Part shown: piece after piece, positions 1 through 46,295 of the stretch | Position numbering within the stretch: the stretch's first letter is position 1 | Layout: each line of letters opens with the position of its first letter | Source of the DNA: Bacteroidales bacterium | Lineage (GTDB): Bacteria > Bacteroidota > Bacteroidia > Bacteroidales > UBA932 | NCBI GenBank assembly: GCA_017619655.1 | Contig: JAFZRV010000005.1 | Span: 1-46,295, forward strand | Length of the DNA: 46,295 nt | Direction: 5' to 3' | Program-made: the position numbers and the translations under genes | Notes under the pieces: model-generated | Database searches by the model: none | The model's input: only the letters and a program-made list of their open reading frames with translations | Told to the model about the DNA's origin: nothing

Positions 1-544
1 GCATCAGCGGGGTGTTGTCTTCCACGAACAGGTCGATCATGCTGGCCGGGATCACGGCGTCGCCCCAGGCGCGGGGGACGTACTTGTTGACCACGGCGAT
101 GACCGTCTTGGCGCACTCGATGGCCGCCAGCGTGGCGTCCACGGAGGTACCCAGCGACACATAGCCGTGCTTGTCCACGGGCGAGACCTGAATCATGGCC
201 ACGTCGCAGGGAAGCACGCCGCTGCGGTAGAGTTTCTGCGTCTCGCTCAGGAAGATGGGAATGTAGTCGGCCCAGCCGGCCTGCACGTTCTTGCGGACGT
301 TGCCGCCCACGAAGAAGGCCTGGTGGAAGAAGGTACCCTGGAAGCGCTCCTCGGTGTAGGGAGCCTCTCCTTCGGTGTGGAGGTGATGGATGCGGACGTC
401 TTTCAGTTCGCCGGCCTCGCCGCGGCGGCAGAGGGCCTGGATCAGGACCTGGGGCGCGCTGGCCACGCTGCTCAGGTGGATGTGGTCACCGCTCTTGACG
501 ACCTTGACGGCTTCGTCGGCGGAGATGAATTTGATATTCTGCAT
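1..544 (-). CDS. Acetyl-CoA hydrolase/transferase family CoA-transferase (3' part outside window)
   Basis: The first 181 codons are present and the rest runs off the left edge. The protein starts MQNIKFISADEAVKVVKSGD and contains VGGNVRKNV and SPVDKHGYVSLGTSVD, which are typical of the N-terminal half of the acetyl-CoA hydrolase / 4-hydroxybutyrate (butyryl) CoA-transferase family. These enzymes move CoA between short-chain acids (acetate, butyrate, 4-hydroxybutyrate, succinate) through a glutamyl-CoA intermediate; the catalytic Glu lies in the missing C-terminal half. The ATG at 544 is chosen because translation from it gives the expected family N-terminus, and a TAnnTTTG box lies about 33 nt upstream. 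The role is probably acid fermentation or acetate scavenging in the cytoplasm. The exact acid substrate cannot be read from this fragment. Confidence 0.88.
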   Translation of the reverse strand, partial: MQNIKFISADEAVKVVKSGDHIHLSSVASAPQVLIQALCRRGEAGELKDVRIHHLHTEGEAPYTEERFQGTFFHQAFFVGGNVRKNVQAGWADYIPIFLSETQKLYRSGVLPCDVAMIQVSPVDKHGYVSLGTSVDATLAAIECAKTVIAVVNKYVPRAWGDAVIPASMIDLFVEDNTPLM

Positions 545-576
545 ATCGATCAGGGATAATTAGGTTCTTGGGGTTA

Positions 577-605
577 CAAAGATAACAAAATATCTAGTAT
601 GTCAA
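577..605 (-). promoter_or_regulatory. Promoter for the CoA-transferase gene
   Basis: On the minus strand a perfect -7 box TATCTTTG lies at 584-577, with TTGACA at 605-600 providing a -33 TTG at suitable spacing. The -33 part overlaps the last codons of the upstream GH3 gene, so the CoA-transferase can be transcribed on its own. Assignment rests on the known Bacteroidota consensus TTTG/TAnnTTTG. Confidence 0.7.
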
Positions 606-2618
606 GCCGAAACCGAACGGGAACGAAGGCGCTGGAGAATCGAACGGAACATCTTCCAGCTGTGCACGGACTGCGTCCATCGAGGACGGAATCTCGAAGG
701 GCAGTTTGCTCTTCGGATGGTGCCGTCCGAAAATGACGTCCAGGACGGCGGCGTCCGTCGGGTCGAAGGACAGGATCATCGCCTGTGGCAGCGCCTTGAG
801 TTCCGGCGTGATCACGAGCGAGGAGCCCGTCGGGTTGATGTCGGCCACGACCGGCTTGCCCGTAGCGACCAGTTCCTGCAGGTGCGCCAACTTTTCAGCC
901 GGAAAATCGATGTTGACCTCACGGGCGGCGAAGGGATCCGGCATCGGAGCCGGCTGGGCCTTGACTTTGCCCTTCTGCGGCTGCGGCGCAGGCGGCGGTC
1001 CGAAGCCGCCGCGGCGGTCAGGCGTCGACGTGGTCCGATAAAGGATGATATCGGCTTCGGCGGGCGTTTCGACCACCGTGCCGTAAGCCGCTGCCACTTC
1101 GGGAGCGATGCCGTCGACGAAGATCTTGACGCCTTCCTTCGCAGGCAAGGTGCCATCGTTGGTCAGAAGGACGTTCGACACGCGCTGGCATTCCAAGCCG
1201 AACGCTTCGTTTTCAGCAGACTGCAGCACTTGCCCAGCCTTCTCGGGATCTACATAAGGATTTTCGAAGAGGCCCAGGATGAAATGCCACTGCAGGATAC
1301 GCGAAGCCGCCTGGTTGATGCGCTCCTCGGAGACTCGTCCCTCCTTCACCAGTTCCAGCACCAACTCGGGCTGCGTCTCGGAGCCCATCTGGTCCACGCC
1401 CGCGTTGATGATCATCTCCATATTGTCCTTCTTGGTGGTCTTGCCCTGCAGCGAGGGCTTCAACGGGCCGTTGCCCACCACGCCCCAGTCCGTGCAGATG
1501 GCGCCCTTGAACCCGAGGTCGCCGTAAAGCACCTCGGTCGACATATGGTAGGAGTAATTCACGTTCAGCGAATCGTAGTAAGTACCGCTGTAATAGCCCA
1601 TGGCCGCCAGCGCGCCTTTCTCGATGCCGGCACGCCAGGGAAGGTAGTGGTACTCCTGGTTGCCGCCGGGATACACCAGCCAGCGGCCGCTGCCGTCTTT
1701 GTGCGGGCCGCTGCCCGGCCAGTGCTTCAGGTGCACGAGGATTTTGCCGGGGCCCACCTTGTCACCCTGCGCGCCTTCCACCAACGCAGCGGTCATCTCC
1801 GCCGTCAGTTCCGCTGACTCGGAGAAACAGCCCATGTTCCGGCCCCATCGGGGCTCTGTCATCACATCGATCTGCGGCCCGAGGAACATGTGCAAGCCCA
1901 CGGCGCGGTATTCCGCGGCCATGATCTCGCCGAAACGGCGCATCATGGCAGGGTCGCCGCCCGCCGTGATGCCGACCTGGCCTTCTCCGTTGGTAATATG
2001 GGAGAAATACTGTGTGCCGCTCACGTGGCCGCCCAACTTGGCGCTGTGGCGCGGGTCGGACGAGAACACGATGGGGATGCCCAGGCGCGATGCCTCGGCG
2101 ATTTCCTGCATGCCGTTCGACCAGTTCGCGAACTTTTCGGGTGCTGCGACGCCGTTGTTGAGGATGCAGCGGAAGTTCTTTTCTTCGATGTAGGACTTGG
2201 CCGTGGCGGTGCGGCGCATCTGGCCCATGGCCATGGCACCGGCATTCTGCCCGCCGGGACCGATCGGACCCGCATAGCCTTCTTCTTCGGCCTTCCGGAT
2301 GGCTTCCTTCTCTTCAGGAGTCAGGTCGTATTTCACCACGCCGCTCTCGTTCACGGCGATATTGGGATGGAACATCAGGCCCACCTTCTCTTCTAGGGTC
2401 ATCTGCGAAACGAGGTCGGCAATGCGTTCGTCCATCGGCTTGCGCCAGTCTTCATAGACGTCAAGCACGCCGTTTTTGTTCAAGTCTTTGAACTGGTATT
2501 TCCCTTCGGTAAGAATGTCTACCTTGCGGGCGCCCAGCTCGGGCTGGGTGTATTTCGGGGCACACCCCTGGGAGAGCATCGTCAGCAGGAGCACTCCCAG
2601 CATTACAGGTTTATTCAT
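594..2618 (-). CDS. Glycoside hydrolase family 3 lipoprotein (beta-glucosidase-like)
   Basis: A 674-residue exported enzyme. The start is placed at the ATG at 2618 (MNKPVMLGVLLLTML) because this gives a clean lipoprotein signal peptide with lipobox LSQGC (Cys19); an in-frame ATG 15 nt upstream only adds MILNL. The N-terminal GH3 barrel covers roughly residues 60-440, with the nucleophile Asp377 in CTDWGVV and the sugar-binding KHWPGSGPH segment near 298. The C-terminal alpha/beta domain ends in FPFGFGLTY, as GH3 proteins without a fibronectin-III domain do. A Pro/Gln/Lys-rich loop (about residues 538-567, with GFGPPPAPQPQ) interrupts the C-terminal domain. The enzyme should remove terminal beta-linked glucose or similar sugars from oligosaccharides at the cell surface or in the periplasm. 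Linkage specificity is not readable. A weak box TATCTTTA lies upstream. Confidence 0.9.
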   Translation of the reverse strand: MNKPVMLGVLLLTMLSQGCAPKYTQPELGARKVDILTEGKYQFKDLNKNGVLDVYEDWRKPMDERIADLVSQMTLEEKVGLMFHPNIAVNESGVVKYDLTPEEKEAIRKAEEEGYAGPIGPGGQNAGAMAMGQMRRTATAKSYIEEKNFRCILNNGVAAPEKFANWSNGMQEIAEASRLGIPIVFSSDPRHSAKLGGHVSGTQYFSHITNGEGQVGITAGGDPAMMRRFGEIMAAEYRAVGLHMFLGPQIDVMTEPRWGRNMGCFSESAELTAEMTAALVEGAQGDKVGPGKILVHLKHWPGSGPHKDGSGRWLVYPGGNQEYHYLPWRAGIEKGALAAMGYYSGTYYDSLNVNYSYHMSTEVLYGDLGFKGAICTDWGVVGNGPLKPSLQGKTTKKDNMEMIINAGVDQMGSETQPELVLELVKEGRVSEERINQAASRILQWHFILGLFENPYVDPEKAGQVLQSAENEAFGLECQRVSNVLLTNDGTLPAKEGVKIFVDGIAPEVAAAYGTVVETPAEADIILYRTTSTPDRRGGFGPPPAPQPQKGKVKAQPAPMPDPFAAREVNIDFPAEKLAHLQELVATGKPVVADINPTGSSLVITPELKALPQAMILSFDPTDAAVLDVIFGRHHPKSKLPFEIPSSMDAVRAQLEDVPFDSPAPSFPFGFGLTY

Positions 2619-2643
2619 AAGGTTAAGAATCAACAGTATTCTG

Positions 2644-2651
2644 TAAAGATA
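2644..2651 (-). promoter_or_regulatory. Possible variant -7 box for the GH3 gene
   Basis: The minus strand reads TATCTTTA, one base off the Bacteroidota consensus TAnnTTTG, about 25 nt before the GH3 start codon. No clear -33 element is seen. Confidence 0.3.
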
Positions 2652-2728
2652 TTAATTATTCTCCGATCGCGTGTTTTTTTTTGTATCTGCCTCATTGCAG
2701 ATGGCAAGCCTCGACGAATTCGATACCC

Positions 2729-2838
2729 TCCTCAAATCGAAGCTCCAGTGAGGACAGAAGTCTGATTATTTGCCCGCCATCCTCAAATCAAGGCTCAATT
2801 GAGGATGGCGACAGAGATGCCCGATCGGCGCCGGGCAT
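2729..2838. repeat. Cluster of three intergenic hairpins, two from a 26-bp repeated unit
   Basis: Between prfA and the GH3 gene, two 26-bp units (2729-2754 and 2780-2805) match at 22 of 26 positions and each folds back on itself through TCCTCA/TGAGGA ends. The second is part of a perfect 12-bp inverted repeat (2775-2786 with 2799-2810, 12-nt loop). A third hairpin pairs 2817-2823 with 2832-2838 (ATGCCCG/CGGGCAT, 8-nt loop). No T-run follows any of them on either strand, so they are not ordinary intrinsic terminators. Apart from the weak -7 box, the rest of the 2619-2861 gap shows nothing else. Confidence 0.7.
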
Positions 2839-2861
2839 GACGCAGCGGAGTGTTGTTGTAA

Positions 2862-3950
2862 TTATTCGCCGGCGGCCTTGAGGCGTTCGGCGTTTTCGGC
2901 GATCTGGAGCTGGTCGATGACCTCCTGGATGTCGCCGTCCATGAAGACGGGGAGGTTGTACATCGTGTAGCCGATGCGGTGGTCGGTCACGCGCGACTGC
3001 GGATAGTTGTAGGTGCGGATCTTCGCGGAGCGGTCGCCCGTCGAGACCATGGTCTTGCGCTTGGCCGTGATGTCGTTGAGGTATTTTTCGTATTCGAGGT
3101 TGTAGAGGCGCGTGCGGAGTTCCGCCATGGCCTTGTCGAGGTTCTTGAGCTGCGAGCGCTCGTCCTGGCACTGGACCACGATACCCGAGGGGATGTGCGT
3201 CAGGCGGACGGCGGAGTAGGTGGTGTTGACGCCCTGGCCGCCCGGTCCGGAGGAGCAGAAGAGGTCCTTGCGAACATCCTTCATGTCGATCTCCACGTCG
3301 AATTCGTCGGCTTCCGGCAGCACGGCCACCGAAGCGGCGGAGGTATGGACGCGGCCCTGCGTCTCCGTCTGGGGAACGCGCTGCACGCGGTGCACGCCGC
3401 TCTCGTATTTCAGCGTGCCGTAGACCTTTTCGCCCGACACCTTGCAGACGATTTCCTTGTAGCCGCCCGCGGCGCCTTCGCTCACGTTGGTCACCTCGCA
3501 CTTCCAGCCCTTGCGCTCGAAGTACTTGGTGTACATGCGGAACAGGTCGCCGGCGAAGATGGCGGCCTCGTCGCCGCCCGTGCCGCCGCGGATCTCGAGG
3601 ATGGCATTCTTGCCGTCCTGCGGGTCGGCCGGGATGAGGAGGATGCGGATCTCTTCCTCCATCTTCGGCAGTTCCTCTTCCAGGGCGGTCAGCTCTTCCT
3701 TGGCCATCTCGCGCAGGTCCTCATCCTTCTCGTTGAGGAGGATGTTCTTGGCGTCGGCCAGGTCGCTCACCAGCTTGCGGTAGCGGTCGCCAGCCTGGAC
3801 GACGGGCTCCAGTTCCTTGTAATCCTTGTTGAGCTGGACGTATTTCTTCATGTCGGCAATCACCTCGGGGTCGCCGAGCTGCGTGCCGATGGCTTCGTAT
3901 TTGGCCTTGAGGCCGTCCAGTTTTTCGAGCAAATTGTTCTCTGCCATCAC
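2862..3950 (-). CDS. prfA: Peptide chain release factor 1
   Basis: A 362-residue class I release factor that recognises UAA and UAG and triggers peptide release on the ribosome. The tripeptide anticodon PxT is present as PQT (residues 193-195, in VQRVPQTETQGR), which separates RF1 from RF2 (SPF). The catalytic GGQ is at 237-239 in SSGPGGQGVNTTYSAV. The N-terminal region (residues 1-110) is coiled-coil rich as expected. Length and order match the family. The start may be either of two adjacent ATGs (3950 or 3947). A perfect -7 box is upstream on the same strand. The gene stands alone, divergent from the dehydratase gene at 4089. Confidence 0.97.
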   Translation of the reverse strand: MMAENNLLEKLDGLKAKYEAIGTQLGDPEVIADMKKYVQLNKDYKELEPVVQAGDRYRKLVSDLADAKNILLNEKDEDLREMAKEELTALEEELPKMEEEIRILLIPADPQDGKNAILEIRGGTGGDEAAIFAGDLFRMYTKYFERKGWKCEVTNVSEGAAGGYKEIVCKVSGEKVYGTLKYESGVHRVQRVPQTETQGRVHTSAASVAVLPEADEFDVEIDMKDVRKDLFCSSGPGGQGVNTTYSAVRLTHIPSGIVVQCQDERSQLKNLDKAMAELRTRLYNLEYEKYLNDITAKRKTMVSTGDRSAKIRTYNYPQSRVTDHRIGYTMYNLPVFMDGDIQEVIDQLQIAENAERLKAAGE

Positions 3951-3966
3951 GTTTGCATTTGGGCTG

Positions 3967-3974
3967 CAAAGATA
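3967..3974 (-). promoter_or_regulatory. -7 box for prfA
   Basis: The minus strand reads TATCTTTG, a perfect match to the Bacteroidota -7 consensus, 16 nt before the prfA start codon. Confidence 0.65.
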
Positions 3975-3997
3975 AATAATTTTTAAAAATATTTTAA

Positions 3998-4006
3998 GGG
4001 GGGGGG
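3998..4006. repeat. Homopolymer run of nine G
   Basis: Nine consecutive G residues sit between two divergently transcribed genes, 20 bp upstream of the -7 box of the dehydratase gene, in an otherwise AT-rich stretch. Its position near the spacer/-33 region would allow slipped-strand changes to alter promoter geometry; that is inference. Confidence 0.6.
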
Positions 4007-4025
4007 TACGTATTTAAATATTTGT

Positions 4026-4033
4026 TAAATTTG
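4026..4033 (+). promoter_or_regulatory. -7 box for the UDP-sugar dehydratase gene
   Basis: TAAATTTG fits TAnnTTTG and lies 55 nt before the start codon at 4089. No clear TTTG -33 element is visible; the region upstream holds the G9 run. Confidence 0.5.
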
Positions 4034-4088
4034 CATGGGGCAATAGCCTCAATTTTGAACTAAAGTGCTCATTTAGATTATATTTTTC

Positions 4089-5999
4089 ATGAAGAATACC
4101 TTTCGTCAACTCCTCAACAAGGTCTTCACCCGCTATGTGAGTACGGGGTTCGTCTTCGCGCTGGACGTGCTGCTCTCGTTCCTCTCTGCGTTGATCGTCC
4201 TTGTCGTCATGCAATACCTGGTGGCGAACTCCTACAGTTCAAGTCCCGTCGAGTATTGGAACAAGTTCTCGTGGGTGTGGATGGTAAGCAGCACGCTGTC
4301 GGCCGCCCTGATGTTCTGGCTTTTCCGCAGCTACCGCGTCATCATCCGCCATTCGTCCCTCTCGGACTTCTTCCGCTTCGGCATAGCCGTGTTCTGCGCC
4401 TCGCTGCTGGATTCGCTGGTGCTGATCCTCGCGGGCCTGTGGCACCCCAGCACCTGGGTGATTCCCTTCAGCTACATGGTGCTCTGCATGTTCATGATCG
4501 TGGCCTGCCGCGTCGTCATGGTGCGTGTCTACGAGGAGATGCAGCGGCGCTTCCGCTTCAACGAGAAGGAACGCATGCGCGTGCTGATCTACAATACCAG
4601 CTACAAGTCCATCGCGCTGGAAACCCGCCTGCACAATTCCAAGCACTATGTCGTGGTGGGCTTCCTGACGCCCTTTACGTCTGAAAACAGGCTGACCTCC
4701 CACCAGAAACCCGTCTACTCGTTTGAAACGAAGGAAGACGTGGAGAAGATCGTTTCCGAACGCGCCGTTTCCGCCGTCATCTTCCCGACCGACAAGGATA
4801 TCCGCAACGAGGCGCAGGGCCTGGTGCAGTATGCCACGGAAATCCGGCTCAAGCTGCTGGTCGCGCCGAGCATCGACGACCTGTCCAACGTGACGAGCCA
4901 GAGCGTCCGCAACGTGAAGGTCGAAGACCTGCTGGGCCGCGACGAGATCGCCATTTCGATGGACAAGATCAAGGAGCGCTTCGCCGGCAAGGTGGTGATG
5001 GTGACCGGCGCTTCCGGCTCCATCGGCTCCGAGCTCTGCCGTCAGCTGGCCCGCTTCGGCGTCAAGAAACTCGTGCTTTTCGACAATGCCGAGACGCCGA
5101 TGCACAACCTCCGGCTCGAGCTGGAAGACAAATACAAGGACCTGAATTTCGTGCCGGTGATCGGCGACGTGCGCCAGGTGCCCCGGCTTGACTACGTGTT
5201 CCGGACCTGGCATCCGCAGGTGGTGTTCCATGCCGCCGCCTACAAGCACGTGCCCCTGATGGAGGACAACCCCTGCGAGGCGGTGCTGGTCAACCTGATC
5301 GGCTCGCGCAACGTGGCCGACAAGTGCATCGAGTACGGTGCGGAGATGATGGTGATGATCTCCACCGACAAGGCGGTCAATCCCACGAACATCATGGGCT
5401 GCACCAAGCGCCTGGCCGAGATCTACGTCCAGTCCATCAACAACGACAAGACCAAGTTCGTCACCACGCGTTTCGGCAACGTGCTGGGCTCCAACGGTTC
5501 CGTGATCCCGCGTTTCCGCGAGCAGATCGAAGCCGGCGGCCCGGTGACGGTGACGCACAAGGATATCACGCGCTACTTCATGACCATCCCCGAGGCCTGC
5601 CGCCTCGTGATGGAAGCCGCCACGATGTCGGCGGGCAAGGATATCTTCGTCTTCGACATGGGCGAGCCCGTGAAGATCGACAGCCTGGCGCGCCGCATGA
5701 TCGAACTGGCCGGTTTCGTGCCCGACGAGGACATCAAGATCATCTATACCGGCCTGCGCCCGGGCGAAAAACTCTACGAGGAAGTGCTTTCCGACAAGGA
5801 GAACACCGATCCGACGAAACACGACCGCATCCGCATCGCCCATGTCCGCCAGTATGCCTATGCGGACGCCGTCCGCTTTGTCAATGAGCTGGAGGTTCTC
5901 TCGCGCGAAGTGCGGATTCCCGAAATGGTCAAGGAAATGAAGCAGATCGTGCCGGAGTTCAAGTCGAACAACTCCAAATTCGAGGAGTACGACAAATGA
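4089..5999 (+). CDS. Membrane-anchored UDP-sugar 4,6-dehydratase (CapD/WbpM/FlaA1 family)
   Basis: A 636-residue protein with about four transmembrane helices (roughly residues 20-42, 62-80, 98-117 and 122-142), a CoA-binding-like Rossmann region (about 160-290) and a short-chain dehydrogenase/epimerase domain. The NAD-binding motif is TGASGSIGSE (306-315). The active site reads STDKAVNPTNIMGCTKR (425-441), with the Met-Lys pair (Met436, Lys440) that replaces the usual Tyr-x-x-x-Lys in WbpM/PseB-type dehydratases. Enzymes of this group convert UDP-GlcNAc to a 4-keto-6-deoxy sugar for O-antigen, capsule or glycoprotein glycans at the inner membrane. It overlaps the following lytic transglycosylase by 4 nt (ATGA), so the two are probably co-translated. 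The exact product (quinovosamine, bacillosamine or fucosamine series) cannot be told. Confidence 0.93.
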   Translation: MKNTFRQLLNKVFTRYVSTGFVFALDVLLSFLSALIVLVVMQYLVANSYSSSPVEYWNKFSWVWMVSSTLSAALMFWLFRSYRVIIRHSSLSDFFRFGIAVFCASLLDSLVLILAGLWHPSTWVIPFSYMVLCMFMIVACRVVMVRVYEEMQRRFRFNEKERMRVLIYNTSYKSIALETRLHNSKHYVVVGFLTPFTSENRLTSHQKPVYSFETKEDVEKIVSERAVSAVIFPTDKDIRNEAQGLVQYATEIRLKLLVAPSIDDLSNVTSQSVRNVKVEDLLGRDEIAISMDKIKERFAGKVVMVTGASGSIGSELCRQLARFGVKKLVLFDNAETPMHNLRLELEDKYKDLNFVPVIGDVRQVPRLDYVFRTWHPQVVFHAAAYKHVPLMEDNPCEAVLVNLIGSRNVADKCIEYGAEMMVMISTDKAVNPTNIMGCTKRLAEIYVQSINNDKTKFVTTRFGNVLGSNGSVIPRFREQIEAGGPVTVTHKDITRYFMTIPEACRLVMEAATMSAGKDIFVFDMGEPVKIDSLARRMIELAGFVPDEDIKIIYTGLRPGEKLYEEVLSDKENTDPTKHDRIRIAHVRQYAYADAVRFVNELEVLSREVRIPEMVKEMKQIVPEFKSNNSKFEEYDK

Positions 6000-6982
6000 G
6001 ACGGGGTCTGACGCTCGCGCTCTTCCTGACCCTGTTCGTCATCGTGGGCTATCTCTTCTGGGAGACGCGCCCCGCCGTGCGCCTGGCCCGCGAAGGCGTG
6101 GTTCCGGTGGAAGTGGTGGGGGATTCCGTGGTCGTGGTGGAACGCACCGTCGCCCGCGAGAACGTGCGCGCGCCCAAGGTGCCCGACCTGATCGTCTTTG
6201 CCGGCGACACCATCCGCTTCGACCGCGCGGACCTGCGGGAACGGATGGACCGCGAGCTGATCGCCTTCACCTACAGCCATTCCAACTCCCTGCTCATGCT
6301 CAAGCGCTCGACCCGCATCTTTCCGCAGGTGGAGCCGCTGCTGGCGGCCAACGGCGTGCCCGATGACCTGAAATACCTGATGGCCGTGGAGAGCAACGTC
6401 AGCGAAACCGCCGTTTCCCTGGCGGGCGCGGCGGGCCTGTGGCAGTTCATGCGCGACGTCGGACGCGATTTCGGCCTCGAAGTGACGGCCACGGTCGACG
6501 AGCGCTACAACATCCGGAAAGAGACGGTGGCCGCCTGCGACTACCTGAAGAAATCCTATGCCCGTTTCGGCGACTGGATGACCGTGGCGGCCAGCTACAA
6601 CGGCGGCGTCAACGGCATCGCCCGCAAGCGGGAGCAGCAGCGCCAGGACAAGGCGCTCGACCTGCAGCTGGTGGAGGAGACTTCCCGCTACATGTTCCGC
6701 ATCCTCGTGGCCAAGCTCTTCTTCGAGGATCCCGAAAGTTTCGGCTTCCAGCTCGAAGCGGATGAATACTATCCCTTCATTCCCCCGAAACGGACGGTCT
6801 TCGTAAGCGAGTCGATCGACGACCTGGCCGAATTCGCCGCCCGTTACGGCATTTCCTATGCGCAGCTGCGCCGTGCCAACCCCTGGCTGCGCGACCTGAA
6901 GCTGGCCGCCCGGACCGGCAAGACCTACGAAATCCTCATCCCTGACCTGGAGGCGGAACGGAATTATTTCTTACATTTGTAG
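5996..6982 (+). CDS. Lytic transglycosylase, MltD-like, with C-terminal LysM
   Basis: A 328-residue protein with an uncleaved-looking N-terminal membrane anchor (residues 4-22), an SLT lysozyme-like domain (about 110-245) and a C-terminal LysM-like segment (about 265-320). The catalytic Glu132 lies in LMAVESNV, followed by AGAAGLWQFM and AASYNGG, the usual SLT motifs. It cleaves the MurNAc-GlcNAc bond in peptidoglycan to give 1,6-anhydro ends, in the periplasm. Its start codon overlaps the stop of the dehydratase gene (ATGA), which fits an envelope operon. The closest described relatives are MltD-type enzymes, but those carry more LysM repeats. Confidence 0.9.
   Translation: MRRGLTLALFLTLFVIVGYLFWETRPAVRLAREGVVPVEVVGDSVVVVERTVARENVRAPKVPDLIVFAGDTIRFDRADLRERMDRELIAFTYSHSNSLLMLKRSTRIFPQVEPLLAANGVPDDLKYLMAVESNVSETAVSLAGAAGLWQFMRDVGRDFGLEVTATVDERYNIRKETVAACDYLKKSYARFGDWMTVAASYNGGVNGIARKREQQRQDKALDLQLVEETSRYMFRILVAKLFFEDPESFGFQLEADEYYPFIPPKRTVFVSESIDDLAEFAARYGISYAQLRRANPWLRDLKLAARTGKTYEILIPDLEAERNYFLHL
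6972..6979 (+). promoter_or_regulatory. -7 box for the S9 peptidase gene
   Basis: TACATTTG fits TAnnTTTG. It is formed by the last codons of the preceding gene, directly before its TAG stop, and lies 23 nt before the ATG at 7003. Confidence 0.5.
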
Positions 6983-7002
6983 GCAGTAATTCCTTTGACC
7001 TC

Positions 7003-9633
7003 ATGACCAAGAAAATGTTTGTGATGGCGGTGGCCCTTCTGCTGGCCGGCTGCCTGACCGCCGTGGCGGACGGCTTCCGCCACCCTGCCAAAGAAATCGA
7101 AGAACTTACGCTGGCCAGCCCGCTGCCTTCCGTCGTATTCGACCGGGATTACGCCAAGGCCGTCATGGGCTATCGAGCCTGCCGCCAGGTACCCATCGCC
7201 GAGCTCGCCGCGAGCGAAGCCCGCATCGCCGGCCTGCGCGTGGATCCGCGCAATTTCAGCGAGACCCGTGAGAATTATTTCGACCGCCTCGAGCTGCTCG
7301 ACGTGGCCACGGGCCAGACCCGCCGTATCGAGGGTCTGCCGGCCGAGCTGCGCGCCAAGTTCCTGACCTGGTCGCCCAGCGGCAAGAAACTCGCCTTCAC
7401 CCTTTCGTTTCCCGACCATGTGGAACTCTGGTGTGTGGACGCTACGGCCGCCGTACCTACGGCTGTGCGACTCACCGACCTGCGGGTGAACACCATCTTC
7501 GGATCGCCTTTCTTTTTCCTCGACGACCAGCATATCCTTTTCAAATCCGTTCCCGCCGCGCACCGGCAGGCGCCGGCCCCGCAGCTCGCACAGTCGTCCA
7601 TCGTGCAGGACGTGAAAGGGGAGAAGCTCTCCATCCGCACCTACCAGGACCTGCTCACGGGCCCGCAGGACGAAGCGCTGTATGACTACTGCTGCACCAG
7701 CCAGCTGGCCGTGTGGAGTCCCGACGGTGTCCGCTTCATCGGCGAACCGGCCATCTACCGTTCGCTCGATCCCTCGCCGGACGGCAGCTACGCCATCGTC
7801 GTGACGGAGCACCGTCCGTACTCTTACGTGCAGTCGCACAACTCCTTCCCGAGCAAGCAGTTCATCATGGACCTGGCCGACGGCGGCCTCGTCCGCATGC
7901 TGCGCGACGGCACGGTCAAGGAAGAGAAGAAAGCCCCGGCCGGTCCGAAGGACGCCAAGGATCCCAGGGCGCCGAAGGAACCGGCCAAGCCGAAGCCGGC
8001 CGGCTTCGGCTGGCGTCCCGACCTGCCCGCGACGCTCTACTGGAGCGAGTCGGAGGGCGGCGCCATGGGCCCCATGGGCTTCGGCGGCCCCGGCCCGATG
8101 GGTCCGCCGCCGGGTGACGACCCGGCCGCCAAGGATACGGCCAAGGAGAAGGAGCGTCCCGAAAAGACCTACACCGACAAGCTGTTCCAGTGCCAGGCGC
8201 CCTTTGACTTCGAGCATGACAAACAACTGCTGCTGGCCCCCGAATACCGCATGGGCCGCATCACCTGGAGCGACCCGTCACTGGCTTTCTTCGAGGAAAG
8301 CTCGTCGAAGCAGCATTTCCGCCGGCTGGTCTCCTTCGTGCCGGGCGACACCCTCGCGCCGCGCTACATCCTTTACACCCAAAGCACTGAAACCGATACG
8401 CTGGGCAATTTTCCGAGCTACGGCCGCCTCTACCAGGTACGCAATGCCTATAACCGCCTGGTGGCCTGGAGCGATGCCCAGCACAAGCGCGTGCTCCTGA
8501 CCGGCACCGACCGCCGCGATGCGGAAGGTTTTGCGCATAGTTTTCTCGACCAGGTGACCCTGAAGAACGGCAAGACCGAACAGCTCTGGCTCTCCTCGGG
8601 CGACTGCAAGGAGACCCTGACCGCCATCCTCGATGCCACCCCGAAAAAGATGAAGCTGCTGGGCCGCCGCGAGGCCTTCGGCGTGGTGCCCGACTACTGG
8701 GTCTTCGACCTGCGCAAGCATGCGGACCGGCAGGTCACCCATCTCGAGAACCCCGTGCCGCAGCTCGCCGAGCTGGTGACCGACCAGTATGTGACCTATA
8801 CCCGTAAAGACGGTTTGAAATGTTTCGCGCATCTGTATCTCCCCGCCGGCTACGACCCGGAGAAAGACGGCAGGCTGCCGGTCTTCATGTGGACCTATCC
8901 CTATGAGTACAAGTGCTTTGCAGAAAGCGAGAAAGCCCGTCCGGAGAAGCATAAGTTCACCAAGCCGACCTATGGCTCGGCCATGATCTGGGCCACCCAG
9001 GGCTATGCCGTGCTCGACGAATTCACCATGGCCATCATCGCCGCCGACAAGGATTCCCTGCCGAACGACCGCTTCCTGGAGCAGCTGGTGATGAGCGCGG
9101 AAGCCGCCGTCGATTTCGTCTGCGACAGCGCGGGCGTGGGCGACCGCGAGCGTATCGCCGTCGGCGGACATTCCTACGGCGGGTTCATGACGGCCAACCT
9201 GCTGGCGCACACGCGGCTCTTCCGGGCCGGTATCGCCCGCAGCGGCGCCTACAACCGCAGCCTGACGCCCTTCGGCTTCCAGAGCGAGCGCCGCAACTAC
9301 TGGAAAGCCAAGGAGGTGTACGACCAGATGTCCCCGTTCAACTATGCCGACAAGATCAAGGACGCGCTGATGCTCATCCACGGCCAGCTCGACAACAACA
9401 CCGGCACGTTCCCGGTGCAGTCGGAGCGCCTCTACCAGGCGCTGGTCTACTTCGGCGGCACGGCGCGCTACGTGCAGCTGCCCTACGAAAGCCACAGCTA
9501 CCAGGGCATCGAGACCAGCCTCGACATGCTCTATGAGACGGGCGCCTGGCTCGATCAGTACGTGAAGAATGCCGAGCCGCGCAAAAAACCGAAGGAAAAA
9601 GCTGAAAAACAGGCGGAAGAAGACAAAAAATAA
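7003..9633 (+). CDS. S9 family serine peptidase, glutamyl endopeptidase (CGEP)-like
   Basis: An 876-residue exported peptidase: signal peptide, beta-propeller (about 50-600) and C-terminal alpha/beta-hydrolase domain. The triad is Ser724 in GGHSYGGF, Asp797 in GQLDNNTGT and His831 in YESHSYQG. The segments RPDLPATLYW and LFQCQAPFDFEHD, and the C-terminal PFGFQSERRNYW, are the pattern I associate with the S9D group of chloroplast glutamyl endopeptidase and its bacterial relatives, rather than plain dipeptidyl peptidase IV. It should cut peptides, probably after acidic residues, in the periplasm. The N-terminus contains LLAGC, so it may be a lipoprotein, although a signal peptidase I site after AVA is also possible. 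Two Pro/Ala/Lys/Gly-rich stretches (about residues 306-335 and 350-388) interrupt the propeller. It has its own promoter. Confidence 0.9.
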   Translation: MTKKMFVMAVALLLAGCLTAVADGFRHPAKEIEELTLASPLPSVVFDRDYAKAVMGYRACRQVPIAELAASEARIAGLRVDPRNFSETRENYFDRLELLDVATGQTRRIEGLPAELRAKFLTWSPSGKKLAFTLSFPDHVELWCVDATAAVPTAVRLTDLRVNTIFGSPFFFLDDQHILFKSVPAAHRQAPAPQLAQSSIVQDVKGEKLSIRTYQDLLTGPQDEALYDYCCTSQLAVWSPDGVRFIGEPAIYRSLDPSPDGSYAIVVTEHRPYSYVQSHNSFPSKQFIMDLADGGLVRMLRDGTVKEEKKAPAGPKDAKDPRAPKEPAKPKPAGFGWRPDLPATLYWSESEGGAMGPMGFGGPGPMGPPPGDDPAAKDTAKEKERPEKTYTDKLFQCQAPFDFEHDKQLLLAPEYRMGRITWSDPSLAFFEESSSKQHFRRLVSFVPGDTLAPRYILYTQSTETDTLGNFPSYGRLYQVRNAYNRLVAWSDAQHKRVLLTGTDRRDAEGFAHSFLDQVTLKNGKTEQLWLSSGDCKETLTAILDATPKKMKLLGRREAFGVVPDYWVFDLRKHADRQVTHLENPVPQLAELVTDQYVTYTRKDGLKCFAHLYLPAGYDPEKDGRLPVFMWTYPYEYKCFAESEKARPEKHKFTKPTYGSAMIWATQGYAVLDEFTMAIIAADKDSLPNDRFLEQLVMSAEAAVDFVCDSAGVGDRERIAVGGHSYGGFMTANLLAHTRLFRAGIARSGAYNRSLTPFGFQSERRNYWKAKEVYDQMSPFNYADKIKDALMLIHGQLDNNTGTFPVQSERLYQALVYFGGTARYVQLPYESHSYQGIETSLDMLYETGAWLDQYVKNAEPRKKPKEKAEKQAEEDKK

Positions 9634-9634
9634 C

Positions 9635-9642
9635 TATATTTG
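9635..9642 (+). promoter_or_regulatory. -7 box for rpsA
   Basis: TATATTTG fits TAnnTTTG, starts 2 nt after the stop codon of the upstream gene, and is followed by a leader of about 65 nt. Confidence 0.7.
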
Positions 9643-9646
9643 CAGC

Positions 9647-9663
9647 CCCGTTCGGACAACGGG
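9647..9663 (+). promoter_or_regulatory. Hairpin at the 5' end of the rpsA leader
   Basis: A perfect 6-bp stem (CCCGTT 9647-9652 with AACGGG 9658-9663, 5-nt loop) begins within a few bases of the predicted transcription start. It may stabilise the mRNA or take part in S1 autoregulation, which is known in other bacteria. No T-run follows, so it is not a terminator. Confidence 0.45.
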
Positions 9664-9712
9664 ATTATAAATAAAGTCTAACTACTTATTGTTTAACGAT
9701 TTATTAACCATT

Positions 9713-11587
9713 ATGTCTGAAGAGATCATCAACCCTGCCGTTGAAAGTGCAGAAGAGATCGAAGAGCAGGTGATCGTAAAGCCTGCCACCAAAAAAAGCA
9801 ACGCATCGGTCGACAACGACAAGTTCGACTGGGATGCATTCGAAAACGACGGCTTCGATGCAGCCGAGAAAGCCGCCAATGAAGAAAGTTACAGCAAGAG
9901 CCTCAGCCGTATCAACGAGAATGAGGTCGTTGAAGGTACCGTTACCTCCATCAACAAGCGCGAAGTAATCGTCAACATCGGTTACAAGAGCGAAGGTGTC
10001 ATCAGCATCAACGAATTCCGCTACAATCCCGACCTCGCCGTGGGCGACACCGTGGAAGTGTACGTGGAGAACGCTGAGGACAAGAAAGGCCAGCTGATCC
10101 TCTCCCACAAGCGCGCCCGCGCCGTCAAGTCTTGGGACCGTGTCAACGAAGCCTTCGAGAAAGACGAAATCGTCAAAGGTTACATCAAATGCCGCACGAA
10201 GGGTGGCATGATCGTCGACGTGTTCGGCATCGAGGCCTTCCTCCCGGGCAGCCAGATCGACGTGAAGCCCATCCGCGACTACGATGTATACGTCAACAAG
10301 ACCATGGAATTCAAGATCGTCAAGATCAACCAGGAATTCCGCAACGTGGTCGTTTCCCACAAAGCCCTCATCGAGGCTGAGATCGAGGCCCAGAAGGCCG
10401 ACATCATCGGCAAGCTCGAGAAAGGCCAGGTGCTGGAAGGCACGGTCAAGAACATCACTTCCTACGGTGTGTTCGTCGACCTGGGCGGTGTGGACGGTCT
10501 GATCCACATCACCGACCTGAGCTGGGGCCGCATCAACCATCCGGAAGAAGTGGTTTCCCTCGACCAGAAGATCAACGTGGTGATCCTCGACTTCGACGAT
10601 ACGAAGAAGCGCATCGCCCTCGGTCTGAAGCAGCTCAACCCGCATCCTTGGGACGCCCTCGACCCGAACCTCAAGGTGGGCGACAAGGTGAAAGGCAAGG
10701 TGGTCGTCATCGCCGACTACGGTGCATTCGTCGAAGTGCAGCCGGGTGTCGAAGGCCTGATCCACGTTTCCGAAATGAGCTGGAGCCTGCATCTCCGCAG
10801 CGCCCAGGATTTCCTGAAGGTGGGCGAAGAGGTGGAAGCCGTGATCCTCACCCTCGACCGCGAGGAGCGCAAGATGAGCCTCGGTATCAAACAGCTGAAA
10901 CCGGATCCGTGGGCTACCATCACCGAGAAATATCCCATCAACTCCAAGCATACCGCTACGGTTCGCAACTTCACCAACTTCGGTGTCTTCGTGGAACTGG
11001 AAGAAGGTGTCGACGGCCTCGTGCACATCAGCGACCTGAGCTGGACCAAGAAGATCAAACACCCGTCTGAGTTCACCTCCATCGGTGAGCCGATCGAGGT
11101 CGTGGTCCTCGAAGTCGACCAGGAGAACCGTCGTCTGAGCCTCGGCCACAAGCAGCTCGAGGAGAATCCTTGGAACGAATACGAGAACACCTACTCCGTG
11201 GGTTCCGTCCACGAGGGTACCGTGACCGCTCTCGTCGAGAAGGGCGCCACCATCACTTTCGCCGACGGCGTGACGGGCTTCTGCTCGAACCGCAACCTGG
11301 TGAAGGAAGACGGCACCACCGCCAAGGAAGGTGAGACCCTCCCGTTCAAGGTGACCGAATTCAACAAGGGCAGCAAGAAGATCACCCTCTCGCACACCCG
11401 TACCTTCGAAGAAGTCAAACGCGAAGAGGCCAAGAAGGAAGCCCGCGAGAAAGACGCCGAGGCCAACTCCACGCAGAAGGCTGTCCGCAAGCTGAAGGAC
11501 AACCTGGAGAAGACCACCCTCGGTGACATCTCCGACCTGGCTGACCTCAAGAGCCGCCTCGAAGCTGAAGAAAAAGCGACGAAGTAG
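9713..11587 (+). CDS. rpsA: 30S ribosomal protein S1
   Basis: A 624-residue protein built of six S1 (OB-fold) repeats after an acidic N-terminal tail. Repeat starts are recognisable as NEVVEGTVTSI, DEIVKGYIKCR, GQVLEGTVKNI, GDKVKGKVVVI, NSKHTATVRNF and GSVHEGTVTAL. The start is placed at the ATG at 9713 (MSEEIINPAVESAEE), which gives the family N-terminus; an in-frame ATG 24 nt upstream (MFNDLLTI) adds residues not expected in S1. S1 binds mRNA and delivers it to the 30S subunit, which matters in Bacteroidota, where Shine-Dalgarno sites are rarely used. A Lys/Glu-rich tail follows repeat 6. The stop codon overlaps the GTG start of rnz by one base. Confidence 0.97.
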   Translation: MSEEIINPAVESAEEIEEQVIVKPATKKSNASVDNDKFDWDAFENDGFDAAEKAANEESYSKSLSRINENEVVEGTVTSINKREVIVNIGYKSEGVISINEFRYNPDLAVGDTVEVYVENAEDKKGQLILSHKRARAVKSWDRVNEAFEKDEIVKGYIKCRTKGGMIVDVFGIEAFLPGSQIDVKPIRDYDVYVNKTMEFKIVKINQEFRNVVVSHKALIEAEIEAQKADIIGKLEKGQVLEGTVKNITSYGVFVDLGGVDGLIHITDLSWGRINHPEEVVSLDQKINVVILDFDDTKKRIALGLKQLNPHPWDALDPNLKVGDKVKGKVVVIADYGAFVEVQPGVEGLIHVSEMSWSLHLRSAQDFLKVGEEVEAVILTLDREERKMSLGIKQLKPDPWATITEKYPINSKHTATVRNFTNFGVFVELEEGVDGLVHISDLSWTKKIKHPSEFTSIGEPIEVVVLEVDQENRRLSLGHKQLEENPWNEYENTYSVGSVHEGTVTALVEKGATITFADGVTGFCSNRNLVKEDGTTAKEGETLPFKVTEFNKGSKKITLSHTRTFEEVKREEAKKEAREKDAEANSTQKAVRKLKDNLEKTTLGDISDLADLKSRLEAEEKATK

Positions 11588-12357
11588 TGAATTTCACCCT
11601 CACAACCCTTGGCACGGCATCCGCACGGCCGATGGTTGACCAACACCAAAGCGCCCACGTATTCAATTTGCATGGGCGCTTGTTTTTGGTCGACTGCGGC
11701 GAGAATGTCCAGGTGCAGCTCAAGCGCTACAAGATCTCGAAGGCGCGGCTCGACAACATCCTGATCTCCCACCTGCACGGTGACCACGTTTTCGGAATCT
11801 TCGGGATGCTGTCGACCATGGCGCTGGACGGTCGCACCGCGCCGCTCTACATCTACGCCCCGCGCGATTTCGGCTCCATCCTTCACTTCTTCCTCGGCCA
11901 TTTCGGGGAAGGGGTGAAGTATGAGATTCACCACATTCCGCTCGGCATGAAGGAGCCGGAGCGCATCATCTCGCTGCGCAACTGCGAGGTCTGGGCCTTC
12001 CCGCTGCAGCACCGCATCGACTGCTTCGGCTACCGCATCGTCTGGCTGAAGACCGGCCAGTCGGCGGCGTACTGCTCGGACACCGCCGTGTTCCCGGAAG
12101 AGGCGGAGTGGCTGCGCGGCACCGACCTGATCTACCACGAGGCCACTTTTGCCGACGAACACGTGGATTTGGCACACAAAATGTTCCATGCTACGGCGCG
12201 CGAGGCGGCGCAGGTCGCGGCGAATGCGGGCGCGAAGAAACTGGTCATCGGCCATTTCTCCTCCCGCTACCAGGACCTGAACCTGCTGCTGTCCCAGGCC
12301 CGGGAGGTTTTCCCCGAGACCTGGCTCGCCGAGGAAGGAAAAATATTTGAAATATGA
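11587..12357 (+). CDS. rnz: RNase Z / ElaC-type metallo-beta-lactamase, short form without flexible arm
   Basis: A 256-residue protein starting with GTG that shares its first base with the rpsA stop. The N-terminus MNFTLTTLGTASARP and zinc motif SHLHGDH (His62, His64, Asp66, His67), His142 in PLQHRI, Asp165 in YCSDT, the HEATFA segment and His223 in IGHFSSRY all match tRNase Z, which trims pre-tRNA 3' ends before CCA addition. In the usual enzyme of about 304 residues, some 45-50 residues containing the tRNA-binding flexible arm lie between the FGYR-like and YCSDT-like segments. Here FGYR (147-150) and YCSDT (162-166) are only 11 residues apart. The catalytic core is intact, so this may be an arm-less RNase Z or a related phosphodiesterase. 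It overlaps the next gene by 4 nt. Confidence 0.85.
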   Translation: MNFTLTTLGTASARPMVDQHQSAHVFNLHGRLFLVDCGENVQVQLKRYKISKARLDNILISHLHGDHVFGIFGMLSTMALDGRTAPLYIYAPRDFGSILHFFLGHFGEGVKYEIHHIPLGMKEPERIISLRNCEVWAFPLQHRIDCFGYRIVWLKTGQSAAYCSDTAVFPEEAEWLRGTDLIYHEATFADEHVDLAHKMFHATAREAAQVAANAGAKKLVIGHFSSRYQDLNLLLSQAREVFPETWLAEEGKIFEI

Positions 12358-13937
12358 AACGTCTCAGTATCATCGCCTTGCTGCTGCTCTGCTGCCTGCC
12401 GCTGCAGGCACAGGTGTCTTCGATGCGCCGCAACGCCGAGAAGATTGCCAGCGCCCTTTTCTACATCCAGACGCGCTATGTCGATTCCGTGGACTTCGAC
12501 AAGGCCGTCGACGCCATGATGATGGGGCTGATGGAGCAGCTCGACCCGCATTCCACCTATATCCCGGCTTCGCAGGTGTCTTCGGCCAATGAACAGCTGG
12601 AAGGCTCTTTCGAGGGCGTCGGCATCGAATATGTGATGCTCTACGATACCCTGACCATCCAGGCCGTGGTGGTGGGCGGTCCGTCCGAGGCGGTGGGACT
12701 GCGCGCCGGCGACAAGATCATCGCGATCGACGGCGAGAATGTCGCCGGCGTCGGGCTTGCGGCCGAGGCGATGAAGCCGCGCCTGCGCGGTCCGAAGGGC
12801 AGCCATGTGACCGTGACGGCCCTGCGCGACGGCCAGCAGCGGGATTTCGTGATCCGCCGCGACACGATTCCGATCGAAAGCATCGATGCGGCCTATACGC
12901 CCGAACCGGGCATCGTCTACATCAAGCTCAGCCGCTTCGCCCAGAGCTCGGCCGAGGAGTTCATCGACGCGCTGCGCAAGAACGCCGAGACCCGGCCCAA
13001 AGGGATGATCATCGACCTGCGGGGCAATGGCGGCGGCTTCATGCATGTGGCCATTTTCCTGGCCAACCTGTTCCTGAAAGACGGACAGACCATCGTCCGC
13101 ACGGAAGGGAACGGCATCGACCGTGAGGACAAGGCGCGGGGCGACGGCCTGTATGACAGCGGTCCGCTGATCATCCTGGTCGACGAAGACAGCGCAAGCG
13201 CCAGCGAGATCCTGGCCGGTGCGCTGCAGGACTGGGACCGCGCCGTGATCGTCGGCCGCCGGACCTTCGGCAAGGGCCTGGTGCAGCAGTCGTACGAACT
13301 GGCCGACGGCTCGGAGATGCGCCTGACGGTGGGCCGCTACCACACGCCCTGCGGCCGCGTGGTGCAGTCGCCCTATGAGAACGGGAAACGGCAGGATTAT
13401 TACCGCCAGGCCCGCGAGCGCTATTCGCACGGCGAGTCGTTCAGCGCCGACAGCATCTCGTTCCCCGATTCGCTGAAATACACGACGCTGCGGCTGGGCC
13501 GCACGGTCTACGGCGGCGGTGGCATCATGCCCGATGTCTTCGTGCCCTACGATACGACGGGCATCAACCGCTATGTCCTGCGCGCCATCAACGGCGGCCT
13601 GTTGTCGGAGTTCTATTACGAGTATACCGACAAGCACCGCGACGCCCTGGCCTCGAAAGACCTGGCGGCGTTCGACACGCGTTGGGCCAAACTCGAAGCG
13701 GCCGTCTTCGACGAGATGATCGCCTTCTTTGCGTCGAAAGGCTTGCAGGCAGAGAGCGAAGAGGAGCTGAGCGCGGCCACGCCCATCCTCAAGACACGCC
13801 TGAAGGCCTTGCTGGCGCGCAGCGTCCTGGGCACCTCAGCCTACTGGCAGGTGATCAACCGGGAAGAGGATCCGGCTTTCCAAAAAGCGATGGAAATCGT
13901 TAAGAACTGGTCTGGGGATTTCCCTGACCTGCCTTAG
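12354..13937 (+). CDS. C-terminal processing peptidase, S41 family (CtpA/Prc-like)
   Basis: A 527-residue periplasmic protease. It has a signal peptide (residues 1-20, cleavage near LQAQ), a PDZ domain (about 85-170, GVGIEYVM and AGDKIIAIDGE) and the S41 catalytic domain (about 185-360). The Ser-Lys dyad is visible as Ser282 in EDSASASEI and Lys307 in TFGKGLVQQ, spaced as in D1 processing protease. Such enzymes cut the C-termini of envelope proteins and often regulate peptidoglycan hydrolases, which fits the MltG and GH73 genes that follow on the opposite strand. A C-terminal region of about 120 residues follows the catalytic domain. The start codon overlaps the rnz stop (ATGA). The 3' end overlaps the convergent mltG gene by 38 nt. 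Confidence 0.94.
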   Translation: MKRLSIIALLLLCCLPLQAQVSSMRRNAEKIASALFYIQTRYVDSVDFDKAVDAMMMGLMEQLDPHSTYIPASQVSSANEQLEGSFEGVGIEYVMLYDTLTIQAVVVGGPSEAVGLRAGDKIIAIDGENVAGVGLAAEAMKPRLRGPKGSHVTVTALRDGQQRDFVIRRDTIPIESIDAAYTPEPGIVYIKLSRFAQSSAEEFIDALRKNAETRPKGMIIDLRGNGGGFMHVAIFLANLFLKDGQTIVRTEGNGIDREDKARGDGLYDSGPLIILVDEDSASASEILAGALQDWDRAVIVGRRTFGKGLVQQSYELADGSEMRLTVGRYHTPCGRVVQSPYENGKRQDYYRQARERYSHGESFSADSISFPDSLKYTTLRLGRTVYGGGGIMPDVFVPYDTTGINRYVLRAINGGLLSEFYYEYTDKHRDALASKDLAAFDTRWAKLEAAVFDEMIAFFASKGLQAESEEELSAATPILKTRLKALLARSVLGTSAYWQVINREEDPAFQKAMEIVKNWSGDFPDLP

Positions 13938-14970
13938 CCCGCATTTCCGCACTGAGTGCCCGCTGGTAACGGCGGGCATTTTCATTGTGTGCCGACAGGG
14001 TCTTGGCGAAGACGTGCTGGCCGTCGAAGCTGTCCTTGGCGCAGAAATACAGGTAGTCGTGGCGCTCGTAGTTCAGCACGGCATCGATGGCGGCCACCGG
14101 CGGCATGGTGATGGGGCCCGGCGGCAGCCCGGCGTACTTGTAGGTGTTGTAGGGCGAATCCACCTCCAGGTGCTTGTTGAGCACGCGTTTGAGGGAAGGA
14201 TCTCCCACGGCGTAGATGACCGTGGGATCTGCCTGCAGCGGCATGTCCTTGTTGAGGCGGTTGATGTAGACGCCGGCGATGCGGGGGAGTTCCGGCTCGT
14301 ATTTGCTCTCCTCGATGACGATCGAAGCCAGGGTGCTGACTTCCTGCCGGGTCAGGCCGATGGCGGCGGCCTTGGCGTCGCGCTCGGGCGTCCAGAACTT
14401 CAGGTATTCCTGGTGCATGCGCTCCAGGAACTCGTCGGGCGTGACGGTCCACCACACTTCATAGGTGTTGGGGATGAACATCCCGATGAAGGTTTCGGCG
14501 GTGAAGCCGTATTGGGCGGCTTTCGCGCTGTCGTGGAGGGCCTGGCTGAAATCCTCCGCAGAGGCTTCCAGCTGCTCGCCCAGGAAATCGGCGAAGCGGT
14601 CGAGGCTGCGGTAGTAGCCCGGAATCACCAGCCGTACCGGCGTCTGCCAGCCCTTCTGCAGCGTGCGTACCAGCGCCTTGTTGCCCATGCCCTTGCGGAA
14701 CTTGTACTGGCCCGGCCGGAACTGGTCCTTCAGCTTCATGAAGCGGGCGGTCCGGCGGAAGGTCACGGGGTTGTCGATGGCCCCGCTCTGCAGGACGGCG
14801 TCCATCATCTGCTCGTAGTCGTAGCTGCGGGGAATCTGGATGACGGGCTGCTTTTCGAGCTCAGCGACGTTGTCGTAATAGAACGTGCCGTAGAAATTGA
14901 GGGCGGCCAGGATGCCGGCCAGCAGCAGGACCACGAAGGCCGCCAGGAGCGTGCGGGTGCGTTTTTTCAT
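13900..14970 (-). CDS. mltG: Endolytic transglycosylase MltG (YceG-like)
   Basis: A 356-residue protein with a single N-terminal membrane helix (residues 7-25), a LysM-like subdomain and the YceG catalytic domain. Family motifs are LASIVIEESKY (catalytic Glu, probably Glu221), PLQADPTVIYA, SPYNTYKYAGLPPGPI and YLYFCAKDSFDGQHVFAKT. MltG cuts nascent glycan strands near the inner membrane and so sets their length. The start overlaps the stop of the upstream GH73/LysM gene by 4 nt, so the two form an operon. The last 38 nt lie antisense to the end of the S41 protease gene, and an intrinsic terminator for that gene sits inside mltG. Confidence 0.96.
   Translation of the reverse strand: MKKRTRTLLAAFVVLLLAGILAALNFYGTFYYDNVAELEKQPVIQIPRSYDYEQMMDAVLQSGAIDNPVTFRRTARFMKLKDQFRPGQYKFRKGMGNKALVRTLQKGWQTPVRLVIPGYYRSLDRFADFLGEQLEASAEDFSQALHDSAKAAQYGFTAETFIGMFIPNTYEVWWTVTPDEFLERMHQEYLKFWTPERDAKAAAIGLTRQEVSTLASIVIEESKYEPELPRIAGVYINRLNKDMPLQADPTVIYAVGDPSLKRVLNKHLEVDSPYNTYKYAGLPPGPITMPPVAAIDAVLNYERHDYLYFCAKDSFDGQHVFAKTLSAHNENARRYQRALSAEMRAKAGQGNPQTSS
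13957..13982 (+). terminator. Intrinsic terminator of the S41 protease gene, inside mltG
   Basis: The stem TGCCCGC (13957-13963) pairs with GCGGGCA (13972-13978) across an 8-nt loop and is followed by TTTT. It lies 19 nt after the protease stop codon, within the antisense strand of mltG codons. Confidence 0.6.
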
Positions 14971-15917
14971 CGGGGTTTGCGGAGCAGGAGGATGGTGCCG
15001 GGCTCAGGCTCGCTGCCCGGACGCAGGTTGTTGTACTGATAGAGTTTCTTCATTTTCACCGCGTAGCGCTGGGCCAGCTGGCGCATGGTCTCGCCCTCCT
15101 CCACGACGTGCTTGTCGAGGTTCGGGGCGCTCTCGCGCTTCTTGGCTTCCAGGTACACGACCTCGCCTTCCTGCAGGGGAACCTTGCGGCTGCAGTCGTT
15201 GAAGCTGAGGAGTTCGCGGGTGAAAAGATTGTATTCCCTGGCCAGGCCGGCATAGCTGTCGCCGGCACGGGCCCGGATCCAGGGTACACCGTTGGTGGTG
15301 CGGATCTCCCGGCTGAGGGAGGCTTGATACAGCTTGTGGCCGGGCAGGGGCTTGAACTGCCTGCTCACTTCGGCCTGGACCGGGGTGGGAGGGAGTTCCT
15401 GCCGGGCGACGGGGTCGAGCTGGTCGTAGCGCCACAACTCGTTTTCTTCGATGATCTGGATGAGGTGGGTGGCGTAATTGGGCGCCGTGGCGTAGCCGGC
15501 TTTTTTCAGGCCGTAGGCCCAGCCCTTGTAGTCGGTGGGTTCCAGGTCGAAGAGGAAGGCGTAGCGGTCGCGGTAGCGCAGGAAGTCGCTGTGGTCGCGG
15601 AACGATTCGTCGGCGTCCTTGTAGCTGCGGAAGCATTCGTTCTTCGCGTCGTCGTCCTGGTGGTAGGTCTTGCCTTTCCAGTTGTTGTGGCACTTGATGC
15701 CGAAGTGGTTGTTGGCCTTGGTGGCCAGGCTGCTGTTGCCGTTGCCCGATTCCAGGCAGCCCTGCGCCAGCGTGATGCTGGCGGGAATGCCGGTGGCCTT
15801 CATCTCCCGCACCGCCGTCTCGGCGTATTTTTCGATATACTGCGCGCGCGTCAGCTTCTGCCCCCACGCCATGGCGGCGCAGAGCAGCAGGGTCGTCAGC
15901 AGCAGAATCCGTTTCAT
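14967..15917 (-). CDS. GH73 N-acetylglucosaminidase with two LysM domains
   Basis: A 316-residue exported peptidoglycan hydrolase. The signal peptide is MKRILLLTTLLLCAAMAWGQ. The GH73 glucosaminidase domain covers about residues 24-165, with the catalytic Glu56 in CLESGNGNSSLA, followed by NNHFGIKCHNNWKG and SYKDADESFRDHSDFL. Two LysM-type modules follow (about 212-258 and 268-314; the second has HVVEEGETMRQLAQRYAV). It should hydrolyse GlcNAc-MurNAc bonds in cell-wall glycans while held to peptidoglycan by LysM. A perfect -7 box ends only 5 nt before the ATG, so the mRNA may be leaderless. It forms an operon with mltG downstream. Confidence 0.93.
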   Translation of the reverse strand: MKRILLLTTLLLCAAMAWGQKLTRAQYIEKYAETAVREMKATGIPASITLAQGCLESGNGNSSLATKANNHFGIKCHNNWKGKTYHQDDDAKNECFRSYKDADESFRDHSDFLRYRDRYAFLFDLEPTDYKGWAYGLKKAGYATAPNYATHLIQIIEENELWRYDQLDPVARQELPPTPVQAEVSRQFKPLPGHKLYQASLSREIRTTNGVPWIRARAGDSYAGLAREYNLFTRELLSFNDCSRKVPLQEGEVVYLEAKKRESAPNLDKHVVEEGETMRQLAQRYAVKMKKLYQYNNLRPGSEPEPGTILLLRKPR

Positions 15918-15919
15918 CC

Positions 15920-17161
15920 TTACAAAGATAGCAAATATTTCGCGGCATTGACGCCGGCCAGCGCGCCGGTGGAGAAGGCGATCTGGAGGTTGTAGCCGCC
16001 GGTGTCGCCGTCGAGGTCGAGGACTTCGCCGCAGAAGTACAGGCCCGGTCTCAGGCGCGAGGCCATGGTCTTGGGGACGATCTCCTTGAGGCTGACGCCG
16101 CCGGCGGTCACGACGGCGCGTTCGAAGCCTTTATAGTCGACGATGCGGAACGTCCAGTGTTTCAGCCGTTCGGGCAGGTTTTCGATGGTCAGGTCGGGGT
16201 TGGCGCGCAGGAAGGGCGCGATCAACGATTTGGGCAACAAGCGATAGACTTCCAATGTCGATGAAACGGACTCCGCCGCTCTGGTTTTCGTCCCGCTCGC
16301 AGAAAAATGCTCGCGGATCCGAAAACCACCCGCTTGCTCCGTCCGTTTCATTCGATTGACCAGCTGCTCTTCCGAGAGCGCCGGCTTGAGGTCCAGAACG
16401 ATATCAACCCGCTGGCCGTTGTAGAGCGCCCAGACGGCGCGGCGGCTCAGGTGGTAGGCGATGCCGCTTTCGAGGCCGTCGTTCGTGAAATTGAAGTCGC
16501 CCTGCTCACTCTCCACCAGCGTCCTGTCAATATACAGCTGCAGACCCACGTTTTTCATCTCCAGGCCCGGCAGCCCCGGGTCATAGTCCTTGGGCAGCAG
16601 CGCCGTCTCACTGGGGAAAACGGTCGTAACCGTGTGGCCCGCCTCCCGGGCGAAACGGTAGCCATCGCCGGTCGAACCCGTTACAGGATAGGACTTTCCG
16701 CCCGTGGCGATGATCACGGCGCCGAAATCCGACAGTTCGTCCAGCGAGCCGACCGCAGACCCGTAGCGCACGTCGACGCCCAGCGCCTGCACCCGGTGCT
16801 CGAGCGCCCGCGCCACGTCGCCCGCCACCAGCGAGGCCGGATAGACCCGCTGTCCCTGCTGGGTCACCGTGGGCACGCCTAGTTCTTCTTCGAAAAAGCG
16901 GATCAGGGCCTCGTTGGAAAACGCGCGGAAAGCGAAGCGCAGGAAGCCCTTGTCGGGATACAGGTGCGCGGCGAACTCCTCCCAGGGACGACGGTTCGTC
17001 AGGTTGCATCGGCCCTTGCCGGTCAGGTAGATCTTGCGGCCCAGGCGCTCGTTCTTGTCGAACAGCACCACGCGGCGCCCGTCGCCGAGCGTTTCGGCGG
17101 CCCGGATGGCCGCCATCATGCCGGCGGGACCGCCGCCTACGATGGCCAGGGCGTCACGCAT
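15920..17161 (-). CDS. BaiN/HI0933-family FAD-dependent oxidoreductase carrying an in-frame palindromic insertion
   Basis: A 413-residue flavoprotein of the HI0933/YhiN (aminoacetone oxidase family, BaiN-like) group. The FAD-binding GGGPAGMMAA is at residues 9-18, then LGRKIYLTGKGRCNLTN, VIIATGGKSYP, and the C-terminal FCGEVLDLDGDTGGYNLQ that closes the FAD site. The physiological substrate of most members is unknown. Between NRMKR and LLPKSLI there are 34 residues (including TEQAGGFRIREHFSASGT), where I would expect about 16. This stretch is encoded by a 91-bp palindrome (16261-16351) related to an intergenic repeat near 29632. The reading frame stays open through it, so the protein is probably still made with an extra surface loop. 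The start overlaps the stop of the upstream serine hydrolase gene by one base. Confidence 0.9.
   Translation of the reverse strand: MRDALAIVGGGPAGMMAAIRAAETLGDGRRVVLFDKNERLGRKIYLTGKGRCNLTNRRPWEEFAAHLYPDKGFLRFAFRAFSNEALIRFFEEELGVPTVTQQGQRVYPASLVAGDVARALEHRVQALGVDVRYGSAVGSLDELSDFGAVIIATGGKSYPVTGSTGDGYRFAREAGHTVTTVFPSETALLPKDYDPGLPGLEMKNVGLQLYIDRTLVESEQGDFNFTNDGLESGIAYHLSRRAVWALYNGQRVDIVLDLKPALSEEQLVNRMKRTEQAGGFRIREHFSASGTKTRAAESVSSTLEVYRLLPKSLIAPFLRANPDLTIENLPERLKHWTFRIVDYKGFERAVVTAGGVSLKEIVPKTMASRLRPGLYFCGEVLDLDGDTGGYNLQIAFSTGALAGVNAAKYLLSL
15923..15930 (-). promoter_or_regulatory. -7 box immediately upstream of the GH73 gene
   Basis: The minus strand reads TATCTTTG-TAAGG-ATG: a perfect -7 box with only 5 nt to the start codon. 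It lies in the last codons of the upstream flavoprotein gene. Confidence 0.6.
16261..16351 (-). repeat. Palindromic repeat element inside the flavoprotein gene
   Basis: Outer arms ATGAAACGGAC (16261-16271) and GTCCGTTTCAT (16341-16351) are perfect reverse complements, and inner arms TGGTTTTCG (16282-16290) and CGAAAACCA (16320-16328) form a second nested 9-bp stem. The core 16276-16333, read on the minus strand, aligns with 29632-29688 on the plus strand at 47 of 58 columns (one single-base gap). TCG flanks the element on both sides (16258-16260 and 16352-16354). This is the coding copy of a dispersed palindromic element. Confidence 0.8.
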
Positions 17162-18687
17162 CAGTTGTTGAAATAATCCAGGAAACGCTCGAGCAGGATA
17201 TACATGTTGCTGTCGATGTCCCCGTTCGAATTTTCGTTGTACGCGCGGGAATTGCAGACAAAGGCGCCGCTCATGTGTTTTTCGGTGTTCCCCACCCAGA
17301 GCGTGGCCGTGCCCGCGATATTGCCGCCATGATAGTGCCCTCCCTTGAAATAATAGGGGGAGCTCGGGTAGTTCATGCGCCAGCCCAGGCCATAGCGCTT
17401 ATAGCTGGCTCCGTAGTAGTTGGATCCCTGATACGGATAGGGCGTATACATCTCCTCCAGTGTTTCGGGCGTGAAGATGTCGGGAACCGTGTCGTCGCCG
17501 TCCATGAAAGTGAGCGCCCGCATCATCTGGTTGGTGGAGGTGATGATGCCGGCCGCACCGGCCAGCTGCCGCAGATTGTTGGCATAGCCGTCCCTGCCGT
17601 CCTGGGAATAGTAGATACACTCATTGGACCGGCGTTCGTTCTGGTAGCCGCCGATGTGGGTGTCGGTGATGCCCATCCGGGCGAGCACGTCCTCTTTGAG
17701 GAACGACTCGTAGTCCTTGCCGCTGATGACTTCGACGATGCGGTGCAGGACACAGAAGCCCACGTTGCTGTAGTTGTAGGCCATGCCGGGGCTCCAGGTC
17801 ATCGAACCGTCGTTGTAGGGCTGCTGCCGGTCGTCGAGGGTGCGCTGGATCAGCGTGTCGGTCGGAACCGGCGTGCCGTTGCTGTACATGCGGTACGACC
17901 AGGTGAAGGCCGGGTCGCTGAGGCCCTTGCAGATGCCGCTGCTGTGGCTGAGCAGGTGCCGGACGGTGATGCCCTCGTGGTACGGGGTGATGTTCTGATA
18001 GAGTCCCTTCAAGATGCCTTTCTCGCCGAAGACCTGCTGGTCAAGCTGGAGCCGTCCCTCCTCCTTGAGCGTCATGATGCACATGGTGCAAAACTGCTTG
18101 GAGATGCTGGCCATGCGGAAGAGGTGGTCGGGCGTGACGCGGGTCTGGGCGGCCTGGTCGGCGAAGCCGAAGCCGCTGGAATACTTGATTTCGGTGCCCT
18201 TCATGACCGAAACGGACACACCCGGAATATGGAACTCGTTCATGAACTCATACACCTGGTTGTCGATGTACGGGATGCCGTGCTTGACGAGCACCTTGTA
18301 GTTGCCGGTCCGGAGGCCGGACTCGGAGACGACTTTGATATGCTGGACGTTGCCCGAGAAATCGTAGGCCTTGCCTTTCTCGTAGAGCACGCCTTCGATA
18401 TAGGCGGTCGCACCGTTCGAACAGAGGATCTCGGGCACCAGACGGGAGCGGTCGGTCCCTTCCGGCACGGAGATGCAGTAATAGTCGTTGCTGAGCACGG
18501 CGGTGGATCCGCCGCCGCCGATGGACGGATTGTCGCTGGCATTGAAGGCGAAGCGAAGGAGCGAAACCTTGTCGCTCAATGCGGCCCCGGGCTCGGGTTC
18601 GGGTTCGACGGTCCCGCAGGCGGGCAGGGCGAAGAGCACGGCCACGGCCATCAGCCAGGCGAAAAGCAGTTTTTGTTTCGAAACCAT
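17161..18687 (-). CDS. Serine hydrolase lipoprotein, beta-lactamase class C fold
   Basis: A 508-residue lipoprotein (lipobox LPAC, Cys24). An N-terminal all-beta domain of about 95 residues (roughly 40-135) resembles the Ig-like DUF5018-type domains of Bacteroidales surface lipoproteins. The penicillin-binding/class C beta-lactamase fold follows: SxxK as SISK (Ser194, Lys197), YxN as YSN (Tyr306-Asn308), and HLLSHSSGI. Members include D-aminopeptidases, esterases and PBP4-like proteins; the substrate cannot be read here, and true beta-lactamase activity is unlikely from the family context. It lies 5 nt downstream of mnmA and overlaps the flavoprotein start by 1 nt, so these three genes are probably one transcript. 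Confidence 0.9.
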   Translation of the reverse strand: MVSKQKLLFAWLMAVAVLFALPACGTVEPEPEPGAALSDKVSLLRFAFNASDNPSIGGGGSTAVLSNDYYCISVPEGTDRSRLVPEILCSNGATAYIEGVLYEKGKAYDFSGNVQHIKVVSESGLRTGNYKVLVKHGIPYIDNQVYEFMNEFHIPGVSVSVMKGTEIKYSSGFGFADQAAQTRVTPDHLFRMASISKQFCTMCIMTLKEEGRLQLDQQVFGEKGILKGLYQNITPYHEGITVRHLLSHSSGICKGLSDPAFTWSYRMYSNGTPVPTDTLIQRTLDDRQQPYNDGSMTWSPGMAYNYSNVGFCVLHRIVEVISGKDYESFLKEDVLARMGITDTHIGGYQNERRSNECIYYSQDGRDGYANNLRQLAGAAGIITSTNQMMRALTFMDGDDTVPDIFTPETLEEMYTPYPYQGSNYYGASYKRYGLGWRMNYPSSPYYFKGGHYHGGNIAGTATLWVGNTEKHMSGAFVCNSRAYNENSNGDIDSNMYILLERFLDYFNN

Positions 18688-18692
18688 GGTGT

Positions 18693-19877
18693 TTATTGGT
18701 CAATGACGCCGCTGCCGAGCATCTCCCCGTCGTCCGCGTACCAGACGGCGAACTGGCCGGGGGTGATGCCGCGCTGCGGCTTGTCAAACAAAATGTACAT
18801 GCCGTCGTCGTGCCGGTGCAGCACGGCGCCTTGGAGGGGCTGCCGGTAGCGGATGCGCACCTGGCAGCGCAGGGTCTGCCCCGGCGCCAGGGCCAGGTCG
18901 GGCCGTATCCAGTGGATCTCTTCGGGACGGATGCGGAGCGCCGGGCGCCAAAGGCCGGGATGCGCATCGCCTTCCCCCACGAAAATGAGATTGTTTTCGA
19001 TGTCGTTGGCGATCAGGAAGCAGGATTCGGCATGGCCGCCGATGCCCAGTCCTTTCCGCTGTCCGACCGTGTAGTATTGCGCGCCGATGTGCTTCCCGAT
19101 CACCTTCCCGTCTTCCCGCCGGTAGCGGATGGGCGCGGCCATTTCCTCGAGGGTCTGCGGCACGGGCCGGCCCTCATAGAAGCTGCGGGGAATCTCCACG
19201 ATGTCGCCCTCGCGGCTCTTGAGTTTCTGCTGCAGGAACACCGGCAGGTCGACCTTGCCCACGAAGCAGATGCCCTGGCTGTCCTTCTTTTCCGCGCTGG
19301 GCAGCTCCGCTTCCCGGGCGATGCGCCGCACTTCGGGCTTGGTGATGTCCCCGATGGGAAAAAGGGCCGTGGCGAGCTGTTCCTGCGACAGCTGGCATAG
19401 GAAGTAGCTCTGGTCCTTGTTGGGATCGCTGCCCGCGAGGATGCGGTATACCGTCTCGCCCGCCTCGTTCACGAAGGAATCCTTGCGGCAGTAATGCCCG
19501 GTGGCGACGAAGTCGGCGCCGAGGTCCTGCGCGGCCTTCCAGAAGGCATCGAACTTGATCTCGCGGTTGCACAACACGTCGGGATTGGGCGTGCGCCCCT
19601 TCTCGTACTCGCTGAACATATAGTCCACCACCCGCTGCCGGTATTCGTCGCTCAGGTCCACGAAGTGGATGGGAATGCCGATCTTGCGGGCCACCATCTC
19701 GGCCACGGCGCGGTCCTCCTCCCACTCGCACTCCCCGTGCAGGGTGCCGGTGGTGTCGTGCCAATTCTGCATGAAGAGCGCGAACACGTCGCAGCCCTGC
19801 TGTTTCAGCAGCAGCGCGGCCACGCTGGAGTCGACGCCGCCGGACAGTCCGATGCAGATCTTGGGTTTTTGCTTCAT
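18693..19877 (-). CDS. mnmA: tRNA-specific 2-thiouridylase MnmA
   Basis: A 394-residue enzyme that puts sulfur on C2 of the wobble uridine (U34) of tRNA-Lys, -Glu and -Gln. The PP-loop SGGVDSS is at residues 12-18. Catalytic cysteines are Cys103 in NPDVLCNREIKF and Cys204 in SQGICFVG. KDQSYFL and the C-terminal beta-barrel motif GLGIGGHAES are typical. The length is slightly above the usual 360-370. It is the first gene of a minus-strand run and is divergent from the SRP RNA gene, with start and SRP promoter only about 18 bp apart. No perfect TAnnTTTG box is visible for it. Confidence 0.97.
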   Translation of the reverse strand: MKQKPKICIGLSGGVDSSVAALLLKQQGCDVFALFMQNWHDTTGTLHGECEWEEDRAVAEMVARKIGIPIHFVDLSDEYRQRVVDYMFSEYEKGRTPNPDVLCNREIKFDAFWKAAQDLGADFVATGHYCRKDSFVNEAGETVYRILAGSDPNKDQSYFLCQLSQEQLATALFPIGDITKPEVRRIAREAELPSAEKKDSQGICFVGKVDLPVFLQQKLKSREGDIVEIPRSFYEGRPVPQTLEEMAAPIRYRREDGKVIGKHIGAQYYTVGQRKGLGIGGHAESCFLIANDIENNLIFVGEGDAHPGLWRPALRIRPEEIHWIRPDLALAPGQTLRCQVRIRYRQPLQGAVLHRHDDGMYILFDKPQRGITPGQFAVWYADDGEMLGSGVIDQ

Positions 19878-19894
19878 TTATTCAAAAAAATACT

Positions 19895-19902
19895 TACCTT
19901 TG
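19895..19902 (+). promoter_or_regulatory. -7 box for the SRP RNA gene
   Basis: TACCTTTG, a perfect TAnnTTTG match, lies 5 nt before the first paired base of the SRP RNA, the distance expected for a transcription start. Confidence 0.75.
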
Positions 19903-19906
19903 TGCC

Positions 19907-20010
19907 GGGGTAAGTCGTATACGACCAGCTCCCACTGAACTCCCCCAGGGTCGGAAGGCAGCAAGGGTAGGTGGTTGTAGCGGTGCGATATATCAAGCTT
20001 ACCCTTTTTT
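19907..20010 (+). ncRNA. ffs: Signal recognition particle RNA (4.5S, small bacterial type)
   Basis: The SRP apical loop is clear: CCCAGGGTCGGAAGGCAGCA (19944-19963), with the conserved GGAA tetraloop and AGCA of the symmetric/asymmetric loop that binds Ffh. The ends pair as GGGTAAG (19908-19914) with CTTACCC (19998-20004), closing a hairpin of about 100 nt with no Alu domain. T-runs at 20005-20010 and 20012-20018 end transcription. The RNA works with Ffh and FtsY to target membrane proteins. The stop codon of the convergent cdd gene lies in the second T-run. Confidence 0.93.
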
Positions 20011-20016
20011 CTTTTT

Positions 20017-20490
20017 TTACAAATCATTGAAAATAAGTGGCATCAAGGATTCCACGCCCGTGAAGGCGAGGATGGGTCCGCCGCTGCCCAGGATGATGCG
20101 CAGGGGCTTCCCGGCCAGGCGCTCGTACTGGGCCATCACCTGCCGGCAGGCGCCGCAGGGCGAAGCGGGATCGGGCATCAGCCGCCCGTCGCGCGAACAG
20201 ACCAGGGCGATGGCCTCGAACGGCACGCCGGGGTGCTGCGCGCTGGCGGCGAACATCGCCGTCCGCTCGGCGCAGAGGCCGGACGGGTACGCGGCGTTTT
20301 CCTGATTGGCCCCCTTCACCACGGTGCCGTCGGCCAGCCGCACCGCCGCGCCCACATTGAAGTGCGAGTACGGCGCGTACGAGCCCTTCAGGGCCTCGAT
20401 GGCCGCCTCGAGCAACGCGCGGTCCGCCGCCCCGAGCTCATCGATGGAGGCATACGCTTCGTACGGAATGGTCAATGTCTTCTTTTCCAT
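20017..20490 (-). CDS. cdd: Cytidine deaminase
   Basis: A 157-residue, tetrameric-type cytidine deaminase that converts cytidine and deoxycytidine to (deoxy)uridine for pyrimidine salvage. Zinc ligands and the proton-shuttling Glu are Cys73 and Glu75 in GLCAERTA and Cys112/Cys115 in SPCGACRQ. The substrate-binding N-terminal APYSHFNVGAAV is present. The start is placed at the ATG at 20490 (MEKKTLTIPYEAYA); longer in-frame extensions run through the promoter. A perfect -7 box is at 20526-20519. The 3' end touches the SRP RNA terminator T-run. Confidence 0.95.
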   Translation of the reverse strand: MEKKTLTIPYEAYASIDELGAADRALLEAAIEALKGSYAPYSHFNVGAAVRLADGTVVKGANQENAAYPSGLCAERTAMFAASAQHPGVPFEAIALVCSRDGRLMPDPASPCGACRQVMAQYERLAGKPLRIILGSGGPILAFTGVESLMPLIFNDL

Positions 20491-20518
20491 GAAGAATGGA
20501 TTGCTTGGTTGTATCTTA

Positions 20519-20526
20519 CAAAGATA
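20519..20526 (-). promoter_or_regulatory. -7 box for cdd
   Basis: The minus strand reads TATCTTTG, 28 nt before the cdd start codon and just after the end of the DUF3298 gene. It is part of a small palindrome, TATCTT-aca-AAGATA (20512-20526). Confidence 0.65.
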
Positions 20527-20534
20527 GGTATAAT

Positions 20535-21305
20535 CTATTTCAGCTCCTCCCACGGAACCGGAATCGTGATGACGCCGAAGACGTAGGGAGCGAGGTCGTA
20601 GGGCTGGTAGTAGAAGGTGAGGCCTTCTTCGCCGACCGAGAACCAACGGCTGGGCTCGATGGTTTCCACGTAGAAGATGTTCTCTTCGTCGAGGTCGTTC
20701 TCATCGATCACATCCTTCAGGCCATCGTATTTGTGCTGGTCGAGGAGCGCGCAGAGCTGCTCGCGGGTGAGCGAAGGCGCGAAGGTTTCCCAGCCGACGA
20801 TCCGGCCCGTCTTCCGGTCGAAGACCAGCGGGCATTCGACGTTCATGCCGTGGGCGCCGCCCAGGTACTGGTACTGCACGATGAAATAGTTGACGTAGTT
20901 CTTGTAGCTTTCGCCGAAACTGCCGTTGTAATCGTAGCCCCAGTTCAGGAAGGGAGCATCTTCCTCGGACATTTCGTTTTCGCGGAGCATCTCTTCGTTC
21001 GAGGCGACATATTCCTCGGCGACCTTGTTGCGCCAGGCCTGCCCGAGTTCGGCCACCGATCCGGTGAAGTCGGCATACTCCTCGCCGAGGGTGTTGACGC
21101 GGACGGCCTTGCGGATTTCCGCCAGGGCCTCCTGCGGGAAGCCCGCGGTCGGGAAGTCGATGTTCAGGTTGAGGCTCAGGTTGTTGTCGCTGCCCTCGTG
21201 GAACGGGATTTCCTCTTCCACGGCGAGGGTTTCCGTACGGATTTCTTGGGTGCAGGCGGGCAGGAACAGGAGCGCCGCCATCAGCAGGATAAAAGTGCGT
21301 TTCAT
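20535..21305 (-). CDS. DUF3298/RsiV-like lipoprotein
   Basis: A 256-residue lipoprotein (signal peptide MKRTFILLMAALLFLPAC, Cys18). The body has the DUF4163/DUF3298 layout of RsiV-type proteins: IDFPTAGFPQEALAEIRKAV, YQYLGGAHGMN and the C-terminal FYYQPYDLAPYVFG, followed by TIPVPWEEL. In firmicutes the related domain of anti-sigma factor RsiV binds lysozyme; in Bacteroidota the role is unknown and there is no sigma factor next to it. The start overlaps the GH2 stop by one base (TAATG), so it is translated from the GH2 transcript. Confidence 0.85.
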   Translation of the reverse strand: MKRTFILLMAALLFLPACTQEIRTETLAVEEEIPFHEGSDNNLSLNLNIDFPTAGFPQEALAEIRKAVRVNTLGEEYADFTGSVAELGQAWRNKVAEEYVASNEEMLRENEMSEEDAPFLNWGYDYNGSFGESYKNYVNYFIVQYQYLGGAHGMNVECPLVFDRKTGRIVGWETFAPSLTREQLCALLDQHKYDGLKDVIDENDLDEENIFYVETIEPSRWFSVGEEGLTFYYQPYDLAPYVFGVITIPVPWEELK

Positions 21306-23110
21306 TATTTTAAAGTATTGATTACCTGTTGGTTGATTTCACGGATGCGCGGGATGTCGACCTTGTCGAAGCGGCGGTCGTAGGTCATCAGGCCGTTGAC
21401 TTCGATCTCCACGTCGGTGGTCTGCGTGTAGACAGCGGCGGAGAAGCCGCGCGCGACCATGTCGCGCAGCTGCCGGGCGTATTTCACATATTCTTCCGTG
21501 ACTTCGGCCGGGCTGGCGAACTTGATGTAGCCCCAGTTGCGGTCGGGCGTCCAGAGATGCCCCTCCACGGGCATGCCGATGCCGCCGTATTCACCCAGCA
21601 CGTTCACGCTCTTGGTGTCGAACAGATAGAGGGCCGGCTGCGGGTAGTTGTGCAGGTCGAGGATGTCGCCGGCGCCCGGGAAGAAGTTGCCGCCACTGGC
21701 CGCGTTGACCAGGCGGGTAGGGTCGTGCTGCGCCGTCCAGGTGGCGATTTCCTTGGTTTTGAACTGGCCCCATCCTTCGTTGAAGGGGACCCACACGGCC
21801 ACGCAGGGGTTCGAGTAGAGGTAGTCCATCTCGGCCTCCCACTCCTTGCGGAAGTTGGCCTCGGAAGCGGCGCTGCGCTCGCGCTCCGCCCCTTCATAGT
21901 AGCGGGTGTTCTGCCAGCCGCCCGTCCATTCGCCGCTGGGCATGTCCTGCCACACGAGGATGCCGAGGCGGTCGCAATGATAATACCAGCGTGCCGGCTC
22001 CACTTTCACGTGCTTGCGGATCATGTTGAAGCCCCAATCCTTGGTTTTCTGCACGTCGTAGGCCAGCGCCTCGTCGGTGGGGGCGGTGTAGAGGCCGTCG
22101 GGCCACCAGCCCTGGTCGAGCGGGCCGTACATGAAGATGGGCTTGCCGTTCAGTTGCAGGCGCAGGATGCCCTGGGCGTCAGGTCCTTTGCCGATCTTGC
22201 GCATCGCGCAGTAGCTCTGCACGCGGTCCACGACCTTGCCGTCGACCACCAGGCTGACTTCCAGGTCGTAGAGGAACGGGTCGTCGGGCGACCAGCAGCG
22301 CGCGTCGGGAACCGCGATTTCGGCTTCCGTGCCGGCCAGGGCGCGGGCCGTGGCCACAGGCTGGCCTTCAGCCAGCAGGCGGGCCTGGACGATGCCCTTC
22401 GAGACGCCTTCCGCCAGCACGCGGATGCAGCCGGCATCGAGGTCGGGCGTGGTGCGGAGGTTTGCGATATGCTGTTCGGCCACGGGCTCCAGCCAGACGG
22501 TCTGCCAGATGCCCGTGACGGAGGTGTACCAGATGCCGCCGGGCTTGCTGACCTGTTTGCCGCGCGGCTGGAAGCCGGTGTCGGTGCCGTCCCAGACCTT
22601 GACGGTCAGGGTGTTGGTGCCGGTGGTCAGGGCGTCGGTGATGTCGAGGCTGAATGGCGTGTAGCCGCCAGTGTGCGTGCCGGCCTTCACCCCGTTGACC
22701 CAGATGTCGGCCTGCCAGTCCACGGCCCCGAAATGCAGGAGCACGCGCCGGCCTTTCCAGGCTTTCGGCACGCTGAACGTACGCTGGTACCAGAGGTTGT
22801 TGTCCTTGCCCACCGTACGGCCCACGCCGGAGAGGCTGGACTCGATGCAGAAGGGCACGAGGATCTGTCCGTCAGGCTTTTCGTAGCTGGTGCCGAGGGG
22901 CAGCACGGCGTAGTCCCAAAGGCCGTTGAGGTTCATCCAGTCGGCGCGCTGCAGCAGCGGGCGGGGATATTCGGGCAGGGGAGCCTTCGGGTCAACCTGG
23001 TCCGCCCAGGGGGTCCGGATATGGTCGCCGGCCGGTGCCCAGTTCTGGGCGGTGGCGGCGCTGGCGCAGAAAAAGAGCGCTGCGAGAAGGAAGAGAACCG
23101 ATTTTTTCAT
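21305..23110 (-). CDS. Glycoside hydrolase family 2 (beta-galactosidase/beta-glucuronidase type)
   Basis: A 601-residue exported enzyme. The start is set at the ATG at 23110 (MKKSVLFLLAALFFCASAATAQ), which gives a signal peptide cleaved near ATAQ. The GH2 sugar-binding jelly roll (about 45-200, NGLWDYAVLP, HFGAVDWQADIWVNG), an Ig-like domain (about 205-300) and the TIM barrel follow. The acid/base is Glu445 in VPFNEGWGQF and the nucleophile Glu507 in VLGEYGGIG; RKHVKVEPARWYYHCDRLG precedes them. It should remove terminal beta-linked sugars in the periplasm. The adjacent divergent galM suggests galactose or glucose as product, by inference. It is co-transcribed with the DUF3298 gene. Confidence 0.93.
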   Translation of the reverse strand: MKKSVLFLLAALFFCASAATAQNWAPAGDHIRTPWADQVDPKAPLPEYPRPLLQRADWMNLNGLWDYAVLPLGTSYEKPDGQILVPFCIESSLSGVGRTVGKDNNLWYQRTFSVPKAWKGRRVLLHFGAVDWQADIWVNGVKAGTHTGGYTPFSLDITDALTTGTNTLTVKVWDGTDTGFQPRGKQVSKPGGIWYTSVTGIWQTVWLEPVAEQHIANLRTTPDLDAGCIRVLAEGVSKGIVQARLLAEGQPVATARALAGTEAEIAVPDARCWSPDDPFLYDLEVSLVVDGKVVDRVQSYCAMRKIGKGPDAQGILRLQLNGKPIFMYGPLDQGWWPDGLYTAPTDEALAYDVQKTKDWGFNMIRKHVKVEPARWYYHCDRLGILVWQDMPSGEWTGGWQNTRYYEGAERERSAASEANFRKEWEAEMDYLYSNPCVAVWVPFNEGWGQFKTKEIATWTAQHDPTRLVNAASGGNFFPGAGDILDLHNYPQPALYLFDTKSVNVLGEYGGIGMPVEGHLWTPDRNWGYIKFASPAEVTEEYVKYARQLRDMVARGFSAAVYTQTTDVEIEVNGLMTYDRRFDKVDIPRIREINQQVINTLK

Positions 23111-23117
23111 ACCTTTG
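23110..23117 (+). promoter_or_regulatory. -7 box for galM
   Basis: TACCTTTG fits TAnnTTTG and overlaps the first base of the GH2 start codon on the other strand. The predicted transcription start is near 23122. Confidence 0.5.
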
Positions 23118-23128
23118 GATTTATCAAT

Positions 23129-23136
23129 CAAAAATA
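23129..23136 (-). promoter_or_regulatory. -7 box for the GH2 gene
   Basis: The minus strand reads TATTTTTG, 18 nt before the GH2 start codon. It lies inside the predicted 5' leader of galM, so the two divergent promoters interlock. Confidence 0.5.
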
Positions 23137-23144
23137 GCGATTCT

Positions 23145-24131
23145 ATGAAGATAATCAAAATAATTTGCGCGGCTTTTGTGCTGTCGGCCCTGCTGGCCGG
23201 CTGCCGCAAGGCGGCGGAGGAACCGACGTTCACCATCCGCAACGAGAACGGCATGACGGCGACTTTCACATCGTACGGCGCCCGCCTGCTGCGCCTGGAA
23301 GTGCCGGCGAAGGACGGCACGCTGAAGAACGTGGTGTGGGGCTGCGCAGATCCGGCGGAGGCCCGCATGGATGCGGACTATCGCCAGCCCGTCGTGGGCC
23401 GCTACGGCAACCGCATCGCCAAGGGGCGCTTCGACCTCGACGGCTTTACCTGGCAGCTCTCGCAAAATGAGGGCGAGAACCACCTGCACGGCGGAAAGGG
23501 CGGTTTCGACAAGCACGACTGGACCCTTCAGCCGCTCTCGGAAAGCACGCTGCTGATGACGCGCGTCTCGCCCGACGGCGAAGAAGGCTATCCGGGCAAC
23601 CTGGAGATCTCGGTGCTCTGCACGCTGACCGACAAGAACGAGCTGGTGCTGCAGTATGCCGCCGTCACCGACGCGCCGACCGTCCTCAATCCCACGCTTC
23701 ACGCGTGGTTCAACCTGCACGGAAACGGGGAGGGGCCCACGACCTCGCACATCCTGAAGATCAACGCGGACTACTATACCCCGGTCGATGCGGAACTGAT
23801 CCCGACGGGCGAGATCGCTCCGGTGGACGGCACGCCCTTCGACTTCCGCGCCGGAAAGCCGGTGACCCCGGAATTCGACCACAATTTCGTGCTGCGCGGC
23901 GCGCCCGGAGAGGCGGCGCTGGAGCTGTACGAGCCGTCCACGGGCATCCTGTTGAAGGTCTATACCGACCAGCCCGGCCTTCAGATGTACAGCGGCAAGC
24001 CCGACTGCGGCCTGGTGCTTGAGACGCAGCATTTCCCCGATTCGCCGAACCATGCCGATTTCCCGAGCACCGTGCTCCGCCCCGGCGAAAATTATACGCA
24101 GAATACGATATATCGTTTCGAAGTTTTGTAA
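23145..24131 (+). CDS. galM: Aldose 1-epimerase (mutarotase), exported lipoprotein
   Basis: A 328-residue mutarotase that interconverts alpha and beta anomers of galactose or glucose. The start at 23145 gives MKIIKIICAAFVLSALLAGC, a lipoprotein signal (Cys20). Catalytic residues are visible: HLHGG (His113, His115), the general acid His186 in NPTLHAWFNLHG and the general base Glu293 in LVLETQHFPDSPNH. RYGNRIAKGRF is the sugar-binding family motif. Export places it in the periplasm, where it could act on sugars released by the divergent GH2 enzyme. Longer in-frame extensions upstream run through the GH2 gene and are not used. Confidence 0.93.
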   Translation: MKIIKIICAAFVLSALLAGCRKAAEEPTFTIRNENGMTATFTSYGARLLRLEVPAKDGTLKNVVWGCADPAEARMDADYRQPVVGRYGNRIAKGRFDLDGFTWQLSQNEGENHLHGGKGGFDKHDWTLQPLSESTLLMTRVSPDGEEGYPGNLEISVLCTLTDKNELVLQYAAVTDAPTVLNPTLHAWFNLHGNGEGPTTSHILKINADYYTPVDAELIPTGEIAPVDGTPFDFRAGKPVTPEFDHNFVLRGAPGEAALELYEPSTGILLKVYTDQPGLQMYSGKPDCGLVLETQHFPDSPNHADFPSTVLRPGENYTQNTIYRFEVL

Positions 24132-24136
24132 CTTTA
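24129..24136 (+). promoter_or_regulatory. Possible variant -7 box for the aldo/keto reductase gene
   Basis: TAACTTTA, one base off TAnnTTTG, overlaps the galM stop codon and lies 19 nt before the ATG at 24156. The gene could equally be read from the galM transcript. Confidence 0.25.
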
Positions 24137-24155
24137 CCCGTCAATCATCCCGATC

Positions 24156-25529
24156 ATGGAAAAAAATACAATGTCACGTCGTGAGGCCATCCGCGCCCTG
24201 ATGCTCGCCGGAGCGGGCCTGGCCGCGGGTTCCTCCCTCGCCGCAGCACCCCTCCGGGCTGCCGGCGTCCTGCCCCAGAACTGGAAATTCACCGAGCCTG
24301 CCAAGGGCGACCAGGTCATCCACCGCACGTGGAAGACGCTGGGCAACCAAAGCATCAGCCTGCTCGGCATGGGATGCATGCGCTTCCCCCGCAAGGCCGG
24401 CGGCGGCCGCCGCGCCCCGCTCGACCAGGAGGCCATCAACCTGATGATCGACTACGCCCTCGAACACGGCATCAACTATTTCGACACCGCGCCGGCCTAC
24501 GGCGATTCGGAGCGCGCCACGGGAGAGGCCCTCAGCCGCCACAATCGCAAGGACTATCTCATCGCGACCAAGATGTCGAACTTCTCGAACGCCGAACTCG
24601 GCGCCTGCAAGGACATGTTCGCCAACTCGCTGAAAAACCTGCGCACCGACTACGTGGACTACTTCCTGCTCCACTCGATCGGCAGCGTGGAGGACTTCCG
24701 GCAGCGTTTCGTGGACAACGGGCTGCTGCCCTGGCTGCAGGGCCTCCGCAAGAAGGGGACGATCCGGCACCTGGGCTTCTCGTTCCACGGCTCGAACGCC
24801 GCCATGAAGGAGCTGCTGGCGATGCCCTACAACTGGGAATTCGTGCAGATCCAGCTGAACTACGTGGACTGGAAGAACATGCCGCTGGAAGACAGCGACG
24901 AGCCCTGCGACGCGGAAACCCTCTACAAGATGCTGGAGGCCAAGGGAATCCCCGTGGTGATCATGGAGCCCATCCGCGGCGGCGCGCTGGCCAATGTGCC
25001 CAACGCCCTGAAGGACAAGCTGGCGGAGCGTTTCCCGCAGCTGTCGCCCGCCGGCGTGGCGCTGACCTATGCCTCCACCTTCCCGGGCGTGATGTGCACG
25101 CTCAGCGGCATGAGCAACATGCAGCAGCTGATGGAGAATGTCTACACCTTCAGCCACTTCAATCCTTTCACGGAGCAGGACAACGAATACATGATGGAGA
25201 TGGCGCGGCTCTACAACGCCAACCCGCACATCCCCTGCACGGGCTGCCGCTATTGCATGCCGTGCCCGCGCGGCGTGGATATCCCGGGCGTCTTCGGCGT
25301 ATACAACGCCCTCAGCGACGAGCTGATGCTGCCCGATCCGAAGGACAAGAAGGACAAGGCTTACAAGCAGAAGCGGGACGCCTTCCTGAAGCGCTACGCG
25401 ACGCTGAGCAAAGAGGCCAACGCCTCGGCCTGCGTCATGTGCAACGCCTGTCTGCCGAAGTGCCCGCAGCGCATCCGCATCCCCGACCAGATGCGCATGA
25501 TCCACAAACTCGTGAAAGATTTGGGATAA
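24156..25529 (+). CDS. Tat-exported aldo/keto reductase with two C-terminal 4Fe-4S clusters
   Basis: A 457-residue protein. The N-terminus has a twin-arginine-like signal (SRREAIRALMLAG, then AGAGLAAGSSLAAA), so it is probably exported folded with its cofactors. The aldo/keto reductase barrel (about 58-340) shows NYFDTAPAYGDSE, IATKM and FLLHS, which supply the Asp, Tyr, Lys and His of the AKR active site. The C-terminus carries two ferredoxin-like cysteine sets: Cys361, 364, 367 and 371 in CTGCRYCMPCPRG, and Cys426, 429, 432 and 436 in CVMCNACLPKCP. This architecture is common in anaerobes, but substrates are rarely known. It follows galM by 24 nt. Confidence 0.9.
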   Translation: MEKNTMSRREAIRALMLAGAGLAAGSSLAAAPLRAAGVLPQNWKFTEPAKGDQVIHRTWKTLGNQSISLLGMGCMRFPRKAGGGRRAPLDQEAINLMIDYALEHGINYFDTAPAYGDSERATGEALSRHNRKDYLIATKMSNFSNAELGACKDMFANSLKNLRTDYVDYFLLHSIGSVEDFRQRFVDNGLLPWLQGLRKKGTIRHLGFSFHGSNAAMKELLAMPYNWEFVQIQLNYVDWKNMPLEDSDEPCDAETLYKMLEAKGIPVVIMEPIRGGALANVPNALKDKLAERFPQLSPAGVALTYASTFPGVMCTLSGMSNMQQLMENVYTFSHFNPFTEQDNEYMMEMARLYNANPHIPCTGCRYCMPCPRGVDIPGVFGVYNALSDELMLPDPKDKKDKAYKQKRDAFLKRYATLSKEANASACVMCNACLPKCPQRIRIPDQMRMIHKLVKDLG

Positions 25530-25535
25530 GTTTTT

Positions 25536-25565
25536 TTTGCAGTATAAAAAATTTACTTACCTTTG
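25536..25565 (+). promoter_or_regulatory. Promoter of tRNA-Phe
   Basis: A -33 TTTG (25536-25539) and a perfect -7 box TACCTTTG (25558-25565) are separated by 18 nt, and the tRNA starts 13 nt later. This is the most complete two-part Bacteroidota promoter in the window. Confidence 0.8.
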
Positions 25566-25577
25566 CAGTCCCAATCC

Positions 25578-25650
25578 GGTGCTGTAGCTCAGATGGTAGA
25601 GCAATGGACTGAAAATCCATGTGTCGGCAGTTCGATTCTTCCCAGCACCA
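25578..25650 (+). tRNA. tRNA-Phe (anticodon GAA)
   Basis: The cloverleaf is complete: acceptor GGTGCTG with CAGCACC, D-arm GCTCAGATGGTAGAGC, anticodon stem ATGGA/TCCAT around the loop CTGAAAA (anticodon GAA), and T-loop TTCGATT. The T-stem GGCAG/CTTCC has one C-T mismatch. The discriminator is A and no CCA is encoded, so the 3' end must be made by RNase Z and CCA-adding enzyme. Confidence 0.97.
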
Positions 25651-25651
25651 C

Positions 25652-25682
25652 AAAAAAGGCTTGCTCGATGCAAGCCTTTTTT
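25652..25682 (+). terminator. Intrinsic terminator after tRNA-Phe
   Basis: The stem GGCTTGC (25658-25664) pairs with GCAAGCC (25670-25676), 5-nt loop, flanked by A6 on the left and T6 on the right. The A-tract begins 2 nt after the tRNA end. This is a textbook, nearly bidirectional terminator. Confidence 0.9.
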
Positions 25683-25683
25683 G

Positions 25684-25691
25684 TATTTTTG
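25684..25691 (+). promoter_or_regulatory. -7 box for priA
   Basis: TATTTTTG fits TAnnTTTG, begins 2 nt after the T-run of the tRNA terminator and ends 7 nt before the priA ATG, so the priA mRNA should have almost no leader. Confidence 0.55.
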
Positions 25692-25698
25692 TCTTGTT

Positions 25699-27729
25699 AT
25701 GGCCGTGGAGAAGAGATATGTCGAGGTGCTGCTGCCTCTGAAATTGAAGGATACGCTGAGCTACCGGCTGCCGCAGGGCTGGCCGGTGGAGGAGGGGAGC
25801 TGGGTGCAGGTGCCGCTGCGCGGGCATCCGGCGCTGGGCGTCGTGCTGCAGGTCCGTGACAGCGCGCCCGTCGGCGTCAATCTCTCCGCCATCGAGCCGG
25901 TAGACGCCGTGCTGGACATCCCGGCTGCGAGCGTCCAGGAACGATGCTTCTGGCGCGCCATTGCCGACTACTATCTCTGCACCCCCGGCGAAGTGCTCAA
26001 GGCCGCCTTCAACGCCGGCATTCAGAAACAGATGCTGCAGCCGCCCAAGGCCCGCAAGAGCAAGAAGAAAGCGGAGGAGGCGCCCCTGGCGGACTTGGCC
26101 ACGCTGTCCGACGCCCAGCAGGCCGCCCTCGACCAGATCCGCGCCGGTTTCGCCCAGCACAAGCCCGTGCTGCTGCACGGCGTGACGGGCAGCGGCAAGA
26201 CCGAAATCTACCTGCATCTGGCTGCCGAGCAGCTGCGACAGGGCCGCGACGTGCTCTATCTCGTCCCCGAGATCGCCATCTCCCAGCAGTTGGAACAGCG
26301 CCTGGCCGCCGTTTTCGGCCCGCAGCTGCTGGTCTACCATTCCCGCACCACCGTGCCCCAGCGCTACCGGGTGATGGATACCCTGCGGCGCGACCCGACC
26401 CCGCGCATCGTGCTGGGGACCCGCTCCGCCGTGTTCCTGCCGTTCCGCCGGCTCGGCCTGGCGGTGGTCGACGAAGAGCACGACCGTTCCTACAAGCAGG
26501 ACGACACGGCGCCCCGCTACAACGGGCGCGACGCGGTGCTGATGCTGGCCGGCCTGCACAAGGCAGACGTGCTGCTGGGCAGCGCAACGCCCTCCTGCGA
26601 AGCGCTTTACAACGTGCAGATCCGCAAGTTCTCCGCGGCGCAGCTGCCCTGCCGCTACTATGGCGGCGCTTCCGCCTCCGTCGAAATCATCGACATGGCG
26701 CAGGCCCTGCGCCTGCACAACGTGGAGGGCTCCTTTTCGCGCAAGCTGCTGAAGGAGATGACTGCCGTGCTCGAGGCCGGCAAGCAGGTGCTGGTGTTCC
26801 GCTCGCGACGGGCCTATGCCCCTGTGGTCCAGTGCGAAGTCTGCGGCGAGGTGGTCCAGTGCCCGCACTGCAACGTGGCGCTGAGCTACCACCGTTTCAA
26901 CAACAGCCTTTCCTGCCATTACTGCGGCTACCACCGCCCGTATACCCTGCGCTGTCCCGCCTGCGACGAGGTGGCGCTGGTGGAGCGGGGGAGCGGTACC
27001 GAAAAGCTGGAAGAAGAGCTGCGGACGGCTTTCCCGGGCCGGACGGTCGCCCGCTTCGACGCCGATACCACGCAAAGCAAGACGGCGGAGGAGAAAATGA
27101 TCCGTGACTTCGCCGCGGGCCGCATCGACATCCTGGTGGGCACCCAGATGATCACCAAGGGCTTCGATTTCGAACGGCTGGCCCTGGTGGCCGTCGTCAG
27201 CGGCGACAGCCTCTTCGCGGTGCAGGATTTCCGCAGCGACGAGCGGGCGTACCAGCTGCTCACCCAGCTGATGGGCCGCTCCGGGCGAAGGGGAGAACCG
27301 GGCCGGCTCGTGATCCAGACTTTCCAACCCGACCATCCGGTGCTGCAGCGCCTGCTCCAGCCCGAAGCGCTTTCCTCTGACGCTTCCGAGGCCTCGGCCG
27401 GCCTGCTGGCCGAGCGCCAGGCTTTCGCCTATCCGCCCTATGTGCGTTTGATTGCGCTGACGGTCAAGGACCGTTACGAGGGCCGCGTGTGGAATGTCTG
27501 CCGCCTGATCCAGGAAGCGGCTGCGTCCATCGGCATCCGCGACATTGCCGGGCCGACTTCACCGGCCGTCGACGTGGTGGCGGGCGAGCACATCGCCCAG
27601 TTCTGGATCAAGCTGCCGCGCGACCGCAGGCTGGCCGCCACCAAGCAAGCGCTCTATGCGCGCATCGACCGGATCGAGCGCGACTTCAAGGGCCATACGA
27701 CCCTGATCATCGATGTGGATCCCGCTTAA
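25699..27729 (+). CDS. priA: Primosomal protein N' (replication restart helicase PriA)
   Basis: A 676-residue superfamily 2 DNA helicase that rebuilds the replisome at stalled forks. The start at 25699 gives MAVEKRYVEVLLPLKLKD, the 3'-end-binding domain; upstream in-frame sequence is the tRNA and its terminator. Walker A GVTGSGKT is at 161-168, Walker B DEEH at 258-261. The zinc-binding insertion has eight cysteines in four pairs (CEVCGEVVQCPHC, then CHYCGYH and CPAC). The helicase C-terminal motif QMITKGFDFERL and GRSGRRGEPG follow. It is somewhat shorter than many relatives but all domains are present. Its stop codon overlaps that of the convergent glycerophosphodiesterase gene. Confidence 0.96.
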   Translation: MAVEKRYVEVLLPLKLKDTLSYRLPQGWPVEEGSWVQVPLRGHPALGVVLQVRDSAPVGVNLSAIEPVDAVLDIPAASVQERCFWRAIADYYLCTPGEVLKAAFNAGIQKQMLQPPKARKSKKKAEEAPLADLATLSDAQQAALDQIRAGFAQHKPVLLHGVTGSGKTEIYLHLAAEQLRQGRDVLYLVPEIAISQQLEQRLAAVFGPQLLVYHSRTTVPQRYRVMDTLRRDPTPRIVLGTRSAVFLPFRRLGLAVVDEEHDRSYKQDDTAPRYNGRDAVLMLAGLHKADVLLGSATPSCEALYNVQIRKFSAAQLPCRYYGGASASVEIIDMAQALRLHNVEGSFSRKLLKEMTAVLEAGKQVLVFRSRRAYAPVVQCEVCGEVVQCPHCNVALSYHRFNNSLSCHYCGYHRPYTLRCPACDEVALVERGSGTEKLEEELRTAFPGRTVARFDADTTQSKTAEEKMIRDFAAGRIDILVGTQMITKGFDFERLALVAVVSGDSLFAVQDFRSDERAYQLLTQLMGRSGRRGEPGRLVIQTFQPDHPVLQRLLQPEALSSDASEASAGLLAERQAFAYPPYVRLIALTVKDRYEGRVWNVCRLIQEAAASIGIRDIAGPTSPAVDVVAGEHIAQFWIKLPRDRRLAATKQALYARIDRIERDFKGHTTLIIDVDPA

Positions 27730-27737
27730 AAGGCGGG
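27721..27737. terminator. Hairpin holding the stop codons of both convergent genes
   Basis: CCCGC (27721-27725) pairs with GCGGG (27733-27737), extendable through a G-T and a T-A pair. The loop side contains the TAA stops of both priA (27727-27729) and the glycerophosphodiesterase (27728-27726 on minus). There is no T-run on either side, so its strength as a terminator is uncertain. Confidence 0.4.
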
Positions 27738-28526
27738 CATGTCCTTGACTTCGTAGGTGTCGATTTTTTCCCGGACCCGTTCGGGCACGTTGGTCGTGAT
27801 CTGGTCGGCGCCGAGCAGCAGCATGCGCTCGATGACCTCGTCGTCGTCGACCGTCCAGACGTTGACGACCATGTCCTGCTCATGGGCTTCCACCACCCAT
27901 TCGGGCTTGCTGAGAAAGACGGAGTGATGATAGTCGATGCCGTTGATGCCCAGTTTCTTGAGCTCTGCCGGCGCCATCTCGCCGCCCAGGTATTCCACGC
28001 GGTTGCGGGGCATCTGGCGGGCGAATTCCTGGCAGGCGCTCAGGCTGAAGGAGATGAACTCCACGCGCTTCTGCACGCCGTAGCGCTTGAAGGCCTCGAT
28101 GCTCTTGCGGATGGCGGTGGCCTCATATGCCGGATCGCCCTTGCTCTTGAGCTCGAACACGAGCTTCATCTCCGGGTATTGGAGCGAGGCCTCGAGGTAT
28201 TCGTCCAGGGTAGGGATGAGCTCGCCGTTGTCCAGGCGCAGGGTGTCGTTGCGCAGGTCGGCCAGCGTCGATTCCCGGATGACCAGGCCTTTGTAGCTGA
28301 AGTCGTGGTTGACCACCAACTCGTTGTCGGCGGTAAGGTTGACGTCGAACTCGGAGCCATAGGCGCCGATCTCGCCGGCTTTCAGCAGGGAGGCGATGGA
28401 ATTCTGGGCGGATCCTTCCGTTTTCCAATAGCCGCGGTGGGCGACGATCTGGGGCCCCGGGGCGCTTTCTTTGCCGCAGGCCACCAGCAGGCAGCCGGCG
28501 AGCAGGATGAGCATCATCTTCTTCAT
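27726..28526 (-). CDS. Glycerophosphodiester phosphodiesterase lipoprotein
   Basis: A 266-residue lipoprotein (MKKMMLILLAGCLLVAC, Cys17) of the GDPD family, which splits glycerophosphodiesters into sn-glycerol 3-phosphate and an alcohol. Metal and catalytic motifs are VAHRGYWKTEGSAQNS, SEFDVNLTADNELVVNHD and, near the end, VNVWTVDDDEVIERM. The fold is a TIM barrel with the usual GDPD insertion between HRG and the Glu-x-Asp pair. The start at 28526 is chosen because the upstream in-frame TTG lies inside the -7 box. It is probably used for phospholipid or teichoic-like diester scavenging at the envelope. A -7 box ends 6 nt before the ATG. Confidence 0.93.
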   Translation of the reverse strand: MKKMMLILLAGCLLVACGKESAPGPQIVAHRGYWKTEGSAQNSIASLLKAGEIGAYGSEFDVNLTADNELVVNHDFSYKGLVIRESTLADLRNDTLRLDNGELIPTLDEYLEASLQYPEMKLVFELKSKGDPAYEATAIRKSIEAFKRYGVQKRVEFISFSLSACQEFARQMPRNRVEYLGGEMAPAELKKLGINGIDYHHSVFLSKPEWVVEAHEQDMVVNVWTVDDDEVIERMLLLGADQITTNVPERVREKIDTYEVKDMPAF

Positions 28527-28532
28527 ATCCTG

Positions 28533-28540
28533 CAAAGATA
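28533..28540 (-). promoter_or_regulatory. -7 box of the glycerophosphodiesterase gene
   Basis: The minus strand reads TATCTTTG-CAGGAT-ATG, a perfect -7 box with 6 nt to the start codon. Confidence 0.6.
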
Positions 28541-28586
28541 CAATTTTTCTTCTTGTTTTGTGCTTGCAAATCAGAACATTTATCCA

Positions 28587-28594
28587 TATTTTTG
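28587..28594 (+). promoter_or_regulatory. -7 box for the Gate-domain gene
   Basis: TATTTTTG fits TAnnTTTG. The predicted transcription start falls at about the ATG at 28599 that opens a six-codon reading frame. Confidence 0.5.
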
Positions 28595-28598
28595 CGGC

Positions 28599-28619
28599 AT
28601 GATGAAGGACATTCGATGA
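28599..28619 (+). other. Possible six-codon leader ORF coupled to the Gate-domain gene
   Basis: ATG at 28599 opens MMKDIR and ends in TGA at 28617-28619, overlapping the ATG of the main gene (28616) as ATGA. The same stretch contains AAGGA 6 nt before the main ATG, which could simply be a Shine-Dalgarno site, so translation of the mini-ORF is uncertain. Confidence 0.3.
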
Positions 28620-29557
28620 AACAGGAAACCAAAGACCGGATCGTGCGCTGCGTGAAGGAAGTGCTGCCTTCCACGACGAAGACCTGCATCTGGATCATCA
28701 AGATCACGGTGGCGGTGTCCTTCGCCATGATGCTGCTCAAGTATTTCGACATCCTGCCCTGGATCTCGGACGCCGTCAGCCCGGTCTTCCGGATCTTCGG
28801 CCTGCCCGGCGCGGCGGCGCTGGCCTACGTGTCGGGCTATTTCGTGAACGTCTATTCCTGCATCGCCGTGATGACCACGCTCGAGCTCGACTGGCGCGCC
28901 CTGACCATCCTCTGTACGATGGTCATGTGCTCCCATTCGATGGTGCTGGAAACGGCCGTGCTGAAGAAAACCGGCGCCAACGGCGTCCGCATGGTCATCG
29001 TCCGGACCCTGAGCGCCTTCATCCTGGGCATCGTCCTCAACCGTATCCTCCCCGGCAGCGCCGACCTGACGACCGAGGCCATCGCCGCGGGCGAAAAGCT
29101 GCCCTTCCTGACGACCCTCTGGGAGTGGGTCCTGTCGGCCCTGAAGCTGGTGCTGATGATGGTCGCCATCATCTATACGCTCAACATCGTGCAGCGCCTG
29201 CTGCGCGAATTCGGCATCATGGAGAAGATCGCGAAAGTCTTCCGGCCGCTCATGCGCGTCTTCGGCCTGCCGACCAACACCGTCTTTCTCTGGATCGTCG
29301 CCAACATCATCGGCCTCGGCTACGGCGCGGCGGCCATGCTCGACGAGATGGGCCGCGGCGAAGTCAGCCGCCGCGACGTCCTGCTCCTCGACACGCACAT
29401 CTGCATCTCCCACAGCAACCTCGAGGACCTGCTGCTCCTGACCGCCTGCGGGGCCGTCTGGTGGATCATGCTACTCTCTCGTTGGGCCATGTCCATCATC
29501 CTCGTTTGGGAACAACGATTGGAGTTCTATCTCAGGCGCAACAAAACGACGGAATAA
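28616..29557 (+). CDS. Gate-domain (nucleoside-recognition) membrane protein
   Basis: A 313-residue integral membrane protein with about seven or eight hydrophobic helices and two Gate-like halves, the first around residues 35-150 (YFDILPWISDAVSPVFRIFG, YVSGYFVNVYS) and the second around 165-300 (MEKIAKVFRPLMRVFGLP, IIGLGYGAAAM). Gate domains occur in nucleoside transporters, FeoB and SpmA/SpmB-like proteins and are thought to form part of a transport path. The substrate of this stand-alone form is unknown; nucleosides are only one possibility. AAGGA precedes the start at good spacing. It is divergent from the glycerophosphodiesterase gene. Confidence 0.8.
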   Translation: MKQETKDRIVRCVKEVLPSTTKTCIWIIKITVAVSFAMMLLKYFDILPWISDAVSPVFRIFGLPGAAALAYVSGYFVNVYSCIAVMTTLELDWRALTILCTMVMCSHSMVLETAVLKKTGANGVRMVIVRTLSAFILGIVLNRILPGSADLTTEAIAAGEKLPFLTTLWEWVLSALKLVLMMVAIIYTLNIVQRLLREFGIMEKIAKVFRPLMRVFGLPTNTVFLWIVANIIGLGYGAAAMLDEMGRGEVSRRDVLLLDTHICISHSNLEDLLLLTACGAVWWIMLLSRWAMSIILVWEQRLEFYLRRNKTTE

Positions 29558-29575
29558 AACGTAGAATCCAGAAGT

Positions 29576-29601
29576 CGGACTATTCGTTCGGACTATTCGT
29601 T
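29576..29601 (+). repeat. Perfect 13-bp tandem duplication
   Basis: CGGACTATTCGTT occurs twice without a gap (29576-29588 and 29589-29601). The second copy runs into a hairpin, CTATTCGT (29593-29600) with ACGAATAG (29613-29620), loop 12 nt. It lies just after the Gate-domain gene in the 217-bp gap before trxB. Confidence 0.75.
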
Positions 29602-29617
29602 CTGACTCAACGACGAA

Positions 29618-29699
29618 TAGCGAGCGCAGCCGCGGGTGGTATTCGGCGAAGCGACCTTTTTTTGGGAGCGAGACGAATACCAGAGCGGTGTAGCGAGCG
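29618..29699 (+). repeat. Intergenic copy of the dispersed palindromic element
   Basis: The core 29632-29688 aligns with the inverse of 16276-16333 at 47 of 58 columns. It holds a 9-bp stem TGGTATTCG (29637-29645) with CGAATACCA (29674-29682), where the other copy has TGGTTTTCG with CGAAAACCA, a compensatory change. The loop contains seven Ts. The core is flanked by a 9-bp direct repeat TAGCGAGCG (29618-29626 and 29691-29699), which could be a target duplication or part of the element. Confidence 0.78.
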
Positions 29700-29738
29700 A
29701 TTGTCTACGAGAAAGCTATTATTATACAAAAAAATAAC

Positions 29739-29746
29739 TAACTTTG
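29739..29746 (+). promoter_or_regulatory. -7 box for trxB
   Basis: TAACTTTG fits TAnnTTTG in an AT-rich stretch 28 nt before the trxB start. No clear -33 element is seen. Confidence 0.65.
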
Positions 29747-29774
29747 CAAGTTCAAAGATCATTATCGTTTTACG

Positions 29775-30707
29775 ATGGATAAAAATACGACGAAATGCCT
29801 CATCATCGGTAGCGGCCCGGCCGGCTATACGGCAGCCATCTACGCTGCCCGCGCCGCCCTCGAACCCGTGCTGTACGAAGGCCTCCAGCCCGGCGGCCAG
29901 CTCACCACCACCACGGTCATCGAGAACTTCCCCGGCTACCCCGACGGCATCGACGCCAACCAGCTGATGAGCGACATGCGCGCCCAGGCCGTCAACCTCG
30001 GCGCAGATGTCCGTTCCGGCATGGTGACGTCCGTCGACCTGTCGAAACGGCCCTTCGCCGTAACCGTCGACGACGGGAAGACGATCATGGCGGAAACCTT
30101 GATCATCGCCACCGGCGCGACCGCCAAATACCTCGGCCTGCCCAGCGAAGAGAAGTTCCGGGGCTTCGGCGTCAGCGCCTGCGCCACCTGCGACGGCTTC
30201 TTCTATCGTGGCAAAGATGTTGCAGTGGTTGGCGGCGGCGATACCGCCTGTGAGGAAGCCACCTACCTGGCCCATCTCTGCAAGAAAGTCTACATGATCG
30301 TCCGCCGCAATGTCCTCCGCGCCTCGAAAGCCATGCAGGAACGCGTCATGCAGACCCCGAACATCGAGATCCTCTGGGAGTGCCAGACCCGGGAAGTCCT
30401 GGGCGACGCCAGCGGCGTGACCGGCGTCCGCCTTGTGCGCAAGAGCGGGGAAGAGTTCGAGAAACCCATCGACGGATTCTTCCTGGCCATCGGCCACCAC
30501 CCCCAGTCCGACCTCTTCAAGGAGTGGATCGAGACCGACGAGAACGGCTATATCGTGACCGACGGGAAAAGCTCCCGGACCAGCGTGGAAGGCGTCTTCG
30601 CAGCAGGCGACGTGCAGGATCCACAGTATCGCCAGGCCATCGCGGCTGCCGGCAGCGGCTGCCGGGCGGCCCTGGATGCCGAACGATACATTTTGTCAAG
30701 ACAATGA
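29775..30707 (+). CDS. trxB: Thioredoxin-disulfide reductase
   Basis: A 310-residue low-molecular-weight flavoenzyme that uses NADPH to reduce thioredoxin in the cytoplasm. The FAD motif GSGPAG is at 12-17, the redox-active pair is Cys136 and Cys139 in ACATCDGFF, the NADPH motif is VVGGGDTACEEA (about 151-162), and the C-terminal FAD-binding FAAGDVQDPQYRQ is present. Length is typical. It has its own promoter downstream of the palindromic repeat region and overlaps the bamD start by 4 nt (ATGA), so trxB-bamD-rpoZ-recN-nagB can be one transcript. Confidence 0.97.
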   Translation: MDKNTTKCLIIGSGPAGYTAAIYAARAALEPVLYEGLQPGGQLTTTTVIENFPGYPDGIDANQLMSDMRAQAVNLGADVRSGMVTSVDLSKRPFAVTVDDGKTIMAETLIIATGATAKYLGLPSEEKFRGFGVSACATCDGFFYRGKDVAVVGGGDTACEEATYLAHLCKKVYMIVRRNVLRASKAMQERVMQTPNIEILWECQTREVLGDASGVTGVRLVRKSGEEFEKPIDGFFLAIGHHPQSDLFKEWIETDENGYIVTDGKSSRTSVEGVFAAGDVQDPQYRQAIAAAGSGCRAALDAERYILSRQ

Positions 30708-31525
30708 GCATGCGTAACCGACTTATCCTGGCGGTGCTGTCCGCCCTCCTTCTGCTGCTGAGCTCGTGCCGGAGCCAGTACGAAGCCATCCTGTACGGCA
30801 ATGACACCGACGCCAAATACAAGCTGGCCTTCGACCTGTTCGAAGCCAAGAGATACGCCAAGGCCGCCGAGGCCTTCGAGCACCTGGCCATGGTGACCAG
30901 CGGCACCGCCCAGGACGACACCGTGCAGTTCTACTGGGGCCTGAGCAACTACCGCTACGGCGACTATACGACCGCCGAAAGCAACCTCAACCAGTTCATC
31001 GCCACCTTCCCCCTGAGCCCCTTCCACGAAGAGGCCCAGTTCATCCGCCTCGACTGCCTGTACCACAGCACCTACCGCTACGAACTCGACCCGCTGCCCA
31101 CGCACCGGGCCCTGGCGGAGATGAACGTCTTCCAGATCGAGAACCCCACGTCGCAGTACCACGACCAGGTGGCCGCCATGATGGACGACCTGAACGACAG
31201 GCTCGAACTCAAGGCCTACAAGGCCGCCTACCTCTACTACCACATGGAGGACTACCAGGCCGCCCACTACGCCCTCAAGAACGTGCTCAAGGACAACGCG
31301 GACAACCGTTACCGGGAGGAGATCCTCTACTACACGGCCATGTCCGCCTACAAATACGCCCTCAACAGCGTGCCTGCCAAGCAGCGGGAACGCTACCTCG
31401 TCTTCGTCGACGACTATTTCAACATGGTGAGCGAGTTCCCCGACTCGAAATATTCGAAAGACCTGGAACCGCTCTACGCCAAAGCCCAGAAACAATTGAA
31501 GAAAACCGATAACGAAAATGGATAA
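30704..31525 (+). CDS. bamD: Outer membrane assembly lipoprotein BamD
   Basis: A 273-residue lipoprotein (MSMRNRLILAVLSALLLLLSSC, Cys22) with TPR-like helical repeats, the architecture of BamD. Recognisable parts are KYKLAFDLFEAKRYAKAAEAFEHL cut into repeats at about residues 43-66, then YWGLSNYRYGDYTTAE, PLSPFHEEAQFIRL and, late, SEFPDSKYSKDLEPLYAKA. BamD works with BamA (encoded at 38975) to insert beta-barrel proteins in the outer membrane. The start at 30704 overlaps the trxB stop; a second ATG at 30710 is possible. It overlaps the next gene, rpoZ, by 8 nt. Confidence 0.93.
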   Translation: MSMRNRLILAVLSALLLLLSSCRSQYEAILYGNDTDAKYKLAFDLFEAKRYAKAAEAFEHLAMVTSGTAQDDTVQFYWGLSNYRYGDYTTAESNLNQFIATFPLSPFHEEAQFIRLDCLYHSTYRYELDPLPTHRALAEMNVFQIENPTSQYHDQVAAMMDDLNDRLELKAYKAAYLYYHMEDYQAAHYALKNVLKDNADNRYREEILYYTAMSAYKYALNSVPAKQRERYLVFVDDYFNMVSEFPDSKYSKDLEPLYAKAQKQLKKTDNENG

Positions 31526-31844
31526 CCAGAAAATCGCCCAGGTGCCCACCAACACCGTCACCCGGAATCTGGCGGACTTCGCCGCCCCGACCGGAAACGT
31601 CTACGAGAGTGTGATGATCATCGCCAAGCGCTCCAACCAGATCGCGGCCGACATCAAGCAGGAACTCAACCACAAGCTGGAAGAATTCACCAACTACGCC
31701 GACACCCTCGAAGAAACCTTCGAAAACCGCGAACAGATCGAGATTTCCAAATACTACGAGCGTCTTCCCAAACCGGTGCTCATCGCTACGAAAGAATTCC
31801 AGGACGGGAAGATCTACTATCGCAAGGCAGAGAAAGCGGAATAA
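31518..31844 (+). CDS. rpoZ: RNA polymerase omega subunit, Rpb6-like Bacteroidota form
   Basis: A 108-residue protein with TVTRNLADFAAPTGNVYESV and IIAKRSNQIAADIKQEL, the pattern of the Bacteroidota omega/Rpb6 family. Omega binds the beta-prime C-terminus and helps RNA polymerase assembly. The C-terminal acidic and aromatic part (ISKYYERLPKPVLIA) is also typical of this lineage. It sits between bamD and recN; in many Bacteroidales coaBC and a DUF4835 gene lie between rpoZ and recN and are absent here. Confidence 0.88.
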   Translation: MDNQKIAQVPTNTVTRNLADFAAPTGNVYESVMIIAKRSNQIAADIKQELNHKLEEFTNYADTLEETFENREQIEISKYYERLPKPVLIATKEFQDGKIYYRKAEKAE

Positions 31845-31854
31845 ACCGTTGGCG

Positions 31855-33477
31855 ATGCTGAAGCGCCTGCTCATCGAAAACTACGCCCTGATCGATCACC
31901 TGGACATCCTGTTTCCGGGTGGTCTTGTCATTATTACGGGGGAGACCGGAGCCGGCAAGTCCATCCTGCTGGGCGCCCTCTCGCTCGTGCTGGGCGGACG
32001 CAGCGACGTGTCCGTCCTGCAGGATCCCGCGCGCAACTGCGTGGTGGAGGCCGTTTTCGAAGAGGAGGGGAGCGAGCGCATCTTCCGCCGCGTCGTCACC
32101 CCGCAGGGACGTTCGCGCGGATTCATCGACGACGAGCCGGCCAGCGTGGAGATGCTCCGCGCCGCGGCGGGCCGTCTGGTCGACGTGCATGCCCAGCATC
32201 AGCAGCTGCTGCTGTCGGAACGCGACTTCCAGCGCACGGTACTTGACTGCCATGCGGGCGCCCGGGATGCCTGGGCGGCCCACCGGCGGAACTACCAGGC
32301 CTGGCTCGACGCCCGCGCGGCGCTGCAAGAACTGGAAGCGCGCATCGCCGCCTCCGAGCGGGAGCACGACTACCTCGAATTCCAGTACCGCCAGCTCGAG
32401 GCTGCGGCCCTGCGCGAGGGAGAAATGGACGAACTCGATGCCGAGCAGCGCCGCCTCGCCCACAGCGAAGCCGTGCGGGAACAGCTTGCCCGCGTGGAGC
32501 AGCTCTTCGAAGGCAGCGACGGCTCGCTGGAATCCAGGCTCAAGGAAGCCACGGCCGCACTCGAGCGCGTGGCCCAGTATTTCCCCGAGTTCGAAGCCTT
32601 CGGCGAACGGCTGGAATCGGCCCGGATCGAGCTGAAGGATATCCGCGACGAAGTGTCGTCCCGCGGCGAGAAGGTCCAGTACGACCCGCAGCGGCTGGAA
32701 GCCGTGGAAGAGCGGCTGGCCACGCTGCACGAGCTGCTGCGCAAGTTCCATGTCGGCACGGAGGCGGAACTGATCGCCGTGCGGGAGGAACTGTCGGCCC
32801 GGCTGGGTGCCGGACTCGACGACCGTCAGGCCTGTGCGCGGCTTCGGAACGAAGTGGAAGCCGCGGAAGCGGCGTGCCGGCAATCTGCCGAAAACCTGCA
32901 CACACTGAGAGAGAAAGCGGCGCCGGGACTCGCCGCGCGGCTGCAGGAACAGGTCCGGGCGCTGGAGCTGCCGCGGGCCCGTTTCGCCGTGCAGCTGGAA
33001 ACCGGTCCCATGGGCCCGGACGGAAGCGACGAGATCTGCTTCCTGTTCGACGCCAACGAACGCGGGCTGCAGGCCCTCTCCAAATGCGCCAGCGGCGGGG
33101 AACTCTCCCGCATCATGCTTTGCATCAAGGCGTTGCTGGCGGAGTACCAAGGCATGCCGACCCTCATTTTCGATGAGATCGACAGCGGCGTTTCCGGCAG
33201 CGTCGCCGAGAAGATGGGCCGCCTGATCGCCGACATGGGCCGGCGCATGCAGGTAATGGCCATCACCCACCTGCCGCAGGTGGCCAGCCAGGGATGCTCG
33301 CATCTGCTGGTCTACAAGGAAGACGGTCCCCAAGGCCTGCGCACGGCCATCCGCCCGCTGACGGGCGAGGACCGCGTCCGGGAAATCGCCCGGATGCTGA
33401 GCGGGGCCGACATTACGCCGGAGGCACTGGCCAACGCCCGTGTCCTGCTTGATAGAAACAAATCAAATAACTACTGA
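31855..33477 (+). CDS. recN: DNA repair protein RecN
   Basis: A 540-residue SMC-like ATPase for double-strand break repair. The start is placed at the ATG at 31855 ([18 protein letters not shown]), as the upstream in-frame TTG only adds two residues. Walker A GETGAGKS is at 29-36. The central region has long coiled coils (about 150-360) rich in Glu, Ala and Arg. The ABC signature is [16 protein letters not shown] and Walker B is [14 protein letters not shown], followed by [11 protein letters not shown]. It is 10 nt after rpoZ and one base before nagB, so it is in the same transcript. Confidence 0.96.
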
Positions 33478-33478
33478 T

Positions 33479-34291
33479 ATGCGTCTGATCATTCAAGAAT
33501 CGTATGGAAAGATGTCGCAGTGGGCTGCGGCACACATCGTCAAACGGATCAATGAATTCCAGCCTACGCCGGAACGTCCCTTCGTCCTGGGTCTCCCGAC
33601 CGGTTCGACGCCGATCGGCACCTACAAGGAGCTAATCCACCTCTACCAGACCGGCAAGGTCTCCTTCAAGAATGTGGTGACCTTCAACATGGACGAGTAC
33701 ATCGGCATTCCGCAGGACCATCCGGAGAGCTATCACACCTTCATGTGGAGCAACTTCTTCTCCCACATCGACATTCCGGCCGAGAACGTGAACATCCTCG
33801 ACGGCAACGCCGACGATCCGGAGCTCGAGTGCGCCACCTACGAAGCCAAGATCGCTTCCTACGGCGGCATCAACCTCTTCATGGGCGGTATCGGCCCGGA
33901 CGGCCACATCGCCTTCAACGAACCGGGTTCCTCGCTCAACTCCCGTACGCGCGTCAAATCGCTGACCACCGACACCATCATCGCCAACTCCCGCTTCTTC
34001 AACAACGACATCAACCAGGTGCCGAAGAACGCCCTGACCGTCGGCGTGGCGACCATCATGGACGCCGAAGAGGTGATGATCCTGGCCAACGGCCACAACA
34101 AGGCCCGCGCCCTGGCGCACGCCGTGGAAGGATCCGTCAACCACATGTGGACCATCTCCGTGCTGCAGATGCACCCGAAGGGCATCATCGTCTGCGACGA
34201 CGCGGCCACCGTGGAGCTCAAGGTCGGCACGGTCAACTACTTCAAGGACATCGAGAAGATGAACCTCGATCCTACTTCACTATTACGATAG
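33479..34291 (+). CDS. nagB: Glucosamine-6-phosphate deaminase
   Basis: A 270-residue enzyme converting glucosamine 6-phosphate to fructose 6-phosphate and ammonia. The active-site residues fall at the E. coli positions: Asp72 in FNMDEYIG, and Asp141, His143 and Glu148 in [27 protein letters not shown] binds the sugar phosphate. It lets the cell use amino sugars, including those released from its own wall by the hydrolases in this window, though that link is inference. The start is set at 33479 right after the recN stop. The 3' end overlaps the convergent LysM gene by 20 nt. Confidence 0.96.
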
Positions 34292-35954
34292 AGAAATCCT
34301 CCTTGTCGTACAAGAGATTGCGGGTGGCGTGGTTGCGCCATCCGCTTTTTGCATCTTCGCGCATGAAGTGCAGGTTGCAGTGGAGGAGCTGCATGGGGTG
34401 CAGGTCGGCGTGGTCGATGAAGGCCGAGCCCTGCTGCATCAGCGAGACGATGAAATAGCTGAGCACGTCGTGGCCCTGGAAGGCGAAGTCGTCGGGCTCG
34501 GCGTAGAAGAGGGCCCTGTACTTGCGCACGAAATCCTGGTCGTCCGGGTTGGCATAGTCGATGAAGTAGGGGACGGACGTGCGCACGCCCAGGTTGAAGA
34601 GCGCGTCGGGATCGGAGGTCTCGTAATTGCGCACGCGGTTGGTGCACCAGACCTGCATGGGTACGTTCTGTTTCGAGAGGGCGTTGAGGGCGCTGATGAC
34701 CTCGGCGGTGAACATGCGGTTCTCGGAGCCGATCACCACGCGGGCGGGCTGGAGGCGGGAAGCCGCGTTCACCATGTCGGGCAGTTCCGACAGCGAAACC
34801 TTGCGGTAGGAGATGCCCTCGGCGTGCAGCTGGTCTTCGAAACGCTCGATCAGCCGGGTTTCGCCGGTGGTGTTGCTGGTCACCAGGTAGACCGGACCCT
34901 GGTTCCGTCCGTGCAGGCTCGCGATCAGGTTGTCGAGCTGCGTGTTGGCGGAGGCGGGAGCCTGGAAGAAGAAAGGATGCGTGTCGGCCAGCGAGTCGGC
35001 CTTGTGGTCGAGCGGGGAGACGAGAATCACGCCTTTCTGGTCGGAGAAAGTCAGGAAGGGATCGAGGGTGGCGGCCTCGACGGGGCCGATCACCACGTCA
35101 CTTTCCTGGAACTTGGGATCCTCGAGGATCGTCCGGGCGCCCTGCGCCTGGTCGTAGACGTTGAGGATGACGTGCGCGCCTTTCTCTTTCTGCTCCTGCA
35201 CGGCCATCAGGGCGCCGCTGTAGAAGTTCAGGAAAGAGGCGTTGGGGGTGGTGCCGGCGTTGAAGGGCAGCACCAGCGCGATGTGGATGGGGTCGGAAGC
35301 GGAGTACCAGTGCTGCTTGCGCACCGGGGTCACCGGGTCTTCCGGGCTGTTTTCCGCGTTGCCGCCGTCCGGCTCGTTGTCATCTCCGTCGGAATCGTCA
35401 GGATCCGGCGCGGCGCTGCGCTCCCGGTAGACCGGGATCAGCAGGGTGCGGCCGCGGATGCTGTCGCTGTCCGTGAGCCCGTTGTAGGCCAGGATCTCCG
35501 CCGCGCTGATCTTGTACTTGCGGGCGATGGACGAGAGGGACTCGTACCAGCGCACCGGGTGCTCGATGACGCGGTCGATTTCGAGGGTGCTGTCGTCCCC
35601 GGACGTCTCTTCGGTCGTGAACTCCGGCTCCGGTTCGGCCTTGTCGGCTTTCTCAGCCGGCTTGGCGGCGGCCGCCGGCGCATTCGCGTCGGAGACGGGG
35701 ACAAAAAGGATGGAGCCCGCCTTCAGCCCGTCCTTGCAATCGGGATTGGCTGCGACGAGCTCCTGTTCCGTGACGCCATACGCCTTGCAGATCGAGTAGA
35801 CGGTCTGCTTGGGAAGCACCTTGTGGACAAAGTAGACTTTGCCGCCGATGTTCGCTTTCTCTTTGGAAACCACGACGTCGGGGACATCGTATCCCTGTGC
35901 GTACAGGGACGGGGCTGCCAGCAGCAGGAACAGGATCAGGGCAAGGCGCTTCAT
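34272..35954 (-). CDS. LysM protein with periplasmic-binding (LpoA-like) domain
   Basis: A 560-residue exported protein ([20 protein letters not shown]). LysM 1 spans about residues 42-87 ([19 protein letters not shown]) and LysM 2 about 131-176 ([20 protein letters not shown]); then comes an acidic linker (about 183-210, Asp/Glu/Pro/Gly) and a type I periplasmic-binding fold (about 222-560, [31 protein letters not shown]). The fold of the last part is that of LpoA, the activator of penicillin-binding protein 1A in gammaproteobacteria; LysM plus this domain is a common Bacteroidota architecture, probably a peptidoglycan-bound regulator or sensor. It is 15 nt after the Skp-like gene. A terminator for nagB lies in its last codons. 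Confidence 0.88.
34320..34350 (+). terminator. Strong intrinsic terminator of nagB, inside the LysM gene
   Basis: A 10-bp stem (GCGGGTGGCG 34320-34329 with CGCCATCCGC 34336-34345, one G-T wobble, 6-nt loop) is followed by TTTTT. It lies 28 nt after the nagB stop in the antisense strand of the LysM protein gene. Confidence 0.8.
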
Positions 35955-35969
35955 GGGCGTTCGGCGATG

Positions 35970-36590
35970 TTATTCGCTCTTTTTGGTGTTGTTGCGGGTC
36001 TTGATGTACTCGGCGTTGAGGCCTTCCACCACTTCCTGGGTGATGTCGAGGGCCGGGGCGCCGACGATCACCACGTTCGAAGCTTCGGTGGTGGTGAGGA
36101 TGGCGGCGAAGTTGTGCTCTTTGTTGTATTCTTCCAGATACTGCTGGATGGCGAACATCACCTGGTTGAGGAGGACCTGGCTCTCTTCGGCCAGTTCCTG
36201 CTGCTTCTGGGCGGCCTCGTTCTGGAGGTTGGCCTGACGCTGCTGCAGCGAAGTGTTCTGCTGCTCTGCGGCGGAGCGGGTGAGCAGGCCCTTGTTGATC
36301 TGGTTCTCGAAGTTCTTGATGTCGCTCTCGAGCTTGCGGGCTTTCTTGTTGAGTTCGCTGTCGACATTCTGGGCCTTGGCCTCGAAGGCGGACTGCAGGT
36401 CGCTGTACATGTCGTACTGCATCATCAGGGTGTCGAGGCGGAGGTAAACGATGTCGCCGGCTACGGCCTGGATGCCGTCGTTGTTCTCGACAATCTTGTG
36501 GTGGGTCTTGGGCGTGGTGAGCGTGAGAATCAGGGCGGCCACTGCTGCGATGCAGGCAATGATGCTCAGGATAAGGGGAGTGTGTTTCAT
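35970..36590 (-). CDS. Skp/OmpH-like coiled-coil protein, membrane-anchored
   Basis: A 206-residue OmpH/Skp-family protein. The start at 36590 gives MKHTPLILSIIACIAAVAAL, a hydrophobic helix without a clear cleavage site, so it may stay anchored rather than being a free periplasmic chaperone. VYLRLDTLMMQYDMYSD is the family N-terminal strand; residues 70-150 are a long Gln/Glu/Lys/Asn coiled coil; FAAILTTTEASNVVIVGAPALDIT closes the body. Skp-type proteins hold unfolded outer-membrane proteins. It is upstream of the LysM/LpoA-like gene and downstream of pdxJ, with its own -7 box. Confidence 0.88.
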   Translation of the reverse strand: MKHTPLILSIIACIAAVAALILTLTTPKTHHKIVENNDGIQAVAGDIVYLRLDTLMMQYDMYSDLQSAFEAKAQNVDSELNKKARKLESDIKNFENQINKGLLTRSAAEQQNTSLQQRQANLQNEAAQKQQELAEESQVLLNQVMFAIQQYLEEYNKEHNFAAILTTTEASNVVIVGAPALDITQEVVEGLNAEYIKTRNNTKKSE

Positions 36591-36635
36591 TGTATTGGTT
36601 AAATATAAAATTTCATTGTGCGTTCGTGTAAGCTG

Positions 36636-36643
36636 CAAAGATA
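36636..36643 (-). promoter_or_regulatory. -7 box for the Skp-like/LysM operon
   Basis: The minus strand reads TATCTTTG, a perfect match, 45 nt before the start codon at 36590 and just after the pdxJ stop. Confidence 0.65.
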
Positions 36644-36648
36644 AGATT

Positions 36649-37362
36649 TTATTTCAACTCTCCCAAATAAGCTTGTATCGTGCGCTCCAGGCCCAGGTAC
36701 AGGGCGTCGCTGATCAGGGCGTGCCCGATCGAGACCTCGAGCAGGCCGGGGATGTGCTCGTTGAAGTAGCGCAGGTTCTCGGTGTTGAGGTCGTGCCCGG
36801 CGTTGAGGCCGAGGCCGAGACGCACGGCTTCGCAGGCGGCTTCATAATAGGGCGCCAGGGCTTGTTCTCGGTTGGCGGCATAGCCGGAGGCATAGGCTTC
36901 GGTGTAGAGCTCGACGCGGTCGCAGCCCGTTTCGGCGGCGTATTGGATCATCTCCACGACGGGGTCGACGAAGATGGAAACCCGGATGCCGTCGCGCTTG
37001 AAAATGCCGCATATTTCCTTGAGGTACTGCAGGTTGCGTTTGGTGTCCCAACCGGCGTTCGAGGTGAGCGCATTCTCGGCGTCGGGCACCAGCGTCACTT
37101 GGGCGGGATGCACTTCCAGCACCAGGTCCCGGAAGCTGTCGATGGGCTTGCCTTCGATATTGAATTCGGTGGTCAGCAGGGGTTTGAGGGCGCGGACGTC
37201 CGCGTAGCGGATGTGGCGTTCATCGGGTCGGGGATGGACCGTGATGCCCTGGGCGCCGAAACGCTCGCAGTCGACGGCGGCTTTCAGGACGTCGGGCACG
37301 TTGCCGCCGCGCGCATTCCGCAGCGTGGCGATCTTGTTGATGTTAACACTTAATTTGGTCAT
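36649..37362 (-). CDS. pdxJ: Pyridoxine 5'-phosphate synthase
   Basis: A 237-residue TIM-barrel enzyme that condenses 1-deoxy-D-xylulose 5-phosphate with 3-amino-2-oxopropyl phosphate in the DXP-dependent vitamin B6 pathway. The start at 37362 gives [20 protein letters not shown], the family N-terminus. [53 protein letters not shown] and [12 protein letters not shown] are all present. It is divergent from nadK with 32 bp between the start codons, and both -7 boxes lie in one palindrome there. A -7 box ends 6 nt before its ATG. Confidence 0.97.
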
Positions 37363-37368
37363 GACACA

Positions 37369-37385
37369 CAAAATTAATAATTTTG
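37369..37385. promoter_or_regulatory. Symmetrical divergent promoter of pdxJ and nadK
   Basis: The 17-bp palindrome CAAAATTA-A-TAATTTTG contains a perfect -7 box on each strand: TAATTTTG at 37376-37369 (minus, pdxJ) and at 37378-37385 (plus, nadK). The boxes end 6 and 9 nt from the start codons. Confidence 0.65.
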
Positions 37386-37394
37386 GAACCAAAT

Positions 37395-38216
37395 ATGAAA
37401 ATTGCTTTATACAACCGCGACCGGAACGACGGCATCGAGGCGGTCAAGCGCCAGCTCCGCGAAAAAGGTGCCACCGTGGTCTGTTACAAGGAAGATTTTT
37501 CTTCGAGCGAAGACCTGCCCGGCGATACCGACCTCTTTCTCTCGCTGGGCGGCGACGGCACGTTCCTGCAGTCGCTCACCTTCGTGCGCGACCGCGGCAT
37601 CCCGGTAGCCGGCATCAATTTCGGCCACCTGGGCTTCCTGACCACGGCGCGGGCCGACGATCCCGGCTGGATGGACACCCTGCTCTCGGGGAACTATACC
37701 GTGGAGGAGCGCAGCCTGCTGCGCGTGACCTGCGCCGGACTGCCGGACGCTTTCTATCCCTTCGCGCTCAACGAAGTGTCGCTGCAGCGCCGGGTGGCCA
37801 GCATGCTGCAGGTGCGCGTCTGCATCGACGGGCGCGAGCTGCCGACCTACTGGGCCGACGGGCTGGTCATCTCCACGCCCACGGGCAGCACGGCCTACAA
37901 CCTGAGCGTGGGCGGCCCGGTGGTGATCCCCGCGTCCGAAGTGATGGTCATCGCGCCGATCGCCCCGCACAACCTCAATGTCCGCCCGCTGGTGGTTCCC
38001 ATGGACGCCGCGGTCGAACTGAGTTTCCGCACACGCGGCGCCGGCGCCCTGCTGACGCTCGACAACCGTTCCTGCGAGCTGCCTTCCGAGACCCGGATCA
38101 GCCTGGCCCGCGGGCGCTACGGGCTGCGCTACGTCTCCCTTTCCGACGACAATTTCATTCACGCGCTGCAGACCAAGCTCTTCTGGGGGGAGGACCGCCG
38201 CAACGCCAACCGATAA
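37395..38216 (+). CDS. nadK: NAD kinase
   Basis: A 273-residue enzyme that phosphorylates NAD to NADP. The start at 37395 gives [24 protein letters not shown] is at 52-56 (with the catalytic Asp54), [11 protein letters not shown] follows, then ALNEVSL and [21 protein letters not shown], all diagnostic of the family. It is slightly shorter than many homologues (about 290). It lies 14 nt upstream of uppS in a conserved Bacteroidota order (nadK, uppS, bamA, ompH). Confidence 0.96.
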
Positions 38217-38230
38217 ACCTTGTCATTCCT

Positions 38231-38929
38231 ATGCAAGTACCGCAACATATCAGCATCATCATGGACGGCAACGGCCGCTGGGCCAAGCAGAAAGGCCACC
38301 GGCGCCTGTTCGGCCACAAGAACGGCGTGGAGGCCGTCCGCGACGTGACGACCTACTGTGCCGAGATCGGCGTGCGCTACCTGAGCCTGTTCGCCTTTTC
38401 GGAGGAGAACTGGGACCGGCCCGCCGACGAGGTGAAGGGCCTCATGGAGCTCATGTTCAAGAGCATGCTCAACGAGCGCGAGACCCTGCTCAAGAACCAG
38501 ATCCGTTTCCGGGTGATCGGCAACACCGCGCACCTCTCCGAGTCGCTGCTGGCCGCCATCCACAAGCTGGAAGACGAGACGGCCGCCGGGACCCGGATGA
38601 CCATGATCGTCATGCTGAGCTACAGCGGGAAATGGGATATCCTGCAGGCCGCGCGCCGCTATGCGGCGGACTGCGTGGCCGCCGGCGCGCAGCTGCCCCT
38701 CGACGAGGCGTCGTTCAGCGACTACCTGGCGACCGCCGGCATTCCCGATCCCGACCTGCTGGTCCGCACCAGCGGAGAGCAGCGCATCAGCAACTACATG
38801 CTCTGGCAGACTGCCTATACAGAGTTCTACTATTCGCCCGTACTTTGGCCTGATTTTCGCAAAACCGACCTGGAGCAAGCGATTTCCGACTTCAACAACC
38901 GTCAAAGAAGATACGGTAAAGTTGAATAA
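38231..38929 (+). CDS. uppS: Isoprenyl transferase (undecaprenyl diphosphate synthase)
   Basis: A 232-residue cis-prenyltransferase making the C55 lipid carrier for peptidoglycan and surface glycans. The catalytic Asp12 is in IIMDGNGRWA; FAFSEENWDRP, and the C-terminal RTSGEQRISNYMLWQ with TEFYYSPVLWPDF, complete the family signature. The start at 38231 is the only good one near the expected N-terminus. It links functionally to the dehydratase at 4089 and to the wall enzymes in this window. Confidence 0.97.
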   Translation: MQVPQHISIIMDGNGRWAKQKGHRRLFGHKNGVEAVRDVTTYCAEIGVRYLSLFAFSEENWDRPADEVKGLMELMFKSMLNERETLLKNQIRFRVIGNTAHLSESLLAAIHKLEDETAAGTRMTMIVMLSYSGKWDILQAARRYAADCVAAGAQLPLDEASFSDYLATAGIPDPDLLVRTSGEQRISNYMLWQTAYTEFYYSPVLWPDFRKTDLEQAISDFNNRQRRYGKVE

Positions 38930-38943
38930 GTCGAAAATATGTA

Positions 38944-38951
38944 TAACTTTG
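38944..38951 (+). promoter_or_regulatory. -7 box for bamA
   Basis: TAACTTTG fits TAnnTTTG, between the uppS stop and the bamA start (23 nt before the ATG). Confidence 0.6.
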
Positions 38952-38974
38952 TAAGTCTATTCGGCAAAGATTTG

Positions 38975-41506
38975 ATGAAAAGGAAATTTGTATCGCTGAT
39001 CGGAGCCATCCTGCTGTTGACGCCGGCTGTGGCGCAGGTGACAGGGTCGGTTCCCGTGGAGGTGGACTACAACAGCCCCAAGACCTACGTGGTCGGGGGT
39101 GTTCGTGTTTCTGGTACGAAATATCTGGGTGAAAGTCAGCTGCTTTCGGTGCTGGGCATCCGCCCGGGCGACACCGTGACGGTGCCGGGCGACGAGGTGT
39201 CGGCCGCCATCAAGCGCATCTGGCTGCAGGGCGCCGCTTCGAACATCGGCTTCTATGTGGATTCCGTCAGCGCCGGCCAGGATACCGCCTGGTTCCGGCT
39301 TGACCTGCAGGAACGGCCCCGCGTCGTTTCCTGGAGCTACCGCGGCATCAAGAACAGCGAGCGCGACGACCTCAAGGAGAAACTCAATCTTCGCCGTGCG
39401 ACCCCGCTTTCCGAATACGTGAAAGCCTCTTCCATCAAGACCATCAAGGACTATTTCAAGGAGAAAGGCTTCGCCGACGTGGACGTCGAAATCGAAGTGG
39501 CCAACGACACCGTCATCCGCAACGCGGTCCGCGTCACCTTCGACATCTACAAGGGCAAGAAACTGAAGGTCAAACAGATTTCCTACGAAGGCAACGACGA
39601 GATCTCGAAGTTCAAGCTCGACCGCTCCATGAAGAAGACCAAGGACGCCAAATGGTACAACCTCTTCTCCTCGAAGAAGTTCCAGGAGAGCGAGTACGCC
39701 GGCGACAAGGAGAAACTCCTGGAAGTCTTCAACGAGGCGGGCTACCGCGACGCCAAGATCGTGAGCGATTCGCTCTACCGTTTCCCGGAGGACGGGCGGC
39801 TCGGCATCCACTTCAAGATCGACAAGGGCCAGAAATACTATTTCCGCAACATCACCTGGACCGGCAACTCCGAATACACGGAAGACGTGCTGAACGACGT
39901 GCTCCGCATCAAGAAGGGCGACGTCTACGACGTGGTGACCATGGAGAAGCGCCTCTATTCCGGCGAGAAGGAGGGAGACATCTCCATCCGCAAGCTCTAC
40001 AGCGACAACGGCTTCCTCTTCTTCAACGTCACGCCGGTCGAACTGAGCATCGAAGGCGACTCCGTCGACGTGGAGATGCGCATCGTCGAGGGCAAGCCCG
40101 CGACCTTCAACAACATCATCGTCAACGGCAACACCATCACCAACGAGAAAGTGGTCCGCCGCGCCGTCTTCACGCGCCCGGGCTATCTCTTCCGCCAGAC
40201 CGACTTCGAGCGCTCTGTGCGCGAGATTTCCTCGATGGGCCATTTCGACGCGGAGTACGCCGTCGACCCGGCGAAGGGCTACACCATCATCCCGAACTCC
40301 GTCAACAATACCGTCGATATCGCCTACAACGTGCAGGAAAAGGCCAACAGCCAGCTGGAGCTCTCCGGCGGCTGGGGCAACCGCATGTTCGTCGGCACCG
40401 TGGGCGTGAGCTTCAACAACTTCTCGACCGCCAACTTCTTCAAGAAGGAGGCCTGGCGCCCCGTCCCGCTCGGCGACGCCCAGACGCTCTCCCTCCGTTT
40501 CCAGACCAACGGTTCCTACTACACGGCCTTCACGGCCAACTTCGTGGAGCCCTGGCTCACGGGCAAGAAGCCGACCTCCCTCAACATCTCGGCCTACTTC
40601 ACCCGCCAGACCAACTCCTATTCGACCTATTACTACCAGGTGCTGAACGACGACCAGTACATGGAGATTTTCGGCGCCGCGGTGGGCATCGGTACCCGCC
40701 TGAAATGGCCCGACAACTATTTCGTCCTGTACAACTCGCTCAACTGGCAGTCGTACAACCTGCAGGACTGGAACTACTACTTCATCTACTCGACGGGCCG
40801 TTCGCACAATATCAGCTGGCAGACCACCCTGTCGCGCAACTCTACCGACCAGTCGATCTACCCGCGCCAAGGCGTCGACCTGAGCTTCTCGCTGCAGCTG
40901 ACCCCGCCGTGGTCGCTCCTGCGCAAGGGCGGCAGCAGCATCGACTACAACTCGATGAGCGTGCAGGACCATTACCGCTGGATCGAGTACCACAAATGGA
41001 CCTTCAAGGGATCGATCTACACCCGTCTGGTGGGCGACCTGGTCCTGATGACCCGCGCACAGTTCGGCTTCCTGGGCTACTACAACAAGAAATGGGGCTA
41101 CTCGCCGTTCGAGGGCTTCATCCTGGGCGGCGACGGCATGTCGGGCTACAACACCTACGGCAACGAGGTGATCGGCCTGCGCGGTTACGAGAACTACTCC
41201 CTGACGCCGTATGTCAACGGCGCCTATGCCGGTAACGTATACGACAAGTTCACCGTCGAGCTCCGCTACCCGGTGATCATGCAGCCGAGTTCCACCATCT
41301 TCGCCCTCGTCTTCCTGGAGGGCGGTAACTGCTGGTCGGACATCCGCGACTTCAATCCGTTCCAGATCAAGCGTTCGGCCGGCGTGGGCCTCCGCGTCTT
41401 CCTGCCGGTGGTCGGCTTGCTCGGCATCGACTGGGGCTACGGCTTCGACACGGCGCCCGGCAACGACAAGAGCCACTTCCATTTCCTGATCGGACAACAA
41501 TTCTAA
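38975..41506 (+). CDS. bamA: Outer membrane protein assembly factor BamA
   Basis: An 843-residue Omp85 protein. The start at 38975 gives a signal peptide, MKRKFVSLIGAILLLTPAVA, cleaved before QVTG. Five POTRA-type repeats span about residues 35-450 (for example YVVGGVRVSGTKYLGE, KVKQISYEGNDEISKFKL, YYFRNITWTGNSEYTEDVL, TFNNIIVNGNTITNEKVV), followed by the 16-strand barrel (about 465-843) with NISWQTTLSRNSTDQSIYPR, the barrel RGY motif (GLRGYEN) and a C-terminal strand ending in Phe (FLIGQQF). It folds outer-membrane proteins together with BamD. Two Skp genes follow directly. Confidence 0.97.
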   Translation: MKRKFVSLIGAILLLTPAVAQVTGSVPVEVDYNSPKTYVVGGVRVSGTKYLGESQLLSVLGIRPGDTVTVPGDEVSAAIKRIWLQGAASNIGFYVDSVSAGQDTAWFRLDLQERPRVVSWSYRGIKNSERDDLKEKLNLRRATPLSEYVKASSIKTIKDYFKEKGFADVDVEIEVANDTVIRNAVRVTFDIYKGKKLKVKQISYEGNDEISKFKLDRSMKKTKDAKWYNLFSSKKFQESEYAGDKEKLLEVFNEAGYRDAKIVSDSLYRFPEDGRLGIHFKIDKGQKYYFRNITWTGNSEYTEDVLNDVLRIKKGDVYDVVTMEKRLYSGEKEGDISIRKLYSDNGFLFFNVTPVELSIEGDSVDVEMRIVEGKPATFNNIIVNGNTITNEKVVRRAVFTRPGYLFRQTDFERSVREISSMGHFDAEYAVDPAKGYTIIPNSVNNTVDIAYNVQEKANSQLELSGGWGNRMFVGTVGVSFNNFSTANFFKKEAWRPVPLGDAQTLSLRFQTNGSYYTAFTANFVEPWLTGKKPTSLNISAYFTRQTNSYSTYYYQVLNDDQYMEIFGAAVGIGTRLKWPDNYFVLYNSLNWQSYNLQDWNYYFIYSTGRSHNISWQTTLSRNSTDQSIYPRQGVDLSFSLQLTPPWSLLRKGGSSIDYNSMSVQDHYRWIEYHKWTFKGSIYTRLVGDLVLMTRAQFGFLGYYNKKWGYSPFEGFILGGDGMSGYNTYGNEVIGLRGYENYSLTPYVNGAYAGNVYDKFTVELRYPVIMQPSSTIFALVFLEGGNCWSDIRDFNPFQIKRSAGVGLRVFLPVVGLLGIDWGYGFDTAPGNDKSHFHFLIGQQF

Positions 41507-41516
41507 CCTGACTGTT

Positions 41517-42032
41517 ATGAAGAAGTTTATCATCGCCCTCGGTGTCCTGCTGGCCAGTTTCTCGCTGGCAGATGCCCAGAAGGTGGCATATGTGAATACC
41601 GAGACCATCCTGGCCTCCATCCCGGCCTACGAAGCCGCGCAGGTCGCGCTCGAAACCCTCGCCGACAAGTATAAAGCCGCCGTCGAGACCGAGCTCGGCA
41701 AGGTCGAGGCCCTGTACCAGAACTACCAGAACACGCGTCACTCGATGACCGCGCAGCAGCGGCAGAGCGCCGAGAACGAGATCATCGCCAAGGAGCGCGT
41801 GGCCCAGGAAAAACAGAAGATTTATTTCGGCGAGGACGGCATCATGGCCAAGAAAGCCGAAGAACTGATCGATCCCATCCGCAAGGACGTGGAGAAAGCC
41901 ATCGAATACGTGGCCCGCAGCGAGGGCTACGACCTGGTCATCGACGTGGCCGCCCTGCAGGGAGTGGTCTACAAGAACGAATCGCTCGATTTAAGTCGAA
42001 AGGTTGTTGACCGTTATTTTGAAAATCGTTAA
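41517..42032 (+). CDS. Skp/OmpH-family periplasmic chaperone, first copy
   Basis: A 171-residue protein: signal peptide MKKFIIALGVLLASFSLADA, then QKVAYVNTETILASIPAY, a coiled coil (about 40-125) and the C-terminal YDLVIDVAALQGVVYKNESLDLS that belongs to the Skp trimerisation body. It should bind unfolded outer-membrane proteins on the way to BamA, encoded 10 nt upstream. Its stop codon forms the first three bases of the -7 box of the next ompH gene. Confidence 0.92.
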   Translation: MKKFIIALGVLLASFSLADAQKVAYVNTETILASIPAYEAAQVALETLADKYKAAVETELGKVEALYQNYQNTRHSMTAQQRQSAENEIIAKERVAQEKQKIYFGEDGIMAKKAEELIDPIRKDVEKAIEYVARSEGYDLVIDVAALQGVVYKNESLDLSRKVVDRYFENR

Positions 42033-42037
42033 CTTTG
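42030..42037 (+). promoter_or_regulatory. -7 box overlapping the stop codon of the first ompH gene
   Basis: TAACTTTG fits TAnnTTTG; its TAA is the stop codon of the upstream gene. It lies 20 nt before the next start codon. Confidence 0.55.
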
Positions 42038-42057
42038 ATAATCCAAAATTGAAAGAA

Positions 42058-42621
42058 ATGAAAAAAATCGTACTTCTTGCTTTTTGTGTACTCTCGTTCG
42101 CTGCGCTTTCGCAGGCGCAGAACCTCAAGTTCGGACACATCAACACGAATGAGCTCATCAGCCTCATGAGCGAGCGGGATTCCGCTGTGGTCAAGCTTCA
42201 GGCGTACCAGAACGATCTGATCGAGACGCTCGAGGGAATGGAGACCGAGTACAACAACAAGGTGAATGAGTATCAGCGTAAGAGCAACGAATGGGCGCCG
42301 GTGGTGCTCGAGACCAAGCAGCGCGAGCTGCAGGAACTCGGACAGCGCATGCAGCAGTTCCAGCAGACCGCCCAGCAGGAGATGGCCCAGATGCAGCAGG
42401 TGCTGATGCAGCCGGTGGTGGAGAAGGCCCAGAACGCCCTCACGAAGATCGCCAAGGCCAACAACCTGGTCTATGTCTTCGACCTCTCGGCCGGTTCGGT
42501 CATCTATTATGACGACGCCGTGAGCCTCGACCTGCTCCCGCTGGCCAAGAAGGAGCTGGGCATTCCCGCCGAGAAGGTGGCCCCGACGCAGTTGGGCAAC
42601 GAAAACGGACAAACCAACTAA
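42058..42621 (+). CDS. Skp/OmpH-family periplasmic chaperone, second copy
   Basis: A 187-residue protein with signal peptide MKKIVLLAFCVLSFAALSQA, then QNLKFGHINTNELISLM, a Gln/Met/Glu-rich coiled coil (about 45-135) and YVFDLSAGSVIYYDDAVSLD at the end of the Skp body. The start at 42058 is chosen for the signal peptide. Tandem ompH genes behind bamA are usual in Bacteroidota. In many relatives murI follows; here korA follows. Confidence 0.92.
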   Translation: MKKIVLLAFCVLSFAALSQAQNLKFGHINTNELISLMSERDSAVVKLQAYQNDLIETLEGMETEYNNKVNEYQRKSNEWAPVVLETKQRELQELGQRMQQFQQTAQQEMAQMQQVLMQPVVEKAQNALTKIAKANNLVYVFDLSAGSVIYYDDAVSLDLLPLAKKELGIPAEKVAPTQLGNENGQTN

Positions 42622-42633
42622 CCCTAAAATACC

Positions 42634-42641
42634 TAACTTTA
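42634..42641 (+). promoter_or_regulatory. Possible variant -7 box for korA
   Basis: TAACTTTA, one base off TAnnTTTG, ends 4 nt before the korA ATG. Confidence 0.25.
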
Positions 42642-42645
42642 ACCT

Positions 42646-44478
42646 ATGCAACATAAAGTAATTGACACCCAAGATGTTGTAATTAGGTTTTGTGGAGATT
42701 CGGGCGATGGAATGCAGCTGACGGGCACCCTGTTCGCTGACGCGTCTGCCTTGTACGGCAACGAGATTTCCACCTTCCCCGATTATCCGGCAGAAATCCG
42801 CGCACCGCACGGAACAGTCTCCGGCGTATCCGGCTTCCAGGTCCACATCGGATCGAACGAGGTCAACACGCCCGGAGATTTTTGTGATGTGCTGGTGGCC
42901 ATGAACCCTGCCGCCCTTCGCGCCAACGCCAAATGGGCCAAACCGACTGCAACCATCATCATCGACACCGACACGTTCGATGAAGCGCTCATCCAGAGAG
43001 CTGGTTACGCCACGCTGGACCCGATCACGGAACTTCGGATCGAGGACCGGAATATCATCTATTCACCCATCACGACGCTGACCAAGGAGAGCCTCAAGGA
43101 CAGCGGCATGGACCAGAAGGCCATCGTGCGTTGCAAGAACATGTTCACGCTCGGCATGTGCTTCTACATGTTCAACCGCCCGCTGGAGTACACCTACGCG
43201 TACCTGGAGAAGAAGTTCAAGAAGAAACCGGCGCTCATCGAGCCCAACAAGAAGGTGCTCTTCGACGGCTACAACTACGCCGCCAACATCCAGGCCATTG
43301 CCAACACCTATACGGTGAAGCCGGCCAAGCAGGAAAAAGGCGTGTACCGCAACATCAGCGGTAACCAGGCCACCGCATGGGGCCTGATCGCCGCCTCCGA
43401 GAAGAGCGGACGCCCGCTCTTCTGCGGTTCCTACCCGATCACCCCGGCCACGGCCATCCTCGAGGAACTCGCCATCCACAAGAACCTCGGCGTGAAGACG
43501 CTGCAGGCGGAAGACGAGATCGCGGGCATCTGCACCGCCATCGGTGCGGCCTATGCCGGCAACTTCGCCGTCACGACGACCTCCGGTCCGGGCCTCTCGC
43601 TCAAGAGCGAGGCGCTGGGCCTGGCCATGATCACCGAGCTTCCGCTCGTGCTGGTCGACGTGCAGCGCAGCGGCCCGTCCACAGGCATCCCGACCAAGAC
43701 CGAGCAGACCGACCTGGTGCAGGCCCTCTACGGCCGCAACGGTGAATGCCCGATCGCCGTGGTCGCCGCCCACTCGCCGAGCCACTGCTTCGACGCCGCC
43801 TTTTACGCCGGCAAGTACGCCATGGAGCACATGATGCCGGTCATCCTCCTCACCGAGGGTTTCCTGGGCAACGGCAGCGAGCCGTGGAAGATTCCTTCCA
43901 TGAAAGATTATCCCGCCATCAAGCCGCCGGTGATCGACAAGTGCGAAGGCGCCTTCAAGCCCTTCGAGCGCGATCCCGAGTCCTACGCCCGCAAGTGGGC
44001 GTTCCCGGGCAAAGCCGGCCTGGAGCACCGCGTCGGCGGTCTGGAGAAGAACACCGCCGGTGTCATCTCCTCCGACCCTGAGAACCACGCGAAGATGGTC
44101 GCCGAGCGTGCCGAGAAAGTCGCCCGCCTGGCCAACTATATCCCCGAGCAGAAGGTCATCGGCCCTGAAGAGGCCGAGGTCCTGATCGTGGGCTGGGGCG
44201 GCACCTTCGGCCACCTCTACACCGCGCTGCACGAACTGCAGGATGAAGGCAAGAGCGTGGCCCTCTGCCACTTCGACTTCATCAACCCGCTGCCGAAGAA
44301 CACCGCCGACATCTTCGCCCGCTACAAGAAGATCATCGTGTGCGAGCTCAACAGCGGCCAGTTCGCCGACTACCTGCGCGCCAAGCTGCCGCAGTTCAGC
44401 TATCTGCAGTACAACAAGGTCCAGGGTCAGCCTTTCATCGTGAAGGAGATCGTGGACGCCGTCAACGAAATTCTTTAA
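42646..44478 (+). CDS. korA: 2-oxoacid:ferredoxin oxidoreductase, fused gamma-alpha subunit
   Basis: A 610-residue subunit in which the gamma domain (about residues 8-185, FCGDSGDGMQLTG) is fused ahead of the alpha domains (about 225-610), with CGSYPITPATAILEEL, TTSGPGLSLKSEALG and QRSGPSTGIPTKTEQ. With KorB it oxidises a 2-oxoacid to acyl-CoA using ferredoxin, or runs in reverse to fix CO2. 2-Oxoglutarate/succinyl-CoA is the likeliest substrate, from the fused layout and the adjacent glutamate dehydrogenase gene, but branched-chain 2-oxoacids cannot be excluded. No small ferredoxin subunit gene (korD) is seen next to it. It is in an operon with korB, 15 nt downstream. Confidence 0.92.
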   Translation: MQHKVIDTQDVVIRFCGDSGDGMQLTGTLFADASALYGNEISTFPDYPAEIRAPHGTVSGVSGFQVHIGSNEVNTPGDFCDVLVAMNPAALRANAKWAKPTATIIIDTDTFDEALIQRAGYATLDPITELRIEDRNIIYSPITTLTKESLKDSGMDQKAIVRCKNMFTLGMCFYMFNRPLEYTYAYLEKKFKKKPALIEPNKKVLFDGYNYAANIQAIANTYTVKPAKQEKGVYRNISGNQATAWGLIAASEKSGRPLFCGSYPITPATAILEELAIHKNLGVKTLQAEDEIAGICTAIGAAYAGNFAVTTTSGPGLSLKSEALGLAMITELPLVLVDVQRSGPSTGIPTKTEQTDLVQALYGRNGECPIAVVAAHSPSHCFDAAFYAGKYAMEHMMPVILLTEGFLGNGSEPWKIPSMKDYPAIKPPVIDKCEGAFKPFERDPESYARKWAFPGKAGLEHRVGGLEKNTAGVISSDPENHAKMVAERAEKVARLANYIPEQKVIGPEEAEVLIVGWGGTFGHLYTALHELQDEGKSVALCHFDFINPLPKNTADIFARYKKIIVCELNSGQFADYLRAKLPQFSYLQYNKVQGQPFIVKEIVDAVNEIL

Positions 44479-44493
44479 CGGGAGGGAAGCATC

Positions 44494-45510
<1,017 letters not shown>

Positions 45511-45557
45511 ACAAAGACACAAACCAATCTAACCCAATAGTTTAACAATTTTTCCAA

Positions 45558-45565
45558 TAATTTTA
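45558..45565 (+). promoter_or_regulatory. Possible variant -7 box for gdhA
   Basis: TAATTTTA, one base off TAnnTTTG, ends 8 nt before the gdhA ATG in an AT-rich 63-bp gap. Confidence 0.3.
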
Positions 45566-45573
45566 CAACAACT

Positions 45574-46295
45574 ATGAAAGTAGCTGAAATTATGGCGAAC
45601 CTCGAGCGGAAGCATCCTGGCGAGAGCGAATATCTCCAGGCTGTCCGCGAGGTCCTCGACTCCATCGAGGAAGTGTACAACCAGCATCCTGAGTTCGAAA
45701 AGGCACAGATCGTCGAGCGTATGGTCGAACCCGACCGTATCTTCACGTTCCGCGTGACCTGGGTCGACGATGCCGGCAAGGTGCAGACCAACCTTGGTTA
45801 TCGCATCCAGTTCAACAGCGCGATCGGCCCGTACAAGGGCGGTCTCCGCTTCCACAAGGCTGTGACTCCTTCGATGCTGAAGTTCCTCGGCTTCGAGCAG
45901 ACTTTCAAGAATGCCCTGACGACCCTCCCGATGGGTGGTGCGAAGGGTGGTTCCGATTTCGACCCGGTCGGCAAGAGCAACGACGAGATCATGCGTTTCT
46001 GCCAGGCCTTCATGACCGAACTCTGGCAGTGCATCGGCCCGGACCAGGATGTCCCCGCCGGTGACGTCGGTGTCGGCGGCCGCGAGATCGGTTATCTCTA
46101 CGGTATGTACAAGAAGCTCGCGCGTGAGTACAACACGGGCGTGCTGACCGGCAAGGGTGCTACCTGGGGCGGTTCGATCCTCCGTCCGGAAGCTACCGGT
46201 TTCGGTGCCCTCTACTTCACCCAGAACCTGCTGCACAAGGCTGGCAAGGACATCAAGGGCTGCACCGTGGCTCTCTCCGGCTTCGGCAACGTGGC
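45574..46295 (+). CDS. gdhA: Glutamate dehydrogenase, hexameric class I (3' part outside window)
   Basis: The first 240 codons are present. PYKGGLRFHKAVTPSM contains the substrate-binding Lys88, PMGGAKGGSDFDP the catalytic Lys124, and VPAGDVGVGGREIGYLYG plus GKGATWGGSILRPEATGFG are family hallmarks. The NAD(P) fold begins at VALSGFGNVA at the edge. The enzyme interconverts 2-oxoglutarate plus ammonia and glutamate; the sequence looks like the NADP-type used for ammonia assimilation in Bacteroides, but cofactor choice needs the missing part. It follows korAB, which shares 2-oxoglutarate. Confidence 0.95.
   Translation, partial: MKVAEIMANLERKHPGESEYLQAVREVLDSIEEVYNQHPEFEKAQIVERMVEPDRIFTFRVTWVDDAGKVQTNLGYRIQFNSAIGPYKGGLRFHKAVTPSMLKFLGFEQTFKNALTTLPMGGAKGGSDFDPVGKSNDEIMRFCQAFMTELWQCIGPDQDVPAGDVGVGGREIGYLYGMYKKLAREYNTGVLTGKGATWGGSILRPEATGFGALYFTQNLLHKAGKDIKGCTVALSGFGNV

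Follow-up and report, generated by a model that had tools for sequence, protein, structure and literature searches.

The closest described systems are the Rickettsia palindromic elements (RPEs), which, in the passages of a 2024 review that deal with them (PMC10969869), are about 150 bp long, form ten families and lie in frame within unrelated genes of Rickettsia, an intracellular genus in which such in-frame elements are described as unusually frequent. The pertinent sections of PMC3733652 report REPs inside genes in several species, and among them CGTC-tagged REPs (including RPE-4 and RPE-6) that occur in Bacteroidetes, have intragenic copies and are without a dedicated transposase. Within the Bacteroidales, the passages on repeats in a study of Porphyromonas gingivalis (PMC5771137) treat MITEs and mention no in-frame element. 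Coding genes of nematomorph mitochondria also contain inverted repeats, although the part of PMC6649704 concerned with these palindromes describes no dispersed family. Template switching both creates and homogenises inverted repeats, coding ones included, according to the relevant portions of PMC8794818 and PMC8604942. Among the best matches of a literature search on palindromic elements in genes, no title concerned translated ones in Bacteroidales.

The element considered here comes from a window of 46,295 nt, i.e., the whole stretch of DNA analysed, and is called A; this name and those of two further elements, B and C, are conveniences given in this work. A parallel might be struck with the RPEs in that A is likewise dispersed, palindromic and found in frame inside protein genes, with several families coexisting in both cases. 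A nevertheless has a core of only 56 nt against the roughly 150 bp of the ten Rickettsia families, a distinction drawn from descriptions rather than sequences, and both A and C can carry locus-specific inverted arms, which go unmentioned in the passages of PMC10969869. B shares the form of the CGTC-tagged REPs, whereas A and C, both longer, are without the CGTC tag and can bear such arms; A has no terminal unpaired CGTC/TGTC tag. With the GTAG-tagged REPs and their RAYT enzymes the common ground consists of small hairpins and of Y1 transposases in the genus, but GTAG stands in only 39 of 116 left flanks of A. Like the MITEs, A is small, many-copy and hairpin-forming, but its outer inverted repeats, where present, vary from locus to locus.

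The copy with which the analysis began lies in a gene that the initial annotation had called an HI0933-type flavoprotein, an identity confirmed by the TIGR00275 match (E 8e-102). Its nested inverted repeats, with 11-bp outer arms (Table 1) and 9-bp inner arms (16282-16290/16320-16328), were both found to be perfect as first described, and the 91 nt from 16261 to 16351, folded as minus-strand DNA, reach -26.7 kcal/mol (z -6.0), equalled by 0 of 200 dinucleotide shuffles. The hand alignment of 16276-16333 (minus strand) with 29632-29688 (plus strand) was reproduced at 47 of 58 identical columns, a value matched by 0 of 1000 shuffles; one inner-stem pair differs, T-A in the flavoprotein copy and A-T in the intergenic one, with pairing preserved, as had been claimed. 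What had to be given up is the inclusion of the 11-bp outer arms in the element, for they are absent from the 29.6-kb copy and from the family, whose core corresponds to 16278-16333. The upstream arm is probably original gene sequence, because homologues keep its R-M-K-R as R-x-x-R.

Table 1. Coordinates of the flavoprotein gene, the two copies of element A and their surroundings in the window.
Feature	Position	Strand	Remarks
Flavoprotein gene, HI0933-like / TIGR00275 aminoacetone-oxidase-family FAD enzyme	15920..17161	-	413 aa; frame open across the element
Core of element A (56 nt) in the flavoprotein gene	16278..16333	-	codons of residues 277-295, AGGFRIREHFSASGTKTRA; 81.9 bits with covariance model R1
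Outer arm, upstream (gene-sense) side	16341..16351		encodes part of R-M-K-R
Outer arm, downstream side	16261..16271		inverted copy of 16341..16351; without counterpart in element-less homologues
Short spacer, core to downstream arm	16272..16277
Short spacer, core to upstream arm	16334..16340
Second element A core, intergenic	29632..29686	+	78.6 bits
Upstream ORF	28553..29557	+	334 aa; stops 74 bp short of the 29632 core
Downstream ORF	29775..30707	+	310 aa; next to the intergenic copy

The intergenic copy (29615-29705) folds less clearly, with z -1.8 on the plus strand and 13 of 200 shuffles as good. The ORF downstream of it is, judging from its sequence, presumably thioredoxin-reductase-like. 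A 346-aa ORF spanning the copy at 29632 was treated as spurious because it failed a codon-position test and runs in a different frame from the upstream 334-aa ORF. Just upstream of the copy, at 29580-29620, lie short repeats, CTATTCGT (two copies) and ACGAATAG. Elsewhere the window contains the Bacteroidales small SRP RNA (19901-20008, Rfam RF04183). An Rfam scan of the window and nine loci at the gathering score returned only SRP RNA and tRNAs and no match to an element, by which a reading of the elements as an RNA family was ruled out.

A search of the source genome (1.40 Mb, 60.65% complete) with the flavoprotein element gave 14 matches. A stem pattern picked out seven places there, six of them A, and none in the reversed control; the remaining place (C11:116375) was excluded, its interior being shorter and different. 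Alignment of 18 A copies yielded 14 predicted pairs in RNAalifold, six of which are changed on both sides, i.e., compensated, among the copies of this genome, and the inner-stem pair that differs between the window copies is A-U in nine, U-A in five and G-C in four of the 18. The covariance model built from these copies (R1) gave 313 matches at E <= 0.001, with at most 142 candidates scored per genome, in 19 of 40 genomes of the genus, this one included; the richest have 52, 48, 37 (the source genome), 32, 22, 22 and 21 copies. The small dispersed palindromic family that the initial annotation proposed for this lineage thus exists, and since further copies are present in the genome and its relatives its mobile-repeat reading survives. 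Across 84,980 species genomes one exact core pattern occurs in 79 stretches, all titled Bacteroidales or Bacteroidia and none Rickettsia, many of them from goat, deer, buffalo or rumen. Carriage of A by phages or plasmids was ruled out by empty searches of viral contigs with one core pattern and of phages and plasmids with the window element.

In sequence A takes the form GCGGG...AGAGC with GC-rich flanks. The heptamer GCGNAGC, which as d(GCGNAGC) forms unusually stable DNA mini-hairpins, is found no more than about 14 nt away from the core, to its left in 74 of 116 located copies and to its right likewise in 74 of 116 (e.g., window 29615-29705). These 116 are high-scoring matches rather than a random sample, four of them (L023-L025, L033) having been added for lying in the flavoprotein gene; most are intergenic and a minority lie inside genes. 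A stop-free core was considered as an adaptation, for which the case is weak: 80 of the 116 cores are without stop trinucleotides on both strands, and shuffling leaves one A consensus stop-free on both strands in 27% of cases and another in 0.4%. In one genome (G004), two contigs (C8, about 91260-92620, and C9, about 24410-25770) carry paired A copies of equal spacing and scores, which suggests that a segment has been duplicated, in the genome or by the assembly.

The outer arms are locus-specific and stand outside the A family. In two relatives the flavoprotein arms differ in sequence (CTGCAACGGG, ATGCAACGGG) yet are complementary but for one pair. Over the flavoprotein A copies of four species the covariation is 0.214 against 0.091 in shuffles (0 of 500 reach it), and three pairs of the outer helix are compensated; the fourth species (L024) breaks this helix by four mismatches and two gaps, besides pair 19/89, which is unpaired in three of the four rows. 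Of the 116 copies, 110 entered an arm test after loci with identical or short flanks were dropped, and arms of at least 8 bp were present in 13 of them against 0.52 expected when right flanks were swapped, with 0 of 300 rounds giving as many. The scan offsets were picked after viewing the alignments: skipping 9 nt gives 8 of 110 against 0.62, and skipping 4 nt the 13 against 0.52. The other 97 A copies are without arms of this length, as are all 38 copies of B examined (0/38), which means that arm growth is not general; a reading of the arms as a general property of hairpins was rejected on account of B.

Twenty-two of the 116 located copies are enclosed by a long open frame that shows a coding-type codon signal before and after the copy, a proportion that is not a rate because the 116 are not a random sample; these 22 were selected by their open frame, and it is the homologue sets below that carry the frame argument. 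In the source genome the genes concerned encode the flavoprotein, DnaX (reversed), an ABC-F ATPase (two copies), an HU-CCDC81 protein, a NapH/NapG-like ferredoxin protein, PduO, HydF and a protein without a Pfam match (L099). Both orientations and several phases are in use, the commonest frame reading AGGFRxREHFSASGTKxRA; one fixed reading frame for A was accordingly rejected. Pfam domains are matched in two stretches, the better one beginning after the insert (PF01923, PF18133, PF01980), those of HydF and PduO among them. The ABC-F frame (L095:1358-3322) is a single one with two A copies and, at two sites, apparent pieces of CGTC REPs. By eye, one ABC-F site has A and B in this genome and C in three relatives.

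B has the form CGTC-stem-loop-stem-CTC, with the CGTC tag, a stem of 8-9 bp and a loop of 4-5 nt in 38 copies, which have tag and stem by construction since the search pattern requires both. C was sought as GCGCGnCAGAACC...GAACCnGnCGCTCCACCAGGCC, of which 32 exact copies occur in 11 of the 40 genomes and 0 in the reversed control. Those read (L365-L394) have 28 distinct inner hairpins, all of which fold with 11-14 pairs despite their different sequences, as if these, too, were kept complementary.

Four genes, encoding the flavoprotein, PduO, HydF and TrmO, were compared with one genome per species. The flavoprotein set (30 loci aligned out of 36 same-genus genomes with a match) has A in four linkers, reversed A in one, C in three (one reversed) and B in four (three decayed), with one unclear insert and 17 linkers without a recognised element; one of the latter (L039) shows an apparent 3' scar of A. 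The peptide is thus not universal among the homologues, in keeping with the initial annotation. In PduO (23 loci, L305-L327; L328-L334 were left out as weaker matches, probably a paralogue) six linkers have A, at least two of them also with B, one has C, three have B alone and 13 have none or are unclear. One of these PduO genes without a clear element (L327, G026) falls into two frames downstream of its linker. Disrupted PduO copies may also exist in four other genomes, because the search found weaker matches only (G001, G014, G033) or no match (G021). HydF (20 of 30 loci, L335-L354) has A in four, two also with B, B alone in four (one decayed) and none or unclear in 12. TrmO (21 loci, L395-L415) has C in two, a C variant in one, remnants in two (L398 and L399, outside the element count), arms alone in one and no element seen in 15, including L403, which did not parse and is absent from the tree.

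Run over all 94 linker loci, model R1 recovers 15 copies of A (five flavoprotein, six PduO, four HydF and 0 TrmO), the same as by eye, and the C tail motif is present in seven of seven C linkers. The strict B pattern matches six linkers (L026, L305, L306, L335, L338, L345); the remaining B linkers were classed by a loose pattern or by eye, three of them (L029, L030, L341) fitting neither pattern, and L323, which looks like a further decayed B, was not counted, nor were L034 and L347. In all 33 element linkers (15 A, 7 C, 11 B alone) the protein is homologous before and after the insert, and a single open frame runs through with no stop. The claim that the element can enter coding sequence without breaking the frame accordingly holds, and extends to PduO, HydF, TrmO and ABC-F. 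The simplest reading is that the inserts are translated, since all 33 are in frame and bypass or splicing would free their length modulo three. The insert probably occupies a surface position.

Of C, 29 copies had usable flanks; 13 of these 29 have arms of at least 8 bp against 0.32 expected, and 10 have arms of at least 10 bp against 0 of 812 swapped pairs, the longest being 28, 26, 25 and 21 bp; these follow from the final of three registers tried, of which a narrow one found none and a wide one gave five of seven at 10 bp or more (swapped pairs reach 9). Element-less TrmO reads like HIWLIWGFSESEGWSPTVRPP, and in three relatives tested has inverted repeats of at most 6 bp. In one species (G010) C is flanked by 25-bp arms, whereas its sister (G022, L400; support 97/97) has a 27-bp perfect palindrome with a 1-nt spacer, coding and without C; the arms of the two differ by one compensated change. 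Another TrmO with C (G017) has imperfect arms, 9 bp of them perfect. The upstream arm would be the inverted copy, because the W-S-P-T codons, which are conserved, fall within the downstream one. The palindrome without C could be a scar or a target, and the TrmO series as a whole fits fold-back template switching.

Taken together, A can be seen, with a probability of about three in four, as a non-autonomous hairpin-forming dispersed repeat akin to RPEs and REPs, whose arms are made or homogenised by fold-back template switching. Copies that land in frame within a tolerant linker would survive and be read through as some 20-30 extra residues. From species to species the same linkers hold A, a CGTC-type REP (B) or the palindromic family C. 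The longer outer arms would be inverted copies of neighbouring host sequence, which fold-back template switching at the hairpin during replication would make or keep identical. Dispersal, presence or absence between species, the open frame, the locus-specific arms and the compensated arm changes are directly supported; from them we infer template switching and recent mobility, and one old insertion may be common to several species. Gut Bacteroidales, with three hairpin families at the same enzyme linkers, offer a natural experiment on how loops accept new peptides, and the long locus-specific arms and compensated changes in coding DNA make the origin and movement of the elements testable by strain comparison.

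As for what moves the elements, the initial annotation had pointed to an enzyme encoded elsewhere, which has found no support so far. The Y1 (RAYT-like) transposases of the genus might move them as single-strand hairpins, as has been proposed for GTAG REPs. Y1 (PF01797) is matched in 27 of the 40 genomes (25 over the cut-off), and occurs in 18 of 19 genomes with A against 9 of 21 without (Fisher p 0.0006, kinship ignored); moreover 39 of 116 A copies have GTAG in the 14 nt on their left (right flank 13 of 116). Yet that fraction is far below the more than 90% given for most GTAG families in the section of PMC3733652 concerned, Y1 was not found in one A-bearing genome (G017), the numbers of Y1 and A among the 19 genomes are uncorrelated (rho -0.21, p 0.39), and 13 examined of 68 Y1 matches, two of them from A-less genomes, have no A within about 1.5 kb on each side. 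At one of these Y1 loci a CGTC REP precedes the Y1 open frame by about 160 bp. Mobilisation by Y1 is therefore a tentative proposal, on the unlikely side. It is somewhat more doubtful still that A and C need no transposase of their own and spread by template switching during replication, with up to 28 bp of host flank duplicated in inverted form either at insertion or by fold-back copying later on; if true, such a signature of insertion would differ from the direct duplications that transposons leave, and reverse-complemented host codons would be written along with the element peptide into household enzymes. That the palindromes came first, the elements entering the centre of existing inverted repeats (e.g., terminators) with the arms as target, is an unlikely alternative to arms copied at the hairpin. 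It would account for the palindrome without C in the TrmO of G022 and for the fact that six of 10 examined arm-bearing A loci (one site being counted twice, from two species) stand between convergent genes, at 11-35 nt from either end. Against it, element-less relatives, by eye, have no palindrome or arms downstream of enolase (L167, L173, L175) or pssA (L186, L188), sites at which neither arm was identifiable as original, and three have none at TrmO; of the two arms in the flavoprotein and in TrmO, one is conserved coding sequence while nothing corresponds to the other.

Two further readings would do away with the extra residues or with the elements themselves. Ribosomes might skip the strong hairpins within household genes, or the mRNA might lose them, at no cost to the protein, but bypassing or splicing would require neither the frame nor the freedom from stops seen in 33 of 33 element linkers, and the A inserts use both orientations and several phases, making this very improbable. 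The linkers might also be fast-evolving loops resembling the repeats by chance, given that element-less loops vary in length as well (flavoprotein, PduO and HydF sets); against A matches of 66-84 bits (E 7e-18 to 4e-13) among those listed for the 40 genomes, and of 40-82 bits for the 15 linker copies, this is barely conceivable.

Enolase is 100% identical (rounded) among three genomes (G000, G033 and G004; L164-L166), while the adjoining downstream DNA looks quite different. At this site one of them (L166, G004) has four tandem 17-bp copies of TAGATTCTTCGCTTCGC beside an apparent TGTC-type repeat, where the source genome has A.
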